A stretch of DNA of 64,000 nucleotides. Source: Rhodospirillales bacterium (lineage in GTDB: Bacteria; Pseudomonadota; Alphaproteobacteria; JAJFIK01). Under the pieces are notes generated by a model. The model had not been told where the DNA came from. It worked only from the letters and a program-made list of their open reading frames with translations, and searched no databases. The DNA lies in the NCBI GenBank assembly GCA_021775005.1, contig JAJFIK010000012.1, positions 1 to 64,000 on the forward strand, given 5' to 3'. Of the stretch, positions 1 to 64,000 are shown one piece after another. How positions within the stretch are numbered: position 1 is the stretch's first letter; each line of letters opens with the position of its first letter. The position numbers and the translations under genes are program-made.

Positions 1-498
1 GCCATGGCTGCGCAGCAGTTCAGCCGCCGTTAGCCCCGCAGGCCCGCTACCGATAATGGCCACGTGTTGGCCCGTAGGCGCGCCCACGGGAACTGGCTTT
101 ACCCACCCGTTCTGCCACGCGGTTTCAGTGAGGTAGCGCTCCACCGCGCCAATGGTCACGGTGCCATGGGCGGATTGCTCTATGACACAGGAGCCTTCGC
201 AAAGCCGATCTTGCGGGCAGATGCGGCCGCAAATTTCAGGCATGGCGTTTGTGGCTTGGCTAAGGGCATAGGCGTCTTCCAAGCGGCCTTCGGCGGTTGC
301 CTTCAACCAATCAGGAATATTGTTGCCTAAGGGGCAGTGAATTTGGCAAAACGGCACACCGCATTGGGAGCAACGGCTGGCCTGTTCCGCCGCGCGCTCC
401 CGTGCAAACTCCGCATAGATTTCAGCAAAATCCTCGCGCCGTGGATCAGGGTCACGCTTGTCGGGCATCTGGGGGTCGAGATCAGTAAAGCGAAGCAT
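1..498 (-). CDS. gltD: glutamate synthase small subunit GltD, N-terminal part (cut by window edge)
   Basis: The first 166 residues are present; the gene runs off the left end. GltD passes electrons from NADPH to the large subunit GltB for glutamate synthesis from glutamine and 2-oxoglutarate. The N-terminal domain shows the cysteine-rich iron-sulfur region (Cys43, Cys46, Cys51, Cys55, then a second group in MPEICGRICPQDRLCEGSC), followed by the start of the FAD-binding Rossmann motif (VAIIGSGPAGL) just before the edge. The ATG at 498 opens MLRFTDLDPQMPDKR, the normal GltD amino terminus. gltB is presumably outside the window. The 258 bases between this start and uppP contain no gene I can support. 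Confidence 0.93.
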   Translation of the reverse strand, partial: MLRFTDLDPQMPDKRDPDPRREDFAEIYAEFARERAAEQASRCSQCGVPFCQIHCPLGNNIPDWLKATAEGRLEDAYALSQATNAMPEICGRICPQDRLCEGSCVIEQSAHGTVTIGAVERYLTETAWQNGWVKPVPVGAPTGQHVAIIGSGPAGLTAAELLRSHG

Positions 499-756
499 TG
501 ATTTGTCCGTTGGTGGCGTCGAGTCGGTATGAGCGAGCAATTTTCAGTACAAATAGCAGGCGGTCAAGCAATTTCACTGCGTTAAGTCAGCTATATTGAC
601 GTAATTACTTGGATCGCGGCCGCACTACGAGAAGAAAGCGCGCCAGCACGGTTAACGAGTGCTCCCATTAGGGCAGCAAACAGGACATAAGCGCGAGGGC
701 TCGCTTAACATTGACATCTGTGTATAGTGCGCCGCCGAAGCGGTGGAGCGGGCCCC

Positions 757-1560
757 ATGTCCTTGGAACAATTGATACTTTTGGCCCTTATCCAGGGCTT
801 AACCGAGTTTTTGCCGGTCTCGTCGTCGGCTCATTTGATCTTGCTTTCCAGCCTGACGAGCTTTGAGGACCAAGGGACGCTCATTGATGTGGCCGTCCAC
901 GTGGGCTCGCTTTTTGCGGTGATCGCCTATTTCCGCCGCGATGTGTTGCGGCTCTTTGCCGGCTTAGGGCACATCCTGGCCCGCCGGCAGACTGCTGATT
1001 CCAAACTACTCTGGGCACTGATTATCGGCACCATTCCCACGGTCATTGTCGGCGCGCTGGTCTATGTCAGCGGTGCCGTGGACGGTTTGCGCAGCCCGCT
1101 GGTCATTGGCTGGGCGACGCTTATATTTGGTGTGTTGCTTTATGAAAGCGACCGCATTGGCATGCGCTACAAGACGGCGGGAAAATTAACCTTGCGCGGT
1201 GCGCTCTTTATCGGGCTGGCGCAAGTGCTCTCTCTTGTCCCAGGCACCAGCCGTTCGGGCATCACCATCACGGCGGGGCGGTTTTTGGGATATGAGCGAA
1301 CGGAAGCGGCGCGATTTTCCATGCTGCTGAGCATTCCCACCATCGGCATGATTGGTGTTCTGCTCGGTATTGAACTGCTTCGTTCAGGGGAGCCGGTGCT
1401 TCAAACAAGCGCGCTGATTGTCATGGCGCTTTCCTTTGTCACCGCCTATGCCGCCATTTGGTTCTTTATGAGCCTAGTCAATCGCATCGGGTTGTTGCCG
1501 TTTGCTATCTACCGCGTGGTTATGGGCAGCGGGTTGCTCATCTGGGTCTATTTTTTCTAG
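757..1560 (+). CDS. uppP: undecaprenyl-diphosphatase UppP (BacA family)
   Basis: Integral membrane phosphatase of 267 residues that converts undecaprenyl diphosphate to the monophosphate lipid carrier for peptidoglycan and other envelope polymers; overproduction is known to give bacitracin resistance. The two family signatures are visible: GLTEFLPVSSSAHL at about residues 14-27 with the catalytic glutamate, and PGTSRSG at about residues 162-168. The rest is a series of hydrophobic helices. An upstream in-frame GTG at 727 exists, but the ATG at 757 has GGAG at 745-748 and gives the family's usual start (MSLEQLILLALIQGLTEF). The gene converges on the NDUFA9-like gene with only 4 bases between the stops. 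Confidence 0.95.
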   Translation: MSLEQLILLALIQGLTEFLPVSSSAHLILLSSLTSFEDQGTLIDVAVHVGSLFAVIAYFRRDVLRLFAGLGHILARRQTADSKLLWALIIGTIPTVIVGALVYVSGAVDGLRSPLVIGWATLIFGVLLYESDRIGMRYKTAGKLTLRGALFIGLAQVLSLVPGTSRSGITITAGRFLGYERTEAARFSMLLSIPTIGMIGVLLGIELLRSGEPVLQTSALIVMALSFVTAYAAIWFFMSLVNRIGLLPFAIYRVVMGSGLLIWVYFF

Positions 1561-1564
1561 CGCC

Positions 1565-2521
1565 TCAGGCCGCCGACTCTGAGAATTGCCCACGCGGCCG
1601 ATAGGGCCAAAGGTAGGTCGGCACGATCACCTCAGCGGCGGTGGGCGCGATGCCCAGGTCTGCCAAGCTCTTTAGGCCCGCTTTGCCGGTGACAATGTTA
1701 TCGGCCTGAAGCAAGCGCACCTGATCCATGGTCAAAATGGGATTGGGCAGCATTTGTAAGAACGCCGCCTGGAACGAGGCCACGGCAAATGGCAGCGGCA
1801 TCAGCCACGGCCGCCGATGGGTCACTTTGCAAATCAGCTCGAGCACTTGTTTGAAGTCCAAAACCTCTGGCCCCCCCAGCTCAAATGTTGCGCCTGCCGT
1901 TGCGGGGCTTTGTGAAATCTGCGCAAGGGCATTGGCCACATCCACCACATAGACCGGCTGAAACTTGGTGTGTCCCCCGCCGACGAGCGGCAGTATGGGG
2001 GAAAGCGCCGCCATCTGCGCAAAGCGATTGAAGAACCCATCGCCAGGTCCAAAGATCACCGAGGGCCGCACAATGACGGCCTCCGGGAATGCCTCCCGCA
2101 CCAGCACTTCACCATCGCCTTTTGACGCGGCATAGGTGGATTGAGATTCCGCATCAGCCCCAAGGGCTGACATATGGATAAATCGGCTGGCACCGGCCTC
2201 CTTTGCCGCACGGGCCACAAGGCCTGCTCCCTCCACATGGATACGCTGAAAATTCTGCCCGCCGCTGGGGTGGAGAATGCCCACAAGATTGATCACTGTT
2301 GCCGCGCCGCGCACGGCTGCTGCCACTGCGGCCTCGTCGCTGATGTCGGCTTTGACGACTTGGATCTGTCCCACGCCGCTGGCGGTTTGAAGGCGATAGG
2401 CGCTTCCCGGGTGGCGCACGGCCACGCGCACGCGCGCGCCGGTTTTTGCCAAGGCGCGCACCACATGGGCGCCCAGGAAGCCGGAGCCGCCAAAAACAGT
2501 AATAATGCCTACGTTGCTCAT
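1565..2521 (-). CDS. complex I NDUFA9-family NAD(P)-binding reductase (atypical SDR)
   Basis: A 318-residue atypical short-chain dehydrogenase. The N-terminal nucleotide-binding motif is VFGGSGFLGAHVV, followed by a typical NmrA/NDUFA9 pattern (NLVGIL, IHMSALGA, the Y-A-x-x-K of the active-site helix in TYAASKGDGE, and IVRPSVIFGPGDGFFNRF). Relatives include the mitochondrial complex I accessory subunit NDUFA9; in alphaproteobacteria the substrate is not known to me. The start at 2521 (MSNVGIITVFGG) was chosen over an upstream in-frame codon at 2593 because it has an AAGGAAAG ribosome binding site and places the Rossmann motif close to the N terminus. It lies tail to tail with uppP. Confidence 0.88.
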   Translation of the reverse strand: MSNVGIITVFGGSGFLGAHVVRALAKTGARVRVAVRHPGSAYRLQTASGVGQIQVVKADISDEAAVAAAVRGAATVINLVGILHPSGGQNFQRIHVEGAGLVARAAKEAGASRFIHMSALGADAESQSTYAASKGDGEVLVREAFPEAVIVRPSVIFGPGDGFFNRFAQMAALSPILPLVGGGHTKFQPVYVVDVANALAQISQSPATAGATFELGGPEVLDFKQVLELICKVTHRRPWLMPLPFAVASFQAAFLQMLPNPILTMDQVRLLQADNIVTGKAGLKSLADLGIAPTAAEVIVPTYLWPYRPRGQFSESAA

Positions 2522-2637
2522 AGGGGCGTCTTTCCTTTGCCGCGTTTGTGGGGACGAAGAGATAGCGCAGAGGCACCGCCGGGGGAAGCCCATGGCACCG
2601 CGACACGCCCCAACGTGGGGCCCTTTGGCAGCGCCCG

Positions 2638-2666
2638 TTGACAGGGCAAGGCGGGCAGGGCTAATT
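2638..2666 (+). promoter_or_regulatory. sigma-70 type promoter of tRNA-Leu
   Basis: TTGACA at 2638-2643 and CTAATT at 2661-2666 are separated by 17 bases, which would start transcription about 13 bases before the mature tRNA 5' end. A perfect 9-base inverted repeat (GGGCAAGGC at 2644-2652, GCCTTGCCC at 2672-2680) brackets the -10 element. The promoter call is by motif and spacing only. Confidence 0.55.
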
Positions 2667-2685
2667 CACCGGCCTTGCCCCTGTT

Positions 2686-2772
2686 GCCCAGGTGGCGGAA
2701 TTGGTAGACGCGCTAGCTTCAGGTGCTAGTACTCGCAAGGGTGTGGAGGTTCGAGTCCTCTCCTGGGCACCA
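2686..2772 (+). tRNA. tRNA-Leu (anticodon CAG)
   Basis: Cloverleaf can be drawn directly: acceptor GCCCAGG pairs with CCTGGGC, discriminator A at 2769 and an encoded CCA at 2770-2772. The D arm is GGCGGAATTGGTAGACGC, the anticodon stem GCTAG/CTAGT carries loop TTCAGGT with CAG, a long variable arm follows (class II, as for leucine), and the T loop reads GTTCGAGTC. It decodes CUG. Confidence 0.96.
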
Positions 2773-2864
2773 TTATTATTTCACGCCAACTCACTTCGTT
2801 CCCGGCTCCAAATGGGCGGGTTGTCCGCCCGGCACCCAGTCGGGTGCTTGGATGACGGACTGGG

Positions 2865-3416
2865 CTACTGCTCGTTGAGCCGCGTGCTCTCTTCTCTAAA
2901 TCGCACGGCATCAAGGGGCGCTTCGCCCGCCGGGCCCCGACGCGATTCCCATACAAAACTGCCAAGACCATCATACTCAATACGATAGTGCGACTGAAAT
3001 AAGCTGCCGTCTTCATCGTAAGGGTCGTCTGACAATTCAATCACGCGCCCGTCTTCGGAGACGGTACCGTAGGCGAGGCTTCTAACCGGCGTATTGCCAA
3101 ATAAGCTGATCAGTTCAAATCGGGCTTGCGCATCATTCCATGTCCAATAGTGAATGTATGTGCGCTGCGATTGCTCCGTGTGCCCGGTTGAAATGCATTG
3201 AATGTAGCGACCGTCCAAGACTCTGGTGCAAATGCGCTCGCCCGCCTCTGCATAGTCAAATCCTGCCGCGGGCATTGCGCGATCTTCAAATCGCCAGGTG
3301 CCGATCATCCAATCCAGACGGTCTAAGCTGGGGGCATCTTGGGCCAATGCCGGAGACACGCCCAGAATTATCACAAACAAAAGTACGGTGCGTTTCAGCA
3401 AATTTCCAATCTCCAT
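2865..3416 (-). CDS. secreted protein of unknown function (WMIGTW motif)
   Basis: A 183-residue protein with a clear Sec signal peptide (MEIGNLLKRTVLLFVIILGVSPALAQD, cleavage after ALA). The mature part begins with LDRLDWMIGTWRFEDR and continues as alternating short beta-like segments, resembling small beta-barrel proteins of the DUF1579/DUF6265 type, but I cannot assign it to a family with certainty. I chose the ATG at 3416 rather than the one at 3434 because the longer start puts charged and cysteine residues in front of the signal peptide. It stands alone, antisense to the flanking tRNA-Leu and oxygenase genes. Confidence 0.6.
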   Translation of the reverse strand: MEIGNLLKRTVLLFVIILGVSPALAQDAPSLDRLDWMIGTWRFEDRAMPAAGFDYAEAGERICTRVLDGRYIQCISTGHTEQSQRTYIHYWTWNDAQARFELISLFGNTPVRSLAYGTVSEDGRVIELSDDPYDEDGSLFQSHYRIEYDGLGSFVWESRRGPAGEAPLDAVRFREESTRLNEQ

Positions 3417-3495
3417 CGGCCAACAATTGCGCAAGAGCCCGCAGGTGTATCAAAATAGACTGTGAATGCATACACAATAGGCTAGGCTGCCTGAC

Positions 3496-4176
3496 ATGAC
3501 GTCATCCTCTCTCCCCCTGCCGCCCATTTGGCCCGACGGTCAAAAGCTCAAACGCTGGCGTGATCCAACTGTTGTTGTTACTCAGTATACCGACCAAGCG
3601 GATTATCATCCCGCACTGATTGAGCGCATTTTGGCGCTACGAACGGACCCCCGCTACACCAAAGACTACGATCAGATATTGGGGATCGGCAGTTTCAAAA
3701 TATTTGATGTGCCGGAGTGGAGCTCACCGGAGGCGACGCTCATTCATAATCGCGCGCTGGCCATGTTCAAGAAGGTCATTCAGACCGAGCAAGTGCATGT
3801 GGACATGTCGTGGTCCACGATCTATGGCCCCGGTGATTTCTTCCTGCCCCACAGCCACCCGCGCACTCTGGCCAGCATCGTCTACATGCTTGAGCCGGGG
3901 AACCCCTCAGATGCCTCCAGCGGCATGTTCCTGTTTGCCGATCCGCGCATGGCGATCTGTTGTCAGGAGCAGGTGGGGTACATGAGCTCTCCCAGTGCGC
4001 CGCTTTTAAAGGCCGGCACCATGATCATGTTTCCGGGGCAAGCGGTGCATTGCGTGACGCCCTATACGGGCGATCAGCCGCGCATCACCATGTCCTGGAA
4101 CCTCAATCGGACAGCCGTTGAGGGGGAGGCCCTGCGAAAAGAGCACCAACCGGCGGCGTATCGCGCGCCGAAATAG
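3496..4176 (+). CDS. putative 2-oxoglutarate/Fe(II) oxygenase (TIGR02466-like)
   Basis: A 226-residue protein with the outline of the small 2OG-Fe(II) oxygenases described by TIGR02466. The central segment HSHPRTLASIVYMLEPG (about residues 118-134) would supply the first metal-binding histidines, MFLFADPRMA follows, and near the C terminus MIMFPGQAVHCVTPYTGDQPRITMSWNLN holds the distal histidine and the arginine expected to bind the 2-oxoglutarate carboxylate. The substrate is unknown; relatives occur beside phage and housekeeping genes alike. The classical HxD pair is not obvious (H-S-H instead), so activity is inferred. Confidence 0.65.
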   Translation: MTSSSLPLPPIWPDGQKLKRWRDPTVVVTQYTDQADYHPALIERILALRTDPRYTKDYDQILGIGSFKIFDVPEWSSPEATLIHNRALAMFKKVIQTEQVHVDMSWSTIYGPGDFFLPHSHPRTLASIVYMLEPGNPSDASSGMFLFADPRMAICCQEQVGYMSSPSAPLLKAGTMIMFPGQAVHCVTPYTGDQPRITMSWNLNRTAVEGEALRKEHQPAAYRAPK

Positions 4177-4236
4177 GCCGGTTTGCGTGCTAGGGTCTGG
4201 GCCGGAAGATTCGCAAATCCTGAGGGGGGCATAGCC

Positions 4237-4614
4237 ATGAGCCTGATTGTCGATAATTTCACCTGGATTCTCTACATCACCGGCGCGCTGACCGCGTCCA
4301 TGTTCTTGATGGCACTGATGCCCGCCAAAGCGTTCAAGGATAATTTTGGCTCAGACATCAGCGATCCGAACGTTGTGATGCTCGCGCGCCACTGGGGGTT
4401 CTATGTGGGGCTTGCCGGGCTCTTGCTCATATACGCAGGTGCTCACCCGGAAGTGCGCGAGCCGATCCTGTGGTTTGCCATTGCGGGTAAGGCGGCCATT
4501 GTGGCGCTCATCGCCACGCGCCTTGGGGATCTCAAAGGCACGCGGGCCCCTGTTGTTGCCATTGTCGACAGCATCATGGTGGCGCTGTATTTGATTTATC
4601 TGTTGGCGGCGTAA
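4237..4614 (+). CDS. small four-helix membrane protein of unknown function
   Basis: A 125-residue protein made almost wholly of hydrophobic segments (about residues 8-27, 50-67, 75-92 and 104-123) with short polar loops, consistent with four transmembrane helices. The start at 4237 has a G-rich ribosome binding site (GAGGGGGG) directly upstream; an in-frame codon at 4183 would add an unlikely arginine-rich leader. No family is recognised. It follows the oxygenase gene in the same direction after a 60-base gap and ends 3 bases before the convergent TolB-like/TPR gene. Confidence 0.7.
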   Translation: MSLIVDNFTWILYITGALTASMFLMALMPAKAFKDNFGSDISDPNVVMLARHWGFYVGLAGLLLIYAGAHPEVREPILWFAIAGKAAIVALIATRLGDLKGTRAPVVAIVDSIMVALYLIYLLAA

Positions 4615-4617
4615 CGC

Positions 4618-6444
4618 CTAGTCGCACTCAATGTTGTCTTCCCCAACAGGGCGGCATTGGGGCGGAAACCCGCGCTCACGCCAATACTCATCAAGGCCAA
4701 ACCCCTGACGGGCTTCACGGAAAGCGTCTGAGTTTCGAACGGCGACCATCTCAGGATGCCAAAAAGAAGGGAAGTCTGCGAGAACCTCTAGAGTGATCTC
4801 CATGTCAGAATTCACTCCGAGCAATGCCGCCATGTGATAAAGGCTCCCCGCACTCAATCGGTCCGGGTTTGCCTCATGGAATGACCGCAACTGAGAAAGT
4901 GTATCCTCGGCATTTTGCCGCGTTGGATCCAATAAGGCATCTACCAATTCAGCGACCGGCGCGTCGTATCCGATCTCCCCGCCGAGCAGCAATATGGCCT
5001 CTTCACGCATCCCCAAGGCGATCATGGAATCAAAGACATCAAGCCCCGGACGCGGGTAGCGGCTTTCCACTGACCGCCAAAAAGCATCGATTGCAAGTTC
5101 ATGTTCGCCCCTGACAACGTGCAATCGCGCAAGCTCGTTCAGGCATCTTGAATATCCCGGATCAACTTCAACGCAGCGCTGAAACAGTTCATAGGCCTCA
5201 TCAAGATATCCAAAGCCCCCCAAGTTCGTGCCCAGCCAGTCCAGCGCGACGATGTTGCGGGGGTCCAATTCAATGGCGCGGGTAAAGTTTTGCTCAACCA
5301 AAATAAACTCATCTGCCCCGCCCGTTCCGTTACTCACGGCAGCGCCGAGCGCGGCATAGGCCATTGAACTGTCTGGATCGATTTCAAGCGCGCGGTTGGC
5401 AGCGTCAGTGGCGCGCGCATTATAGTCTGCTTGGTCGGCCTCGTCGTCCCAGGACGGTATGATCACATAGGCAACGGCAAGCGTTTCCCAGACCTCAACA
5501 TATTCCGGGTCCAGTTCAACCGCGTGTTCGAGAAGCTCGGTCGCCCGGGGCAGGTTGGCGCGCGCCAGAAACAGCTCGCGGCCCTGAATATAGGCGTCAT
5601 AGGCATCGAGATTCTCCGTCGCGACCGCTACATTCACATTGGCATCCTCAGGCGAAAGGCCAAGGGAGTCTGCAAGGGCGGCCACAATGGCGTCGGCAAT
5701 TTCGTCTTGAATGGCGAAGATGTCCGTCATGTCGCGGTCAAAGTTTTCCGACCACAAGTGGCGATCAGTACGCGCATCAATCAACTGCGCGGTTATGCGG
5801 ATGCGATCTCCTGCGCGGCGCACGCTGCCTTCTAGAACGTGCCCCACGCCCAATTCCTCAGCGATTTGCGCGACGCCCAAGGAGCGGCCTTTGAATTGGA
5901 AGCTTGAGGTGCGCGAGGCAACTTGCAGTCCTTCAACACGGACAAGCACATTGAGGATTTCTTCGGAAATGCCGTCAGCGAAATATTCCTGGTCCTGGTC
6001 CTCGCTCAAGTCTTGAAAGGCAAGCACGGCAATGGAGGTCGCCGCTGTGCCTTCTTCCGCGACTGTTTGGTCAGCGACGGGTTCGGCCTCTGCCACGATG
6101 GTCGGCGCGCGAGAAAAACTGAGCCACAGCGCGGCAATAACAACCGCAGCCAGGCCAGCCAATATGCCGATATCAAGAGGGTTGAGCGTGCGGGCGGCGT
6201 CACCGGGCGCGAGGCTTGTTTCCCGCTTAAGGCCCTCAGGGGTCAGCTCAAAGGCCCAAGCCCCCAAGGCGACAATGGGAAATCCGGCCATGAGAAGCAG
6301 CAGGACGGCGGTGCCAAACCAGTCCGGCAGGCCGAGCATGGGCGCGATGGTGGCAATCACCTGCACGATGATCCAGCCCATGATGGCGTAAAGCCCAGCG
6401 ACGCGGATGACATTGCGGCGGCTTAGTTCGCTCAGAAAATTCAC
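4618..6444 (-). CDS. membrane protein with TolB-like domain and TPR repeats
   Basis: A 608-residue protein with a GTG start at 6444 behind GAGGGGAG. Residues about 1-75 (FLSELSRRNVIRVAGLYAIMGWIIVQ..., then ELTPEGLKRE) are the two-helix membrane module common in CadC/adenylate-cyclase-like TPR proteins, and another helix lies near 95-112. After an acidic linker comes a TolB N-terminal-like (FlgO-type) domain: IAVLAFQDLSEDQDQEYFADGISEEILNVL through RTDRHLWSENFDRDMTDIFAIQDEIADAI. The C-terminal half contains several TPR helices (for example DPRNIVALDWLGTNLGGFGYLDEAYELFQRCVEVDPGYSRCLNELARLH). Function is probably protein-protein interaction or signalling at the membrane. No cyclase or DNA-binding domain is attached here, although relatives often carry one. 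Confidence 0.8.
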   Translation of the reverse strand: MNFLSELSRRNVIRVAGLYAIMGWIIVQVIATIAPMLGLPDWFGTAVLLLLMAGFPIVALGAWAFELTPEGLKRETSLAPGDAARTLNPLDIGILAGLAAVVIAALWLSFSRAPTIVAEAEPVADQTVAEEGTAATSIAVLAFQDLSEDQDQEYFADGISEEILNVLVRVEGLQVASRTSSFQFKGRSLGVAQIAEELGVGHVLEGSVRRAGDRIRITAQLIDARTDRHLWSENFDRDMTDIFAIQDEIADAIVAALADSLGLSPEDANVNVAVATENLDAYDAYIQGRELFLARANLPRATELLEHAVELDPEYVEVWETLAVAYVIIPSWDDEADQADYNARATDAANRALEIDPDSSMAYAALGAAVSNGTGGADEFILVEQNFTRAIELDPRNIVALDWLGTNLGGFGYLDEAYELFQRCVEVDPGYSRCLNELARLHVVRGEHELAIDAFWRSVESRYPRPGLDVFDSMIALGMREEAILLLGGEIGYDAPVAELVDALLDPTRQNAEDTLSQLRSFHEANPDRLSAGSLYHMAALLGVNSDMEITLEVLADFPSFWHPEMVAVRNSDAFREARQGFGLDEYWRERGFPPQCRPVGEDNIECD

Positions 6445-6541
6445 GTCGCTCCCCTCACTAGTGGCGCTTCTTTTAGCATCTGTTTGCCATATCAGTAAGG
6501 CCGCTGGCCAAGGTGGGCCAAACCGGTCTAAAACCCCGCCT

Positions 6542-7165
6542 ATGACTACAAAAGCAAAAATACACTTGCATAAGGGCGATCTGCCAGACGGGCTCTCGTT
6601 TGGGGACATCGTCGCCATTGATACAGAGACCATGGGTCTGAACCCCCACCGGGATCCGCTCTGCCTGGCGCAGTTCTCAAGCGGCGATGGAGAAGCCCAT
6701 CTGGTGCAGTTTGATCGCAGCTCCTATAAGGCACCGAACCTGAAAGCCCTGATGCGGGATCGCTCCGTCTTGAAGCTGTTTCACTTCGCGCGCTTTGATG
6801 TGGCGATGATGGAGAAATACTTGAAGGTGAGTGTGGCACCGGTCTATTGCACCAAGATCGCCTCAAAGCTGGTGCGGACCTACACAGATCGCCATGGGCT
6901 CAAGGACCTCTGCCGCGAGCTTTTGGGGGTTGATCTGTCCAAGCAGCAGCAAAGCTCGGACTGGGGCGCCGCTGAGTTGAGCCAGGCGCAAATGGATTAT
7001 GCGGCTTCAGACGTTCTCTATCTCCATCGCCTGCGGGAAGAGCTGGAACGCATGCTGGAGCGCGAAGGCCGCACCAAGCTGGCCCAGGCCGCATTTGGAT
7101 TTCTCCCCACACGGGCGAAATTGGACCTCGAAGGCTGGCCCGAAGTGGACATTTTCTCCCATTAG
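6542..7165 (+). CDS. rnd: ribonuclease D-like 3'-5' exonuclease
   Basis: A 207-residue DEDD exonuclease, the short form lacking HRDC domains that is usual in alphaproteobacteria. The catalytic motifs are present: VAIDTETMGL (motif I), LKLFHFARFDVAMM (motif II) and QMDYAASDVLYLHRL (motif III, tyrosine-type DEDDy). It trims 3' ends of structured RNAs. The ATG at 6542 begins MTTKAKIHLHKGDLPDG; longer in-frame extensions read through the promoter region of the divergent TPR gene. No clear Shine-Dalgarno is seen. Its place immediately ahead of lptC is conserved in the class. Confidence 0.9.
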   Translation: MTTKAKIHLHKGDLPDGLSFGDIVAIDTETMGLNPHRDPLCLAQFSSGDGEAHLVQFDRSSYKAPNLKALMRDRSVLKLFHFARFDVAMMEKYLKVSVAPVYCTKIASKLVRTYTDRHGLKDLCRELLGVDLSKQQQSSDWGAAELSQAQMDYAASDVLYLHRLREELERMLEREGRTKLAQAAFGFLPTRAKLDLEGWPEVDIFSH

Positions 7166-7418
7166 GCGAGTTTTGCCGTCCATCACAATTTATTGCACTG
7201 CACAAATCGTCGCGAATGCCCGCAGGCTCATTGATTCGTGCCCATAGAGCCCCCATAGTCTTTTCCACAAGCTGACCTAAACCCGGGATGGAAAACGCGC
7301 GAGGCAATTCAAGCGCGTTAACCGAAGTGAAGGGTCACCAGCTTATGCGGGGCAGGACAGGTCTTGGGGAAGGCTTGGCTGATTTGAGCTCCGAAGTGGG
7401 GCGTGAAAGGAATTCCAT

Positions 7419-8177
7419 TTGTCGAGCGATCCGCACGACAGCGTTTCATTGGCCGCGGCAGTATCGGCAGTGCCAGCCGAGCCGCGTCCTGACGCCGCTC
7501 CGTCTGTGCTCACGCCGCGTCGCCGGACGTCGTTTGCCGTAGGGGCCGCCGTGGAAGAGCAACGTTCCAAAACCCTGCGCCACGCCGCACGTTATTCGCG
7601 ATTTGTTCGTGCCGCTAAAATTATGTTGCCGGTGTCCGCCTTTGCCATTGTGGCGGCCATGCTGGTTTTTGCCTTTGTCTATGAGTCCGATGACCGCCTG
7701 ACGGTGCGTTTTTCAAACGTGCAGCAGGTCGACAATGATCTGCGCATGGTCAACCCGCAGTTTTCTGGCGTTGATGCCGAGCGTCGGCCGTTTCTCGTGA
7801 CCGCCGAGGCAGCCATTCAAGACCCGCAAAACCTCCGGGCGGTGACTTTGCAAACCTTGCAAGCGGATATGGCGCTGAGCCCGACCGCTTGGGTTTCGGT
7901 TAACGCCGACGAGGGTCTGCTTGATACGGAATCTGAGACCCTGACCCTTGCAGGCTCCATCGATGTTTATTCCGATACCGGCTATGAGTTCCACATGGAG
8001 CGCGCCACCATCGACTTTAATGAGCACCGCGTCGAGACGCAGAGCCCCGTTGTGGGCCAGGGGCCGCTGGGCACCTTGCGTGCTGACCGTTTTATAGCTG
8101 AGGATACGGGCCAGAACCTCAGATTCGACGGAAATGTCCGGATGCGAATTTTTCCGCCCGCCCGCAGTGACGACTAG
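7419..8177 (+). CDS. lptC: LPS export protein LptC
   Basis: A 252-residue bitopic inner-membrane protein of the lipopolysaccharide transport bridge. After a cytoplasmic, arginine-containing N-terminal region of about 65 residues there is one transmembrane helix (IMLPVSAFAIVAAMLVFAFVY) and then a periplasmic beta-jellyroll (beginning RLTVRFSNVQQVDNDLRMVNPQFSGVD). It hands LPS from LptB2FG to LptA. The start is a TTG at 7419 with AAAGGA at 7406-7411, a good ribosome binding site, and no ATG gives a better-placed start. The 253-base gap after rnd contains no recognisable gene. Confidence 0.88.
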   Translation: MSSDPHDSVSLAAAVSAVPAEPRPDAAPSVLTPRRRTSFAVGAAVEEQRSKTLRHAARYSRFVRAAKIMLPVSAFAIVAAMLVFAFVYESDDRLTVRFSNVQQVDNDLRMVNPQFSGVDAERRPFLVTAEAAIQDPQNLRAVTLQTLQADMALSPTAWVSVNADEGLLDTESETLTLAGSIDVYSDTGYEFHMERATIDFNEHRVETQSPVVGQGPLGTLRADRFIAEDTGQNLRFDGNVRMRIFPPARSDD

Positions 8178-8241
8178 CCGGCCTTCAAAGCGGCAGTTGC
8201 CAGGCGAACGGCCACAATAACGAAGGTATGACACGGGCTTT

Positions 8242-8817
8242 ATGATGCGCCTTCTTGTTCTCCCAATACTCCTCATCGCTGTGATCGCGGCACCGCCGGC
8301 CGTTGCGCAAACCGGTTTTTTGAGTGCGGGCGGTCAGCCCATTGATACTTCCGCCCCCATTGAAGTTGCCGCCGACTCCCTTGAGGTGCGGCAAGAAGAT
8401 CAAGTCGCTGTATTTGAAGGCAATGTGGATGCCAACCAAGGCGAGTTGCGCTTGCAGGCAAATGAACTTGAAGTGCACTACCTTTCCGGCGGCGGCGCTG
8501 GGGGTGAAATTACCCAACTAAACGCGCGCGGCAATGTGCACGTTTCAAGTCCCCGTGAAACCGCGCGCGGCGACTCGGCGGTTTATGATGTGCTCCAAGA
8601 ACAAGTCACCATGGTCGGCAATGTTGTGTTGAGCCAGGGCGCCAATGTTATTCAAGGCGACCGGCTTACCATTGACCTTGTCACCGGGCGCAGCCGCATT
8701 GAAGGCAGCGTCAACGCGGCGGGCGAATCCGGCGATAGCGATGGTCGCGTTCGGGGTTTGTTTACCATACCGAGCGATGAGCCGAGTGACGGTGATACTC
8801 CGTCCTCGGACGAATGA
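8242..8817 (+). CDS. lptA: LPS export periplasmic protein LptA (OstA-like)
   Basis: A 191-residue periplasmic protein with a signal peptide (MMRLLVLPILLIAVIAAPPAVAQ). The LptA/OstA fold is apparent from the repeating beta pattern: IEVAADSLEVRQEDQVAVFEGNVDANQGELRLQANELEVHYL, GNVHVSSPRETARGDSAVYDVLQEQVTMVGNVVLSQGANVIQGDRLTIDLVTGRSRIEG. It forms the filament that carries LPS across the periplasm. The C terminus is acidic and Ser/Asp-rich. Translation may begin at either of two adjacent ATG codons (8242 or 8245). It sits between lptC and lptB. Confidence 0.93.
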   Translation: MMRLLVLPILLIAVIAAPPAVAQTGFLSAGGQPIDTSAPIEVAADSLEVRQEDQVAVFEGNVDANQGELRLQANELEVHYLSGGGAGGEITQLNARGNVHVSSPRETARGDSAVYDVLQEQVTMVGNVVLSQGANVIQGDRLTIDLVTGRSRIEGSVNAAGESGDSDGRVRGLFTIPSDEPSDGDTPSSDE

Positions 8818-8898
8818 TATGAAGGCGCTCATATTAAACGCGGCTTCATGCAATTTTAAGCGGATTGGCTTCATATGGGCGCTCGTTGGGGCAAGAGC

Positions 8899-9687
8899 AT
8901 GACTGACAATTCAAATACGGATGTTACGTCCGAGCTTGAAGAGGGCCCCCGGCTCATCGCTGAATCCAAAGGTCTTGTTGTTGAGACCATTGGCAAGTCT
9001 TTCAAGCGTCGGCCGGTGGTTCGTGGAGTTTCGCTTACGCTGCAACGTGGTGAGGTGGTGGGTCTATTGGGTCCTAATGGGGCTGGTAAGACGACCTGCT
9101 TTTATATGATCACGGGGCTGATACCAGTGGACTACGGACAGATCGAACTTGATGGACATGACGTGACGAAATTGCCGATGTATCGGCGGTCGCGGCTTGG
9201 CATTGGCTATCTGCCGCAGGAATCATCAATCTTCCGCGGTCTAACGGTTGAGGAAAATTTGCGCGCCGTTGTTGAACTTGTTGAACCTGAAGCGGACAAG
9301 CGCCGCATGATGGTTGACGATCTTCTGGCCGAATTTTCTATCACCCATTTGCGCACAACGCCGGCACTTGCCCTTTCGGGCGGGGAACGTCGGCGGGTTG
9401 AAATAGCGCGGGCGCTCGCCGCCAACCCTGCCTTTATGTTGCTTGATGAGCCCTTCGCGGGCATCGATCCGATTGCGATCGGCGATATTCGCGAACTTGT
9501 CGGCCACTTGAAGGACCGGGGTATCGGCGTGCTCATCACCGATCACAATGTACGGGAAACTTTGGACCTCATTGACCGGGCCTACATCATTCATGATGGC
9601 CAGGTGATTATGGAAGGTACCCCCGACGAGATTATCGGCAATGAGCAGGTGCGCAGGGTATACCTGGGCGACCGCTTTACACTGTAA
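8899..9687 (+). CDS. lptB: LPS export ABC transporter ATPase LptB
   Basis: Cytoplasmic ATPase of 262 residues that powers LPS extraction by LptB2FG. Walker A (GLLGPNGAGKTT), Q-loop (YLPQESSIFRGLTVEENL), ABC signature (LSGGERRRVEIARAL), Walker B (MLLDEPFAGIDPI) and H-loop (LITDHNVRETL) are all intact. I place the start at 8899 (MTDNSNTDVTSELEEG); an in-frame ATG at 8875 would add eight residues and cannot be excluded. lptF and lptG are not in the window, as is normal for this locus. rpoN begins 11 bases after the stop. Confidence 0.95.
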   Translation: MTDNSNTDVTSELEEGPRLIAESKGLVVETIGKSFKRRPVVRGVSLTLQRGEVVGLLGPNGAGKTTCFYMITGLIPVDYGQIELDGHDVTKLPMYRRSRLGIGYLPQESSIFRGLTVEENLRAVVELVEPEADKRRMMVDDLLAEFSITHLRTTPALALSGGERRRVEIARALAANPAFMLLDEPFAGIDPIAIGDIRELVGHLKDRGIGVLITDHNVRETLDLIDRAYIIHDGQVIMEGTPDEIIGNEQVRRVYLGDRFTL

Positions 9688-9698
9688 GGGGCGGGGCG

Positions 9699-11216
9699 AT
9701 GGCACTCACTCCCCGTTTGGAAATGCGCCAAGGCCAGTCATTGGTCATGACGCCGCAACTGCAGCAAGCGATCAAACTTCTACAATTCTCAAATCTTGAG
9801 CTTGCGGCCTATGTGGAAGCAGAGCTTGAAAAGAACCCGCTTTTGGAACGGGCCCGGGACGAAAGCGAGCGGGCAGATGGTGAAGCCCCGGTTTCTGTCA
9901 GCGAGGCGTTGGATACACGCGCCTGCGACGTGGCGGTTCAGTCCGAAAATCACCCGGTCAATGATGCTGAATTCAATACCAACAACGACAATGCCAACAA
10001 TGGCGAAAGCCCAATGGGCCAGGGCGAATCGGCAGAGGCAGGTGGGACCATGGATTGGTCCAGTGTGGGCAGTGGCGGCGGGACAAGTTTTTCAGGGCAA
10101 GCGCGGGATTTAGAAGCCACCCTGTCGGATCAGTTGAGTTTGCGTGATCATCTTCTTGAGCAACTCAACGTGGCGACCAGCGATCCCACCTTGCGCCTGA
10201 TCGGCTCTGATCTCATTGATCAGATCGACGAAGGGGGCTATTTTCGCGGGGCCGTTGGTGATGTGGCAATGCGTTTGGGCGCAGCGCCAGAAGCGGTGGA
10301 GCAAGTCCTCAAGACTTGTCAGGCGTTTGAGCCTACCGGCGTCATGGCACGGGATCTGGGGGAATGCCTTGCGCTGCAGCTAGCAGAAAAAGATCGCCTT
10401 GACCCCGCAATGGTGCGATTGCTCGCCAATCTTGAGCTGCTGGCCAAACATGATTTGCAATCACTTGTGCGTATCTGCGAATTGGATGCTGATGATGTGG
10501 TTGATATGATCAGCGAAATTCGCGCGCTCAATCCCAAACCAGGATTATCGTTTGGCGGCGAAGCGGCGCAAACCGTGGTGCCTGATGTATTCGTACGCCA
10601 AGCGTCAGATGGCAGCTGGCGGGTGGAGCTTAACTCGGACACCTTGCCGCGCGTTCTTGTGGATTCGCATTACTATGCAGAAGTTTCAGGCAAAACGAAG
10701 GACGTTCAGTCGAGAACTTTTTTGACGGAGTGTTATTCCAGTGCCAATTGGCTCATCAAGAGTCTTGATCAACGGGCCAAAACTATTTTGAAAGTCGCAA
10801 TTGAGATTGTGAAGCAACAAGACGGCTTTTTCGCACACGGGGTTCAACACCTCCGTCCGCTCAATCTAAAAACAGTGGCTGACGCCATTGAGATGCACGA
10901 AAGCACAGTCAGTCGCGTGACCTCAAACAAGTACATGGCGACGTCGCGCGGCATCTTTGAATTGAAATATTTTTTCACCTCCTCCATTCAATCAACCGGC
11001 GATGGTGAGGCCCATTCGGCCGAAGCTGTGCGACATCGCATCAAGGGTTTGATTGATGCGGAAACGTTGCGTGATGTGCTGTCTGATGATCGTATTGTCA
11101 CTTTACTGAAAAGTGATGGAATCGACATTGCCCGCCGCACCGTCGCGAAGTATCGTGAAGCCATGAGAATACCTTCGTCGGTGCAACGGCGCCGGGCGAA
11201 AAAGGCTTCTGCATAA
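9699..11216 (+). CDS. rpoN: RNA polymerase sigma-54 factor RpoN
   Basis: A full-length 505-residue sigma-54. Region I is at the N terminus (LTPRLEMRQGQSLVMTPQLQQAIKLLQFSNLELAAYVEAELEKNPLLE), the acidic, low-complexity region II follows to about residue 130, then the core-binding domain, and the DNA-binding domain with an HTH (MHESTVSRVTSNKYMATSRGIFELKYFF). The RpoN box is ARRTVAKYREAMRIPSS near the C terminus and recognises the -24 element. It directs nitrogen and other enhancer-dependent promoters. Its position before hpf and ptsN is the standard proteobacterial arrangement; PtsN is known to connect to nitrogen-related control. Confidence 0.97.
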   Translation: MALTPRLEMRQGQSLVMTPQLQQAIKLLQFSNLELAAYVEAELEKNPLLERARDESERADGEAPVSVSEALDTRACDVAVQSENHPVNDAEFNTNNDNANNGESPMGQGESAEAGGTMDWSSVGSGGGTSFSGQARDLEATLSDQLSLRDHLLEQLNVATSDPTLRLIGSDLIDQIDEGGYFRGAVGDVAMRLGAAPEAVEQVLKTCQAFEPTGVMARDLGECLALQLAEKDRLDPAMVRLLANLELLAKHDLQSLVRICELDADDVVDMISEIRALNPKPGLSFGGEAAQTVVPDVFVRQASDGSWRVELNSDTLPRVLVDSHYYAEVSGKTKDVQSRTFLTECYSSANWLIKSLDQRAKTILKVAIEIVKQQDGFFAHGVQHLRPLNLKTVADAIEMHESTVSRVTSNKYMATSRGIFELKYFFTSSIQSTGDGEAHSAEAVRHRIKGLIDAETLRDVLSDDRIVTLLKSDGIDIARRTVAKYREAMRIPSSVQRRRAKKASA

Positions 11217-11244
11217 AGGGGTTAGCGCGTGTGAAGCAGCCCGG

Positions 11245-11273
11245 TTGACATCGCGCAGGGCCCCCGCTTATGG
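11245..11273 (+). promoter_or_regulatory. probable promoter for hpf-ptsN
   Basis: TTGACA at 11245-11250 and TTATGG at 11268-11273 lie 17 bases apart in the 153-base gap between rpoN and hpf. That would let the hibernation factor and ptsN be transcribed independently of the lpt-rpoN run. Motif and spacing only. Confidence 0.45.
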
Positions 11274-11369
11274 TCCGGCGCCTTGCTCGAAGGCGAGGGC
11301 GCAAAATGAACAAAACAATGCCTATACTTCGCCTATCGGGACCACCACCGATTATGCTACGGACGATCT

Positions 11370-11954
11370 ATGCAAATTCACATTAGTGGCAAAAGTATCG
11401 ACACTGGCGACGCCTTGCGCGCGCATGTGACAGACAGGCTCAACGATGCCGTCGACAAATATTTCGACCGTTCGGTTGACGCTCATGTCACCTTTTCAAA
11501 GGAAGGCTTTGCCTTCCGCTGTGATGCGCAGGTTCATTTGAGCTCAGGCATGGTGCTGCAAGCGCATGGGGAGTCGGCGGAGGTTTATGCCGCTTTCGAT
11601 AATGCGCTGGAGCGCATGGAAAAACGCCTGCGTCGCTACAAGCGCCGCCTTAAAAACCATCACAATTCCAAGGACAGCGGACGCGCCTTTTTTGATGCGC
11701 CCTCTTTTGTTATTCAGCCTGATGATCAAGACGAAAGTGAAGACACAGGCAACGCAGAACCAATTATTATTGCAGAAGAAACCAAGCGCGTGCAAAGCCT
11801 GTCGGTTGGCGACGCGGTGATGGCGATGGAATTACAAGATTCGCCCGTACTTTTGTTTGAAAACAGTGCTCATGGAAAATTAAACTTGGTCTATCGTCGC
11901 GCAGACGGCAATATCGGCTGGGTGGATCTACCTGGTGGGTCAAAGGACGCGTAA
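11370..11954 (+). CDS. hpf: ribosome hibernation promoting factor, long form
   Basis: A 194-residue long-type HPF (RaiA/YfiA family). Residues 1-100 form the ribosome-binding domain (MQIHISGKSIDTGDALRAHVTDRLNDAVDKYF, then ALERMEKRLRRYKRRLKNHH), and residues about 135-190 form the C-terminal dimerisation domain (RVQSLSVGDAVMAMELQDSPVLLFENSAHGKLNLVYRRADGNIGWVDL) that lets long HPF assemble 100S ribosomes alone. The linker is acidic. The gene ends one base into an open frame that reaches ptsN, and the two are probably cotranscribed. Confidence 0.95.
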   Translation: MQIHISGKSIDTGDALRAHVTDRLNDAVDKYFDRSVDAHVTFSKEGFAFRCDAQVHLSSGMVLQAHGESAEVYAAFDNALERMEKRLRRYKRRLKNHHNSKDSGRAFFDAPSFVIQPDDQDESEDTGNAEPIIIAEETKRVQSLSVGDAVMAMELQDSPVLLFENSAHGKLNLVYRRADGNIGWVDLPGGSKDA

Positions 11955-12034
11955 TGCAAGTTAGTCATTTGGGGGCCCGCCGGCGTCATATCGTGCGGAC
12001 TGGAAGCGGACAAAAACAGTTAGGAACGAGCAGG

Positions 12035-12502
12035 ATGGATCTATCTGATCTCGTCATTGCCGAGGGCATGATCTCCAATCTCAAAGCCACCAGTAAGAAA
12101 CAAGCGCTGCAAGTGCTTGCGACCAAGGCTGCAAGTATTTTTTCGCTTGAGGAGCCGGTGGTGCTTGATCTTTTGTTGGAGCGTGAGCGCCTTGGTACCA
12201 CAGGCGTCGGCAATGGCGTTGCCATTCCCCATGCTAAAGTCCCTGGCTTGGCAGAACCGCGAGGGGTTTTTGCGCGCCTTGATCAGCCCGTGGACTTCGA
12301 TGCCATTGATGATCAGCCAGTTGATATTATTTTTCTACTGCTTGCCCCCGAAGGGGCTGGCGCAGAGCACCTAAAGGCACTGGCGCGCGTGAGCCGTATG
12401 TTCCGCAATGGATCGCTTTGTGAGAAACTGCGCGGGAGCCACGACAAGACAGCGCTGTTTGCGCTTTTGTCTGAGCCGGCTGAGCCGACAGCCGTCGCCT
12501 AA
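12035..12502 (+). CDS. ptsN: PTS system nitrogen regulatory protein EIIA-Ntr
   Basis: A 155-residue IIA domain protein. The phosphorylatable histidine is His66 in GTTGVGNGVAIPHAK. It receives phosphate from the PtsP-NPr/HPr chain and acts as a regulator of nitrogen, potassium and carbon metabolism, not in sugar uptake. The start at 12035 (MDLSDLVIAEGMISNL) is the family start and is preceded by AGGAACGAG; the upstream frame to 11954 is probably non-coding. HPr, EIIA-Man and HprK of the same chain lie at 60.5-61.8 kb. Confidence 0.95.
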   Translation: MDLSDLVIAEGMISNLKATSKKQALQVLATKAASIFSLEEPVVLDLLLERERLGTTGVGNGVAIPHAKVPGLAEPRGVFARLDQPVDFDAIDDQPVDIIFLLLAPEGAGAEHLKALARVSRMFRNGSLCEKLRGSHDKTALFALLSEPAEPTAVA

Positions 12503-12511
12503 CTATCAAGA

Positions 12512-12787
12512 CTAATGAACGCTAACCGGTTCTAGCTCATGCTGGAGCGCGGCGGCGAAAGCTGCTTCGCGCCCGTCTATGAGCGCCATGGGTGTGCCAT
12601 CGGCGGCATGAACTGCAAAAAGATCAGCGCCTTCTGGTATTTCACTCACGTCATTGATTTGGTCGGCCAGGTCTTCGGCACGCACAGCTTTGACATAGAC
12701 CACTTTCGGGGCACCAAGTTTAGCCAATGCCTCCAGGCTGATGTGAATCGGGTTCACCGCATTTGCGATTGTTTTTGGGATAGACAT
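12512..12787 (-). CDS. DUF1150 family protein
   Basis: A 91-residue protein with the compact DUF1150 pattern (ISLEALAKLGAPKVVYVKAVRAEDLADQ, then LFAVHAADGTPMALIDGREAAFAAALQHEL). Members are small alphaproteobacterial proteins that usually sit beside an Hsp20 gene, as here; their biochemical role is unknown to me. I chose the ATG at 12787 (MSIPKTIANAV), preceded by AGGAAGGAG, over the in-frame 12832 start. It is downstream of the hsp20 gene on the same strand, 51 bases away, and likely shares its transcript. It converges on ptsN. Confidence 0.85.
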   Translation of the reverse strand: MSIPKTIANAVNPIHISLEALAKLGAPKVVYVKAVRAEDLADQINDVSEIPEGADLFAVHAADGTPMALIDGREAAFAAALQHELEPVSVH

Positions 12788-12838
12788 TTTCGTACTCCTT
12801 CCTCCGGCTTCCATGGGAGCGCCGGGATACATCGCCGC

Positions 12839-13312
12839 CTAGCTTGCTTCCTTTGTTTTCGCCAAATGAATGCGCTGTGGCCCGGCCTCCACATCGCCTT
12901 CTGCCTCGCCGGTATCAATTTCGATTTGCTTCACGCTCACTTGCGGCGTCGGGCGCTCAAGGTCGATGCATAAGAGGCCGTTGCTCAGCCCGGCGTGGGA
13001 AATTTCAATGCCGTCCGCCAGCACAAAAGCGCGGCGAAATTTGCGTGCGGCAATCCCGCGGTGCAGAAACTCACGATCAACTTCATCTTCTTGTTCACCG
13101 GCAATGACGAGCTGATTGTCTTCAACGGTGACGGCGAGGTCTTCTTTCGCGAATCCGGCAACAGCAAGCGTAATGCGCAAGGCATTCTCGCCTGTCTGCT
13201 CAATGTTGTAGGGCGGATAGCCATCGCCTGCGGATTTGGCCACGCGATCAAGCACACGCTCAATTTGGTCAAATCCCAGCAAGAAGGGGCTGTTGAAATA
13301 AGCGCGGCTCAT
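12839..13312 (-). CDS. small heat shock protein Hsp20 (IbpA family)
   Basis: A 157-residue small heat shock protein. The alpha-crystallin domain spans about residues 37-125 (YPPYNIEQTGENALRITLAVAGFAKEDLAVTVEDNQLVIAGEQ... FLHRGIAARKFRRAFVLADGIE), with the GLL dimer-contact motif in LSNGLLCIDLERP. It holds unfolded proteins for refolding by other chaperones. The ATG at 13312 (MSRAYFNSPFLLGFDQIERVLD) matches the IbpA N terminus and has AAAAGGAC upstream. The 280-base region between it and the divergent DUF2339 gene is the likely control region; it includes a CCCCC-TAGAGGT-GGGGG hairpin at 13416-13432 of unknown meaning. Confidence 0.93.
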   Translation of the reverse strand: MSRAYFNSPFLLGFDQIERVLDRVAKSAGDGYPPYNIEQTGENALRITLAVAGFAKEDLAVTVEDNQLVIAGEQEDEVDREFLHRGIAARKFRRAFVLADGIEISHAGLSNGLLCIDLERPTPQVSVKQIEIDTGEAEGDVEAGPQRIHLAKTKEAS

Positions 13313-13592
13313 GGTTTTTGTCCTTTTCCAAGCGACGCTGCCGTCAAGCCCTCTCCATGAGGCGCTCAACACGGCAGAAAATATAACCTTCTGGCCCAGG
13401 TCACCCCGGCACCGTCCCCCTAGAGGTGGGGGCCATCGGTCCTCAAATCAAGGGGGGAGGGCCCGCCCATGGCCTCAATTCTACCCCAATTGGGCGTGTG
13501 GATGAGCATTCTGGAGTGTTGCTGATTTGAGGGAATCAGCTGCAAATTTCCCCCGGGGTGGGACAGCCCGATCTGACGACCATGGAGCCCCT

Positions 13593-16352
13593 ATGTGGGA
13601 ATACGCCATTCTGCTCGTCCTCTGGCTGGTCATTGCGCCGCTTCTTGGCGTAATTGCCTATTTCCGGAAGGACCATGCGCGCGCAGCCGAAAATATCAGT
13701 AATCTTCAAGACAAATTGCGCCAGCTCACGCTGCGGGTTGCGGAGCTAGAGAGCCCAGGCGCCGCAGCGACCACAGCCCGCGAGGCTGTTCCGCCGCGCG
13801 ATGACGTTGAGCCAGATGCGATTGAGCAAAGCCCTCACGCCGCTGCGAACCATAGCGCAGAAGAAGAAGCGCAACCCCAAGCCGCTTTAAGCAGTGCTCC
13901 CGCAGCCGCTCAAAAAACCAGCACGCGCAGCGAGGCCATGTTTGCGTCGCGCTGGCTGGTTTGGCTCGGCGGCATTGCAATTGCCATCGGTGGAGCCTTT
14001 CTCGTGTCCTTATCAGTAGAGGCGGGTTGGCTGGGCCCGGCGCAGCGCATTGGCGCAGCCATTCTTCTCGGCATCCTCTCTATTGCGGCCGGTGAATACA
14101 CTCGTCATCGCCCCTTGGCCCGCGTCGCCGCTGCCCTCAATGCCAACACCATTCCCGCCGCGCTGACGGCTGCAGGTATCGCCATTACATTCGCCGCCAT
14201 TTACGGCGGTTATGCGCTTTATGGATTTTTCGGCGCTCTGCCTACCTTCGCAATGCTGTCATTGACAGCATTGGTGGCGGTCGCGCTCGCGTTGCTTCAT
14301 GACCGCTATGGTAGCTTCATTGCCGCATTGGGGCTCTTGGGGGCATATGCAGTTCCCTTGCTGGTGCAAACTGGATCTCCTGATGCCGCCGGGCTCTTCC
14401 TCTATGTTGGGCTTATCAACGTCGCCGCGCTTTCGTTACTCCGGTGGCGGGGTTGGATGTGGCTCGGCTGGGGTGTCTTTGTCGGCGCAATAGCCTGGCC
14501 GATATTGTTTGAGGCTAACGCCGCAATCGGCGTGCTGGAAATTCGCGTGTTGGGAATATACGCCGTTGCCTCCTCGGGCATTGCCGCGCTCATTTTGAGT
14601 CTTGGGCGTTCCTTCCCAAACATTCTGCTTGCCGATCCAAAAACCTATCCTTCGATCACAAAAGCATCGGGGATTTGGATTTCTATCCTTGGCACCGTTG
14701 CGGCGGCGGCGCTGCTGGTCATGCTGGCGCTCGCCCCAGAATTTACAAACACCGCGATACTCAATGTTGTTTGGGGGGCGATTATATTTACCACGTTGGC
14801 GGCATTGGTGCGCCCGCTATTTCCCATCGCGCTCGTGAGCATCGCCATGATGGGCGCTGTCATTATTCTTTGGCCGCTGGGGAACCAAATTGGTATTGAG
14901 TTAAGCCCAAAATTGTTTTCTCGTAACGTGGTGGGCGATGTGGAAATGTTCCCTGCCGCGACCCTTCCACTGCTGCAAGTCACCGCTGCAGCAATGCTGG
15001 GTATTTTCCTCACAGGCATGGCGAAGCTATGGCATGAGCGTCCGGGATATTGGGGTGCAATTGCGGCTCTTGCACCATTGCTCCTTTTCGTTCTTGCCTA
15101 TGTGCGGTTGGCAGCATACCCCCATAGTTTTTCATGGAGCTATGCCGCGCTCGCCCTTACTGTTGGTTTCGAAATTGCGGCCTATTTGATTTGGCGCGTT
15201 CGCGATCGCGGTGCCCTGGACCATGCCCTTGCTGCCATGTTGTTTGGAGTGACGGCATCTTTGTCGCTCTTCATTGCGCTGACGCTGGAACAAGCCTGGA
15301 TGACCGTAGCCCTTTCATTGCAGGTTCCCGTGCTGGCCTATATTCATCGCCGTCTAAACGTGCCTGTCCTGCGCCTTATCGCAGGCTTGATCGCCACGTT
15401 GGTTATCATCAGGCTTTTGTTTAATGCTGATGTAACAAATTACGCTCTGCCGGTGGATGGCTCGCTGCTGAACTGGATTTGGTATGGCTATGGTGTGCCT
15501 GCGCTTGCATTTGTTTTTGGCGCGCGCTGGTTTGAAGACAAAGCGCGCAATTTTCATGCCGTTGGCTTGATGAAAGCCGCTGCCGTTGGGTTGGCGGTAG
15601 TCATGGTCACATTGGAAGTTCGTGTGCTGGCGTCTGATGGCGTATGGAATCCAAATACCTACTCGCTACTGGAGTCTGCTTTGGATGTGATTGCCTGGTC
15701 GGCCATCGGCCTGGCGCTATACGCGTTTGTAAAATCCCCTTCAGCTGTCATCAAAATCGCGCGCGGGGCTCTGGTTCGATATGCCGCTATCCATGCAGTG
15801 GTGGTGCATCTCATACTTTTCAATCCGCTTTGGTCGCGAATTGAAGTCAGCCAATTGCCGCTGTTTAATGTCCTGGGGTTGGCCTATTTGGCGCCGGCGC
15901 TCATCGCTGCATTTGTAACTCTCGTTAGCTTGACGCGAGCTGCCAAGGATCGATTTGTGCCCGTTAAATTGTCCAGCGGCATCGCAGCGCTTATGGCATT
16001 TGCCTATGTGAATTTTGAGATACGCGCCATGTTCCACGACGGTGTACTTGGCGGTTGGGGTGTCACCCAGCCCGAACTCTATACTTATTCCGGGGCGTGG
16101 TTTTTAATGGCCGCGGCGCTGCTGACGGCGGGAATTGCCTGGCAGGGCCGCCAGCTCCGCTTTGCCGGGTTGGCAATGCTGGCGCTCGTCGTTGCAAAGG
16201 TTTTCCTGATTGACATGTCTCAGCTTGAAGGCATTTTCCGCGTTCTCTCGTTCATTGGGCTCGGCGCGGGCCTGGTGGTAATAGGGTATGCCTATCAGCG
16301 CTTTGTCTTGCCCGCTGCATCTGATGAGTCTGAAGTGGATTTGTCTCATTGA
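13593..16352 (+). CDS. DUF2339 family polytopic membrane protein
   Basis: A 919-residue protein of unknown function. It has an N-terminal helix (AILLVLWLVIAPLLGVIAYF), a short coiled coil (about residues 30-55, ISNLQDKLRQLTLRVAELES), an Ala/Glu-rich linker to about 115, and then a long array of hydrophobic segments reaching the C terminus, more than twenty candidate membrane helices. This architecture fits DUF2339. The ATG at 13593 has GGAG five bases upstream; a TTG-started extension to 13527 is less likely. It stands between the divergent Hsp20 gene and the VOC gene, 39 bases before the latter. Confidence 0.82.
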   Translation: MWEYAILLVLWLVIAPLLGVIAYFRKDHARAAENISNLQDKLRQLTLRVAELESPGAAATTAREAVPPRDDVEPDAIEQSPHAAANHSAEEEAQPQAALSSAPAAAQKTSTRSEAMFASRWLVWLGGIAIAIGGAFLVSLSVEAGWLGPAQRIGAAILLGILSIAAGEYTRHRPLARVAAALNANTIPAALTAAGIAITFAAIYGGYALYGFFGALPTFAMLSLTALVAVALALLHDRYGSFIAALGLLGAYAVPLLVQTGSPDAAGLFLYVGLINVAALSLLRWRGWMWLGWGVFVGAIAWPILFEANAAIGVLEIRVLGIYAVASSGIAALILSLGRSFPNILLADPKTYPSITKASGIWISILGTVAAAALLVMLALAPEFTNTAILNVVWGAIIFTTLAALVRPLFPIALVSIAMMGAVIILWPLGNQIGIELSPKLFSRNVVGDVEMFPAATLPLLQVTAAAMLGIFLTGMAKLWHERPGYWGAIAALAPLLLFVLAYVRLAAYPHSFSWSYAALALTVGFEIAAYLIWRVRDRGALDHALAAMLFGVTASLSLFIALTLEQAWMTVALSLQVPVLAYIHRRLNVPVLRLIAGLIATLVIIRLLFNADVTNYALPVDGSLLNWIWYGYGVPALAFVFGARWFEDKARNFHAVGLMKAAAVGLAVVMVTLEVRVLASDGVWNPNTYSLLESALDVIAWSAIGLALYAFVKSPSAVIKIARGALVRYAAIHAVVVHLILFNPLWSRIEVSQLPLFNVLGLAYLAPALIAAFVTLVSLTRAAKDRFVPVKLSSGIAALMAFAYVNFEIRAMFHDGVLGGWGVTQPELYTYSGAWFLMAAALLTAGIAWQGRQLRFAGLAMLALVVAKVFLIDMSQLEGIFRVLSFIGLGAGLVVIGYAYQRFVLPAASDESEVDLSH

Positions 16353-16391
16353 TCGCCAGCAGGCAAAGCCTGCCCATGAAAGGAGGTTCAG

Positions 16392-16775
16392 ATGTTTTCC
16401 CATGTCACCCTTGGAACCAACGATATGCCGCGCGCAGTTACGTTTTACGATGCCGTGCTGGGCGCGCTGGGTCATCGACAGGAATTCAAGGTCGGCCACG
16501 CGGTGGTTTATGGCGCGATCAAGGCCCCAAAGACGTTCATTCTCTCTCCCTTCAACGAAGCCGAAGCGGTGCCGGGCAATGGTGTGCACGTCGCCTATCT
16601 CGCCAAGTCCCGCGCTGAAGTTGATGCCTTCTTCGCCGCCGCGATGGCTCATGGCGGCACGTCAGAAGGCGACCCCGGCCTTCGGCCCCATTACCACCCA
16701 AATTACTACGGGGCCTATGTGCGCGACCCCGATGGCAACAAGCTGCAAGCGGTGTGTCACTCTGCCTCAGGGTGA
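16392..16775 (+). CDS. VOC (glyoxalase/bleomycin resistance) family protein
   Basis: A 127-residue single vicinal-oxygen-chelate domain: MFSHVTLGTNDMPRAVTFYDAVLGALGH at the start and YYGAYVRDPDGNKLQAVCH at the end, the usual betaalphabetabetabeta paired pattern. His4 and the late histidines are candidate metal ligands. Related proteins are lyases or dioxygenases, or bind small toxic molecules; substrate cannot be read from sequence. The start has a nearly perfect ribosome binding site (AAAGGAGGTTCAG). Confidence 0.88.
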   Translation: MFSHVTLGTNDMPRAVTFYDAVLGALGHRQEFKVGHAVVYGAIKAPKTFILSPFNEAEAVPGNGVHVAYLAKSRAEVDAFFAAAMAHGGTSEGDPGLRPHYHPNYYGAYVRDPDGNKLQAVCHSASG

Positions 16776-16918
16776 CAATTTGCCGGTTTCGCCCATTCCC
16801 GGTAGATTTTAGGCTTTCTCATAAATGTCAAATCGATGGCGGATGGGAACAGCGTTCCCACCGATGTCCGGCTCATGACTGCTCTTGGTTCATGGGTCTT
16901 TTCAAGTGAGATGGGCTG

Positions 16919-18178
16919 ATGAATTTAGCAAGAATGATCGCTTTGGGTTTTGTGGCAGGTAGCGTTTTGTGTGCGCCCCTGGCTGTTGCAGATGAAACAG
17001 ATACTGCGAGCAGCACGTCTTCAAGCTTTATAGATGCCATCTTAGATGGCGAGTTCTCCGCAAGCCTTCGGTATCGCTATGCGCATATTGATCAAGCTGG
17101 TTTTGCAGAAGATGCCGAAGCGTCCACTATTCAAATTCTGCTGGGATATGAAACCGGGATTTGGGAAGGGCTCAGCGCCTTTGGTCAGCTCCGCAACGTA
17201 AGTGTGTTGGGGTCAGAGCGCTATAACAGCACCGTAAATGGTTTGGCGCAGTACCCGGTGGAAGCGGATCCCGATACCACCGAAGTGGATCAACTTTTCG
17301 TTCGTTACGCGGGGCTTCCCAATCTCACCGTTACTGTGGGACGTCGGAAACTGAACTGGGGCAATCAGCGCTTCGTCAGCGCGCTTGGTTGGCGTCAGAA
17401 CAATCGCTCATTCGATGGCATTGTTGTGGAATCAACGCCGGTCAATGATCTTTCATTCCGCTATGCCTATTCTCTTGGCGTCAATCGCGCCTTTACCGAT
17501 GAATCGCCGGTGGGGAATTTTGACGGCGATTTCCACCTCTTCAATCTTGTCTATGGCGGGCTTGAGCACGGCACACTCACGGGCTACGCCTATGTCAATG
17601 ATTTCGATGATGCTTTTGCCCTTGGGCTCTCGTCGCAAACCTATGGCGCGAATTTTACCGGCAGCACCACGGTCAATGACTTGACCCTTGGCATGGTTTT
17701 GGAATACGCGCATCAGTCCGATTTTGGCAATCACCCATCAAGCTATGATGCGTATTATTTCCGTGTTGAGCCGTCTGTTTCTGCCCATGGTCTGACCCTG
17801 CGGGGGGGGCTGGAAATTCTTGATGGTGACGGCACCAATTCATTTAAAACGCCACTTGCTTTGCTGCACGCCTATAACGGCTGGGCCGATCAGTTTTTGG
17901 TCACGCCGGGGGCGGGCCTGCAAGATGTGTATGGTTCCGCGTCATATCGGTTTGGCAGCGACACGCCGGAATTTCTTGACGGTGTTCGTGTGACAGTCGC
18001 CTACCACGACTTCCAGGCGGAAGAGAGCTCTATGTCCTACGGCACAGAGTGGGATGGCTCAATTGTTGTGCCTTTGGGGGATCATTTCTCTACCTCCCTC
18101 AAGTTTGCGAGCTATAGCGCCGACGGGTTCCGTGTCGACACCGAAAAAGTCTGGTGGATCTTCACCGCGCGCTATTAG
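16919..18178 (+). CDS. alginate-export-type outer membrane porin
   Basis: A 419-residue outer-membrane beta-barrel with a signal peptide (MNLARMIALGFVAGSVLCAPLAVADE). The mature protein shows the alginate_exp pattern: SASLRYRYAHIDQAGFAEDAEASTIQILLGYETGIWEGLSAFGQ, then TVTVGRRKLNWGNQRFVSALGWRQNNRSFDGI, with alternating amphipathic strands to a C-terminal aromatic residue (WWIFTARY). The name reflects AlgE homology; the real solute is unknown and no alginate genes are nearby. A 143-base gap separates it from the VOC gene. A rho-independent terminator follows at 18202. Confidence 0.85.
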   Translation: MNLARMIALGFVAGSVLCAPLAVADETDTASSTSSSFIDAILDGEFSASLRYRYAHIDQAGFAEDAEASTIQILLGYETGIWEGLSAFGQLRNVSVLGSERYNSTVNGLAQYPVEADPDTTEVDQLFVRYAGLPNLTVTVGRRKLNWGNQRFVSALGWRQNNRSFDGIVVESTPVNDLSFRYAYSLGVNRAFTDESPVGNFDGDFHLFNLVYGGLEHGTLTGYAYVNDFDDAFALGLSSQTYGANFTGSTTVNDLTLGMVLEYAHQSDFGNHPSSYDAYYFRVEPSVSAHGLTLRGGLEILDGDGTNSFKTPLALLHAYNGWADQFLVTPGAGLQDVYGSASYRFGSDTPEFLDGVRVTVAYHDFQAEESSMSYGTEWDGSIVVPLGDHFSTSLKFASYSADGFRVDTEKVWWIFTARY

Positions 18179-18201
18179 GCAAACTAGCGATCGCGAAGGT
18201 T

Positions 18202-18238
18202 AGGCAGCCTCTTGGGTGACCAGGGGGCTGCCTTTTTT
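18202..18238 (+). terminator. rho-independent terminator after the porin gene
   Basis: An 8-base perfect stem, AGGCAGCC (18202-18209) with GGCTGCCT (18226-18233), a 16-base loop, and a run of T residues to 18238. It overlaps the last codon of the convergent OsmC-family gene by two bases. Confidence 0.85.
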
Positions 18239-18827
18239 ATCCGTTGCTGTGGTAGCTGATCTCAATGGGTGGAGAGTGCTTGATCGTCTGCATCACAACG
18301 CAGCTTTCCTCTCCGGCTTTGAGGATCGCAGCAATGGTTTGCTCCGGCACGTTCCCGCCATCAATGTCCACGTCAATGGTGAATGACTGAAAGCCCACAG
18401 GCACACCTTGGGCCATTTTGAGCGTTCCGCGCACGTCCACATGACCGCGCACCTGAACGGACAGCGCCTTGAGATCAACGCCCAGGCGGCAGCAGATCAG
18501 GCGAATGCAACTGTCAAAGCAGGCGGCGATGGCCGCACACAGCAGCTCCCCCGGATTTGGGAAGTCGTGATTGCCGCCCACTTTCTCATGAACGCCAATG
18601 TCGATGGGCGGTAGATCGTAGTGCCCGAGGGTCACTTGGCTGTAGAGCGCAGTGGTGCCCGGCACAAAGGCGCTGGTGGTCACCGCCTCGTCCACCACAA
18701 GGGCATGGCCTGCATCGGCCTTGTAAGCCGCATCCAGGCCCGCGTGACGCGCCCCCAGATCAACGGGCAGATAGCTCAGAACAGTGTCCTTAAACGATGG
18801 CTGGATGGTTTGGTGCTGAATGGTCAT
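18237..18827 (-). CDS. OsmC family protein
   Basis: A 196-residue OsmC/Ohr-type protein. The core has the conserved GGNHDFPNPGELLCAAIAACFDSC (first redox cysteine) and, near the C terminus, EESCVVMQTI (second cysteine), the pair used by this family to reduce organic peroxides. Residues 1-60 form the usual N-terminal beta extension. It is transcribed away from an HxlR-type regulator gene with a 107-base divergent intergenic region, an arrangement suggesting that the regulator controls it. Confidence 0.87.
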   Translation of the reverse strand: MTIQHQTIQPSFKDTVLSYLPVDLGARHAGLDAAYKADAGHALVVDEAVTTSAFVPGTTALYSQVTLGHYDLPPIDIGVHEKVGGNHDFPNPGELLCAAIAACFDSCIRLICCRLGVDLKALSVQVRGHVDVRGTLKMAQGVPVGFQSFTIDVDIDGGNVPEQTIAAILKAGEESCVVMQTIKHSPPIEISYHSNG

Positions 18828-18934
18828 TTTTGGCGCTCCTTCATTGTCTTGATGGCAATGAGGTACGCCCCCCGGGCCGTTGTTGATACTTTGGCCGCGC
18901 TAGCATTAGGCTTTGCATTCGATAGAGAGTCGCT

Positions 18935-19654
18935 ATGAATTTCGTAGTGACCACCACGGAGGCCCATTTGAACAAATCCGGCAGCCTGTGCCCGGCGCTG
19001 AAAGCCGCTGATATGATTGGCGACAAGTGGGTGCTTTTGATCTTGCGCGAGCTGTTTCTCGGCGCAACGCGCTATTCGGACATGCAGCGCGCTATCGCGC
19101 GCATTTCCCCCAGTGTCTTGAGCGGTCGGCTGAAACAGATGGAAGCCCACGGGCTCATCATCAAGCGGACGATCAAAGGGCAGAAGGGCAGTGAGTATCG
19201 CCTGACCCGTTCGGGCAAAGAACTCGCGCCCCTTGTGGATCAGCTTTCCCGCTGGGGCCTTCGGTGGGCGCGGCGCAGATTGGAAGATGAAGACATTGAT
19301 GTGGGCACATTCATGTGGGACTTCCACCGCACGCTCAAGGTTGATGAGCTTCCCGACGGGGAAACGGTCTTCAGTGTTCAAATCACCAATGCCGCCCAGC
19401 AAGATAAGTGGTGGCTTTTGGTGAATGGTGAAACAGTTGATCTTTGCACAGAGGATCCTGGCCAGGACGTGGATCTCTACATCACCGGGGCGCTGAGCGA
19501 CATTGTGGCGGTGTGGATGGGGGATGTGACGCCCAAGGACGCCGTGGCAGCGGGCACCGTGCAGCTCACCGGTGCAAAGCATCTCCTCAGCTCAGCCGCG
19601 CGCTGGTTTCCGCGCTCTATATATGCGGATGTGCGGCCCGAGGATGGGACTTAA
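18935..19654 (+). CDS. HxlR-type transcriptional regulator with C-terminal SCP2-like domain
   Basis: A 239-residue two-domain protein. Residues about 12-110 are a winged-helix HxlR domain (SLCPALKAADMIGDKWVLLILRELFLGATRYSDMQRAIARISPSVLSGRLKQMEAHGLI), including the conserved N-terminal cysteine (CPALKA) often used for redox sensing. Residues about 130-230 resemble an SCP2 sterol-carrier fold (VFSVQITNAAQQDKWWLLVNGETVDLC...VDLYITGALSDIVAVWMGDVTPKDAVAAGTVQLTG), likely a lipophilic ligand pocket. It is divergent from the OsmC-family gene and is a candidate redox or lipid-responsive regulator of it. Confidence 0.85.
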   Translation: MNFVVTTTEAHLNKSGSLCPALKAADMIGDKWVLLILRELFLGATRYSDMQRAIARISPSVLSGRLKQMEAHGLIIKRTIKGQKGSEYRLTRSGKELAPLVDQLSRWGLRWARRRLEDEDIDVGTFMWDFHRTLKVDELPDGETVFSVQITNAAQQDKWWLLVNGETVDLCTEDPGQDVDLYITGALSDIVAVWMGDVTPKDAVAAGTVQLTGAKHLLSSAARWFPRSIYADVRPEDGT

Positions 19655-19763
19655 TGTCTCCGGCCTTTTTCTTTGGCAGTGTCCCAAGGCATGTTCCTTG
19701 AATCGCTCAGCCACAGGGATGCCGGAAACTCGCTCACCGGATGCAATGCCATCTCGATGGAGG

Positions 19764-22079
19764 CTATTCCGATTGCGAATAAAGATGCACATCCCTTTGT
19801 GGGAAAGGGATTGCAATGCCCTGTTCTCTGAAGGCTTTGAATAGCGCAATGCGAATATCGTTGCCCACAAAAAATCTTTTCTGAACGTCGGAGATGAAAA
19901 CCCGCAACTCAAAATCCAGTGAGCTGTCCCCGAAGTTCGCAAAATAAACAAAGGGCTCAGGCTCACGCAAAGCAAGGGGGTGTGCCCCTGCGATGTGAAG
20001 GGCAATGTCGCGCACCTGTTCAGGATCCGAACGATAGGAGACACCGAACGGCACAATCACGCGGCCCACGCGATCTTTTAACATCCAATTGGTAATCGGA
20101 GCAGTAATCAGCTCGGAATTCGGAACAATAATTGACGAGCGCTCAAACGTCTCTATCTCGGTGGAGCGGATGCCAATTTTCTTGACGATGCCTTCGGCCG
20201 ACGTTGCCACAATCCAATCACCTACTTTGATGGGCCGTTCGAACAATAAGATCAATCCGGAAACAAAATTGTTGACGATACTCTGAAGGCCAAACCCGAT
20301 GCCAACCGAAAGGGCGCCTGCGATCAGAGCAACACCGGTGAGGTTGAATCCAAATGCGGAAATCGCTGCGGTGAGTGCGATGACGAGCCCCACGTATCCC
20401 ACTATGGTTTGAAGGGAATTACGAATACTGGGCTCAATCTTCGTGCGGGGCAGAATAGTTCGGTCCAAAACCAATTGAAAAAGCCTGGTCGCAGAGAGCA
20501 GCGCGACAAACAATCCAATTCCGAAAAGAATATTGGCAATGGAAATAGTTACAGGGCCAATTTGAATGCCAAAAAAGGCCTGGGTGAGCCAGTCGGCCAG
20601 ATCAATCCAATCAATCCCGAAGATTATCAAAAAGATTGGCAAACTGACCAACAAAATGAGGGCATCCAGCCCAAAATTTATCCAAAAGATAGACAGGCTT
20701 GCTTCCGAACTCTGATCCTCGTTAGGCGGCCCGTGGGTTGCGATAACCGCCTCGGTGGAAAGCCGGTGTACATAATAAACCGTCGCGCCCAGCGCCGTTA
20801 GAAACAGCGCTTTTACAACAATCAATGCCCCAAGGGCGGGGTAACCGACAAGCGCGGCCCCAACTGCAAGTGTTGCGGCGGCGCGCGTAAGACCATTTAT
20901 CACCGCTGGCGGCCAACCACGTGTCGATACGCGGAATAGAACCGAATGCCAGAATGTCGTGCCGCCCAATAGAAAAAGTGCTGGGCCCACTACAATAGTA
21001 AAGACGTAGCTTTGAATAATAGTCGCTTCCACGGGGAATGCCGCCATCGTGGCAATCCAATTGAATCCGAGGAAGGCAGCGAGCCCGATGGCGCACCACC
21101 AGAATAGCCTGCCGATGCGTCGCGCATTTCGGTCATCTACATGGACCACACGAAATTCATGGCGGCGCGGCGCCACAAGGGAGGCACCGCTGACGCCCCC
21201 AAATGCCAAGCACAGCCCAACTTGAAAAAGGATAGCCAAAACCGCAGCATTCTGAAGTGCGGATACACCAAACAGAGCTGCGCCTTGGGCAACCGAGAAG
21301 AGTGATGCCAGAACCCAAAGCCCAACAAGACCAAGGGTTACCGTCGCAAACGCCAACTGCCGTAGATGGCGCTCATGCAGATGCTCTATCTGATGGACCA
21401 GCTGATTACTGGCCAAGCGGCGAAGGCCAAACGCCAAGAAGGGTCCGCCAAAGAGAAGCGCCAGCGCAAATACAATCCGGAGGGAGATCGTATCATTAGT
21501 TGACTGCGTCGCTTGTGACCAAAGGCTATTTAGGGATGCCGCGTAGTTCTGGAGCCCGTTGGACCAAAGCTGCGCATCAAAAACCAGGGGCGCGGACTGT
21601 GTGGCCTCGGATAAATAGATGTTACGCCGCTGCGCAGAAACGCGGGAAAGAAGGCGGGATGACTCGGCAAAATTGGAATCCGATTGACGCATAATGTCTT
21701 CAAGTCGTTGAGACTGGATAAACAGGTCCGTGCGCACAGTGCCAAAGGCGTCATCCTCTGGACCAATCCCCGCTGGCGTTTCTCCCAGCTCGGCAATCTG
21801 CAAAAGGACGACAGCTTGGCGCTGTCTGAGCTGATCTGCCAAAGCGCGCGAGCTACTTCGAACATTGCGGGCGATGGTTCGAATTTCTCTAAGGCGGCTA
21901 TCGGCCAAATTGTTGGTCGCCATCTCCACAGAGATCGCCTCAAGCATAGCGCGCCGCTCAACCTGCAAACTGGTAATTTCAGCCAAATCGAAATCCTGGG
22001 CAATTACAGGATTCGCCAATAGGCTGATGAGGAGTATTGGAAACAGAAAAAGCGACTTCCTGAATGTATCTAAAGCCAT
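19764..22079 (-). CDS. large MscS-family mechanosensitive channel (DUF3772 type)
   Basis: A 771-residue inner-membrane channel. A signal peptide (MALDTFRKSLFLFPILLISLLANPVIAQ) leads into a periplasmic alpha-helical domain of about 150 residues of the DUF3772 kind, then about ten membrane helices, and the conserved MscS pore and beta domain near the C terminus (ALSVGIGFGLQSIVNNFVSGLILLFERPIKVGDWI, then IRSTEIETFERSSIIVPNSELI). It opens under membrane tension. The ATG at 22079 lies inside the 3' end of the upstream CorA-like gene (10-base overlap), which favours this start over the in-frame codon at 22145 and suggests coupled translation. Confidence 0.9.
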   Translation of the reverse strand: MALDTFRKSLFLFPILLISLLANPVIAQDFDLAEITSLQVERRAMLEAISVEMATNNLADSRLREIRTIARNVRSSSRALADQLRQRQAVVLLQIAELGETPAGIGPEDDAFGTVRTDLFIQSQRLEDIMRQSDSNFAESSRLLSRVSAQRRNIYLSEATQSAPLVFDAQLWSNGLQNYAASLNSLWSQATQSTNDTISLRIVFALALLFGGPFLAFGLRRLASNQLVHQIEHLHERHLRQLAFATVTLGLVGLWVLASLFSVAQGAALFGVSALQNAAVLAILFQVGLCLAFGGVSGASLVAPRRHEFRVVHVDDRNARRIGRLFWWCAIGLAAFLGFNWIATMAAFPVEATIIQSYVFTIVVGPALFLLGGTTFWHSVLFRVSTRGWPPAVINGLTRAAATLAVGAALVGYPALGALIVVKALFLTALGATVYYVHRLSTEAVIATHGPPNEDQSSEASLSIFWINFGLDALILLVSLPIFLIIFGIDWIDLADWLTQAFFGIQIGPVTISIANILFGIGLFVALLSATRLFQLVLDRTILPRTKIEPSIRNSLQTIVGYVGLVIALTAAISAFGFNLTGVALIAGALSVGIGFGLQSIVNNFVSGLILLFERPIKVGDWIVATSAEGIVKKIGIRSTEIETFERSSIIVPNSELITAPITNWMLKDRVGRVIVPFGVSYRSDPEQVRDIALHIAGAHPLALREPEPFVYFANFGDSSLDFELRVFISDVQKRFFVGNDIRIALFKAFREQGIAIPFPQRDVHLYSQSE

Positions 22080-23047
22080 TTGAGGTGCCTGAAAAATGCT
22101 AACAATCCCACACCAATACCGCCGAGCCCCAAGAACACGAACCAAAAAGCCCAGGGATAGTTTGCACCGGGTATACCCCCCACATTGATCCCCAGAAGGC
22201 CGGTTAGAAATCCAAGTGGCAAGAAGATTGCCGCCACGATGGACAGAACGAGCATGTTTCGGTTCATTGCCTCTGCACGCAGATCGACAATTTGATCATT
22301 AAGGATGGCACCCCGATCCCGCACCGCATCCAGTTCTTCAACATTCCGCGTTAAGTGGTCGGCAAATCCGCGCAACCTGACACGTTCCCGCTGCTGTACA
22401 AATGGGGCACCGCTGGATGCAAAATGATTTAACGCCTCTCTCTGGGGACCGACATGCCGACGAAGCTGAATGGCTGATCGCCGCAGTTGAGCTACCAGGC
22501 CCCGGTGGGTGCCAAACTCGCCATCGACGGTGGCCGCTTCGATTTCATCAACGCTCTCTTCAAGACTTTGAACAACCCCGTCCATTCGCGCTGTCAACCG
22601 ACCTGCCAGCTCTACTAGAATGTGGGTGGTGCTCTGCGGCTTCCACCCCGTCTCGATCATCGCTTGCAAATCTTTGATCGCCATCAGTGGGCGGCGACGC
22701 GTTGTAATCAGAATATATGGTGTCAGCCAAGCCCGAAGCGAAACCATGTCTTCTGGGTCTGCCCCCGGATTGAGATTGATGCCGCGAAAATTGACCAAGA
22801 GATCGCCGTCAATTTCCTCGTATCGCGGGCGGGTCTCCTCGGCCACCAGAGCAATTGCGATTTCTGTTGGAATGTCATTGTTGGCTTTAAGCCAAGCGGT
22901 AGTCTCTTCGGACAACGCATCCATGTGAAGCCAAAGGAAACTATCTGAGCGGGGTTTCGCAGCGCGATCCTTTACTTCGCCCCAATCAAGGACGGTCACT
23001 TCCTGACTTGGAGCTACTGCAACACCAAAGATCAAAGGTTCAGACAT
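22070..23047 (-). CDS. CorA/ZntB-family divalent cation transporter
   Basis: A 325-residue CorA-superfamily protein: a cytoplasmic alpha/beta N-terminal domain, long coiled helices (about residues 140-260) and two C-terminal membrane helices. The pore motif is GINVGGIPG at the end of the first membrane helix, the GxN form with VGGIPG that is more like ZntB zinc transporters than the GMN of classical CorA magnesium channels. Start at 23047 (MSEPLIFGVAV) is preferred; the ATG at 23068 has no ribosome binding site. Its 3' end overlaps the MscS gene, implying a shared osmotic/ionic role. Confidence 0.87.
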   Translation of the reverse strand: MSEPLIFGVAVAPSQEVTVLDWGEVKDRAAKPRSDSFLWLHMDALSEETTAWLKANNDIPTEIAIALVAEETRPRYEEIDGDLLVNFRGINLNPGADPEDMVSLRAWLTPYILITTRRRPLMAIKDLQAMIETGWKPQSTTHILVELAGRLTARMDGVVQSLEESVDEIEAATVDGEFGTHRGLVAQLRRSAIQLRRHVGPQREALNHFASSGAPFVQQRERVRLRGFADHLTRNVEELDAVRDRGAILNDQIVDLRAEAMNRNMLVLSIVAAIFLPLGFLTGLLGINVGGIPGANYPWAFWFVFLGLGGIGVGLLAFFRHLKWL

Positions 23048-23405
23048 TAGGTATGGTTCCGCTTGCATTGGGGTTTAATAATATCTCCCCGCCAGGCTCA
23101 AGTAAAAAGAAATATGCGTTCTGCAGCCCACTGCCTAACCTGGGCGGCGCACAGAAACATACCGCTGATGCATCATGAGAGCATGCTCTCATGACCAAAG
23201 ACATAGTATACACAGAACGATCATTGTGAACATTGGGCTGATCGGATACTGGAAAACGGGTCCCATAGAAAATACCTTGCCGACAACAGATATGTTAGAT
23301 TGCAACGTCAAGCCGCGCGGGAGGCAGCCCTCACCAAAGATTGAGAGAGGTGATCTGTGCTGACGCCCTAAGGCATAACCCCTATGCGTCTACTCTGCGA
23401 TTCCA
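23048..23405. other. 358-base intergenic region between the AstE-like gene and the CorA-like gene
   Basis: No gene is supported here; a 62-codon open frame on the plus strand (23175-23363) has no ribosome binding site and an implausible composition. The main structure is a perfect 22-base palindrome at 23173-23194, listed separately. The CorA-like gene's promoter should lie in its right-hand neighbourhood of this region, but I could not identify a convincing -35/-10 pair. Confidence 0.5.
23173..23194. repeat. 22-base perfect palindrome
   Basis: Two 11-base arms (TCATGAGAGCA and TGCTCTCATGA) meet with no spacer. The site is 126 bases upstream of the CorA-like start and about 210 bases past the stop of the AstE-like gene. 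There is no T-run, so it does not look like a terminator; a dimeric regulator's operator is the simplest reading, but no regulator is identified. Confidence 0.75.
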
Positions 23406-24449
23406 TTAGATGATTTCGTCCTCATCGAAACTTTGATCAGCATCCAGTTGCGTGGTCATGCTGTCGATTGTTGATTCCGCATCAGTGTTGACCGATAATT
23501 TGGCAATGTGGAACAAGCCGTCGCCTTCGTTCACGACGGGTAAATCTGTTCGACCGACTATCAATCCAGCTTCTGTAACACGAAGTTCTGTTTCGCTTTC
23601 ACCAAAGGGGTCCGAGATAATGCCGAGAATATCATTTTCTGCGACCTGGTCACCTGTGGTTTTGAATGTGCGCATCAAACCTCCAGCAGATGCCCTGATC
23701 CAATAGCTAGACCGTGACTTCATCGGGCTGATTTTGTTGTGGCTGGATTTTTTCGTCGCAACCATATTCAGATGGCGCATCACCCGCTGGATACCCGATA
23801 CACCAGCACGCACCGCAAACTCATCGAACCTAAGGCCCTGCCCGCCTTCATAGACCAGCGCATCAATGTTGTTCTCCTGCGCCATGCGTCGAAGCGAGTT
23901 TTCCCTGGTTTTAGCAGTAAGGATCAGCGGCGGCGCAAAGGCCTCCGCCAGGGCCATGGCGCGCGGGCTGGAGGGAGAAATACGAATCTGCGGTAAATTC
24001 GTTCGGTTGACCGCGGCAGAGTGAAGATCAATGCCAACATCGGACCGCAAAACAACCTCGGTCATGAAGATGTGGGCTAGACGCGCGGCCAGGGATCCTG
24101 TGGGGCTGCCGGGAAATGATCGGTTCAAGTCTCGCCGATCAGGCAAGTACCTGGAATGGGTCATAAAGCCAAATGTATTCACTACTGGGATCACCAACAG
24201 AGTACCTTTCAGGCGCCGCAAGGCCGGTGATCGAAGAAGCCGCCGCGCAATCTCTACGCCAATGATTTCATCTCCGTGTATGGCGGCGCTAACGAACATG
24301 GTTGGGCCCTCGCGTTTGCCATGCACCACATGCACCGACATGGACACGGGCGTATGGTCAGGCATCACACTTACGGGCAGGTCAACCGTTTCACGGGTTC
24401 CGGCCAGAATATTGTGTGTGCCAATACGAAAGGGTTCTCTTTCTGGCAT
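23406..24449 (-). CDS. succinylglutamate desuccinylase/aspartoacylase-family zinc hydrolase
   Basis: A 347-residue M14-like deacylase. Zinc-site motifs are visible: AAIHGDEIIG (His58, Glu61), RDLNRSFPG at 106-114 and IDLHSAAV with His143, followed by VYEGG containing a candidate catalytic glutamate. The C-terminal part (about 250-330) is a beta-rich domain as in AstE/AspA. The tail is acidic (FDEDEII). Its ATG overlaps the rimK stop (TAATG), so it is translated right after RimK. Members beside RimK may remove or process the alpha-amino acid tags RimK adds; that is an inference, as arginine catabolism genes are absent. Confidence 0.85.
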   Translation of the reverse strand: MPEREPFRIGTHNILAGTRETVDLPVSVMPDHTPVSMSVHVVHGKREGPTMFVSAAIHGDEIIGVEIARRLLRSPALRRLKGTLLVIPVVNTFGFMTHSRYLPDRRDLNRSFPGSPTGSLAARLAHIFMTEVVLRSDVGIDLHSAAVNRTNLPQIRISPSSPRAMALAEAFAPPLILTAKTRENSLRRMAQENNIDALVYEGGQGLRFDEFAVRAGVSGIQRVMRHLNMVATKKSSHNKISPMKSRSSYWIRASAGGLMRTFKTTGDQVAENDILGIISDPFGESETELRVTEAGLIVGRTDLPVVNEGDGLFHIAKLSVNTDAESTIDSMTTQLDADQSFDEDEII

Positions 24450-25354
24450 TAGCCTCTGCCCTTGGTCTTGGTTTTGTTTGGTTGTGCTGACTTCTCGATG
24501 AATTCAATAATTCGGCCAGCAACATCAATCCCCGTCGCTTTTTCAATGCCTTCGAGTCCGGGCGACGAGTTCACTTCCATGACGACCGGCCCTTCATTGG
24601 ATCGGAGCATATCGACGCCGCACACATTCAGCCCCATTCGTTTGGCAGCGCGAACGGCGGTGGAGCGTTCTTCTGGCGATATCTTGACAATTTCGGCGGT
24701 ACCGCCGCGGTGGAGATTGGAACGGAACTCACCTTCTGCCCCTGTGCGCTTCATTGTTGCGACCACTCTCTCACCAACAACAAGGGCACGGATGTCGCTA
24801 CCCCCGGCCTCTTTGACAAATTTTTGCACCAGAATATTCACATTGGCTCCACGAAACGCTTCGATAACGGACATGGCCGAGCGATCGGAATCCACCAGCA
24901 CCACGCCAATCCCTTGCGTGCCTTCCAGAAGTTTGATCACAAGCGGCGCACCGCCGGTGACACGCAGAACTTCCTCGGTTTGCTTTGGATCATAGGCAAA
25001 GGTGGTTTCCGGCAATCCGAGGCCAGCCTGGGCCAACAACTGAAGAGAGCGAAGCTTATCCCGTGACCGGCCTACAGCAACCGACTCGTTCAAAGGATAA
25101 ACGCCCATCATTTCGAACTGTCTCAGAACGGCAAGACCATAAAATGTAATCGAAGCTCCTATGCGAGGAATGACGGCATCGTATCGAGGAAGTTTCTCGC
25201 CGTTGTAATAGATCGCTGGATTCTTGGACACAATATTCATGTAACAGCGCAGCGTGTCGATGACGTCCAATTGGTGGCCACGTTGTTCGGCGGCTTCTTT
25301 CAACCTCTTGTGGGAATAGAGGTTGGGATTTCGTGCAAGCATTGCGATTCTCAT
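24449..25354 (-). CDS. rimK: RimK-type ATP-grasp glutamate ligase
   Basis: A 301-residue ATP-grasp ligase aligned by eye with RimK along its full length: N-terminal [46 protein letters not shown]-binding [17 protein letters not shown], and the metal-binding end ([30 protein letters not shown]). E. coli RimK adds glutamates to the C terminus of ribosomal protein S6 and can make poly-alpha-glutamate. The C-terminal tail is basic (NKTKTKGRG). It is third in a leftward operon, 53 bases after the RimB-like gene and overlapping the hydrolase gene. Confidence 0.93.
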
Positions 25355-25407
25355 GAGTGAAACCCTTTCGAGGTCTGTTGGGGATTAGCAGAATTCGGGA
25401 ATAAGGA

Positions 25408-25887
25408 TCAGATCGAGTGGTCTGCTGCGGCGCGAAAAGACCGAGGCAGACCCGCGAGATACGACCGCCCCGGGTCAATGCAAATCCGCCTATTTCTTAG
25501 TGCCGTTCGGCCCAAAATGAGGTCGAACTTCATTTGCTCCCGATCCGCGAGAAACAGTTCAATTCGCCATTGCCGCCGACCGAGCGTTAAATTGGTTTCT
25601 ATTACATACCTGAGCTCAGGAACGCCGCTTGTATTCTTGACCTTGCGGGTGTCAAAGATCGGCGCGCGGCAGCGACGCAGGCGCGACGCGCCGGTAGACA
25701 CAACATCGAATTCGATCCAGCGCGTATCTTCATGATCGAGCTCGCCAATAATTACCGCGTGTAGCGCAGATGTTCGTGCACCAGTATCGATTTTGGCATT
25801 GAGTGAATCGATGCCAAGGCCGGGTAGCGCGATTGTTTCGCGCCAGCCTATCTCTGAATTCGACCTTTTGGGCTGGCAGGTTGTCAT
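25408..25887 (-). CDS. RimB-like retropepsin-fold protease (RimK-associated)
   Basis: A 159-residue protein with the retropepsin-like motif LNAKIDTGARTSALHA (catalytic Asp near residue 35), then FDLILGRTALRNR, the second signature of the family often labelled ATP-dependent zinc protease. In Pseudomonas the equivalent RimB works with RimK in ribosome modification. The start at 25887 (MTTCQPKRSNSEIGW) overlaps the upstream gene's stop in an ATGA junction, which makes it preferable to 25896. Located between the 93-residue gene and rimK. Confidence 0.85.
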   Translation of the reverse strand: MTTCQPKRSNSEIGWRETIALPGLGIDSLNAKIDTGARTSALHAVIIGELDHEDTRWIEFDVVSTGASRLRRCRAPIFDTRKVKNTSGVPELRYVIETNLTLGRRQWRIELFLADREQMKFDLILGRTALRNRRICIDPGRSYLAGLPRSFRAAADHSI

Positions 25888-26165
25888 TTGAGGCACTCTT
25901 CATTGGCGCGCCGATAATTCACAAATGAATTCGCACTCATCATTACAAAAAAACTCTCCATGTCGATCAGGATGTAGCCTCGATCAAGTAATTCCCGGGT
26001 GAGAAAGAGCACATCATCTTCAAAGAGGCGGCGGCATTTAGTGAGGTGACGGAGGTGTTTGACCGCAATGCGGAAGCGCCCCCTCGGTTTCCCCCCAAAA
26101 GGGCGGTCGTAGAGCTTCGCTAGAGTGCCGGCAGCGTCGATCAGGTTTTGGCGGTCGTCTCTCAT
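25884..26165 (-). CDS. 93-residue protein of unknown function heading the rimK operon
   Basis: A small basic protein, MRDDRQNLIDAAGTLAKLYD at the start, then PFGGKPRGRFRIAVKHLRHLTKCRRLFEDDVLFLTRELLDRGYILIDMESFF. The helix-helix-strand pattern with a basic middle is compatible with a winged-helix DNA-binding or RNA-binding fold, but I do not recognise a named family. Its ATG at 26165 sits six bases after a consensus -10 element, so the message is probably leaderless; an upstream in-frame start at 26228 would lie before the promoter. Its stop overlaps the RimB-like start (ATGA), so the two are coupled. An autoregulatory role is possible because ACAAATA repeats overlap its promoter. Confidence 0.72.
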   Translation of the reverse strand: MRDDRQNLIDAAGTLAKLYDRPFGGKPRGRFRIAVKHLRHLTKCRRLFEDDVLFLTRELLDRGYILIDMESFFVMMSANSFVNYRRANEECLK

Positions 26166-26230
26166 ACAAATACTATATAATGGCAAACAATATTTGTCAA
26201 ATAGGTATTTTTTTTGTGATATAGACAAAT
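26166..26230. repeat. ACAAATA/TATTTGT operator-like repeats over the rimK promoter
   Basis: A perfect inverted repeat ACAAATA (26166-26172) and TATTTGT (26191-26197) spans the -10 and overlaps the -35 of the leftward promoter. A third half site, GACAAAT, lies at 26224-26230 and pairs with ATTTGTC (26192-26198) as a second 7-base inverted repeat. Binding of one dimeric protein could block the leftward promoter and a candidate rightward one. Confidence 0.5.
26172..26200 (-). promoter_or_regulatory. strong sigma-70 promoter of the rimK operon, apparently leaderless
   Basis: On the minus strand TTGACA (26200-26195) and TATAGT (26177-26172) are separated by exactly 17 bases. The A of the ATG at 26165 is the seventh base after the -10 box, the expected transcription start. 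There is no room for a Shine-Dalgarno sequence. The local sequence is very AT-rich against a GC-rich background. Confidence 0.7.
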
Positions 26231-26580
26231 TATATTGTATGTTACCCTGCTAAGACCCAAGCGAGAGGATCCCATGCCGCTTCGTGCCGCCGCTCAATTG
26301 ACTGATGAGACCTCATCCATTGCCAGAGCATCCTCCGCGCCTTTGTGCGGCATGGATCGGCGCAAGCGCATCGGGTCCCCGGGGAGGGGGCACCATCTTT
26401 GGCCTGTGGTATTTGCGCATGCGCTGAGATCCGCTTCCGGTATTGATGGTCCCAGTTTCGCCGAGTTGGGTCGTCAGATGCCCTCAATTTCTGGAGGCCT
26501 TTGACCCTCAACTCAAGCTGGTGGCGGGCAGATATAGCTGTGCTAGGCTGCTGCCGGGTGATGGATTGGGACGGTTTCAG
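26231..26580. other. 350-base upstream region of tamA
   Basis: Between the rimK promoter and tamA. A possible rightward promoter is TTGTCA (26194-26199) with TGATAT (26217-26222) 17 bases on, which would give a long tamA leader. Within the leader an open frame begins at ATG 26274 behind a good GAGAGGA site and runs 76 codons to 26504; its composition is not convincing and I leave it as unproven. Nothing else is recognised. Confidence 0.35.
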
Positions 26581-28386
26581 ATGCGCCAAATTGGCATGTC
26601 TCAAGAATTATTGCGTTTTCGTATTTGTATTGCTTGCCTTGGCATCTTCATGCTGCTGGGCGGAGCAGGTGCGGCGTGGGCGAGCGAAATCAGATATCAA
26701 ACCCAAATCGAAGGCGTCCGCGATGCAGGGCTGCTTAATCTTCTTTCCCAGTCGTCTCAACTGAAAGCCCTTGAAGGAAGCCCGCCAGCCACCGCCACTG
26801 GCCTGCGGCGGCGCGCACAAGATGACCTTGGGCGTCTCAACGCTGTCTTGCGATCAGAGGGCTATTATGATGGCGAGGTTGGCTTCCGCCTTGTGAGTGG
26901 TGACAGTGGAACCACGGTCTATCTTGACGTGGAAACCGGACAGCGATTTGATCTACGCAGTTTCTCGATCAGCTACGATGGTGTGCCGCCGCGACGGGCG
27001 CCACATGCGATCGCTGATCTCGGTGCCGTGCGGGGTCAACCTGCAACCGGCCGGCTGGTGCTGAGTTTACAAGCGCAAGTTCTCGATACTCTTCACAACA
27101 ACGGATATCCGTTTGCAGAGATATCAAGCCGGGACGCGCGGGCGATCCTGGAAACCCATGGTCTTGATGTTGATCTTAATGTTGCACTTGGCCCAATGGT
27201 GACCTTTGGCAGTACGAATATTTCCGGGCTCACGCGCATAGATCAATCTTTTGTTCTTGAGCGTATTACTTGGCAAGCGGGAGAACCGTTTAGTCGGCAG
27301 AAACTGCGTGACACTCATACTGGATTGGAAGGTACCGGCCTCTTTGGAAGTGTCGCTGTCAATGCTGCCGACACGGCCAATGCCGCTGGACAACTTGACG
27401 TCAATATCGAAGCGGCGGAACGCGCGCCGCGCACCGTTGGCGTCGGTCTTCGTTTTGGCACCAGCGAAGGTGCCGGCGCGCGCGCCTATTGGGAGCACCG
27501 AAATATTTTGGGGCGCGGTGAAAACTTGCGATTTGAAGCTCAGGCTGCGGAAATCCACCAAGAGTTATCTGCGCAGCTTCGTCAGCCGGGGTTTCTTCGG
27601 CCCAACCAACAACTCATAACGGGCTTGTCGGTCTTCAATACGGTCGCTGAATCCTATGACGAGACAGGCATCACTGGCAGTATCGGACTTGAACGCCAGC
27701 TGGATGAAGACTGGCTTGTGCACGGCAGGGTCGAGGTGCGCGCGTCTTTGGTCGATGAGGGGGACGTCAGGCGCGATACCCGCTTGCTGCAGTTTCCCAC
27801 GGGGGCCTCTTACAATTCGTCCAATGATGTTTTTGATCCCGATGCCGGCGCCCGGCTTTCGCTTGTGATCACACCGTCCATTGGCAGCAGCGAGACAGAC
27901 CTGCTTTTTACCAGCACCGAAATTCGGGGTTCTTTCTATGAAGGGATCGGCCCCGGTGATCGCATAATTTTGGCCATGCGGTTTCGGGCAGGTTCAATTC
28001 TGGGGGAAGGCACGCGCGATTTGCCAGCCAGTGACCGCTTTTATTCCGGTGGCGGGGGGTCAGTGCGCGGGATTGGATATCAATTGGCCGGGCCCCTTGA
28101 CGGCGTGAATGACCCCATTGGCGGACGTTCTGTTTTTGAAGTTGGTGCCGAAGCGCGCCTTCGTGTCGGTCAGCGCTTTGGCATTGTACCGTTCATCGAA
28201 GGCGGCTCGGCGTTCTCAAACGATATTCCAGATTTTAGTGAGGATTTGCGATGGGGTGCCGGGATTGGCGTGCGATATTATACGCCAGTGGGCCCGGTGC
28301 GATTGGATGTAGCGATCCCGCTCGACCGCCGGGAAGGGATAGACGACGTCGTGCAGATTTACCTTAGCCTTGGACAGGCATTTTAA
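26581..28386 (+). CDS. tamA: translocation and assembly module outer membrane protein TamA
   Basis: A 601-residue Omp85-family protein with a signal peptide (hydrophobic stretch ICIACLGIFMLLGGAGAAWA). POTRA-like domains occupy roughly residues 40-270 (LRRRAQDDLGRLNAVLRSEGYYDGEV and VTFGSTNISGLTRIDQSFVLERITWQAGEPF), followed by a 16-strand BamA-type barrel containing the conserved GGGGSVRGIGYQLAGPLD of the VRGY/F motif and ending in QIYLSLGQAF. With TamB it assists insertion of outer-membrane proteins or lipid transport. The ATG at 26581 follows GGGACGG; further upstream codons lie in a region without signal-peptide character. tamB begins within 10 bases. Confidence 0.92.
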   Translation: MRQIGMSQELLRFRICIACLGIFMLLGGAGAAWASEIRYQTQIEGVRDAGLLNLLSQSSQLKALEGSPPATATGLRRRAQDDLGRLNAVLRSEGYYDGEVGFRLVSGDSGTTVYLDVETGQRFDLRSFSISYDGVPPRRAPHAIADLGAVRGQPATGRLVLSLQAQVLDTLHNNGYPFAEISSRDARAILETHGLDVDLNVALGPMVTFGSTNISGLTRIDQSFVLERITWQAGEPFSRQKLRDTHTGLEGTGLFGSVAVNAADTANAAGQLDVNIEAAERAPRTVGVGLRFGTSEGAGARAYWEHRNILGRGENLRFEAQAAEIHQELSAQLRQPGFLRPNQQLITGLSVFNTVAESYDETGITGSIGLERQLDEDWLVHGRVEVRASLVDEGDVRRDTRLLQFPTGASYNSSNDVFDPDAGARLSLVITPSIGSSETDLLFTSTEIRGSFYEGIGPGDRIILAMRFRAGSILGEGTRDLPASDRFYSGGGGSVRGIGYQLAGPLDGVNDPIGGRSVFEVGAEARLRVGQRFGIVPFIEGGSAFSNDIPDFSEDLRWGAGIGVRYYTPVGPVRLDVAIPLDRREGIDDVVQIYLSLGQAF

Positions 28387-28395
28387 GTGCAAGTG

Positions 28396-31300
28396 ATGTC
28401 TCATTTCTCAATTGTCACGCTACGGCGACATGCGCCGCGCGCCGCGCGGTGGATGGGTTTCGCCCTGCTTGGCTTGTCGATTTTGTGTGGTCTTGCTCTG
28501 GCGGGGATGCAAACGTCGTGGGTTCAGCGGGCCGCGATAAGCGCTGGACTCAACCCTGTGTTAGCCTCGCGCGGGCTTTCCGCTGAGGTCGGCGATACCG
28601 GCGGGTTCTGGCCATGGCGCGTTTCTGTGCGGGAAATAACTCTTTTCGATCAGGACGGCGCTTTTGCAACAATTGAAAGCATCGACTTTACGGCACGACC
28701 CTTCGTATTTCTTGGCGGGCGTTTGCATCTACCGCAGCTTCAAATTGCCGGCGGCACGATTGATCGCCAACCGGCGTTAGCGACACAAGAAACACGCACA
28801 ACCCGCTTTCCAACGTTCCCAGAACATCTTGAACTTCCAGTTGAGGTTCTCATTGATGAGCTGACATTGGAAAACCTTGTGAGCAACGTTGGTGCGCGTT
28901 CGGTGACTTTGGCCGGAGATGGTCAGGTTCGTCTTACTGATACGCGTTGGATTGGAGCGCTTAATCTCGACAGCGGTGATGGGGGCGGGGCACTTGAATT
29001 TGAGTTCAATCCGTCTTCGCGGGCGGCGCAGATTGATTTTGAACTCGCAGATCCGAACGGCAGTTGGTTGGCACCCCTGGTGCGCCTGCCTGAAGGGGCC
29101 GCCTTAAGCGCGAGTCTTCATCTGTCGGGGCCCTCCCACGCACTTGAAGTGGCGGGGCAAGCTACCTGGCCAACAGCGCGCATAGCAACGACGGGGACAA
29201 TCGCCTGGACCGACGTCATCGATGCCACGTTGAGCGTTCATGCAAATGGAATGACGCCGCAGGCGTGGGCGGACCTGGCGGGTCAGCGGCAGGACATCAC
29301 GGTGGCCCTTCACGTCGATCAACAAGGTGCGGTGACCATAAGCAGCGGCGAGGTGAGCTCAGGCTCCCTTCACGCGACGCTGGCGGGGTCGATTGCGGAA
29401 GATGTGAACCTCAGCGGCCAGGTGACGCTCGCGCCCGGTTCAGCAGGGCGGCACAACTTTGCGAGCAATCATGTGCGCGAAGCTCAAATGGATTGGGTCC
29501 TTGCCGGCTCACGCGATGAGCCCGCACTTACCCTGTCCGGCAATCTCCAGCAGTTCGGTATTGCAGGAACCGAAATTGACAATTCCGAGATCAATGCCGT
29601 TGTCGCTATAGGACGGAATGGTCGCCTGGCGGATGTAGCCGTTGAGATTGCCGCAAATGGATTTGAAGGTGGTGCCCTTCCTCCCCAGCTTTTGGGCGAG
29701 CCGCTTTCGGCCCGCGCCCGCTTCCGGGCTGACGTCGAGCGGGAATCTGCAAACATAGAAGAACTTGTGGCGGTATGGGGCGCGGTCGAAATTGAAGGCG
29801 AGGGAACAGTGGCCGTTGACCGGGCCATGTCCTTTGCAGGGCAGGTGTGGGTTCAAGATCTCGCGCTGGTGCATAGCGAGGCTCGCGGCACAGCGCGCAT
29901 CACCTTCGACGCACGACGCCGTTCGCGAGAAGGGCCTTTAACGCTCTCGGGCGGGATGGAAACCGAGGGATTGCAGCTCCCCGATCAATTGGCGCGGTTA
30001 TTTGGGGATAACCCGACGGCCACATTTGATGCAGAAGTCCTGCCGCTGGAGATCAATCTTACTTCGTTTTCACTGGCAGGCGTCGGCGCACGCGCCACAA
30101 TGGGTGGCCGCGTTGATCGGGGGCAAAACAGGGTTGCCCTTTCCGGCAGCGCTGAGCTTGACGATTTGGGTGCCCTCGATGCCTTGTTGACCGGGCAGGC
30201 AACAGGCACTTTCGACATCCAGGGCCCAATGGATGCCCCGCAGGTGCAGGCGCAAGGCCGCAGCAATGCGATGACCCTTGGCAGGGCCCCGTTGTCAAAT
30301 CTTGTTGCAACGGTTGCTGGCACCCCTGATCAGATGCAAATCACGGCAACAGCGCGATCAGGCGATGCGCCCGTTGAGTTGCATTACGATTTTTCGCACA
30401 TGCCTGATGTGATGATTGGCGAGCTGGCGCTTCAGATTGCCGCCCTTCGTGCATCCGGGCCTCTTGGTATTCGGAACGGAGAGGTGACTGGTAGCCTAGC
30501 GCTTGCCGCAGATGACATTGCGGACGCGGCTGTAATGGTACGTGCCTTTGGCGGTACGCAAGATAACCTTTCTGTGCATGGCGGTCTTGAAGGGCAGGTG
30601 AACCTTGAGGGCGGTCTCCTCTCGGCCGACGTTATTCTAACCGCGCTACGACTTGACGGGATTGGGTCAGCTGCCAATGCCGCTGCGTTGGAGCTATCGG
30701 GGCAAGTCGATGTTTCAGACTTGCGCGTGATTGCGGCAGAAGCGGCCCTTCGTGATGCCCTCTTTGGGCCAAGTACTTTTAGCTCCATAACCGCGACAGC
30801 GTCAGGACCACTTAATGCTCTTGCCGTTGATCTGGCCCTTCGAGGGCCCTCTGACTATCCATTTGAAGTTGATGCCGCAGCGTTGCGGCGCGAAAGCGGT
30901 GCGGGTTCTGTAGTTGAGATCACAAACTTTCAAGGGCGATCACTTGGGTTCATTGTAGCGCTGGAGCAGGGCGGGGCGATTGAGCTGGGCCCCAACGGTG
31001 TCACATTGGCGGAAACGCGCTTCAGCGTTGCAAATACGGCAACAGGGCGGGTTGGGACACTTGCAGCGCAAGCACAGCTTTGGGCGGGCGCCCCTTTTGT
31101 GAGGCTTGAGGCTGAAACTGTTCCTGCTGGCGCTTTGGCTGTTTTTGGCATTCCAGTTGACTGGACCGGAACACTCAATGGTCTTGCCGTACTTGATGCG
31201 CGCGGTGACGGGGATCGGCTCGCCGTTGATATGCGCGCAAGCAATCTGACCAATGATCCCGACGTGTCGCCTCTCGATGTCGATCTTGTTGCCCGTGCCA

Positions 31301-32736
31301 GTGGGCAAGATTTGGTTGCCAGTTTAACGGTCAATGATTCAAGCGTTAATAGATCGCTCGTGAATGCAGAGATGCGCGGACCGCTGGTCTGGCCCAGCGG
31401 TGTGCTTGTGCCCCCCTTTGATTGGGATGCCCCAATTGAGGGGGCGGCAGACATCCAGTCGCCGCTTGAACGCCTATGGCTGTTTGTCCCGATTGATACC
31501 ATTGGTGTTGCTGGAATGCTGGAAGGGGCCGTTGAATTTGGGGGATCTTTAGGCGCGCCTGCGGCAAACGGAAGCTTGAATTTGACCAATGGAACTCTTG
31601 AGCACGTCCAGACCGGGTTTTTGTTAGCCGATGCGCAGGGCGCGTTGAGCTTCACCCAATCTGGCGACATCAACATCGACTTTCGCGCCAGCGATGGAAA
31701 CAGCGGTCGGGCGCGGTTGACCGGAACGGCCCACCTGCCGCGCGCCCAGGCATGGCAGATCGAAGGGGGGCTGCGCCTCAACTCATTAGCCCTGGGGCGC
31801 CGCGATGAATTGCGCGCGGTCGCCAGCGGCAATCTTGAGCTTTCCGGTTCACTTGTCGATGCGCGTCTTTCCGGTGATCTCACAATGGAGCGCATTGACG
31901 CTCAAATTCCAAACCGACTGCCGCCCTCCGTTGTGGAAATTGAAGTGGTCCGTATCGGCGCCGACGGCGCTCCGATTGTTAGACCTGCCGATCCGGTTAG
32001 GCGTCAGCAGATGAGATTGCCTATAACGCTGGACGTCAACGTTGCAATCCCCAATCGCGCCTTCATACGCGGTCGCGGTTTGGACAGTGAATGGGGCGGC
32101 TCGCTTGCTCTTTCGGGCACCATGACTGCGCCGCGAATGCGTGGCACATTAGATGTGCTGCGCGGCACCTTCGATTTTTCCCGTACGCGTTTCGCGCTTA
32201 CACAAGGGCAGATCGTCTTCACAGGCGGGGATCGGATTGATCCATCCCTGGCCGTACGCGCCGAAGCGCCGGGCCCTGAATTCACCTCTATTTTGATCGG
32301 CAGCGGTCGGGCGCGGGCACCGTCTATTCGGGTTACCTCTGATCCGGTCCGGCCTGAGGAGACTGTGATGGCTCAAATTCTTTTCGGCAAGCCGCCGGAC
32401 GAATTGACAGCTCTTGAACTCATCCAAATAGCGGATGCGATGGCAACGCTATCGGGTCGGGGCGGTGGCGGTGTTCTATCCGGAACCAGGCGCGCCCTTG
32501 GGCTTGACTTTCTTTCCTTTGATACCGGCACCTCGGCGGAGGGCAATCGCAATGCGAGTGTCAGCGTCGGTCAGTATGTAACGCCCAACATCTTTGTGGG
32601 GACCAGAAGGGGGGCCGAGGCCGGCAGCGGCAGCGTAACCGTAGAAATGGGTGTCAGCCCCAATGTAACCGTCGATGCGGAGGTTCGCCAAGACGGTCAG
32701 GGAAGCATGGGTGTGGATTGGCGACGGGATTATTAG
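28396..32736 (+). CDS. tamB: translocation and assembly module inner membrane protein TamB
   Basis: A 1446-residue AsmA-like/DUF490 protein: N-terminal membrane anchor (MGFALLGLSILCGLALAGMQTSWVQ), a very long beta-rich periplasmic groove and the conserved C-terminal DUF490 domain (GTLDVLRGTFDFSRTRFALTQGQIVFTGGDRIDPSLAVRAE...ILFGKPPDELTALELIQIADAMATLSGRGG...FVGTRRGAE). It spans the periplasm to TamA. I use the ATG at 28396; a GTG at 28387 directly after the tamA stop would add three residues. Size and the tamA-tamB pair are normal for the class. Confidence 0.93.
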   Translation: MSHFSIVTLRRHAPRAARWMGFALLGLSILCGLALAGMQTSWVQRAAISAGLNPVLASRGLSAEVGDTGGFWPWRVSVREITLFDQDGAFATIESIDFTARPFVFLGGRLHLPQLQIAGGTIDRQPALATQETRTTRFPTFPEHLELPVEVLIDELTLENLVSNVGARSVTLAGDGQVRLTDTRWIGALNLDSGDGGGALEFEFNPSSRAAQIDFELADPNGSWLAPLVRLPEGAALSASLHLSGPSHALEVAGQATWPTARIATTGTIAWTDVIDATLSVHANGMTPQAWADLAGQRQDITVALHVDQQGAVTISSGEVSSGSLHATLAGSIAEDVNLSGQVTLAPGSAGRHNFASNHVREAQMDWVLAGSRDEPALTLSGNLQQFGIAGTEIDNSEINAVVAIGRNGRLADVAVEIAANGFEGGALPPQLLGEPLSARARFRADVERESANIEELVAVWGAVEIEGEGTVAVDRAMSFAGQVWVQDLALVHSEARGTARITFDARRRSREGPLTLSGGMETEGLQLPDQLARLFGDNPTATFDAEVLPLEINLTSFSLAGVGARATMGGRVDRGQNRVALSGSAELDDLGALDALLTGQATGTFDIQGPMDAPQVQAQGRSNAMTLGRAPLSNLVATVAGTPDQMQITATARSGDAPVELHYDFSHMPDVMIGELALQIAALRASGPLGIRNGEVTGSLALAADDIADAAVMVRAFGGTQDNLSVHGGLEGQVNLEGGLLSADVILTALRLDGIGSAANAAALELSGQVDVSDLRVIAAEAALRDALFGPSTFSSITATASGPLNALAVDLALRGPSDYPFEVDAAALRRESGAGSVVEITNFQGRSLGFIVALEQGGAIELGPNGVTLAETRFSVANTATGRVGTLAAQAQLWAGAPFVRLEAETVPAGALAVFGIPVDWTGTLNGLAVLDARGDGDRLAVDMRASNLTNDPDVSPLDVDLVARASGQDLVASLTVNDSSVNRSLVNAEMRGPLVWPSGVLVPPFDWDAPIEGAADIQSPLERLWLFVPIDTIGVAGMLEGAVEFGGSLGAPAANGSLNLTNGTLEHVQTGFLLADAQGALSFTQSGDINIDFRASDGNSGRARLTGTAHLPRAQAWQIEGGLRLNSLALGRRDELRAVASGNLELSGSLVDARLSGDLTMERIDAQIPNRLPPSVVEIEVVRIGADGAPIVRPADPVRRQQMRLPITLDVNVAIPNRAFIRGRGLDSEWGGSLALSGTMTAPRMRGTLDVLRGTFDFSRTRFALTQGQIVFTGGDRIDPSLAVRAEAPGPEFTSILIGSGRARAPSIRVTSDPVRPEETVMAQILFGKPPDELTALELIQIADAMATLSGRGGGGVLSGTRRALGLDFLSFDTGTSAEGNRNASVSVGQYVTPNIFVGTRRGAEAGSGSVTVEMGVSPNVTVDAEVRQDGQGSMGVDWRRDY

Positions 32737-32798
32737 GGCTGTCGTGTGTAGTCAGAGGAAAACGGTTTGAGGCGGTGAATAAAGCTCGATAACGTCCT

Positions 32799-32990
32799 TT
32801 GATGATAAATCCCTTCCGATACTTCAAGACATTGCCCGAGATTATTCGCCTTGCCGTGATGATGTACGTCCGCTTCCCGCTCTTGCTGGAAAACGTCAAA
32901 AATCTCCTCCATGCGCGTGGTATTGGCGGCAGTCACGAAACGATCCGGGCCAGGTGGAATCGGTTGGGCCATTTTTTTGCTAACCGCAGA
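32799..32990 (+). pseudogene. IS6-family transposase N-terminal remnant
   Basis: The frame from 32799 reads MMINPFRYFKTLPEIIRLAV, then MMYVRFPLLLENVKNLLHAR and GIGGSHETIRARWNRLGHFF, which follows the start of IS6/IS26-type transposases (FRYF..PE.IRL.V.MYVR.PLSLRNVEDLL.ERGI..SHET.R.WWNRFG) closely. After about residue 62 similarity stops; a neighbouring frame reads AETRGVS, reminiscent of the next conserved block, so a frameshift is likely. The catalytic DDE core is missing. The remnant fills most of the 308-base gap between tamB and the TPR gene. Confidence 0.8.
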
Positions 32991-33044
32991 AACGCGGGGC
33001 GTCTCAGCCGGTGGCGAAGGACGCAAAATGCGCTATGCTGAGGT

Positions 33045-34355
33045 ATGATGGAATTCTTGCTCAGTCACTTGAGGCTTGCATTGGTTCTGGGGTCAGTGGC
33101 AGGCGCTGCGGTTGTGGGCACCGCCGTGGTGACGCTGACGGGTAATTCAAACAATGATGGCTCGTCTCAAGCCACGATCGCTGGCGAAGCCGAAGGCACC
33201 GAGACGGCACTCGCAGCGCGCATTCACGACGCCATGGCAGTTTTGGCGGAGGGCTTTGAACCCGGTGAGCCAGCTGCCTTTCAAGACATGCTGGCGGAAC
33301 ATCCGGAGGCGCGTGGTGAAGCGCTATTTGGACAGCTGCTGTATATGCGGCGTCACTTTGATCGCTCTGCGTGGTTCTTTGGTGCCGACGCCCTTGCAAA
33401 CCCCAGCAGCGCGGCAGGGTTGAACAATTTTGCCTCGCTCCTGCAGGAAGTCTATCTTGATCGCCCCGAGGGACGTTCCGATGACTGGCCAAGTCTGTCA
33501 GTTGCGGTGCTTCGCCAAGCCAGGGAACTCGACTCTCAAAACCCGGACATCCTCAATAATTTGGGCCGCGCTTTAGTGGGCCAGTGGCGTGTGGACCCTG
33601 ATGCGGTTGATCTTGATGAAGCGGTTGAATTGCTCCAGCGCGCGCGGGATCTAGGCGGTGAAGAACTGGTGGTCCTGGGTAATTTGGCCTTGGCGCTGGA
33701 TGCGGCCGGAGACGCCGCAGGCGCAGCCCAGATATTGAATGAGATGCATATGGCGCTCTCTAGCCATCCCACGTTCCTGAGCGCCAGTGGGCAAGTCAGC
33801 AATAGTACGCAACAAACCTATGCGGGGCTGCCGCGGACTTATTGCAATGTGAATTTCAGGTGCAGCGAGGTTTGCCCGCCCAGCATTATCGGTCGCATCA
33901 ATCTCATCTCATGTGAGATTGATCAAACCACCGCGCAACAGAATTGCCAGGCAGGTCAGCCCTATCCGGAACGTTACGATTGTGTTGGCGAACTCCCTGA
34001 GTTCGGTGTTCAAATCCCTGGGATTGATTCTGGCTTTTCCATCTCCACGCCGTTTGGCTCAATAGGTGCCAATACCGACGGGGATGGAAATGTACGTTGG
34101 CGCATTGAGGTGGGCCCGAATTTCGGACCAGTGAACCCTTATATGCGCACTGACGGTCGTTACAATCCTAAGGGAGGGTGGAGCAGAACGCAGTTTCGCG
34201 GCGGGGTGAAATTCAATCTTGTGAACAACAACACTGCAGGCCGCATCACCGGGCGTTGGGGCTATCAACCGGCTTATGTCCAAGTCCAAGCTGGCGGGAC
34301 TGGCGCAACGAATATATCCGCCGGAGCCTATGGCAACGCAACGGTCATTGGTTAA
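33045..34355 (+). CDS. exported TPR protein with a cysteine-containing C-terminal domain
   Basis: A 436-residue protein of unknown function. Residues about 8-32 are a hydrophobic anchor or signal (LRLALVLGSVAGAAVVGTAVVTL), then a Sel1/TPR-like helical region to about 245 (LNNFASLLQEVY, ILNNLGRALVGQWRVDPDAVDLDEAVELLQRARDLGGEELVVLGNLALALDAAGDAAGAAQIL). The C-terminal part has six cysteines within about residues 267-308 (TYCNVNFRCSEVCPPS, LISCEIDQTTAQQNCQ, RYDCVG), likely disulfides outside the cytoplasm, and ends in a Gly/Asn-rich beta segment. It stands alone between two gene remnants. Confidence 0.7.
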   Translation: MMEFLLSHLRLALVLGSVAGAAVVGTAVVTLTGNSNNDGSSQATIAGEAEGTETALAARIHDAMAVLAEGFEPGEPAAFQDMLAEHPEARGEALFGQLLYMRRHFDRSAWFFGADALANPSSAAGLNNFASLLQEVYLDRPEGRSDDWPSLSVAVLRQARELDSQNPDILNNLGRALVGQWRVDPDAVDLDEAVELLQRARDLGGEELVVLGNLALALDAAGDAAGAAQILNEMHMALSSHPTFLSASGQVSNSTQQTYAGLPRTYCNVNFRCSEVCPPSIIGRINLISCEIDQTTAQQNCQAGQPYPERYDCVGELPEFGVQIPGIDSGFSISTPFGSIGANTDGDGNVRWRIEVGPNFGPVNPYMRTDGRYNPKGGWSRTQFRGGVKFNLVNNNTAGRITGRWGYQPAYVQVQAGGTGATNISAGAYGNATVIG

Positions 34356-34419
34356 ATCTCGCGCCAGAAATGAAGCGACCAAGGTTGACATAGCGCAGAG
34401 CGCACCAACGACCTGGTAA

Positions 34420-34581
34420 ATTGGTGCTGATAAAACTACCCCCATCAATCCTGTCCGCAATGCAGCGCTGATCATTAAGGTGGCGCTAAAGGCAGGCTTT
34501 GGCAGTGTGCGGCGGTTCAATCATTGCTTCAAAGAACAATACGGCATGAGCCCGAGCCAATGGCGTAATGCTTTGCAGTGA
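34420..34581 (+). pseudogene. AraC-family HTH C-terminal remnant
   Basis: The frame ending with TGA at 34579-34581 reads AALIIKVALKAGFGSVRRFN, then HCFKEQYGMSPSQWRNALQ. This matches the second helix-turn-helix of AraC-family activators (IALEAGF.S.RRFN..FK..YG.SPSQWR). Upstream in the same frame a TAA stop at 34417 comes before any start codon, so only the last 50 or so residues remain. It lies in the 315-base gap between the TPR gene and tRNA-Ala, where I see nothing else. Confidence 0.78.
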
Positions 34582-34670
34582 GTGAGTGAAAAACTGGTGG
34601 AGGTGAGAGGTAAAACCTCGAGCCGGAACCCGCGCGATGGGTTGGTGGGCGGCATCGCGCAAGAAAAGAT

Positions 34671-34746
34671 TGGTGGAGCCGAGGGGAATCGAACCCCTGA
34701 CCTCTACACTGCCAGTGTAGCGCTCTCCCAACTGAGCTACGGCCCC
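34671..34746 (-). tRNA. tRNA-Ala (anticodon GGC)
   Basis: On the minus strand GGGGCCG pairs with CGGCTCC (one G-U), the D arm is AGCTCAGTTGGGAGAGC, the anticodon stem CTACA/TGTAG holds loop CTGGCAG with GGC, the T arm is GGGGTTCGATTCCCC and the 3' end carries an encoded CCA. It decodes GCC/GCU alanine codons. It is followed on the same strand by nothing but the AraC remnant on the opposite strand. Confidence 0.96.
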
Positions 34747-34845
34747 ATCTTTAATCATGGCGCCGCGATTTGGGTTGCGGTGCGCGGCGCGGGACAATCA
34801 AGTTTCTCGCGCAAGATCTTTGCACCCCATCGAAGGGGCCAAGGA

Positions 34846-35340
34846 CTATTTGGTAATGTCGTCCTCATCGTCGTCGGGAAGCAGCACGTCGTCGTCATCC
34901 TCGTCATCAAGAATGTCTGCGGCGTCATCATCAACTTCCGTCAACTCGTCGTCGGCGGTTTCGCTCGTGCCAGCCTTTTTCGGCTTCGTTGGGGTGCCGT
35001 CTTCACCATCTTCGTCGTCATCTTCGGTAATCACAATGGTGCCAGATTCAAGATCGACTTCTTTAATGTCGTCGTCTTCTTCCAGCTCGTCTTCGTCCTC
35101 TGCCTTGACAGCGGTCTTTTCGAGCTCTTCGTCATCCTCCTCGTCATCATCATCATCTTCTTTAGGCTTTTCAGCGACGGGCTCAGACTTTGGCGCGCGG
35201 GTGCGGCGCGGCTTCAAAAGCACTTCCGGTTCGAACGTTTCAGCGCACTTTGGGCACTCGATGGGACGCTTTTCAAGGTCATAGAACCGCGCGGCGCAGC
35301 TGGGGCAAACACGTTTGGTTCCGAGTTCTGGTTTCGGCAC
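34846..35340 (-). CDS. TIGR02300 family FYDLN-type acidic zinc-ribbon protein
   Basis: A 164-residue protein. The N-terminal 40 residues form a zinc ribbon with two CxxC knuckles (VCPSCAARFYDLEKRPIECPKCAETFEPE) including the FYDL motif that names the family. The rest is extremely acidic, with long Asp/Glu runs (EDDDDDEEDDEELE), and is presumably unstructured. Function unknown. It is nearly always divergent from aroA in alphaproteobacteria, as here (129-base gap). The opposite-strand frames over this repeat-rich region are artefacts. Confidence 0.9.
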   Translation of the reverse strand: MPKPELGTKRVCPSCAARFYDLEKRPIECPKCAETFEPEVLLKPRRTRAPKSEPVAEKPKEDDDDDEEDDEELEKTAVKAEDEDELEEDDDIKEVDLESGTIVITEDDDEDGEDGTPTKPKKAGTSETADDELTEVDDDAADILDDEDDDDVLLPDDDEDDITK

Positions 35341-35469
35341 TTTTAACCCTCACAGAGGTAGATGGTGGTGGAGCAAATTCGGTTGGCTCCCTTGCCACGG
35401 ATGGCGGGCAGTGTCAAAGACAAACGCAGCCCCCTCCACCGGCCCAGGCCGGACTAGAATAGAAGGCCC

Positions 35470-36801
35470 ATGACGCACCACATTCTCACTGCCCGGAAGT
35501 CTGGCCCACTCAAGGGTTCTGCCCAGGTGCCGGGGGACAAATCCCAGTCCCATCGGGCGCTGATCTTTGCGGCGCTGGCGGTTGGAGAGAGCCGTATTGA
35601 GGGGCTCCTGGAAAGTGCGGACGTGGCCGCCACCGCAGCAGCCCTTAGCGCCCTTGGGGCCCGGCTTGAACGCCGGGGCGATGGCGCATGGTCCGTATGG
35701 GGTCGCGGCATATCGGGTTTTTCAGAACCAAATGTCCCCCTTGATCTTGGAAATTCCGGCACCGGCGCGCGGCTACTGACAGGCCTCATTGCCCAGCAAC
35801 CTATTCGCGCTATTTTGACCGGCGATGGCTCCTTGCGGTCACGGCCCATGGCGCGCGTTTTTGACCCTTTGCGCACAATGGGTCTGGGGGTTTCGGCGCG
35901 GGATGGGGATTTATTGCCCGCGACGCTGACGGGGCCAGCACGATTAATTCCGGCCCATTATGAGTTGCCGGTGCCGAGCGCCCAAGTGAAGTCGGCGGTA
36001 TTGCTGGCAGGCCTTGGGGCACCAGGTATCACCACAGTACTCTAATCCGAAGCAACCCGCGATCATACAGAGCGGATGGCAAGGGCCTTTGGCGCGCGCG
36101 TTGATGTGGCGGACGAAGGCGGGCGGCGCATCATCCGCCTTACCGGCCAGCCGGAGCTCAGCCCGTGCTCAGTTCAGATCGCCGCCGACCCATCGTCTGC
36201 CGCTTTTCCCATCGTGGCGGCGCTTTTGTGTGAAGGGTCCGATCTCCAATTGCCCGGCGTTTTGCAAAACCAGACGCGCACGGGGTTATTTACCTGCCTC
36301 GCCGAAATGGGCGCAGAGATTTCTTATGAGAATGCGCGGGATGTTGCGGGGGAGCTGGTGGCTGATATGCGGGTAAAGGCATCCGCGCTCAAAGGGATCG
36401 ATGTCCCGCCGGATCGTGCGCCGCGCATGATTGATGAGTACCCCGTGCTGGCGGTGGCGGCCGCCTTTGCCGATGGGCGCACGACATTGCGCGGGTTGTC
36501 TGAGTTGCGCGTGAAGGAAAGTGATCGCCTCGCCGCCATTGCCACCGGCCTGCGTGCCATTGGCGTAGAAGTTCAAGAAAGCGAAGACAGCTTGACGATT
36601 GAGGGGCGCGCGCATGACGTGCCCGGCGACGCAACCGTCGCCGCCCAATCGGACCACCGCATCGCCATGGCGTTTCTTGTGGCCGGGCTTGGCGCACGCG
36701 GGCGCGTTCAAATTGACGATGCTCGTATGATCGCCACCAGCTTTCCTTCGTTTGAAAGATTGATGACGGGCCTTGGCGCGCGCATTGAAAGGTCAAACTG
36801 A
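35470..36801 (+). pseudogene. aroA: EPSP synthase AroA gene interrupted by one in-frame stop codon
   Basis: Enzyme of the shikimate pathway (shikimate-3-phosphate plus PEP to EPSP). The reading frame from 35470 is intact for 191 codons, meets TAA at 36043-36045, and continues open in the same frame to 36801, giving 443 residues if the stop is ignored. All landmarks are present on both sides: GDKSQSHRALIFAAL, LGNSGTGARLLTGL, then (after the stop) [31 protein letters not shown] and [11 protein letters not shown]. The expected residue at the stop is glutamate (GAA), so a single G-to-T change explains it. An ATG at 36076 could restart the second part. This may be a true mutation or a base-call error; the gene is otherwise unaltered. 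Confidence 0.9.
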
Positions 36802-37463
36802 TGGCCGCAGCGCCGATTATTGTCGCCATTGACGGCCCCGCAGCGGCGGGCAAAGGCACCATCGCCCGGCGCTTGGCGGCGCATTTCAATCTTGCTTATC
36901 TCGATACCGGTTCGCTTTACCGCCAAGTAGGATTCTTAGTCTTGGAAGCTGGCGGTGACCCTTCTGAGGGCGAAGACGCTGTGGCTGCCGCACGCGCAAT
37001 TTTTGGTCGGTCTTTTGAGGATCAACGATTGCGAACCCAAGCCGTGGCCGACGCGGCCGCGCGTGTCGCGGCTATTCCAGAGGTGAGAGCCGCCTTGATT
37101 GAGGCGCAGCGGCGCTTTGGCACCACCCCGCCGTTGCTCCCCGACGGCAAACCCCCCAAAGGGGTAGTGGTGGACGGTCGCGACATCGGCACGGTGATTT
37201 TCCCTGAGGCGGGCATAAAGCTCTTTATAACCGCCAGCCCCGAAGAGCGCGCGCGCCGCCGCCACCAAGAGCTCATGGATCGGGGGATTTCTGCCAATTT
37301 CGGCGAGGTTTTGGAGGAAGTCCGGGCGCGGGACGAGCTTGATGCAACCCGGCCGGTGTCCCCCCTCAAACAAGCCAGCGACGCCCACTTGCTCGATACT
37401 ACTGATTTGAGTATAGAAGCGGCGTTCGAGGCGGCCCGGGACATTGTGGCCGCTACGGTTTAG
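36801..37463 (+). CDS. cmk: cytidylate kinase Cmk
   Basis: A 220-residue (d)CMP kinase producing (d)CDP. Walker A is VAIDGPAAAGKGTIARRLA at the N terminus, YLDTGSLYRQVG follows, VVDGRDIGTVIFPEAGIKLFITASPEERARRRHQEL is the NMP-binding and lid region, and RDELDATRPVSPLKQASDAHLLDTT is the C-terminal signature. Its ATG overlaps the aroA stop by one base (TGATG), so the two are normally cotranslated. Ends before a strong terminator. Confidence 0.95.
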   Translation: MAAAPIIVAIDGPAAAGKGTIARRLAAHFNLAYLDTGSLYRQVGFLVLEAGGDPSEGEDAVAAARAIFGRSFEDQRLRTQAVADAAARVAAIPEVRAALIEAQRRFGTTPPLLPDGKPPKGVVVDGRDIGTVIFPEAGIKLFITASPEERARRRHQELMDRGISANFGEVLEEVRARDELDATRPVSPLKQASDAHLLDTTDLSIEAAFEAARDIVAATV

Positions 37464-37516
37464 CAAGGGAGTAAGGCCAACCCAGCCAAGCTTGAGACCA
37501 TCTTGAGCATTGTTCC

Positions 37517-37546
37517 AGGGTAAGGCTCTTCGCCTTGCCCTTTTTG
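37517..37546 (+). terminator. rho-independent terminator after cmk
   Basis: Stem AGGGTAAGGC (37517-37526) with GCCTTGCCCT (37532-37541), one G-T pair, loop TCTTC, followed by TTTTTG and further T residues. It separates aroA-cmk from rpsA. Confidence 0.9.
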
Positions 37547-37697
37547 TTTTTGTGCACACGCAGATTGTGAACGCGCGCGCATCTCGCAAAATCGAACCAA
37601 TGAGGACTTGAAGCCAACGCCACTTCCGGCGGGGCAAGGGTTCCAAAGACCGGCGGAGACAACCGCCCGGCCAGAACATATCGACCTAGGAGTTTTA

Positions 37698-39464
37698 ATG
37701 TCAGATACAAACATCGAAAGCGTTGCCGATTCGCTTAATCCGTCTTCAGATGATTTCGCCGCAATGCTTAAAGAATCCTTCGAATTTGACGGTGGCCCGG
37801 TTGAGGGCAACGTCGTGAAGGGCACGGTGATCGATATCCAAAATGATATGGCGATCATCGACGTGGGCCTCAAAACCGAAGGCCGCGTCCAAATAAGAGA
37901 ATTCCATGGCGACGAAGTTTCAAATATCGCTGTTGGTACAGAGGTCGAAGTCTTTCTCGAGCGCATTGAAAACGAAATGGGCGAAGCGGTTCTTAGCCGC
38001 GAAAAAGCTCGTCGCGAAGAAGCCTGGATCCGTCTCGAAAAATCATACGAAGCAACTGAGCGTGTTGAAGGCCGCATTGTGGGTCGCGTCAAAGGCGGCT
38101 TTACCGTGGACATGGGCGGCGCATTTGGCTTCCTGCCCGGTAGCCAGGTAGACATTCGCCCGGTACGCGATGTGTCGCCTCTGCTGAACTTGCCGCAGCC
38201 ATTCCAAATCTTGAAAATGGATCGCCGCCGGCAAAACATCGTCGTCTCACGTCGTGCGGTGCTGGAAGAAGCCCGCGCCGAGCAGCGCAGCGAGATTGTT
38301 CAAAACCTTGCTGAAGGCCAAGTGATCGACGGTGTCGTCAAGAATATCACCGATTACGGTGCATTTGTGGATCTGGGCGGCGTTGATGGCCTGCTTCACG
38401 TGACCGACATCGCCTGGCGCCGGGTTAATCACCCAACCGACGTCTTGACCATTGGTGAGACTGTCAAAGTGCAGGTCATCAAGGTCAATCAGGAAACCCA
38501 GCGCATCAGCCTTGGCATGAAACAACTCGAAGCTGATCCTTGGGAAGGCGTTGAAGCTAAGTATCCGCTCGAAACCAAACTCAAGGGCCGCGTTACCAAC
38601 ATCACCGACTACGGTGCATTTGTTGAAATTGAACCTGGCGTTGAAGGTCTCGTGCACGTTTCTGAAATGTCCTGGACGAAAAAGAATGTTCATCCGGGTA
38701 AGATCGTTTCTACCAGTCAGGAAGTCGAAGTTGTGGTGCTGGAAGTTGATCCGCAGAAGCGCCGCATCTCCCTTGGTCTGAAACAAACCATGGAAAACCC
38801 ATGGATGAATTTCTCCGGTCAGTATCCGTCTGGAACTGAAGTTGAAGGCGAAGTCAAAAACATCACCGAATTTGGCCTGTTTATCGGTCTTGATGGTGAC
38901 GTGGACGGCATGGTTCACCTTTCTGATCTCGATTGGGAAAAGTCTGGTGAAGACGCCTTGAAGGAATTCAAGAAGGGCGACGTGGTTCATGCGATCGTGC
39001 TTGAAGTCGACACGGAAAAGGAACGTATTTCCCTTGGCGTGAAGCAACTGCAAGGCGACCCGATGGAATCCCTTGGCACCATCAAACGTGGTGACCGGGT
39101 GACCTGTACGGTTTCTGCGGTGCAGGAAAATGGCGTCGAAGTGAAGGTTGGCGATGAAGACTTCAAAGCCTTCATCCGTCGTTCTGATCTTGCCCGTGAT
39201 CGCGCCGAACAGCGCGCTGATCGATTCTCCGTGGGTCAGAAGTTTGACGCTATGGTGACCCGTATCGACAAGAGCGCTCGCTCCCTTGGTCTTTCCATTA
39301 AGGCCATGGAGGTGGCGGAAGAAAAGGAAGCGGTTGAACAGTATGGTTCAGCCGATGCCGGTGCCTCCCTGGGTGACATTCTCGGTGCTGCCATGAACAA
39401 AGCCGATGACACCGACGATGCTGGCGATAAGTCAGACGACGCTGGTGATAAATCAGACGACTAA
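37698..39464 (+). CDS. rpsA: 30S ribosomal protein S1
   Basis: A 588-residue S1 with six S1 RNA-binding repeats; repeats are recognisable by VKGTVIDIQNDMAIIDVGLKTEG, EGRIVGRVKGGFTVDMGGAFGFLPGS, VKNITDYGAFVDLGGVDGLLH, VTNITDYGAFVEIEPGVEGLVH, VKNITEFGLFIGLDGDVDGMVH and CTVSAVQENGVEVKV. It holds mRNA on the 30S subunit. The start at 37698 has TAGGAG upstream. The C terminus has an unusual tail in which AGDKSDD is repeated twice. The untranslated leader after the cmk terminator is about 150 bases and may host autoregulation by S1. Confidence 0.97.
   Translation: MSDTNIESVADSLNPSSDDFAAMLKESFEFDGGPVEGNVVKGTVIDIQNDMAIIDVGLKTEGRVQIREFHGDEVSNIAVGTEVEVFLERIENEMGEAVLSREKARREEAWIRLEKSYEATERVEGRIVGRVKGGFTVDMGGAFGFLPGSQVDIRPVRDVSPLLNLPQPFQILKMDRRRQNIVVSRRAVLEEARAEQRSEIVQNLAEGQVIDGVVKNITDYGAFVDLGGVDGLLHVTDIAWRRVNHPTDVLTIGETVKVQVIKVNQETQRISLGMKQLEADPWEGVEAKYPLETKLKGRVTNITDYGAFVEIEPGVEGLVHVSEMSWTKKNVHPGKIVSTSQEVEVVVLEVDPQKRRISLGLKQTMENPWMNFSGQYPSGTEVEGEVKNITEFGLFIGLDGDVDGMVHLSDLDWEKSGEDALKEFKKGDVVHAIVLEVDTEKERISLGVKQLQGDPMESLGTIKRGDRVTCTVSAVQENGVEVKVGDEDFKAFIRRSDLARDRAEQRADRFSVGQKFDAMVTRIDKSARSLGLSIKAMEVAEEKEAVEQYGSADAGASLGDILGAAMNKADDTDDAGDKSDDAGDKSDD
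39420..39461 (+). repeat. 21-base tandem duplication at the 3' end of rpsA
   Basis: Two adjacent copies (39420-39440, 39441-39461) differing at two wobble positions encode AGDKSDD twice, immediately before the stop codon. The duplication lengthens an already acidic S1 tail. Confidence 0.85.
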
Positions 39465-39502
39465 GTTGGCTGATAAATACAACCCCCTGTGAGGGGATGA
39501 AG

Positions 39503-39532
39503 GGCCGGGGCGCTTGCCGCTCCGGCCTTTTT
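39503..39532 (+). terminator. rho-independent terminator after rpsA
   Basis: Stem GGCCGGGGCG (39503-39512) with CGCTCCGGCC (39518-39527), one G-T pair, a five-base loop, and TTTTT directly after the stem. Confidence 0.92.
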
Positions 39533-39685
39533 AATGCACTCAAGCTCCCTAATTGTGACCTCTGAGCCATGTCTCCCCCAAAAATACGTTTAACTTGAAG
39601 GGCTTAGGCTTGACGAGGGAGCCCGCCTTTGGCAGCTTCGGGCCAACAATGGGGTGCATCAATAACCGCTCCGGGGGAGCTGAGA

Positions 39686-40006
39686 ATGATCAAGTCAGAA
39701 CTGGTAACGCGTTTGGCTGAAGCCAATTCCCATCTCTACCAGAGAGATGTGGAACGGATCATCTCAACGGTGTTCGATGAAATCACTTCAGCACTTTCGC
39801 GCGGTGATCGGGTGGAATTGCGCGGCTTTGGAGCGTTTTCCGTGAAACATCGGCCGGCGCGCGTGGGGCGCAACCCGCGCACCGGTGACCCCGTTGAGGT
39901 TGAGGCCAAGTCGGTACCGTTCTTCAAGGCCGGCAAAGAATTGCGTGATCGGTTAAATAAGGACGACGCACCTGCTACCGGCAGTACCGAAGGGGTGGGC
40001 GCTTGA
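39686..40006 (+). CDS. ihfB: integration host factor beta subunit
   Basis: A 106-residue HU/IHF-family DNA-bending protein ([34 protein letters not shown]), with the beta-arm signature [49 protein letters not shown], including the Arg-Asn-Pro tip that intercalates into DNA. IHF shapes sigma-54 promoters, replication origins and phage sites. The ATG at 39686 has GGGGGAG upstream and is the family start; the open frame back to 39629 is not needed. Confidence 0.95.
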
Positions 40007-40284
40007 GGATCGGCACCTGGATTGCCATCATTCCTACCGCTGCCATCTCTATTTGGTTTGCCTTGGCGAATCGGTCATCTGTCACGCTCAGCTTTGATCC
40101 CCTCAGTGTGGATGAACCGACCTGGGCAATCCGAATTCCGCTCTTCGTGGTAGTGTTTGGCGGTGTCTTTATTGGCATGATCGCTGGCGGTATTGTGGTC
40201 TGGTGGGGTGAGGGGCGCTGGCGGCAGGAAGCCCAAAAAAGCCGCATTGAATCCCGAAAGGCGGTCGATCCTGTCGCTGAGTAG
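40003..40284 (+). CDS. lapA: LapA (DUF1049) family small membrane protein
   Basis: A 93-residue inner membrane protein with two hydrophobic helices ([19 protein letters not shown] and [27 protein letters not shown]) and a C-terminal coiled segment, the LapA layout. In E. coli LapA acts with LapB in control of LPS synthesis. It begins with TTG at 40003 overlapping the ihfB stop, so it is translationally coupled. This gene order (ihfB-lapA) is conserved. Confidence 0.85.
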
Positions 40285-40308
40285 GCCTAATCCAAGGAGA
40301 GCAGCGAC

Positions 40309-41013
40309 GTGACCCCTAATCCCATTTATTGCGCCTTTGATACCCCCGACGCCGCTGCGGCCATTGCTCTTGCCGCGCAGCTCAAGGGTTCAATTGGCGG
40401 CATTAAATTGGGACTTGAGTTCTTTATGGCCAACGGCCCTGAGGGCGTTCAAGCGGTGACCAAGGCGGGCCAATTGCCGATTTTCCTTGATGTGAAACTG
40501 CACGACATTCCCAACACGGTGGCGGGCGCGGTGCGGTCGCTTTCCACCCTCGATCTCAGCATATTAAACGTTCACTGCGGCGGAGGGCCTGCGATGATGG
40601 AAGCCGCTGCCGCTGCGGTGGGTGAAGCCGGCGATGCGCGACCCAAACTAATTGGCGTGACGGTCCTCACAAGCCTTGATGATGCGGATCTCAGCGCCGT
40701 AGGCGTTGCGGACGATACCGGTATGCAGGCTGAACGCCTTGCCTTGCTCGCCAAAAGCTGCGGCCTCGACGGGGTTGTTTGTAGTCCCAAAGAAGTGGCG
40801 CGCATTCGCGCTGCATGCGGGTCTGATTTTTTGCTTGTGGTTCCCGGCATTCGGCCCAAGGGCGCTGCGATAGGCGATCAGAAGCGCGTGCTTGGGCCAG
40901 CGGATGCGCTGATTGCGGGGGCGGATGTGCTTGTTATTGGTCGCCCCATTACCCAGTCAGATGACGCCGCCGCCGCCGCCCGCGCCATCGCTGACGAGAT
41001 CGCTGCGGCGTGA
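40309..41013 (+). CDS. pyrF: orotidine 5'-phosphate decarboxylase
   Basis: A 234-residue TIM-barrel enzyme giving UMP from OMP. Catalytic signature FLDVKLHDIPNTVAGA is present, with IKLGLEFF before it and VVPGIRP near the C terminus. The start is GTG (40309) with AAGGAG just upstream. It overlaps trpF at its stop. Confidence 0.95.
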   Translation: MTPNPIYCAFDTPDAAAAIALAAQLKGSIGGIKLGLEFFMANGPEGVQAVTKAGQLPIFLDVKLHDIPNTVAGAVRSLSTLDLSILNVHCGGGPAMMEAAAAAVGEAGDARPKLIGVTVLTSLDDADLSAVGVADDTGMQAERLALLAKSCGLDGVVCSPKEVARIRAACGSDFLLVVPGIRPKGAAIGDQKRVLGPADALIAGADVLVIGRPITQSDDAAAAARAIADEIAAA

Positions 41014-41651
41014 TGCCCATTGTCAAAATATGTGGCCTCAATGATGCGGTGTCTGTTGCTGCTGTCGCAAAGGCGGGCGCGGATATGGCGGGGTTTATGT
41101 TCTTCGCCGCCAGCCCGCGCCACCTGACCTATGACCAAGCCGCAAACTTGGCATCACATGTGTCGCCAGGTGTTGCCAAAGTTGCTGTGACCGTTGACGC
41201 CAGTGATGACGAATTGGCAATAATCAAAGACGTCCTTGGGCCCGATCTGATTCAGCTTCATGGCTCCGAAACTGTTGAACGCGCGGGCCAGATCGCGAAA
41301 CAATTTGGCGTTAAAATCATCAAAGCGCTGGCACTGGCGACACCCGAAGACCTTGAGCTTGCGCGGGTTTACGATGGCCAGGTGGATTGGTTGCTGTTTG
41401 ATGCAAAACCGCCTAAATCGGGCCGCCCCGGCGGATGGGGGACAGCGTTTGATTGGCGCTTGATGGCGGGCACCACATGGGCGAGCTCTTGGATGCTCGC
41501 AGGCGGGCTGACGCCGGATAATGTTGTGGCGGCTTTAGGCATCACCGGCGCGCCGGGGGTGGATGTTTCCTCAGGCGTTGAGCGTGAATTAGGGCGCAAG
41601 TCGCCGCAACTGATTGAAGAGTTCGTGCGCAAGGCGCGATCGGGCGGATAG
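41013..41651 (+). CDS. trpF: phosphoribosylanthranilate isomerase
   Basis: A 212-residue TIM-barrel enzyme, tryptophan pathway step PRA to CdRP. Motifs: [33 protein letters not shown] (catalytic cysteine in KICGL), [41 protein letters not shown] and GVDVSSGVE. The ATG at 41013 overlaps the pyrF stop (TGATG). trpB follows after 4 bases. Confidence 0.95.
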
Positions 41652-41655
41652 GGCA

Positions 41656-42867
41656 ATGGCAGGCGAAAATTCCTTCAAAGCAGGTCCTGATGAGCGTGGC
41701 CGCTTTGGCATCTACGGCGGACGCTTCGTTGCGGAAACCCTGATGCCGCTGATCCTTGATCTGGAAACCGCATACGAGGCGGCCAAGAAAGATGCAAGCT
41801 TTCAAGCCGAGTTCGATCTCTTGCTGCGTGATTATGTGGGGCGACCGAGCCCGCTCTATTTCGCTGAGCGGCTGACAGCTCATTTCGGCGGCGCGCAAAT
41901 TTATTTTAAACGCGATGAGCTCAATCACACCGGCGCGCATAAGATCAACAATTGCATTGGCCAAATATTGCTGGCGCGCAAGATGGGCAAAACGCGCATC
42001 ATCGCTGAAACCGGCGCAGGTCAGCATGGTGTGGCCACCGCTACGGTTGCCGCGCGCTTTGGCCTTCCCTGTACCATCTATATGGGCGCTGTCGACATGG
42101 AGCGGCAAAAGCCCAATGTGTTTCGCATGCGCCTTTTGGGGGCGGAAGTGGTGCCGGTGACCAGCGGCAGCCATACGCTCAAAGATGCCATGAACGAAGC
42201 CATGCGCGACTGGGTCGCCCATGTGGATGACACATTTTACATCATCGGATCGGTGGCCGGCCCGCACCCTTATCCCGCCATGGTGCGTGATTTCCAGTCC
42301 GTCATTGGGACCGAAGCGCGGGCGCAAATGCTTGATCGGCTGGGGCGCTTGCCCTCAACCCTTGTGGCGTGCGTGGGCGGGGGCTCAAACGCTATGGGGC
42401 TTTTCTATCCCTTTCTTGATGATGCCGATGTTGAGATCATCGCCGTGGAAGCGGCCGGCAAAGGTGTGGATACGGGCGAACATGCCGCCGCCATCGCCAA
42501 AGGTACACCGGGGATTTTGCATGGCGCGCGGAGCTATCTGCTGCAGGACGAAGATGGCCAGATCATTGAGCCGCACTCGATCTCTGCGGGGCTCGATTAC
42601 CCTGGCATTGGTCCGGAACATTCCTGGCTGCATGACAAGGGCCGGGTGAAATTTGAAACCGCTACCGATGCCGATGCCCTGGAAGCCTTTCAGTTATGTT
42701 CTCTCCAGGAAGGCATCTTGCCCGCGTTGGAGCCGAGCCACGCCCTTGCCCATGTTGGCAAGATCGCTCCCAAGCGCAGCAAGAGCGATGTCATCTTGGT
42801 CAATCTCTGCGGCCGCGGCGACAAGGACATTTTCACCGTCGCCGATCACCTGGGGGCAAAGCTATGA
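41656..42867 (+). CDS. trpB: tryptophan synthase beta chain
   Basis: A 403-residue PLP enzyme joining indole and serine. The PLP lysine lies in [16 protein letters not shown], with [21 protein letters not shown] and [15 protein letters not shown] as further signatures, and the C-terminal [12 protein letters not shown]. The start at 41656 ([29 protein letters not shown]) is the normal N terminus; an open frame back into trpF is ignored. Unusually, its stop overlaps a membrane-protein gene instead of trpA. Confidence 0.96.
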
Positions 42868-43358
42868 GCGACAAGGACCTGAGCCCGAGTAACTCCTCAT
42901 CCCGAGCGGGGCAAGTCGCGCGGAAATTGTTCTATTTTGCCGCGTCATTCGTACTAGTTTTGTTGGTAGAAATTCCACTGATTTCGTTAGTTGTGTCAGA
43001 TTCATATTCCAGAGAAGGCCCAACCCTCGGTGAAATCTTGTTCCTGCCAGTCGTCGCTGGAGTGTTTATCGGGGCATTCTCAGACCAGATGCCGTTCAAC
43101 AAGAATATCGGCAAGTACCTTGATGGTCTCGTTTCGCGGCAGAGAATTGGGAGCCGCGTTTGGGCCTCTCTTTCTCTGATATGGGTCGTTTGTACTGTGC
43201 TATATTTGCTTGCTTTTGAGCCATATGGCTATCGAGTTAGGGACGATGAGTGGGCTCACTTCTTCGTTGTAGTTGTATCGCCAATTGCAATTGGCGCTGC
43301 AGTTCTAAGTGCAATTGACTGGTCAACCAGATCAGAAGATCCGAGTGACAAACAATGA
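42864..43358 (+). CDS. membrane protein of unknown function inserted between trpB and trpA
   Basis: A 164-residue protein with four candidate membrane helices (about residues 24-45, 60-76, 102-121 and 134-153) and short polar ends ([28 protein letters not shown]). No family is recognised. Both junctions are ATGA overlaps, with trpB upstream and trpA downstream, so it is built into the operon's translation. Base composition is visibly more AT-rich than trpB and trpA (for example 42930-43030), suggesting a later acquisition. In the alphaproteobacterial operons I know, trpB and trpA are adjacent, so this is an unusual insertion. A role in tryptophan metabolism is not implied by the sequence. Confidence 0.75.
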
Positions 43359-44206
43359 TGAGCACCCGCATCGATGCGCGGTTTGCCGAATTGAAGGCCG
43401 CCAATCGCGCCGGCTTCGTTGCGTTCGTGACCGCCGCCGATCCCGACATTGAAACCTCGTTTGAAATCATCAAGGGCTTACCCGGCGCAGGCGCAGATCT
43501 CATTGAGCTTGGCATGCCCTTCACCGACCCTATGGCCGACGGCCCTGCCATTCAGGCAGCATCATTGCGCGCCTTAAAAGCGGGCGGCTCCATGGTCGTC
43601 ACATTGGATCTTGTGAAGCGTTTTCGCGCCGGTGATGACGCCACACCGATCATCCTTATGGGTTATTACAACCCGATCTATGCCTATGGCGTGGACGCAT
43701 TTGTTCGCGATGCCGCCGCGGCGGGGGTGGATGGGCTAATCATTGTTGATCTACCGCCGGAAGAAGACATTGAGCTGTGCCTTCCGGCCAATCAGGCGGG
43801 GCTCAATTTCATTCGTTTGGCAACCCCGACCACCGACTCCGTGCGATTGCCTGCAGTGCTGCAGAACACATCTGGATTTCTTTATTATGTGGCCATTGCA
43901 GGTATTACCGGAACAGCCAGCGCAGATGCCCAAAAATTGCGCCAAGCGGTGGAAGAATTGCGTAAATCTACCAAATTGCCTGTAGCGGTTGGTTTCGGCA
44001 TAAAATCGCCTGAAAATGCGAGCGATATCGCGGCATTCGCCGATGCGGTTGTGGTGGGGTCGGCTCTTGTGCAGCGCATTGCCGATCACATAGCGCCTGA
44101 TGGGTCCCAGAATGAAGGACTTGTGAAAGGTGTTCTTGATACGGTAGTCACCCTTGCTAGCGCTGCCCATGGCGCGCGATCCGGGCCCGGCGCCCCGAAG
44201 GAGTAA
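43355..44206 (+). CDS. trpA: tryptophan synthase alpha chain
   Basis: A 283-residue TIM-barrel enzyme cleaving indole-3-glycerol phosphate. Signatures are [22 protein letters not shown] (with the catalytic glutamate and aspartate), [40 protein letters not shown] and [11 protein letters not shown]. Two adjacent ATG codons (43355, 43358) are possible; the first overlaps the preceding stop. accD follows after 3 bases. Confidence 0.96.
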
Positions 44207-44209
44207 CGC

Positions 44210-45187
44210 ATGAACTGGCTGACGAAAATTGTTCGCCCTAAGATTTCGACGCTTTGGAAAAAGCGCGATACGGCGGAAAATCTTTGGCACAAATGCGCGC
44301 AATGCGGGGAGATGATTTTCCACCGTGATTTGGAAGCGGCACAGAAAGTTTGCCCCAGCTGTCAGCATCACATGCGCTTGCCCGCGCGGGATCGCTTGCA
44401 GTCTCTTTTTGACGGTGGCAGCTATGACGAAGTTGAATACCCCGACGTGCAAATCGATCCGCTCAATTTCAAAGACGAAAAGAAATACACTGATCGTTTG
44501 AAGGCTGCGCGGAACAAGACCGGCGACAAAGATGCCTTCATCATCGCAGCTGGTACTTTGGACGCGCAGTCCATTGTGGTTGCGCTTCAAAATTTTGAAT
44601 TCATGGGCGGCTCCCTCGGCATGGCTGCAGGCGAAGCAATTGTCCGCGCTGCCGACGAAGCGGTGACACGCAAAACACCTTTGATCCTTTTCGCAGCATC
44701 TGGCGGCGCGCGCATGCAGGAAGGCATTCTTTCGCTCATGCAATTACCGCGCACGACAGTTGCTGTGCAACGCCTGAAAGATGCCGGGCTTCCTTATTTG
44801 GTGGTTCTAACTGACCCGACTACCGGCGGCGTAACCGCGTCCTACGCAATGTTGGGGGACATCCAAATCGCTGAGCCAGGCGCTCTTGTTGGGTTTGCCG
44901 GGCCTCGGGTTATTGAGCAAACCATCCGCGAAAAACTGCCCGACGGATTTCAACGTGCTGAATACCTTAAAGATCACGGCATGGTGGATATGGTGGTGCA
45001 TCGGCATGAGCTGCGCGCGACCCTCAGCCGTCTTGTCCGGCTTTTGATGGAAAAAGGCATGGCGGCACAGATAACGGCACCTGTTTCTGAACCTGCGCAA
45101 TTGCCTGTGACCCAGGTGCAAACGACCTTAGCGGTCGCCGCCAATGAAGACACCGATCCTCGCGCAGAAAAAGACGCCGCTGAATGA
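44210..45187 (+). CDS. accD: acetyl-CoA carboxylase carboxyltransferase beta subunit
   Basis: A 325-residue subunit for malonyl-CoA formation. The N-terminal zinc ribbon has Cys29, Cys32, Cys48 and Cys51 ([19 protein letters not shown]). The crotonase-like core shows [44 protein letters not shown] and [17 protein letters not shown]. The alpha subunit AccA is outside the window. Adjacent to folC with a 4-base ATGA overlap, as in many proteobacteria. Confidence 0.96.
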
Positions 45188-46512
45188 CTGTCACGCGGGC
45201 GCGCACGTCGGAAATTCTTGACCGACTGACCGCACTTCACCCCAAGAAAATTGACCTCTCTCTTGAGCGGCTTGAGCTGTTGCTTGAGCGGTTGGGCGCG
45301 CCACATACCAAATTGCCTCCAGTCATCCACATTGCAGGCACCAATGGCAAGGGCAGCGTGCTCGCTTACCTCAAGGCAATATTGCAAGCCACTGGCAAGC
45401 GCGTGCACGCCTATTCCTCACCCCATCTTGTGCGATTCAATGAGCGGATCGAGTTGGCGGGCACACCAATATCCGATGATGCCTTGGGTGAGCTTCTTGA
45501 TGAAGTTGAAGAAGCCAATGCCGGTGCCCCCATCACTTTTTTTGAAATTACCACCGCAGCAGCGTTTCTGGCGTTTGCGCGGCAACCTGCTGATGTTCTG
45601 TTGCTGGAGGTTGGGCTTGGCGGGGGCTTGGATGCGACCAATGTTATTGATCGCCCCGCGCTCAGCGTGATTACGCCGATCTATCTCGATCATCAGGATT
45701 TTCTTGGCTCCACCTTGGGCCAGATCGCCGGGGAAAAAGCGGGCATCCTGAAGTCAAAAGTGCCTGCCATCATCGGGCCGCAGTCCGCCGAGGCGCAATC
45801 AGTGATCGAAGCACGAAGCGGCAAGGTTGGCGCGTCGCTGCGACTACATGGCACGGACTTCATCGCCCATGAAGAACAAGGGCGTTTCATTTATCAAGAT
45901 ACTGACGGGCTTATTGATCTGCCGTTGCCGCGCTTGGAGGGCCGTCATCAAATTGAAAACGCCGCCATGGCCATTGCGGCTTTCAAAGCGTTTGCGGGAA
46001 CATCCTATGAGCCTGAAGCGCTTGCGGCGGGAATGCGCACGGTCACCTGGCCAGGACGATTGCAGCGCTTGAAAGACGGGCCACTGGTGGACGCTTTGGG
46101 TGGCGACGGGCCGAGCGATCCCAACCGGCCGGACTTGTGGGTCGATGGGGGTCACAATCCCGGTGCCGCACGCGTGGTGGCGCAAGCTATGGCGGATCTT
46201 GATGAGCGCTTGTCGCGGCCACTCTATGTCTTGGCCGCTATGGGTAAAGGCAAGGACGCCCACGGCTTTTTCAAGCCATATGTTGGCCTTGCGCGCCGGG
46301 TCTTTACCGTAGAAATGCCTGGCGGACATGAGGGCTATAGCCCGCAAGAACTGGCAGCAGAGGCGTCCGGGGCGGGATTGGCAGCTTCAACCGCGGCAAA
46401 CATCGCGGACGGGATTGCCCAAGCATTGGCGGACGCAGGTGGCGAGGCCCCACGTATTCTGATCACAGGGTCGCTCTATCTTGTCGGTGAGGTTTTGCAG
46501 GACAACACGTAA
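45184..46512 (+). CDS. folC: folylpolyglutamate synthase / dihydrofolate synthase
   Basis: A 442-residue Mur-ligase-like enzyme adding glutamate to (dihydro)folates. The ATP loop is [19 protein letters not shown], then [36 protein letters not shown], the omega-like region [28 protein letters not shown] and the C-terminal [14 protein letters not shown]. It shares its start with the end of accD. Confidence 0.95.
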
Positions 46513-46538
46513 AAACGACCGAGCTGTTTCCAGCCCGG
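46511..46538 (-). terminator. rho-independent terminator for trxA
   Basis: Read on the minus strand, CCGGGCTG and CAGCTCGG (46538-46519, one G-T pair) close on a GAAA loop and are followed by TCG then TTTTT (46515-46511). It lies between the convergent folC and trxA genes and touches the folC stop. Confidence 0.75.
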
Positions 46539-46568
46539 CCGCTTGGATTTTTGTCTTGAGGTGCCCGC

Positions 46569-46889
46569 TTAGATGGACGATTGAATCCACTCTTCAATTT
46601 TGGTTTTGGGAAGCGCGCCAACTTTAGTTGCCGCGACTTGCCCGCCATTGAAAATCATCATCGTCGGAATGCCGCGCACGCCATATTTGGCGGGCGTATC
46701 TGGGTTCTCATCAATGTTGATTTTTTTGACCGTCAGCTTGCCGTCCATCTCGGCTGAGATTTCTTCAAGCGCCGGACCGATTTGCTTACACGGCCCGCAC
46801 CACTCCGCCCAAAAATCTACGAGGACAGGGCCTTGCGCATTGAGAACATCGGTTTCGAAATTGCCGTCGGTGGTCTGCGTGGTTGCCAT
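46569..46889 (-). CDS. trxA: thioredoxin 1
   Basis: A 106-residue thioredoxin with active site WCGPCK (Cys31, Cys34), preceded by VLVDFWAEW and followed by [29 protein letters not shown] containing the cis-proline loop. Cytoplasmic disulfide reductant for ribonucleotide reductase and others. It lies downstream of addA with 151 bases between, including a hairpin that may terminate addA. Confidence 0.96.
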
Positions 46890-46941
46890 GTTACTCTACT
46901 CCTTCGTCATTCATGCGGCGTCCAGGCCGTGCCCGGGCACG

Positions 46942-46967
46942 AAAGCCCCCGAAGGCATCCGGGGGCT
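46942..46967 (-). terminator. hairpin after addA, possible terminator
   Basis: AGCCCCCG (46967-46960 read on the minus strand) pairs with CGGGGGCT (46951-46944), loop of eight bases, followed by only TT and C. The stem is strong but the T-run is short, so termination may be partial and trxA may be partly cotranscribed. A 12-base palindrome GTGCCCGGGCAC follows at 46929-46940. Confidence 0.5.
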
Positions 46968-47040
46968 CGCTTTGAAATTGAATGTAGGAACGGTGCGCAA
47001 ACCGGTCAAGCAATGGCAGCTATGCGCCTCCCTTTTAGGC

Positions 47041-50000
47041 TCAAGAAGCGCACAATTCCGCCCATTCTTTTTCCAGCATTTCTGTGGGCAATTCCATTAG
47101 ATAGGGCCGGTGGGTCCAAAGCAACGCCGCCCGAATCGATTTCCCCGGATAGCTGGCTTTGAGAATTTCTCGATAGGCCGCCATCTGCCGCAAATAGGGG
47201 CGCGGCACATTTTGGGTTTCTGTGGGGGCCGGGCGGTTGGTCTTGTAGTCCACAATCCACACGGCCTCATCGGTTACCGCCAGCCGATCTATGCGCCCTT
47301 CGATTGTCTCATCTATGCCGCCAATTGAAACCTTGCCGCTGATGCCAACTTCCGCGCGGGAGTGACCCCCAAACAACACGCTCATGTCCTCATGCTCAAA
47401 CAGGGCCAAAGTTTCTTGTGCCAGTTCCTCTTGCTCAGTGGCGTCAAAGTTGTCGGCATATTGGTTGAGATAGACCCGCGCCGCGTTGCCGCGTTTGTCA
47501 GCGCTAAGCTCAGGCAAGGTTTCCATGAGCCGGTGGACCAAGTTGCCGCGGCGGATGGCTTTTTCATTGGCGGCTGTGGGGGCAAAAACTGCGGGGGCAT
47601 CGGGGGCGTCATCGCCCATGGATGATGGCGACAATCGTCTTTGTGGGCGTTCCGGCTCTGCCGGCACTTTGATCCATGATGGCATTTCTTCCAGCGCCAC
47701 TGTTGCCGCGTCGCTCGACGTTTTATCACGGGGAGGCCCGCTGCGTGTACGTTTCAAGCCCTCGCCGGTGGGGGCATCAAAGGCCTCACCAAGATCATCG
47801 AGCGCGCTTTGGATCAGCGTGTGCCAGCTGCCTTTTTGCGGGCCGTGCCTGCCGGCGAAGCCACAGATATAGAGCCGCTCCTTGGCGCGCGTCATGGCGA
47901 CATACAAAAGCCGCCGATACTCTGTTTCGGTGGCGGCGGAATAGGCATCGCGGCTTAATGCGGTAATGGCATCGTCGTCATTTTTGCGAAGACTGAAGAG
48001 AAGCAGCTGCGTCGCATCAAGTTCCGCGTCATCTGCAACAGTAGATTTCAAGAACCCCCGGTCGCTTTGGCCGCGCGGACGCGTGCAGGTATCGGGGCAA
48101 AACACGATCTCGCTTTGCAAACCTTTCGCGCCATGGACGGTCATCACGCGCACTTCTTCAAGGCCTTTGTCCATGTCGCGTTTAATGTCGGTGGTGCTTG
48201 CCTCTATGGCATAAAGGAACCCTTCCAATGACGGGGGATGCCCTTGCTCGTACCGTAGCGCGTAGGCGAGAAACTCGTCCACCGGGTCTTCGGCGTCGGG
48301 CCCCAGGCGGGCCAGCAATTTCCCTAAGCCGCCGTCGTCTATGAGGATGCGAGAGAAGAACTCATAGGGCGCCATGAAGTCGGCGCGATCCCGAACCTGG
48401 CACAGCCACGCCCAGGCGGCCTCAAACGCAACGTCTGCTTTGCGATGCTGGGCCAGGGTGGCCCACAAAGTGCCTTCGCGCCCATGCGCGAGGGCAAAGA
48501 GCTGTTCTTCGTCAATGCCCACAAAAGGCGACTTCAAAACCGTTGCCAGGGTCAAGTCATCTGAGGGCAGCAAAGCAAAGCGAGCAACGGCCATCAAATC
48601 TTTGACGGCAATATGGGCGGTGGCCCGAAGGCGGTCTGCGCCAGCCACCGGCACTTTGTGATGCTTGAGGCGACGGATCATATGCTCCATGAACGCACCG
48701 CGCTGGCGCACTAAAATCATAATGTCGGAGGGGCGAATGGGGCGGCCCGCGCCCTCCAGGACTTCTTTGTTTTCAATCCACCCAGCGATGGTTGCCGCAA
48801 TGGTGTCTGCCAATTGTCCGGCGGGGCTTTGCGGCGGAACGGAGTCCACGGGAATGTCCCATGGCACTTCGGGTTCAGTTTCGCGCGCCAAAATGGGCGG
48901 CCAAAGCTCTACCAATCCCGGTGCATTGTTGTGGACGGTAAGGTGTTCAATGGCGCCCATGTCATCTTGGAAGGTGGAAAGCAGCTCCTCAGCGAAAGTG
49001 GCATCCACGACCTCAAGTATTGGGGCGGCGGAGCGAAACGACAGGATCAAATCCAGCGCTTCGAACGGTTTGCCAACGTCGCTTAAAGCCGAGCTGAAGT
49101 AATCGCGCATGGCAGCGAACTGGTGCGGGTCTGCTCCTTGAAAGCGGTAGATGGATTGCTTGACGTCGCCAACTGCAAACACCGTGCGGTTCCGCCCTGC
49201 GCCTTCTGCGGCACCAAGCCCCGTCGTCATCTCGTGCGTGAGACGGCGAATGACGCTCCATTGCGACGGGCTTGTGTCCTGGGCCTCGTCCACCAGCACA
49301 TGATCAATGCCCTGATCGAGCTTGAAGTGCACCCAACTTGCGCGGCTGGGCGTGAGGAGAGAGCGGGTAAAGCGGATGATGTCAGCAAAATCGAGCACGC
49401 CTTCGCGCACTTTGAGCTGCTCATATTCTTTGATGTAGCCATAGCCGACGATGAAGGCGGCGCGAGACAGGCTGGCAATATTTGCCGCCTTGATCCGCCC
49501 ATAGGCGAGGACAAGTCGCTGCTGTTCGTCAGCTAAGATCGGTTCGGCCTCAGGATCAGCCTTGATAGCGGCTTTGGTAATCAGAGTTTTGCGCGGTTGA
49601 AATTTCCCCGTGAGAAAACAATCGAGATAGTCTGCGAAATGATTGGCTCGATCACCAGCGCGCCAATACGTTTCCATGCGATCAGCCATGGCGACACTGG
49701 TGGCTGTACCGTGGCGCAGGGCCGCAATCGCCCGCCCGATACGGTCTCCATCAACGGTATCGTCCGAAATCACATCAGCTTGCAGCGCCTCACCTGTGTC
49801 GCCTGGGGAAAGCCCCAAATGACGCCAAAGAAGCGGCCAGAGCTCGTCAGTATTGGCCAAGCGCTCCACTGCGGCTTCAAAGTCTTCTGCCTTGTTAAGA
49901 GCGGTAACAAGTAACTCGGCGTATTGGCCGTCCCCTAATTGGTCGATCAGATAGGTGTGGGCGTCATTGAGGGGTTCATCGCTCCGCTCCGCAATACGTT

Positions 50001-50505
50001 TGAACAGTTGAATGCGGGCGTCGTCACGCAACTCATTTGCCGCGCTATCTTCGATTAGCTTGAAATTCGGATTGATCCGCGCCTCAACAGGAAACCGTGA
50101 CAGCACGGTCTGGCAAAACGCGTGGATGGTTTGAATTTTCAAACCGCCGGGGGTGTCGAGCGCTTGCGCAAAAAGCTGCCGCGCGCGGCGTAGGTCTTCG
50201 CTCTCCGCGCGCTCGCCTTGCAACTCCCGAAGGGCGGCCCGAAGATCATTGTCAGAAAGAAGTGACCACTCACCCAGTTGCTCAAACAGTCTTGTGGTCA
50301 TCTCCGCCGCGGCGGCGCGGGTGTAGGTGATGCACAAAATCCGTGACGGGCGCGCACCCGCGAGCAAAAGCCGTGTTACGCGATTCACCAGCACATGGGT
50401 TTTGCCGGTGCCCGCATTGGCGGAGACCCATGCTGATTTCGCCGGATCCGCCGCGCGACGCTGGCGTGCTTTGGTGTCGTCAAGCAGAGACTGTGCTTTA
50501 GTCAT
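47041..50505 (-). CDS. addA: double-strand break repair helicase-nuclease AddA
   Basis: A 1154-residue UvrD-type helicase with C-terminal nuclease, the partner of AddB in end resection (RecBCD analogue). Walker A is WVSANAGTGKTHVLVNRV at the start, motif Ia/III and VLVDEAQDTSPSQW are Walker B, LSFRSAAPILEV and VMTVHGAKGLQSEIVF are later helicase motifs, and IEGRIDRLAVTDEAVWIVDYKTNRP carries the nuclease D...D-Y-K. The gene overlaps addB by 8 bases. Note that the order is addB then addA, the alphaproteobacterial form. Confidence 0.95.
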   Translation of the reverse strand: MTKAQSLLDDTKARQRRAADPAKSAWVSANAGTGKTHVLVNRVTRLLLAGARPSRILCITYTRAAAAEMTTRLFEQLGEWSLLSDNDLRAALRELQGERAESEDLRRARQLFAQALDTPGGLKIQTIHAFCQTVLSRFPVEARINPNFKLIEDSAANELRDDARIQLFKRIAERSDEPLNDAHTYLIDQLGDGQYAELLVTALNKAEDFEAAVERLANTDELWPLLWRHLGLSPGDTGEALQADVISDDTVDGDRIGRAIAALRHGTATSVAMADRMETYWRAGDRANHFADYLDCFLTGKFQPRKTLITKAAIKADPEAEPILADEQQRLVLAYGRIKAANIASLSRAAFIVGYGYIKEYEQLKVREGVLDFADIIRFTRSLLTPSRASWVHFKLDQGIDHVLVDEAQDTSPSQWSVIRRLTHEMTTGLGAAEGAGRNRTVFAVGDVKQSIYRFQGADPHQFAAMRDYFSSALSDVGKPFEALDLILSFRSAAPILEVVDATFAEELLSTFQDDMGAIEHLTVHNNAPGLVELWPPILARETEPEVPWDIPVDSVPPQSPAGQLADTIAATIAGWIENKEVLEGAGRPIRPSDIMILVRQRGAFMEHMIRRLKHHKVPVAGADRLRATAHIAVKDLMAVARFALLPSDDLTLATVLKSPFVGIDEEQLFALAHGREGTLWATLAQHRKADVAFEAAWAWLCQVRDRADFMAPYEFFSRILIDDGGLGKLLARLGPDAEDPVDEFLAYALRYEQGHPPSLEGFLYAIEASTTDIKRDMDKGLEEVRVMTVHGAKGLQSEIVFCPDTCTRPRGQSDRGFLKSTVADDAELDATQLLLFSLRKNDDDAITALSRDAYSAATETEYRRLLYVAMTRAKERLYICGFAGRHGPQKGSWHTLIQSALDDLGEAFDAPTGEGLKRTRSGPPRDKTSSDAATVALEEMPSWIKVPAEPERPQRRLSPSSMGDDAPDAPAVFAPTAANEKAIRRGNLVHRLMETLPELSADKRGNAARVYLNQYADNFDATEQEELAQETLALFEHEDMSVLFGGHSRAEVGISGKVSIGGIDETIEGRIDRLAVTDEAVWIVDYKTNRPAPTETQNVPRPYLRQMAAYREILKASYPGKSIRAALLWTHRPYLMELPTEMLEKEWAELCAS

Positions 50506-53494
50506 CTGCGCCTCCCTCGCCGCCGCCCACTACAGACCATTCGAGCCGTCGGGCCAGATGGTCATATTCGCCCCAAGTTGAGACGAACTGCGGGCGCGGT
50601 TGAGACGGGTAGGGCCGGTCTTGCCGTTGAAAACCCTTTACCAAAGCAAGAAAATGTTCAAAGGCATGCTCGGCCCACTCATCGGTTTCCTCAAGGGAGG
50701 TGGTCATTTCACGCACTTCGCCGGGCTCACGGGTGCCCCAAAGCCCGATGTATGTGAGTGCAGAAATCACCTCAGGCACGGGGTCTGAAAACGCGCCGCG
50801 CTTGGCCATGGCCGCTTCCAACGTGACCTGCGGCGCGAGGCCGGTTTCGCACTCCTCAGCTTTGGGCATGCGTCCGGTCTTGTAGTCGATGATGGCACCG
50901 CTGCCATCATCGTACATCTCGATGCGGTCAGCGCGGGCGCGCAAGGTATAGGCGGTGCCGTCCACTTCAAACGAAAGCGCGCCCTTCTGCTCAGTGAGAA
51001 TTCGCGTCACCCGCTGGCGCATCTCTTGTTCGCGATCAATGAACCAGGCAGCCATGCGTTCAAACCGCGGCCACCAAAGAACCGCCACCTCCGGCGATGT
51101 CTTGAGGGCTTCAAAATGCATGCCGCCAATGCGGATCAAGTCGTCGTAAGCACCGTTGCCCAGAGCGCCAGGGTGGGTTTGTACAAACTCTTCCAGAATA
51201 TTGTGGATCAAGCTGCCGCGATCTGCGCCACTTAACGGGCGCATCAAGGGCTCAAGCGCTTTTAGCCCCAACACACGCTTGGCATAAAGCCCATAGGGAT
51301 CGCGAATCCAGGTCTCAATTTCAGTTACGCTAAACCGGGTTGGACGCGCGGCGACCGGGGGCCGCGGTTGTGGCGGATCAATCGGTGTCGCGCCACCATC
51401 CGGCCTATCCAGTTCATGTGCCCACTGGGCGTGGGGCAGGAGCAGCGGCGCAATAGAGCGCAGCCCGGTCCCTTTCAGCAATGTTTCCAGGCGAAGCCAC
51501 CAGCGAGAGGGGACGGCGGGTTGGCCATCGACCTTTTCCGACCGAGTCAAAATCACCCGAGGTGATGCAGCAAGTTGCGCAAAGTCATGCGCCGACTGGC
51601 CAATGCGTCGCTCCGGCGGGCTTAGTTTTAGCTGCGCACGCATCTGGCGAGAAAGCCATGGATCAAGCCCCGCATCCATAGGCCAGACGGTTTCGGTGAG
51701 GCCGCCTAATATCATCACGTCCGCCTGTTGCAGACGGGCTTCCAACGGCCCCCAAATGAACAGCCTGGGGTGCGCGCCTGCAGGCACACGCACGGAATGC
51801 TCCCCCAGCAGCAGTTTCAACATGGCGTTGAAATCACTGGCGCTGAGGGATCCAAAGTCATCGGTTGCGGCGCGAAGATCGGTCAAGACACCGCTCAACT
51901 TGTCACCGGCGACCCCGCGCCATAACTCGTCTGTATTGCCGGTCTCGTCGGTGGCCAGTGCAATGGCGCATTCCGTCAATGCCGTGACCCAAAGGGAAAA
52001 CGGTGCGCCGCCGGATGGCAGCGCAGATATAGGCGCAAGGGCTGCCTCAAGGTCATCAAGAAGTGCAATGGCAGCGCCCGCCCTGCGCTCGCTCTCCTCA
52101 AGCGCTGAGTGCAGGGGTTCAAAACCGTTCGCCAGTGGCCCCGCACGAAGCGCCTGTATTTCCAAGGCATCCACTGCTTTGCGAAGGGCCGCTCGTGATC
52201 GACCAAGGCGCGTGAAGGGACTTTTCAGGACGGTGAGCAGGTTAACAGGTGTCCAATCACTTGCTACCGCGTCCATCAGTGCTTCGATGTGGTGGGCAGG
52301 CGGTGTTTGGTGCAGGGGCACACCGGCGCTATCGTCGATCTCTAACCCAAAACGCCGCGCTTCAGCGATGACGCGGCGCGCAAGAGTGCGGTCCGGGGTC
52401 ACAAGCGCCGCAGTTTGCCCCGGCGTTTCCAAGGTTTCGCGAAACAACAACGCTATGGCAATGGCCTCTTCGCCGGAATGCCGCGCCACAAGAAATGAAA
52501 GCCCGTCGCATGCCACCTCAGGATCAATGCTCTTAAGTGCCTCAAGCCACCCATCGGTCGCCGCGCTGGGGCGCAGGGCTTCACTGATCAATATGCGACG
52601 CTTCTCGGCCTTGGCGCTTGTGGCACCAAGAGGTTTGGTATCTTCGCGCGCGGCCTCCAGATGCTTGAGCAGGGCCTTGAGCCCATACTGCGGATGGCTT
52701 TCCTCAAGGGCATCCCAGGTTTCGCGTGCCATAGACGTATCCAGCCCCGGCAGCACGACAGCGCCGTTGGGCAACGCAGCAATAACTTTCAATAGCGCAG
52801 CCGTGGCGGGGATGCTGCCTGTGGATCCGGCGGCAATGACAGGGAAATTGGGCGGCGTGGCGCGCCATTTCTGCGCAAGGGCATCGAGCAATAAATTGCG
52901 CCGCGTTGCTGCGTCAACTTTTCCCCGCGCGGCAAGGTCTGCTGGCCAATAATCGCGAATGATTTCCAGGAACGTCAGGCTGTCTTGCCAATGTGCGGCA
53001 AATTCCGCCGGGACGAGGGCTTCAATTTCCGCAAGCGATACTTGCTCAATGATGGCGGTATCAAGAAAATGCGCCAGGCTTTTGCCCATGGCCAGATCAC
53101 GTTCGGGGTCTGGGGGGTAGCCCTGCCTATCAAAGCGTTGTCGCACCAACCGGGCTAATGCAAATGATCGCTCAAGATCAGGGATCGCGGGCGGGATAGC
53201 CAAGGCATCCTCGGCAACTTCACCGGCGCCCTGCAGCACAAGCTCTTCTTCATCCACGTCGCCAATGGGGGCAATGCGCGGCAGGATCAATGTGCTTTGC
53301 CCCGCCGCGCGCACTTGGCGTCCAAAAGCATCAGAAAGGGCGCGAACGGAACGCCGGGTCGGTAACAGGATCAAAACATCCGCTAGGGCAAGGGGGTCAT
53401 CTGGTTTGGCGAACCGCGCCAACACCTCGCTCGCCAGCACATCAGTAAAGCTCTGGCCGGACGGGATGGTGGCAAGGCGGGGAAACGATGTCAC
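50498..53494 (-). CDS. addB: double-strand break repair protein AddB
   Basis: A 998-residue inactivated-helicase/nuclease subunit. The C-terminal nuclease motif is RADRIEMYDDGSGAIIDYKTGRMP (D...D-Y-K); the N-terminal half shows LLPTRRSVRALSDAFGRQ and the MILGGLTETVWPMDAGLDPWLSR region. The cysteines of the Fe-S cluster found in Gram-positive AddB are not apparent here (only one candidate, in the EECETGL segment), which is usual for alphaproteobacterial AddB. Its ATG overlaps the murU stop (ATGA). Confidence 0.93.
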   Translation of the reverse strand: MTSFPRLATIPSGQSFTDVLASEVLARFAKPDDPLALADVLILLPTRRSVRALSDAFGRQVRAAGQSTLILPRIAPIGDVDEEELVLQGAGEVAEDALAIPPAIPDLERSFALARLVRQRFDRQGYPPDPERDLAMGKSLAHFLDTAIIEQVSLAEIEALVPAEFAAHWQDSLTFLEIIRDYWPADLAARGKVDAATRRNLLLDALAQKWRATPPNFPVIAAGSTGSIPATAALLKVIAALPNGAVVLPGLDTSMARETWDALEESHPQYGLKALLKHLEAAREDTKPLGATSAKAEKRRILISEALRPSAATDGWLEALKSIDPEVACDGLSFLVARHSGEEAIAIALLFRETLETPGQTAALVTPDRTLARRVIAEARRFGLEIDDSAGVPLHQTPPAHHIEALMDAVASDWTPVNLLTVLKSPFTRLGRSRAALRKAVDALEIQALRAGPLANGFEPLHSALEESERRAGAAIALLDDLEAALAPISALPSGGAPFSLWVTALTECAIALATDETGNTDELWRGVAGDKLSGVLTDLRAATDDFGSLSASDFNAMLKLLLGEHSVRVPAGAHPRLFIWGPLEARLQQADVMILGGLTETVWPMDAGLDPWLSRQMRAQLKLSPPERRIGQSAHDFAQLAASPRVILTRSEKVDGQPAVPSRWWLRLETLLKGTGLRSIAPLLLPHAQWAHELDRPDGGATPIDPPQPRPPVAARPTRFSVTEIETWIRDPYGLYAKRVLGLKALEPLMRPLSGADRGSLIHNILEEFVQTHPGALGNGAYDDLIRIGGMHFEALKTSPEVAVLWWPRFERMAAWFIDREQEMRQRVTRILTEQKGALSFEVDGTAYTLRARADRIEMYDDGSGAIIDYKTGRMPKAEECETGLAPQVTLEAAMAKRGAFSDPVPEVISALTYIGLWGTREPGEVREMTTSLEETDEWAEHAFEHFLALVKGFQRQDRPYPSQPRPQFVSTWGEYDHLARRLEWSVVGGGEGGADD

Positions 53495-54201
53495 GAGCTC
53501 GCCAACATCTTTTCTGCCTCGGCCAGACCCTCCGGCGAGCCCACATGCATGCCGATGCCGTCATGAACATGGCCGAACAAGCGCTCTGTTGAGATCAGGC
53601 GATCCCAAATCAGATTATTTGAGAACGGCACATCGGGCGTGTCAGCATAAAGCCCCGGCTTGATGAGCTGCACGCCCATCCACGCGAATGGCGCTGTGTC
53701 CGCCTCGCCGCGACGGGTGAGGTGCCCCGCGTCATCACGAAAAAAGTCACCTGGATGCTCAAACCCTGTGGTGCGGTCCATATATGACAATAACATAAGT
53801 GCGTCCATGCGCGCCGGATCCCACGCCTCCACGAGCCGCGACAGCACATCCGCGCCCTGCCATATAAAGTCTGAATTGTAGGTCATGATGGGATCGCCGC
53901 TGAGCAGCGGCCGGGCATGTTTCACGCCGCCGCCCGTATCGAGCAGCTGTTTTGTTTCATCGGAAATCTGCACGGATACATCGTCACGCTTGGCAAGATG
54001 CGCCCGTAGCATCTCGGCGCGGAAATGCACATTGACCACGATCGAACTAATGCCCGCGTCCTTGATGGCGTCTATCACACGATCAATGAGGGCACGTCCT
54101 GCCACATCCACGAGAGGTTTTGGGCGCTCGGCTGTCAGATGCCGCATGCGCGTGCCAAGCCCTGCTGCCAGCACCATGGCACTTTCAACCTTCGCGGTCA
54201 T
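53491..54201 (-). CDS. murU: N-acetylmuramate-1-phosphate uridylyltransferase MurU-like
   Basis: A 236-residue nucleotidyltransferase with signature MVLAAGLGTRMRHLTAERPKPLVDVAGRALIDRVI and MTYNSDFIW. In Pseudomonas and Caulobacter relatives MurU turns MurNAc-1-phosphate into UDP-MurNAc, a recycling route that bypasses MurA and gives fosfomycin tolerance. Pairing with an AmgK-like kinase gene (ATGA overlap) supports the assignment. Confidence 0.9.
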   Translation of the reverse strand: MTAKVESAMVLAAGLGTRMRHLTAERPKPLVDVAGRALIDRVIDAIKDAGISSIVVNVHFRAEMLRAHLAKRDDVSVQISDETKQLLDTGGGVKHARPLLSGDPIMTYNSDFIWQGADVLSRLVEAWDPARMDALMLLSYMDRTTGFEHPGDFFRDDAGHLTRRGEADTAPFAWMGVQLIKPGLYADTPDVPFSNNLIWDRLISTERLFGHVHDGIGMHVGSPEGLAEAEKMLASS

Positions 54202-55325
54202 GGGTGGGCCTCCGCAGCAAGGCGCGCCAAATAATCGCCGCGATATTTTGCCGGGATGGTGTCATCGAACCATCCGCGCATGGTCGCGAATTCAGTATGC
54301 GTGAGATCGGCATCAACATAGCGCCACAAGCGCGGGATAAATTTTGGATATTGCGGTTTGCCATCGCGCTTCCAAAGGCGCGCAAAAATCCCCAGTATCT
54401 TTGTGTTTCGCTGCAAGCCGAGCAAACCATATGCAAATCGAAATCTGTCTTCGTCAAAGCCCGCGTTTGCTTTGGCACCTGCGATGTAGCGATCAAGCAT
54501 GACGTCAGCAAGCGGCGCTGGCACATCCCGGCGTGCATCTTCAAGCAGTGAAACAAGATCATAAGCGGCATGACCGCGAAGACCGTCCTGAAAGTCCAAA
54601 AGCCCGACCCGCGCGGCGCCTGCGCGTTTCGGCAACCACAACAGATTGTCTGCGTGGTAGTCGCGTAGCACCAAAACATCTGGCGCGGGCAGCTGGCCTA
54701 ACAACGTTCCCCAGATCGATTGCAGCTCTTGCGCGGCGGCAGTGTCATCAATACCTGCGGCCGGTAGATACCATTCCACCAGAAGCCCAATTTCTTCGCG
54801 CATGGCGACATCATCATAGCTGAGCAGTGCGACCGGCGCAGTGTCGCGCGCGGGTAATTGATCGGGGGGTGTCTCTTCGTGGAGCGCAAGCAACGTATCG
54901 ATGGCGGCTTCGTATAGTGGTTGCGCGTTCTGGCCTGCGGAAAACTCGCGATTAAAAATGCTGTCGCCCAGGTCTTCCAGCAGCATTAGCCCATTTGCAA
55001 AATCGACAGCATAGATTTGCGGTGCGCTCAGTCCGCGCGAGGTGAGGTAGTCCGCGATAGCCACAAAAGGTCTTAAGTCCGGACCAGCCAGGCGGGCCAA
55101 TGCGTTGTAGCCAAGGCTTCGCCGTGTTGCCTCGTCTGCATCGGGCGGACAGGGCGGGGCTTCTGCTGCCGGGGGGGCATCCATGAGAACCGCCCCTTTC
55201 TGACCCAGCGCCACACGCTCATAGGCCCGCGTGGAGGCATCAACCGCCAGCGGTTTGCGTATGGCCCCGGCCCAACCAGCTTGCGCCAGAAAGTCGTCTA
55301 TCTGACGGTCTCTCTCAGAGCTCAT
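54198..55325 (-). CDS. amgK: N-acetylmuramate/N-acetylglucosamine anomeric kinase AmgK-like
   Basis: A 375-residue aminoglycoside-phosphotransferase-fold kinase. The catalytic loop is VLRDYHADNLLWLPKRAGAARVGLLDFQDGLRGHAAYDLVSLLEDARR, with Asp of RDYHADN and DFQD binding metal. It phosphorylates MurNAc and GlcNAc at C1 for MurU. The start at 55325 (MSSERDRQIDDFLAQAG) overlaps the tsaE end by 11 bases; the in-frame codon at 55391 would lie deeper in tsaE. Coupled to murU. Confidence 0.9.
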   Translation of the reverse strand: MSSERDRQIDDFLAQAGWAGAIRKPLAVDASTRAYERVALGQKGAVLMDAPPAAEAPPCPPDADEATRRSLGYNALARLAGPDLRPFVAIADYLTSRGLSAPQIYAVDFANGLMLLEDLGDSIFNREFSAGQNAQPLYEAAIDTLLALHEETPPDQLPARDTAPVALLSYDDVAMREEIGLLVEWYLPAAGIDDTAAAQELQSIWGTLLGQLPAPDVLVLRDYHADNLLWLPKRAGAARVGLLDFQDGLRGHAAYDLVSLLEDARRDVPAPLADVMLDRYIAGAKANAGFDEDRFRFAYGLLGLQRNTKILGIFARLWKRDGKPQYPKFIPRLWRYVDADLTHTEFATMRGWFDDTIPAKYRGDYLARLAAEAHP

Positions 55326-55797
55326 GCAAGCGTCCATCCCAATTGCCCATGCGTTCAATGGTGACCCGGCGTGTGCCCTCGGAATCGCCAAAACTAAGGG
55401 TGACGTCTATGCGCCTTGCGGGCAACAGGGCACCGGCATGTTCCGGCCATTCCACCAGCGCAATGGCGTCGGCCAAGGCGTCGTCCCAGCCCATCTCCAC
55501 AAGCTCAGAGGGGTCCTCTACGCGATAGAGATCAAAATGAGCAATAGGGGCGGCGGCGTCATCATAGGTCTGAAGCAGGGTAAACGTTGGGCTCGGCACA
55601 GCTTCATCGGGGTGACCCAGCCGGGCGCGGATCAACGCCCGCGCCAAGGTGGTTTTGCCCGCCCCCAAGTCACCACGAAGTGCGACCAAATCGCCGACTT
55701 GGAGGTGGGTGCCCAGCGCCGCGGCAAGAGTGGCCGTCGCTGCCTCACTGTCGCAGATTTGTTCAAGAATAAGGTGGCGCTGGGGGGTTGTCGTCAT
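55315..55797 (-). CDS. tsaE: tRNA threonylcarbamoyladenosine biosynthesis ATPase TsaE
   Basis: A 160-residue P-loop protein (GDLVALRGDLGAGKTTLARALIRARLG; then VPSPTFTLLQTYDD and HFDLYRVEDPSELVEMGWDD; VEWPEHAG). TsaE works with TsaBD in forming t6A at position 37 of ANN-decoding tRNAs and is essential in many bacteria. Start at 55797 (MTTTPQRHLILEQIC) is the natural one; the frame extends to 55899 without a supporting ribosome binding site. It heads the tsaE-amgK-murU-addB-addA run. Confidence 0.95.
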   Translation of the reverse strand: MTTTPQRHLILEQICDSEAATATLAAALGTHLQVGDLVALRGDLGAGKTTLARALIRARLGHPDEAVPSPTFTLLQTYDDAAAPIAHFDLYRVEDPSELVEMGWDDALADAIALVEWPEHAGALLPARRIDVTLSFGDSEGTRRVTIERMGNWDGRLHEL

Positions 55798-55966
55798 AAG
55801 ACCAGTTAGCCTTGGGCGGGTCCGGGAGACAAGTCGAGAGCGGCAATTTTTCAAGGCCCGTCCTAGGGTCTTGCGAACGATGGTGGTTTTGTGAAACACA
55901 AGAGCCCACCGACAAAGGGGCTATCTGCCTCAATGCATTCACATCAAGGGTCAGGGCCGCAGCAAC

Positions 55967-56287
55967 ATGCCGAAAATCACCTATATCGAAAATGATGGAA
56001 CTGAGCACGTGGTGGATGTGCCTGAGGGCTGGACGGTGATGGAAGGTGCGGTGAAGAACATGGTCCCGGGCATTGATGCGGACTGCGGCGGGGCCTGCGC
56101 CTGCGCCACCTGTCATGTCTATGTGGATCCGGCTTTTGCGGAAAAAACCGGCAAGGCTGAGGGCATGGAAACCTCCATGCTCGACTTTGCTGAGGACGTG
56201 AAAGACAACTCCCGTCTGTCGTGTCAAATCACAGTGTCAGCTGATCTTGATGGCCTGACCGTGCGGATGCCGAAAAGCCAACACTAG
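55967..56287 (+). CDS. 2Fe-2S adrenodoxin-type ferredoxin
   Basis: A 106-residue ferredoxin with cysteine ligands Cys40, Cys46, Cys49 and Cys86 ([18 protein letters not shown] and RLSCQITV), the C-x5-C-x2-C spacing of adrenodoxin-like proteins such as FdxB. Such ferredoxins feed electrons to cytochromes P450 or act in iron-sulfur assembly. It lies on the opposite strand between divL and tsaE and is convergent with divL, ending 12 bases from the divL stop. Confidence 0.94.
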
Positions 56288-56299
56288 CCGGGCGTAGAA

Positions 56300-58705
56300 T
56301 TATTCAGCTGCATTTGAATGAACTGCCCGTTCCGGCAGGGCAAAGGTCGCAATGGTGCCTTGTCCTTCGGTGCTATCGAGGGTGACCCAGCCGCCGTGGA
56401 GATCAATGAAGCTTTTTACGAGCGCAAGGCCAAGTCCTGCGCGCCGACCGCCGGTGTCATCACTGGCGAAACTATCAAAGGCGCGGCGCAGAATTTCCGG
56501 CGGCAACCCCGGGCCGGTGTCTTTCACCCAGATTGTAACCTGTCCGGCTTCGCGGGTTGCGCCGAGGGTGATTTCGTCACCAGCGCGGCAATGGCGAATG
56601 GCATTGGACATCAAAGCGAATAGAACCTGACGCAAGCGTTTTTCGTCTGCATCCACCACATCAACGGCCTCGGAAATGTCATACCGGATGGGCACGGCAC
56701 TGTGCTCAGCGCGCGTTACCGCCATGCGTGCCGCACCCTCCAACAGGCCGCGCACATTTACCTCGGACACCTCAAGCGACAAAGTACCGGCCTCAATCAT
56801 GGCGAGGTCAAGAATGTCATCGATCAAATCGCGCAATTGATTGGCGCCGCGGATCACATCGCCGACGTATTCATTTTGCTTCTCATTGAGGTCGCCAGCA
56901 ATGCCGGTTTGCAGGAATTCTGAAAAGCCCAATATGGAGTTCAAAGGATTTCGCAATTGGTAGGAGACGTTTTCGATAAATGCAGATTTCAGTCGGTCAG
57001 CCGTTTCCAGCGCTTCGTTGCGTTCGCGAAGGGCGCGTCGAACTTTGTCCTGCGCTGTTTGATCAAGGAACGTCACCAAGGTTTGCCCGCTGCGCAACGG
57101 TTGCACCTCAAAAAGCAGCAACGAGCCATCGATCAGGCGCATCTCGCCCCTGTGATCGGTGCGCGCGTCTTCTCCGCCGGTCACCCGCGCGCGTATGGTG
57201 CGCCATATTGGCTCCTGGTCAAACAGGTCTTTGCAGAGGGTAATAACCTCGTTGATGTGAAGCGGGGTTGAGAGTTGATCAGGCTCCAGCCGCCATAGAG
57301 TTTCAAACGACATGTTGTGAAGGGCGAGGCGACCATCGGTGCCGAACACGGCCACGCCTTCGTCCAGGTGATCCAATGTTTTGCGCTGCACCTCCGCCAA
57401 CGTGTTGACCTGGCTCTCAAGGGCGTAGCGCTCGCTCACATCTTCATAAAGGAAGATCATGCCGCCTTGCGGGTGAGGCCGGGCGAGAATACGCACGGAA
57501 CGCCCGTCCGGCAGGTGCCAGGTATCGGTTTTGATGTCCGTCAATGTTGTGTAAAGCGAAAGGCGTTGATCTTTCCAGCCGCGGAAGTCTCGTTGTTCGG
57601 GTAAGCGGCGCGCTTCGCGAAGCCGGTCAAGAATTTCCCCGTGGGGCGGGTGAGTACCAAGCCATTCGCGATCAAGATCCCATAGGCGGGCAAAGGCGCG
57701 ATTGAAATATTGCAGCGTGCGCGCCTCATCAAAGATAGCAACGGCAGAGGTGAGGTGTTCTAATGTACTGTGATGGGCCTCGACCTTGCTGCGCAACTTT
57801 TGGTCAAGATTGTCTGCTTCGCTTTGGTCGATAGCAATGCCGCCGGAGCCATCGGGAAGGGGGAATTCCATCACGTCCATGGCACGGCGATCCCCGGCAG
57901 CAACGACATAGCGCCGGTCTTGCGTGGTCTCACCGTTTGTGATCTGCGCTAAACGCTCCTTTACACCGTCCGCCAGTTCCACCTGATCGTCGATGGCGTT
58001 TTCCAGGCTGGATGCATCCACCGCATGGGCATAGGCACTGTTGAGCCAGGTGAGTTTACCTGATCGGTCGCGAAGCCATGCTGGCTGTGGCAGGCATTGC
58101 AGCAGATCGGCCAATTGGCGGCGCTCCACTTCGGTACCCTCAAGCAACGCTGTCAAGCGTTTCACCTCGCGTAAAGCGCCAGAGACATCGCGGATCCGCA
58201 CCACAGCACGAGGGCCAACGGTTTCGCCAATAACCTCAAACTCACCCTTGTCTTTGCGCGTAAGCACAAGGGAAAAGGGCGTCCCGCGGGCGCGCAGATC
58301 ATCCAGTGCTACGGCAAAGCTGCTCAGGTCTTCGTTTCTGATGCGCATAAGTAGCGTGCGAAACTGCTCCGCTGGTGTGCGCTCTGCCTTGCCGAGCAAT
58401 GCTTCAAAATCTCCCATGACCCAATTGGGCGCCATGGGCACGATCCCCTTTGGTAGATAGGCGGTGGGTACGGGGAGGGATGGGGCCGCATGGCTAACCT
58501 CGCCCCACACCAGCACCAGGCCGGGGTCGGACGACAGCACCGCATCGGCGTGGTCGAGCTTGGCTTCTGAGTCTTTGAGTTTGGCTTTAAGGGATGTCTG
58601 AACCCGCCGCGCCTCAGCATTAGAGGCAGCTGCCCAGAAGGCGCAGGCCAGCGCCAGGCTGACCGCCCCCATAATCGGCACGAGACTCAGTATCTCTCCA
58701 CCCAC
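56300..58705 (-). CDS. divL: DivL-type PAS sensor pseudo-histidine kinase
   Basis: An 801-residue membrane-bound sensor. N-terminal helix (ILSLVPIMGAVSLALACAFWAAA), a coiled segment, several PAS domains (about residues 190-540) and a C-terminal kinase region: H-box FIENVSYQLRNPLNSILGFSE, N-box LRQVLFALMSNAIRHC, G1 IWVKDTGPGLPPEILRRAFDSF and G2 GRRAGLGLALVKSFIDLHGG. The residue that is histidine in ordinary kinases is Tyr582 (N-V-S-Y-Q-L-R), the hallmark of DivL. In Caulobacter DivL controls CckA and thereby CtrA phosphorylation; here the same pathway is inferred. The start is GTG at 58705; an ATG at 58672 is possible. Its upstream region is unusually rich in GANTC sites. Confidence 0.9.
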   Translation of the reverse strand: MGGEILSLVPIMGAVSLALACAFWAAASNAEARRVQTSLKAKLKDSEAKLDHADAVLSSDPGLVLVWGEVSHAAPSLPVPTAYLPKGIVPMAPNWVMGDFEALLGKAERTPAEQFRTLLMRIRNEDLSSFAVALDDLRARGTPFSLVLTRKDKGEFEVIGETVGPRAVVRIRDVSGALREVKRLTALLEGTEVERRQLADLLQCLPQPAWLRDRSGKLTWLNSAYAHAVDASSLENAIDDQVELADGVKERLAQITNGETTQDRRYVVAAGDRRAMDVMEFPLPDGSGGIAIDQSEADNLDQKLRSKVEAHHSTLEHLTSAVAIFDEARTLQYFNRAFARLWDLDREWLGTHPPHGEILDRLREARRLPEQRDFRGWKDQRLSLYTTLTDIKTDTWHLPDGRSVRILARPHPQGGMIFLYEDVSERYALESQVNTLAEVQRKTLDHLDEGVAVFGTDGRLALHNMSFETLWRLEPDQLSTPLHINEVITLCKDLFDQEPIWRTIRARVTGGEDARTDHRGEMRLIDGSLLLFEVQPLRSGQTLVTFLDQTAQDKVRRALRERNEALETADRLKSAFIENVSYQLRNPLNSILGFSEFLQTGIAGDLNEKQNEYVGDVIRGANQLRDLIDDILDLAMIEAGTLSLEVSEVNVRGLLEGAARMAVTRAEHSAVPIRYDISEAVDVVDADEKRLRQVLFALMSNAIRHCRAGDEITLGATREAGQVTIWVKDTGPGLPPEILRRAFDSFASDDTGGRRAGLGLALVKSFIDLHGGWVTLDSTEGQGTIATFALPERAVHSNAAE

Positions 58706-58749
58706 CTCAAAAGGGCCCCCGGGTACTCTACGTCGCTCTCACCTTGAGC

Positions 58750-58885
58750 GAATCACTTGAATACAAATGATTTGACTCCCGCGAGACTCAGGCAGCAAGG
58801 AAAATTCGTACTTTGTTAACCATTAAGGCAGGGGTGAGAGTCCGTACACAGACTCTCATGCCGCGAAGTGTTGCAATTCGGACTC
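58750..58885. promoter_or_regulatory. GANTC (CcrM) site cluster with CtrA-like half site upstream of divL
   Basis: Six GANTC sites lie in 136 bases: GAATC 58750, GACTC 58774, GACTC 58785, GAGTC 58838, GACTC 58851 and GACTC 58881; a seventh is at 58684 inside the divL start. The 58838 and 58851 sites fall in the arms of an 8-base inverted repeat, TGAGAGTC (58835-58842) and GACTCTCA (58851-58858). TTAACCAT, a CtrA-type half motif, is at 58816-58823. GANTC is the CcrM methyltransferase target in this class. The site counts are read directly; a role in divL control is inferred. Confidence 0.6.
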
Positions 58886-58925
58886 AGCGAAACGGTCTGG
58901 GATTGAGGTGTCGCGTGGGCGGCGC

Positions 58926-58957
58926 AAAAAATGGCCTCGCCCGATGAGGGCGAGGCC
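58926..58957 (-). terminator. rho-independent terminator after ahcY
   Basis: On the minus strand a perfect 10-base stem GGCCTCGCCC/GGGCGAGGCC (58957-58933), five-base loop, followed by A then TTTTTT. It ends the ahcY transcript before the divL promoter. Confidence 0.93.
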
Positions 58958-58986
58958 AGAAAGGAGCGTGTGAGTCGCGCCGCTGA

Positions 58987-60381
58987 TTAGTAGCGGTAGT
59001 GGTCAGTTTTGAACGGCCCGGTTTTGGGAACGCCGATATATGCAGACTGCTCATCAGTGAGTGTGGTCAGCTTCGCGCCCAGTTTGGCGAGATGAAGCTC
59101 GGCCACCTTCTCATCAAGATGCTTAGGCAGCACATAAACCTCGTTCTTGTACTTGTCGCCATGGACCCAAAGTTCGATCTGCGCCAGCACCTGATTGGTG
59201 AAACTGGCTGACATCACAAACGAAGGGTGCCCCGTAGCGTTGCCAAGATTGACGAGACGCCCTTCGCTGAGAAGGATCATGCGCTTGCCGTCAGGAAATT
59301 CGATCAAATCCACTTGGGGCTTCACGTTGGTCCATTTGAAATTCCTGAGGCCCTCAACCTGAATCTCATTGTCAAAGTGGCCGATGTTACAAACGATGGC
59401 CATGTCTTTCACTTTGCGCATATGGTCAACGGTCAGGATGTCTTTGTTACCGGTCGCGGTGACGATGATGTCGGCGCGGTGGATGTCTTCGTCCATGGTC
59501 ACGACTTCAAAGCCGTCCATGGCCGCTTGCAGGGCGCAGATGGGATCGATTTCTGTGACCATCACGCGCGCGCCGCCGCCTTTGAGCGATTGCGCGGAGC
59601 CTTTGCCCACATCGCCGTAACCGGCAACAAGAGCGATTTTACCGGCCATCATCACATCGGTGCCGCGGCGAATGCCGTCTATCAGCGATTCCTTGCAGCC
59701 ATATTTATTGTCGAACTTTGACTTGGTAACGCTGTCATTCACGTTGATCGCAGGAAAAGGCAGGGTGCCATTCTTTTGACGATCGTAAAGCCGCAACACA
59801 CCAGTGGTGGTTTCCTCGGAAACACCTTTAATGCTGGCTTTGACGCGTGAGTAATAGCCGGGGTCTTTTGCAATGCGCGCCTTGATGACCTTGAAGAGCT
59901 CCTCCTCTTCCTCATTGGAAGGTTTGGCGATGACGGAAGAATCTTTTTCTGCATCGGCACCAAGAAGGATCAACATGGTGGCGTCGCCGCCATCGTCGAG
60001 GATCATGTTGGCCACTTCGCCATTGGGCCATTCAAAAATCTTGTCGGCGAATTCCCAATATTCCTGCAGCGTTTCACCCTTGTGCGCGAACACAGGAACA
60101 CCAGTGGCGGCAATAGCAGCGGCAGCATGGTCTTGGGTCGAGTAAATATTGCACGACGCCCATCGCACTTCAGCGCCCAGCGCAGTAAGGGTTTCGATCA
60201 GCGCAGCGGTTTGGATCGTCATGTGCAACGACCCTGCAATGCGCGCGCCCTTGAGGGGTTGGCTGGGGCCATATTCTTCGCGCGTGGCCATCAGGCCCGG
60301 CATTTCGGTTTCAGCAATGTCGAGTTCGGTGCGGCCCCATTGGGCCAGGCCAATATCTTTCACGGCATAGTCGGCGGTCAT
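58987..60381 (-). CDS. ahcY: adenosylhomocysteinase
   Basis: A 464-residue NAD-dependent hydrolase of S-adenosylhomocysteine to adenosine and homocysteine, needed to keep methylation running. Motifs: [60 protein letters not shown]-binding [20 protein letters not shown] and the C-terminal KTDHYRY. The start at 60381 ([17 protein letters not shown]) has GGAG upstream. A promoter and a 28-base palindrome lie 65-122 bases upstream, and a strong terminator follows. Confidence 0.97.
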
Positions 60382-60445
60382 AATTGCTCCGTCAGGGATT
60401 TTTTGCTGGGGGCGGCATCGTGTGGAGCCCCGGAACACGGGCGGT

Positions 60446-60474
60446 CCTATAGCAAGCCTGCCGGACCATGTCCA
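60446..60474 (-). promoter_or_regulatory. probable ahcY promoter
   Basis: On the minus strand TGGACA (60474-60469) and TATAGG (60451-60446) are 17 bases apart, giving a leader of about 60 bases. The palindrome at 60476-60503 abuts the -35 box. The leader does not match the SAH-riboswitch pattern I know. Confidence 0.5.
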
Positions 60475-60475
60475 G

Positions 60476-60503
60476 AAGCATATAAAGAAATCTTTATATG
60501 CTT
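60476..60503. promoter_or_regulatory. 28-base palindromic operator upstream of ahcY
   Basis: Two perfect 13-base arms, AAGCATATAAAGA (60476-60488) and TCTTTATATGCTT (60491-60503), separated by AA. It is far more AT-rich than its surroundings and overlaps the ptsH stop by two bases. ArsR-family SahR regulators that repress ahcY and other methionine-cycle genes bind AT-rich palindromes of this kind, so a SahR-type operator is the best guess; the regulator gene is not in the window. Confidence 0.6.
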
Positions 60504-60789
60504 ATTTGGTGTCGGTTTCACCGAAGCCTGAAGCCAATAAGGCATCCAAAGCGGCCAAGGCGTCCAACGCCTCCGGCCCCGTGGCAGCGACCTCCAGGGC
60601 GGATCCGGGCCCCGCCCCCAGCATCAAAAGCCCCATGATGGAGGTGCCGGGCACGGTCTCGCCGTCTTTTGTGACCGCAATAACGGCGTCGAAGCGACCA
60701 GCGCATGCCACAAATTTGGCAGCAGGGCGGGCGTGAAGTCCCTTTTCGTTTTGGATGACTAGCGTTCGGCGAAGGGCTTTGCCGCTCAT
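60502..60789 (-). CDS. ptsH: phosphocarrier protein HPr
   Basis: A 95-residue HPr. The active-site histidine is His19 in KGLHARPAAKFV and the regulatory serine, target of HprK, is Ser50 in GTSIMGLLMLGAGPG. It passes phosphate from EI to EIIA proteins and its Ser-phosphorylated form is a signal. The ATGA overlap with the EIIA-Man gene shows coupled translation. EI (PtsP) is not in the window. Confidence 0.94.
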   Translation of the reverse strand: MSGKALRRTLVIQNEKGLHARPAAKFVACAGRFDAVIAVTKDGETVPGTSIMGLLMLGAGPGSALEVAATGPEALDALAALDALLASGFGETDTK

Positions 60790-61181
60790 TCGATCTCGTC
60801 GCCTGCAGAAACGATGTATTTCCTGCCGGCTTCTTTAGCTTCCCGCACAGCCCGCTCCATATCGCCGGATTTTCGCACATCAGCGAGCTTGATCAGCATG
60901 GGCACATTGACACCCGCCACGACCCGTGAGGGGCCGCCATTGGCGGCGGAAAGCGCGGCATTCGAAGGGCTGGAGCCGATCACATCAGTAAGGACAATGG
61001 CCCCGGTGCCGCTATCCACTTGCGCCACGGCTTCTCGAATATGATCGCTACTGAGGGCCGGACTGTCATCGGGATCAACGCACACAGTCGCCACTTGAGC
61101 CTGCGGGCCACATACATGTTCCGCAGCTTTCAGTAGCTCTAGGGCAAGCCCGCCGTGGGTGACCACGACCAGGCCGATCAT
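60786..61181 (-). CDS. PTS EIIA-Man family protein
   Basis: A 131-residue mannose-type IIA domain with the phosphorylatable His9 in MIGLVVVTHGGLALELLKAAE, and VLTDVIGSSPSNAALSA and VAGVNVPMLIKLADVR as further family motifs. There is no IIB/IIC partner in sight, as in other alphaproteobacteria, where the chain is regulatory. The start at 61181 was preferred because the family begins MIGLVVVTHG; an in-frame codon at 61232 adds an implausible arginine-rich leader. 183 bases separate it from hprK. Confidence 0.92.
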   Translation of the reverse strand: MIGLVVVTHGGLALELLKAAEHVCGPQAQVATVCVDPDDSPALSSDHIREAVAQVDSGTGAIVLTDVIGSSPSNAALSAANGGPSRVVAGVNVPMLIKLADVRKSGDMERAVREAKEAGRKYIVSAGDEIE

Positions 61182-61364
61182 TTCGTCATCCGTCCAAATC
61201 CCGTAGGACCGCCGCATACGGCGTCCCAGCACCCCCGCCAGGTGCGAACTGACATTCTTTCACCAGCTTTTTGCCCACTACAAGTAAAATCGGTGCAGGC
61301 GGGCTCACCAGTGCCATAAGGATTGGGTGTGATTCTTACCTAATGCTTTATCTTGAGCCGTTCT

Positions 61365-61799
61365 CTAACGTATTTGCTGCGTGAGCGCTGCAAGCGTCAG
61401 GCGGATCTTATCCGGGGCCGAGACCTCAAAGGGGGCAAGGGCAAAGCGGCGGATGCGGCCGACAGGCCCCAACTCAGCCCATTCTTCCTCAGGCAATCGC
61501 GGCACTTCGCTGGGTGCTACCAAATCAAAAACGGCGATCAGGGGGGCTTGTGGCAGGCACTCCACATCAAGAATGCCAACGCCGCGCATTTCCAGCTTGC
61601 CTGCGAGGCGTGGATCGCCGCGTACCAAGGGGGGCGTCCCGGACGTAATCCAAACCTGATCATCACCGATCAGGCTTGCGCCCCGCTCAATCAACCGTAA
61701 AGCAAGGTCGGATTTCCCCGCGCCGGGCGCGCCGCGCAACAGGGCTGCCAGACCATCGCAGGCAACTGCCGTGCCGTGCACGCGAACGGCGTCGGTCAT
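61365..61799 (-). CDS. hprK: short-form HPr kinase/phosphorylase HprK
   Basis: A 144-residue kinase consisting only of the C-terminal catalytic domain, the usual alphaproteobacterial form. Walker A is RGAPGAGKSDLALRLIERG (residues about 22-40), the family motif KLEMRGVGILDVECL follows. It phosphorylates HPr on the regulatory serine. Its ATG overlaps the chvG stop (ATGA), so it is expressed with chvI-chvG, linking envelope/acid sensing to the PTS. Confidence 0.93.
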   Translation of the reverse strand: MTDAVRVHGTAVACDGLAALLRGAPGAGKSDLALRLIERGASLIGDDQVWITSGTPPLVRGDPRLAGKLEMRGVGILDVECLPQAPLIAVFDLVAPSEVPRLPEEEWAELGPVGRIRRFALAPFEVSAPDKIRLTLAALTQQIR

Positions 61800-63562
61800 G
61801 ACGTCTGAATCGCCGGTAACGTCACCACAAACCGTGCCCCGATGATGCTGCCATCGCCGTCGCGGCGATTTTCCGCCCAAATCTCACCATTGTGGGCGCT
61901 CACGATTTGGCGAGAGATTGAGAGCCCCAAGCCGGAGTTCTTACCAAAGCTCTCAACACCGGGGCGTTCGGTATAAAAGCGGTCAAAGATGCGGGTCAGG
62001 CTCTCCTCAGGGATGCCGGGCCCTGAATCGTCAACGGTCAATATGATGTAGTCGCGCCCGGCACGGCGATCAATTTTCGCGGCCAGCACGACCTCGCCTT
62101 GATCCGGACAAAATGAAATTGCATTGGCGAGCAGGTTTTGCATAACTTGCCCGAGACGGGATTCAATGCCGTGCACAGCGAGAGAGTTTTCGGGCAGCGC
62201 CCCCACATTGATCTCCGCACGCACGCTGACATTGCGCTCGTGCGATAAGTCCAGGTGAATCCGCGCCAAGCCGCGCAGGAGCGGGGCAAGATGTACAACC
62301 TCTGCAGACTCCCGGGTCAGTTCTGCATCAAGGCGCGACGCATCTGAAATATCCGTGATGAGCCGATCGAGCCGGCCGACATCGTCTTTGATGATTGCGA
62401 GCAAGCGCGCCTTGGCGGTTTCGTCTTTGGCAAAATCCAGGGTTTCCACTGCCGACCGAAGCGACGTTAGCGGGTTCTTGATCTCGTGGCTGACGTCGGC
62501 AGCAAAACTCTCAATGGCATCAATGCGATTATAGAGCGCGCTGGTCATATCTTTCAGCGACCGCGCCAGCTCACCAATTTCATCTCGGCGGTCAGGCCAA
62601 TCAGGCAGACGCGGCATGTTGGTGCCGCTCCCCGCGCTGCCCGCTTGGCGCACACGGTCGGCATCTTGTGCCAGCCTGCGGATGGGGCCCACAACGGTCA
62701 TGGCATAGCCTACAGAAATGGCGGTAAAAGCGAAAATCGCAAACAGAAAAATACGGCCCAATACATTCCGTTCCTCGCGGATTGCCGCTTTAATGTCATC
62801 GCCTTCAGCCGATAGCAGCAGGGCCCCCAAATAGGCGCGGAAGCGTTGTACCGGCGTGGCAACGGAGATCACCACATCCCCTTGATCATCAATGCGCACG
62901 GCGTGAAGCTGGTCCAGGCTTTCCGTTCCTGTAAGGGCCGCGTCTACTTCACGATAGTGAACGTTTGGGCCTTCCTGATAGCGCTCTGCGTCGCGGGGAA
63001 CGACCCCGAGGACCCAATCAAGCCCCCCCGAAACGCGCTGAAAAAACGCCTCAAATCCAGAGGGCGGGTCGATAATGCGCATTTCCACGGTGCCGCTAGT
63101 CTCCAACATGCGGCTGTCGGCGATTAAGACGCCATCTGTACCGTAAAGACGCGCACGATATCCGGTCGGCAGCACAAGGCGGCGCAAAACCCGGTTGGCG
63201 GCATCGATGTCGATATTTTGCTCAGCGGCACCCGCGGGGGCATCCACCGCCCCATCCACAATGGCACCGGCAATGATGCGGCTATGAATTTCCAGCGCCC
63301 GGGCGCGTTCGTCGATGAGCCCCGTGGGCGAGCCTCCAAACCAAATGATCATGATGCCAAGTAGGGCCAGTCCGGCGAGATTCACCAGCGCTAAACGGAC
63401 CGCCAGGCGATCGGTCAGCCGGGCACCTTTGGAGCGGTCAGGTAAAAGGGCATCAGCTGCCCGGCGGCGTGCAGCGGCGATCTGGCGCCAGAAAGACGTC
63501 ATGCGTGCAGAATCCGGGGGCAAATTCGTTTGTTCGCCATGTTGCGCGTCTTCCGACGCCAT
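61796..63562 (-). CDS. chvG: ChvG/ExoS-type sensor histidine kinase
   Basis: A 588-residue membrane kinase: TM1 near residues 53-75 (VRLALVNLAGLALLGIMIIWF), a periplasmic sensor domain of about 200 residues, TM2 near 275-295 (IFLFAIFAFTAISVGYAMTVV), HAMP, H-box FAADVSHEIKNPLTSLRSAVE, N-box QVMQNLLANAISFC, G1 DDSGPGIPEE and G2 NSGLGLSISRQIVSAHNG. In rhizobia ChvG senses acid and envelope signals through ExoR. It is downstream of chvI (34-base gap) and overlaps hprK. Confidence 0.93.
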   Translation of the reverse strand: MASEDAQHGEQTNLPPDSARMTSFWRQIAAARRRAADALLPDRSKGARLTDRLAVRLALVNLAGLALLGIMIIWFGGSPTGLIDERARALEIHSRIIAGAIVDGAVDAPAGAAEQNIDIDAANRVLRRLVLPTGYRARLYGTDGVLIADSRMLETSGTVEMRIIDPPSGFEAFFQRVSGGLDWVLGVVPRDAERYQEGPNVHYREVDAALTGTESLDQLHAVRIDDQGDVVISVATPVQRFRAYLGALLLSAEGDDIKAAIREERNVLGRIFLFAIFAFTAISVGYAMTVVGPIRRLAQDADRVRQAGSAGSGTNMPRLPDWPDRRDEIGELARSLKDMTSALYNRIDAIESFAADVSHEIKNPLTSLRSAVETLDFAKDETAKARLLAIIKDDVGRLDRLITDISDASRLDAELTRESAEVVHLAPLLRGLARIHLDLSHERNVSVRAEINVGALPENSLAVHGIESRLGQVMQNLLANAISFCPDQGEVVLAAKIDRRAGRDYIILTVDDSGPGIPEESLTRIFDRFYTERPGVESFGKNSGLGLSISRQIVSAHNGEIWAENRRDGDGSIIGARFVVTLPAIQTS

Positions 63563-63596
63563 ACCGCCCCCTTACTTGCTCAGTTGATCTGTATTG

Positions 63597-64000
63597 CTAA
63601 GCCGCTGAGCCTTCATCGCGGAACCGATATCCCACACCATAAAGCGTTTCGATGGCAGCGAATTCTTTGTCGGTCAGTTTGAATTTGCGCCGCAGCCGTT
63701 TGATGTGACTGTCGATGGTCCGATCATCCACATAGACCTGATCATCATAAGCCGCATCCATAAGGTTATCACGACTTTTGACGAAGCCTGGTCGTTGCGC
63801 CAAGGCTTGAAGGATCAAAAATTCCGTCACCGTCAGGGTGACATCCTGGCCATCCCACTTACAGGAATGGCGCAAAGGATCCATGGTTAGTCGCCCGCGC
63901 TCCATAATATGGTTTTCTTCGCCATCAGGAATGTTGCCTGCGTCGGCAGAAACCCTGCGCAGCACAGCGCGAACCCGCGCCAGCAGCAGTCGTTGGGAAA
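63597..64000 (-). CDS. chvI: ChvI-type response regulator, C-terminal part (cut by window edge)
   Basis: The last 134 residues of an OmpR-family regulator; the receiver domain lies beyond the right edge. The frame continues open to the edge ([15 protein letters not shown]...), then the DNA-binding wing shows [66 protein letters not shown] and [12 protein letters not shown]. Together with ChvG it controls envelope, exopolysaccharide and symbiosis or pathogenicity genes in relatives. Confidence 0.93.

Follow-up and report, generated by a model that had tools for sequence, protein, structure and literature searches.

A conserved cluster of GANTC sites upstream of divL with a core laid out like that of ccrM promoters in a Rhodospirillales genus

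The window examined here is a stretch of 64,000 nucleotides from a Rhodospirillales bacterium, in which an open reading frame encoding 801 amino acids from a GTG start occupies positions 56300–58705 of the minus strand. We identify this frame as divL from its predicted PAS, HisKA and HATPase_c domains (Pfam) and from an H-box in which the phosphoacceptor histidine is replaced by tyrosine (VSYQLRNPL). Upstream on the same strand lies a second frame, called at 58987–60438 and assigned by Pfam to ahcY, the gene for S-adenosylhomocysteine hydrolase. Between ahcY and the region in front of divL there is a hairpin terminator of 11 pairs followed by TTTTTT (58932–58958, minus strand), and because ahcY ends in this terminator the GANTC sites described below fall in what should be the promoter region of divL. 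The placement in the divL promoter region that a sequence-only reading had given to the cluster is supported. The upstream strand folds better than shuffled sequences (z −3.0), at least partly because of the ahcY terminator and a palindrome, and RNA structure was rejected as an explanation of the region for that reason.

As had been claimed, seven GANTC sites lie within 202 bases (58684–58885), and the 136 noncoding bases at 58750–58885, upstream of divL, hold six of these. The seventh, at 58684–58688, is inside divL codons and is not conserved in the two other species compared. Numbered from the GTG start, the noncoding sites are at −49 (58750–58754), −73 (58774–58778), −84 (58785–58789), −137 (58838–58842), −150 (58851–58855) and −180 (58881–58885). 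The −49 site reads TGATTCG on the divL strand and sits within AAGTGATTCG; with TGAGTCT at −84 it makes up the matches to the extended GcrA motif YGAKTCK between −200 and +100 of the start codon.

The window as a whole holds 100 GANTC sites against 242 in dinucleotide shuffles, and since the motif is depleted the divL cluster stands out more than had first been assumed. In a 404-kb background made up of the window and 340 kb from 17 other contigs, with ORFs called by length only, the density was 1.25 per kb inside ORFs and 2.83 per kb outside them. At the noncoding rate 0.39 sites are expected per 136 bases, giving a Poisson probability of 3e-6 per stretch for at least six, and no stretch of this sample outside the divL cluster reached even four. 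A scan of the whole genome for three successive GANTC sites with no gap longer than 30 bases, a pattern that could miss looser clusters, returned 36 matches at about 27 places, many of them within long ORFs. The other strongest clusters precede a TPR-protein gene (six sites in 101 bp, contig C42), ccrM, which follows directly (five in 58 bp, C64), and an HU-family gene (five in 83 bp, C76). Dense GANTC clusters are therefore few in this genome. The check for common clusters, which had been named as able to refute the earlier interpretation, did not refute it; that interpretation is partly supported, and the observation itself is stronger than originally stated.

Several GANTC-rich regions were observed elsewhere. 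Six sites in about 100 bp precede the TPR-protein gene in G000 (L076, 4045–4145) and again in G002 (L134, 2976–3076), and a dense cluster before the HU-family gene is kept in G000 (L078, 3224–3302) and G001 (L139, 2376–2470). G002 carries seven sites in 102 bp before an FtsB/DivIC-like gene (L135, 2742–2843), including a pair spaced by 11 bp that follows a TTGAC. At L087 (1738–1809) and L142 (2413–2464), GANTC and GTTAAC sequences occur upstream of a PAS histidine kinase, possibly a relative of PleC or DivJ, which adjoins an aminopeptidase-like gene.

Conservation was examined in three genomes of the order (the window species, G001 and G002), all of the same genus and all fragmented. DivL of G001 is 61% identical to the window copy, and the two parts of the G002 gene, which is split over two contigs, are 60% and 66% identical. 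The 226 bp upstream of divL contain 6, 6 and 8 GANTC sites in the window species, G001 and G002, respectively; among all 256 motifs of the form XXNXX the next best counts in the same 226 bp were 2–4. Numbered from the start codon, the sites are at −45, −68, −79, −153, −166 and −203 in G001, and at −50, −74, −85, −160, −173 and −202 in G002, with two additional sites at −65 and −143. In a three-way alignment 88% of the window's GANTC columns are invariant as opposed to 37% of other columns, a value that is if anything too low because the palindrome is flipped and so misplaced by the alignment. The best conserved blocks, each identical in all three species, are GGAGTCAAAT, which spans the −73 site, and AAGTGATTCG, which contains the TGATTCG; the −84 site is likewise kept in all three. 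The cluster upstream of divL is non-random and is conserved in this genus. Most other families of the class have between zero and two GANTC sites in this position. One genome of another family (G005, L035) has five before divL, among which are a TGATTCG and a pair spaced by 11 bp, and its divL is not beside ahcY.

Two of the sites, at −137 and −150, were said to be built into the arms of an inverted repeat, and this is borne out by arms at 58835–58845 and 58848–58858 with 10 of 11 positions paired. As GAGTC and GACTC pair with each other by definition, only the flanking pairs add evidence for the repeat. The element (58835–58858) has a 20-bp form, GAGAGTCTGTGTACGGACTC, at 58838–58857 on the minus strand; each genome of the three carries this 20-bp palindrome, GAGAGTCTGTRTRCGGACTC with the core GAGTC-N8-GACTC, at divL. 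Allowing up to three mismatches, we found it elsewhere in these genomes only once, at a two-mismatch place in G001; it is thus essentially present once per genome, at divL, and was rejected as a dispersed repeat. In G001 and G002 its orientation is opposite to that in the window. Inversion of the centre between complementary arms would perhaps explain this flip, while an inversion of the entire upstream segment is contradicted by the order of the flanking sites.

The CtrA-like sequence that had been noted among the sites proved less convincing. The motif itself, TTAACCAT, is present at 58816–58823, but the overlapping candidate box, TTCG-N7-TTAAC at 58805–58820 on the plus strand, would be a weak or half box at best. 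It matches the CtrA consensus TTAA-N7-TTAAC at seven of nine positions in the window and in G001, where it is the same, and at eight of nine in G002 (TTTA-N7-TTAAC). Overlap with a LexA/SOS promoter was rejected, GTTC-N7-GTTC being absent from all three species.

A search for a consensus sigma-70 promoter found none. By analogy with ccrM promoters we place a putative −10 element, TCAAAT, at 58770–58775 (minus strand), identical in all three species and overlapped by the −73 site, and a putative −35 element, TTGCTG, weak in the window, 17 bp upstream at 58793–58798 (minus strand); the −84 site would lie in the spacer between them. G001 and G002 have TCGACA in the −35 place, likewise 17 bp upstream of TCAAAT. 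The −73 and −84 sites start 11 bp apart (GANTC-N6-GANTC), and this twin arrangement is found at the divL core of all three species.

The ccrM promoters of the genus have a similar layout, TTGACG-N2/3-GANTC-N5/6-GANTC. The pattern TYGAC-N3/4-GANTC-N5/6-GANTC gave 29 matches in 59 genomes, and within the genus it matched only ccrM (in three of three genomes) and divL (in G001 and G002). Over 241 genomes of the class, with neighbours identified by BLAST, the TTGAC form had ccrM directly downstream in 44 genomes. An ANNNT follows the second GANTC in 41 of these 44 ccrM promoters as opposed to 3 of 45 other matches, and of these three, two precede ftsK (in G219 and in G138) and one a ribonucleotide reductase gene (in G138). 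This analysis thus yields a ccrM-type signature with a twin spacing of 5–6 bases, a TTGAC 2–4 bases upstream and ANNNT after the second site. As a class-wide observation it reads TTGACG-N2/4-GANTC-N5/6-GANTC-ANNNT (44 loci, L185–L281), and the −10 directly adjoins the second GANTC; in ccrM promoters a CANNNT −10 element, 17–18 bp from TTGACN, would begin with the last C of that site. A literature search outside subscription journals found this class-wide spacing nowhere described.

The Caulobacter ccrM promoter is described as holding two GANTC sites (PMC10073500). What divL shares with the ccrM type is a core pair of sites spaced by 11 bp and, a few bases before it, a hexamer resembling a −35; in this genus ccrM is the only other promoter found with this layout. 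Relative to the signature, divL has TCGACA (G001 and G002) or TTGCTG (the window) in place of TTGACG, and AAATC or AAATG in place of ANNNT after the second site; in the window, the −35 and the final base of its −10 region do not fit exactly. With its twin sites and neither an exact −35 nor ANNNT, the divL region resembles a ccrM promoter in its build, and we do not class it as one. It differs further in carrying additional upstream sites, the palindrome and the CtrA-like box. As the two upstream regions are laid out alike, both genes are probably switched by one replication-linked signal.

The regulators expected of such a system are encoded in the genome, GcrA on contig C78 (PF07750, 171.7 bits) and CcrM on C64 (N6_N4_Mtase and RAMA domains). 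In the 190 bp upstream of ctrA the three species have two or three GANTC sites, of which one precedes a TATA-like hexamer by a few bases, as expected of a GcrA-type promoter. Across the class GANTC is rare in genomes and enriched between genes (PMC3973325). GcrA binding is methylation-dependent, and mutation of GANTC cripples target promoters by 60–80% (PMC3667746); in the Caulobacter cycle, promoters whose GANTC falls between the −35 and the −10 become active at 40–60 min (PMC4287350). The motif TGATTCG, more broadly YGAKTCK, has been proposed as an extended motif for GcrA activation in C. crescentus, a preference not found in B. subvibrioides, and which features turn a promoter with GANTC into a target of CcrM/GcrA has been described as not clear (PMC7987155).

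A CcrM/GcrA reading of the divL cluster is plausible on these grounds and in principle known, since in both C. crescentus and B. subvibrioides divL has already been reported to belong to the GcrA regulon, and in most Caulobacterales its score marks it as a likely GcrA target (PMC7987155). The GcrA/CcrM promoters of that order (ctrA P1, mipZ, podJ, pleC and divL; PMC7987155) share with the present case GANTC in the promoter of a CtrA-pathway gene, a TGATTCG-type motif, conservation among orthologues, and genomes that encode both CcrM and GcrA. They have one or two sites, whereas here there are six to eight clustered sites, in another order that is represented here by one genus. What is new here is the ccrM-like core, the divL-specific palindrome and the lineage.

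We consider it probable that the cluster is the divL promoter and that this promoter is of the CcrM/GcrA type and timed by replication. Sigma-70 RNA polymerase would use the weak −35 and −10 elements at about 58798–58770, with transcription starting near 58763. GcrA, bound to sigma-70 and to methylated or hemimethylated GANTC, would raise initiation once the replication fork has passed, and late re-methylation by CcrM would close the window of divL expression. The same signal would then switch both the methylase and a pseudokinase that activates CckA and CtrA, tying the latter to replication. Feedback may come from the candidate CtrA half-box, which lies immediately before the −35, while another regulator might bind to the palindrome, or GcrA or CcrM might stack there.

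The main rival to GcrA-dependent activation has the opposite sign. Full methylation could directly lower divL transcription, with relief by hemimethylation after replication and no need for GcrA, and the gcrA promoter of A. tumefaciens, which has six GANTC sites in about 250 bp before a cell-cycle regulator gene, is repressed by methylation in this way, even in E. coli (PMC11514494). The resemblance extends to the richness in sites; there the gene is another one, methylation represses, and the section of that source consulted reports neither a palindrome nor a twin core. Placement of one divL site on the proposed −10 and another in the spacer is also compatible with repression, as m6A could disturb sigma binding. 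The conserved TGATTCG and the membership of divL in the GcrA regulon elsewhere (PMC7987155) point to activation instead, and we regard repression as unlikely, though it is the alternative to which we give most weight. It is more improbable still that the promoter is driven by CtrA while GANTC serves mainly another purpose, either MucR-like shielding and hypomethylation or the binding of a methylation-independent regulator to the palindrome. MucR does occlude GANTC sites in alphaproteobacterial promoters (PMC5172544), TTnn-N7-TTAAC is kept in all three species, and so is the palindrome at divL; however, the box is weak in two of the three, and the core GANTC sites rather than the box form the best conserved blocks.

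The least credible explanation is that the cluster has no function and that GANTC, being depleted in genes and tolerated between them, has grouped here by chance. Intergenic enrichment throughout the class (PMC3973325) and the other dense clusters of this genome would fit such an origin, but the number of sites is improbable even at the noncoding rate, and the cluster recurs at this position in G001 and G002, whose DivL proteins are only 60–66% identical to that of the window, with invariance concentrated in the sites. Conservation largely refutes this explanation, and we give it very little credence.

Returning to replication-timed control by GcrA and CcrM, we put forward a more specific version tentatively, as a possibility that falls short of being probable. 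In this order a core promoter of the ccrM type, with twin GANTC sites, may have come to control divL; the methylase and the pseudokinase that activates CckA would then share one methylation-timed switch, to which a divL-specific palindromic site pair, flipped in one lineage, would have been added; the twin-site core would be a class-wide hallmark of ccrM that is also found at a few other cell-cycle genes. The pattern TTGACG-N2/4-GANTC-N5/6-GANTC-ANNNT offers a testable grammar for those GANTC promoters that are targets of CcrM and GcrA. If this reading is right, the promoter grammar that sets the timing of the methylase would also couple CtrA activation to replication, and would do so outside Caulobacter.
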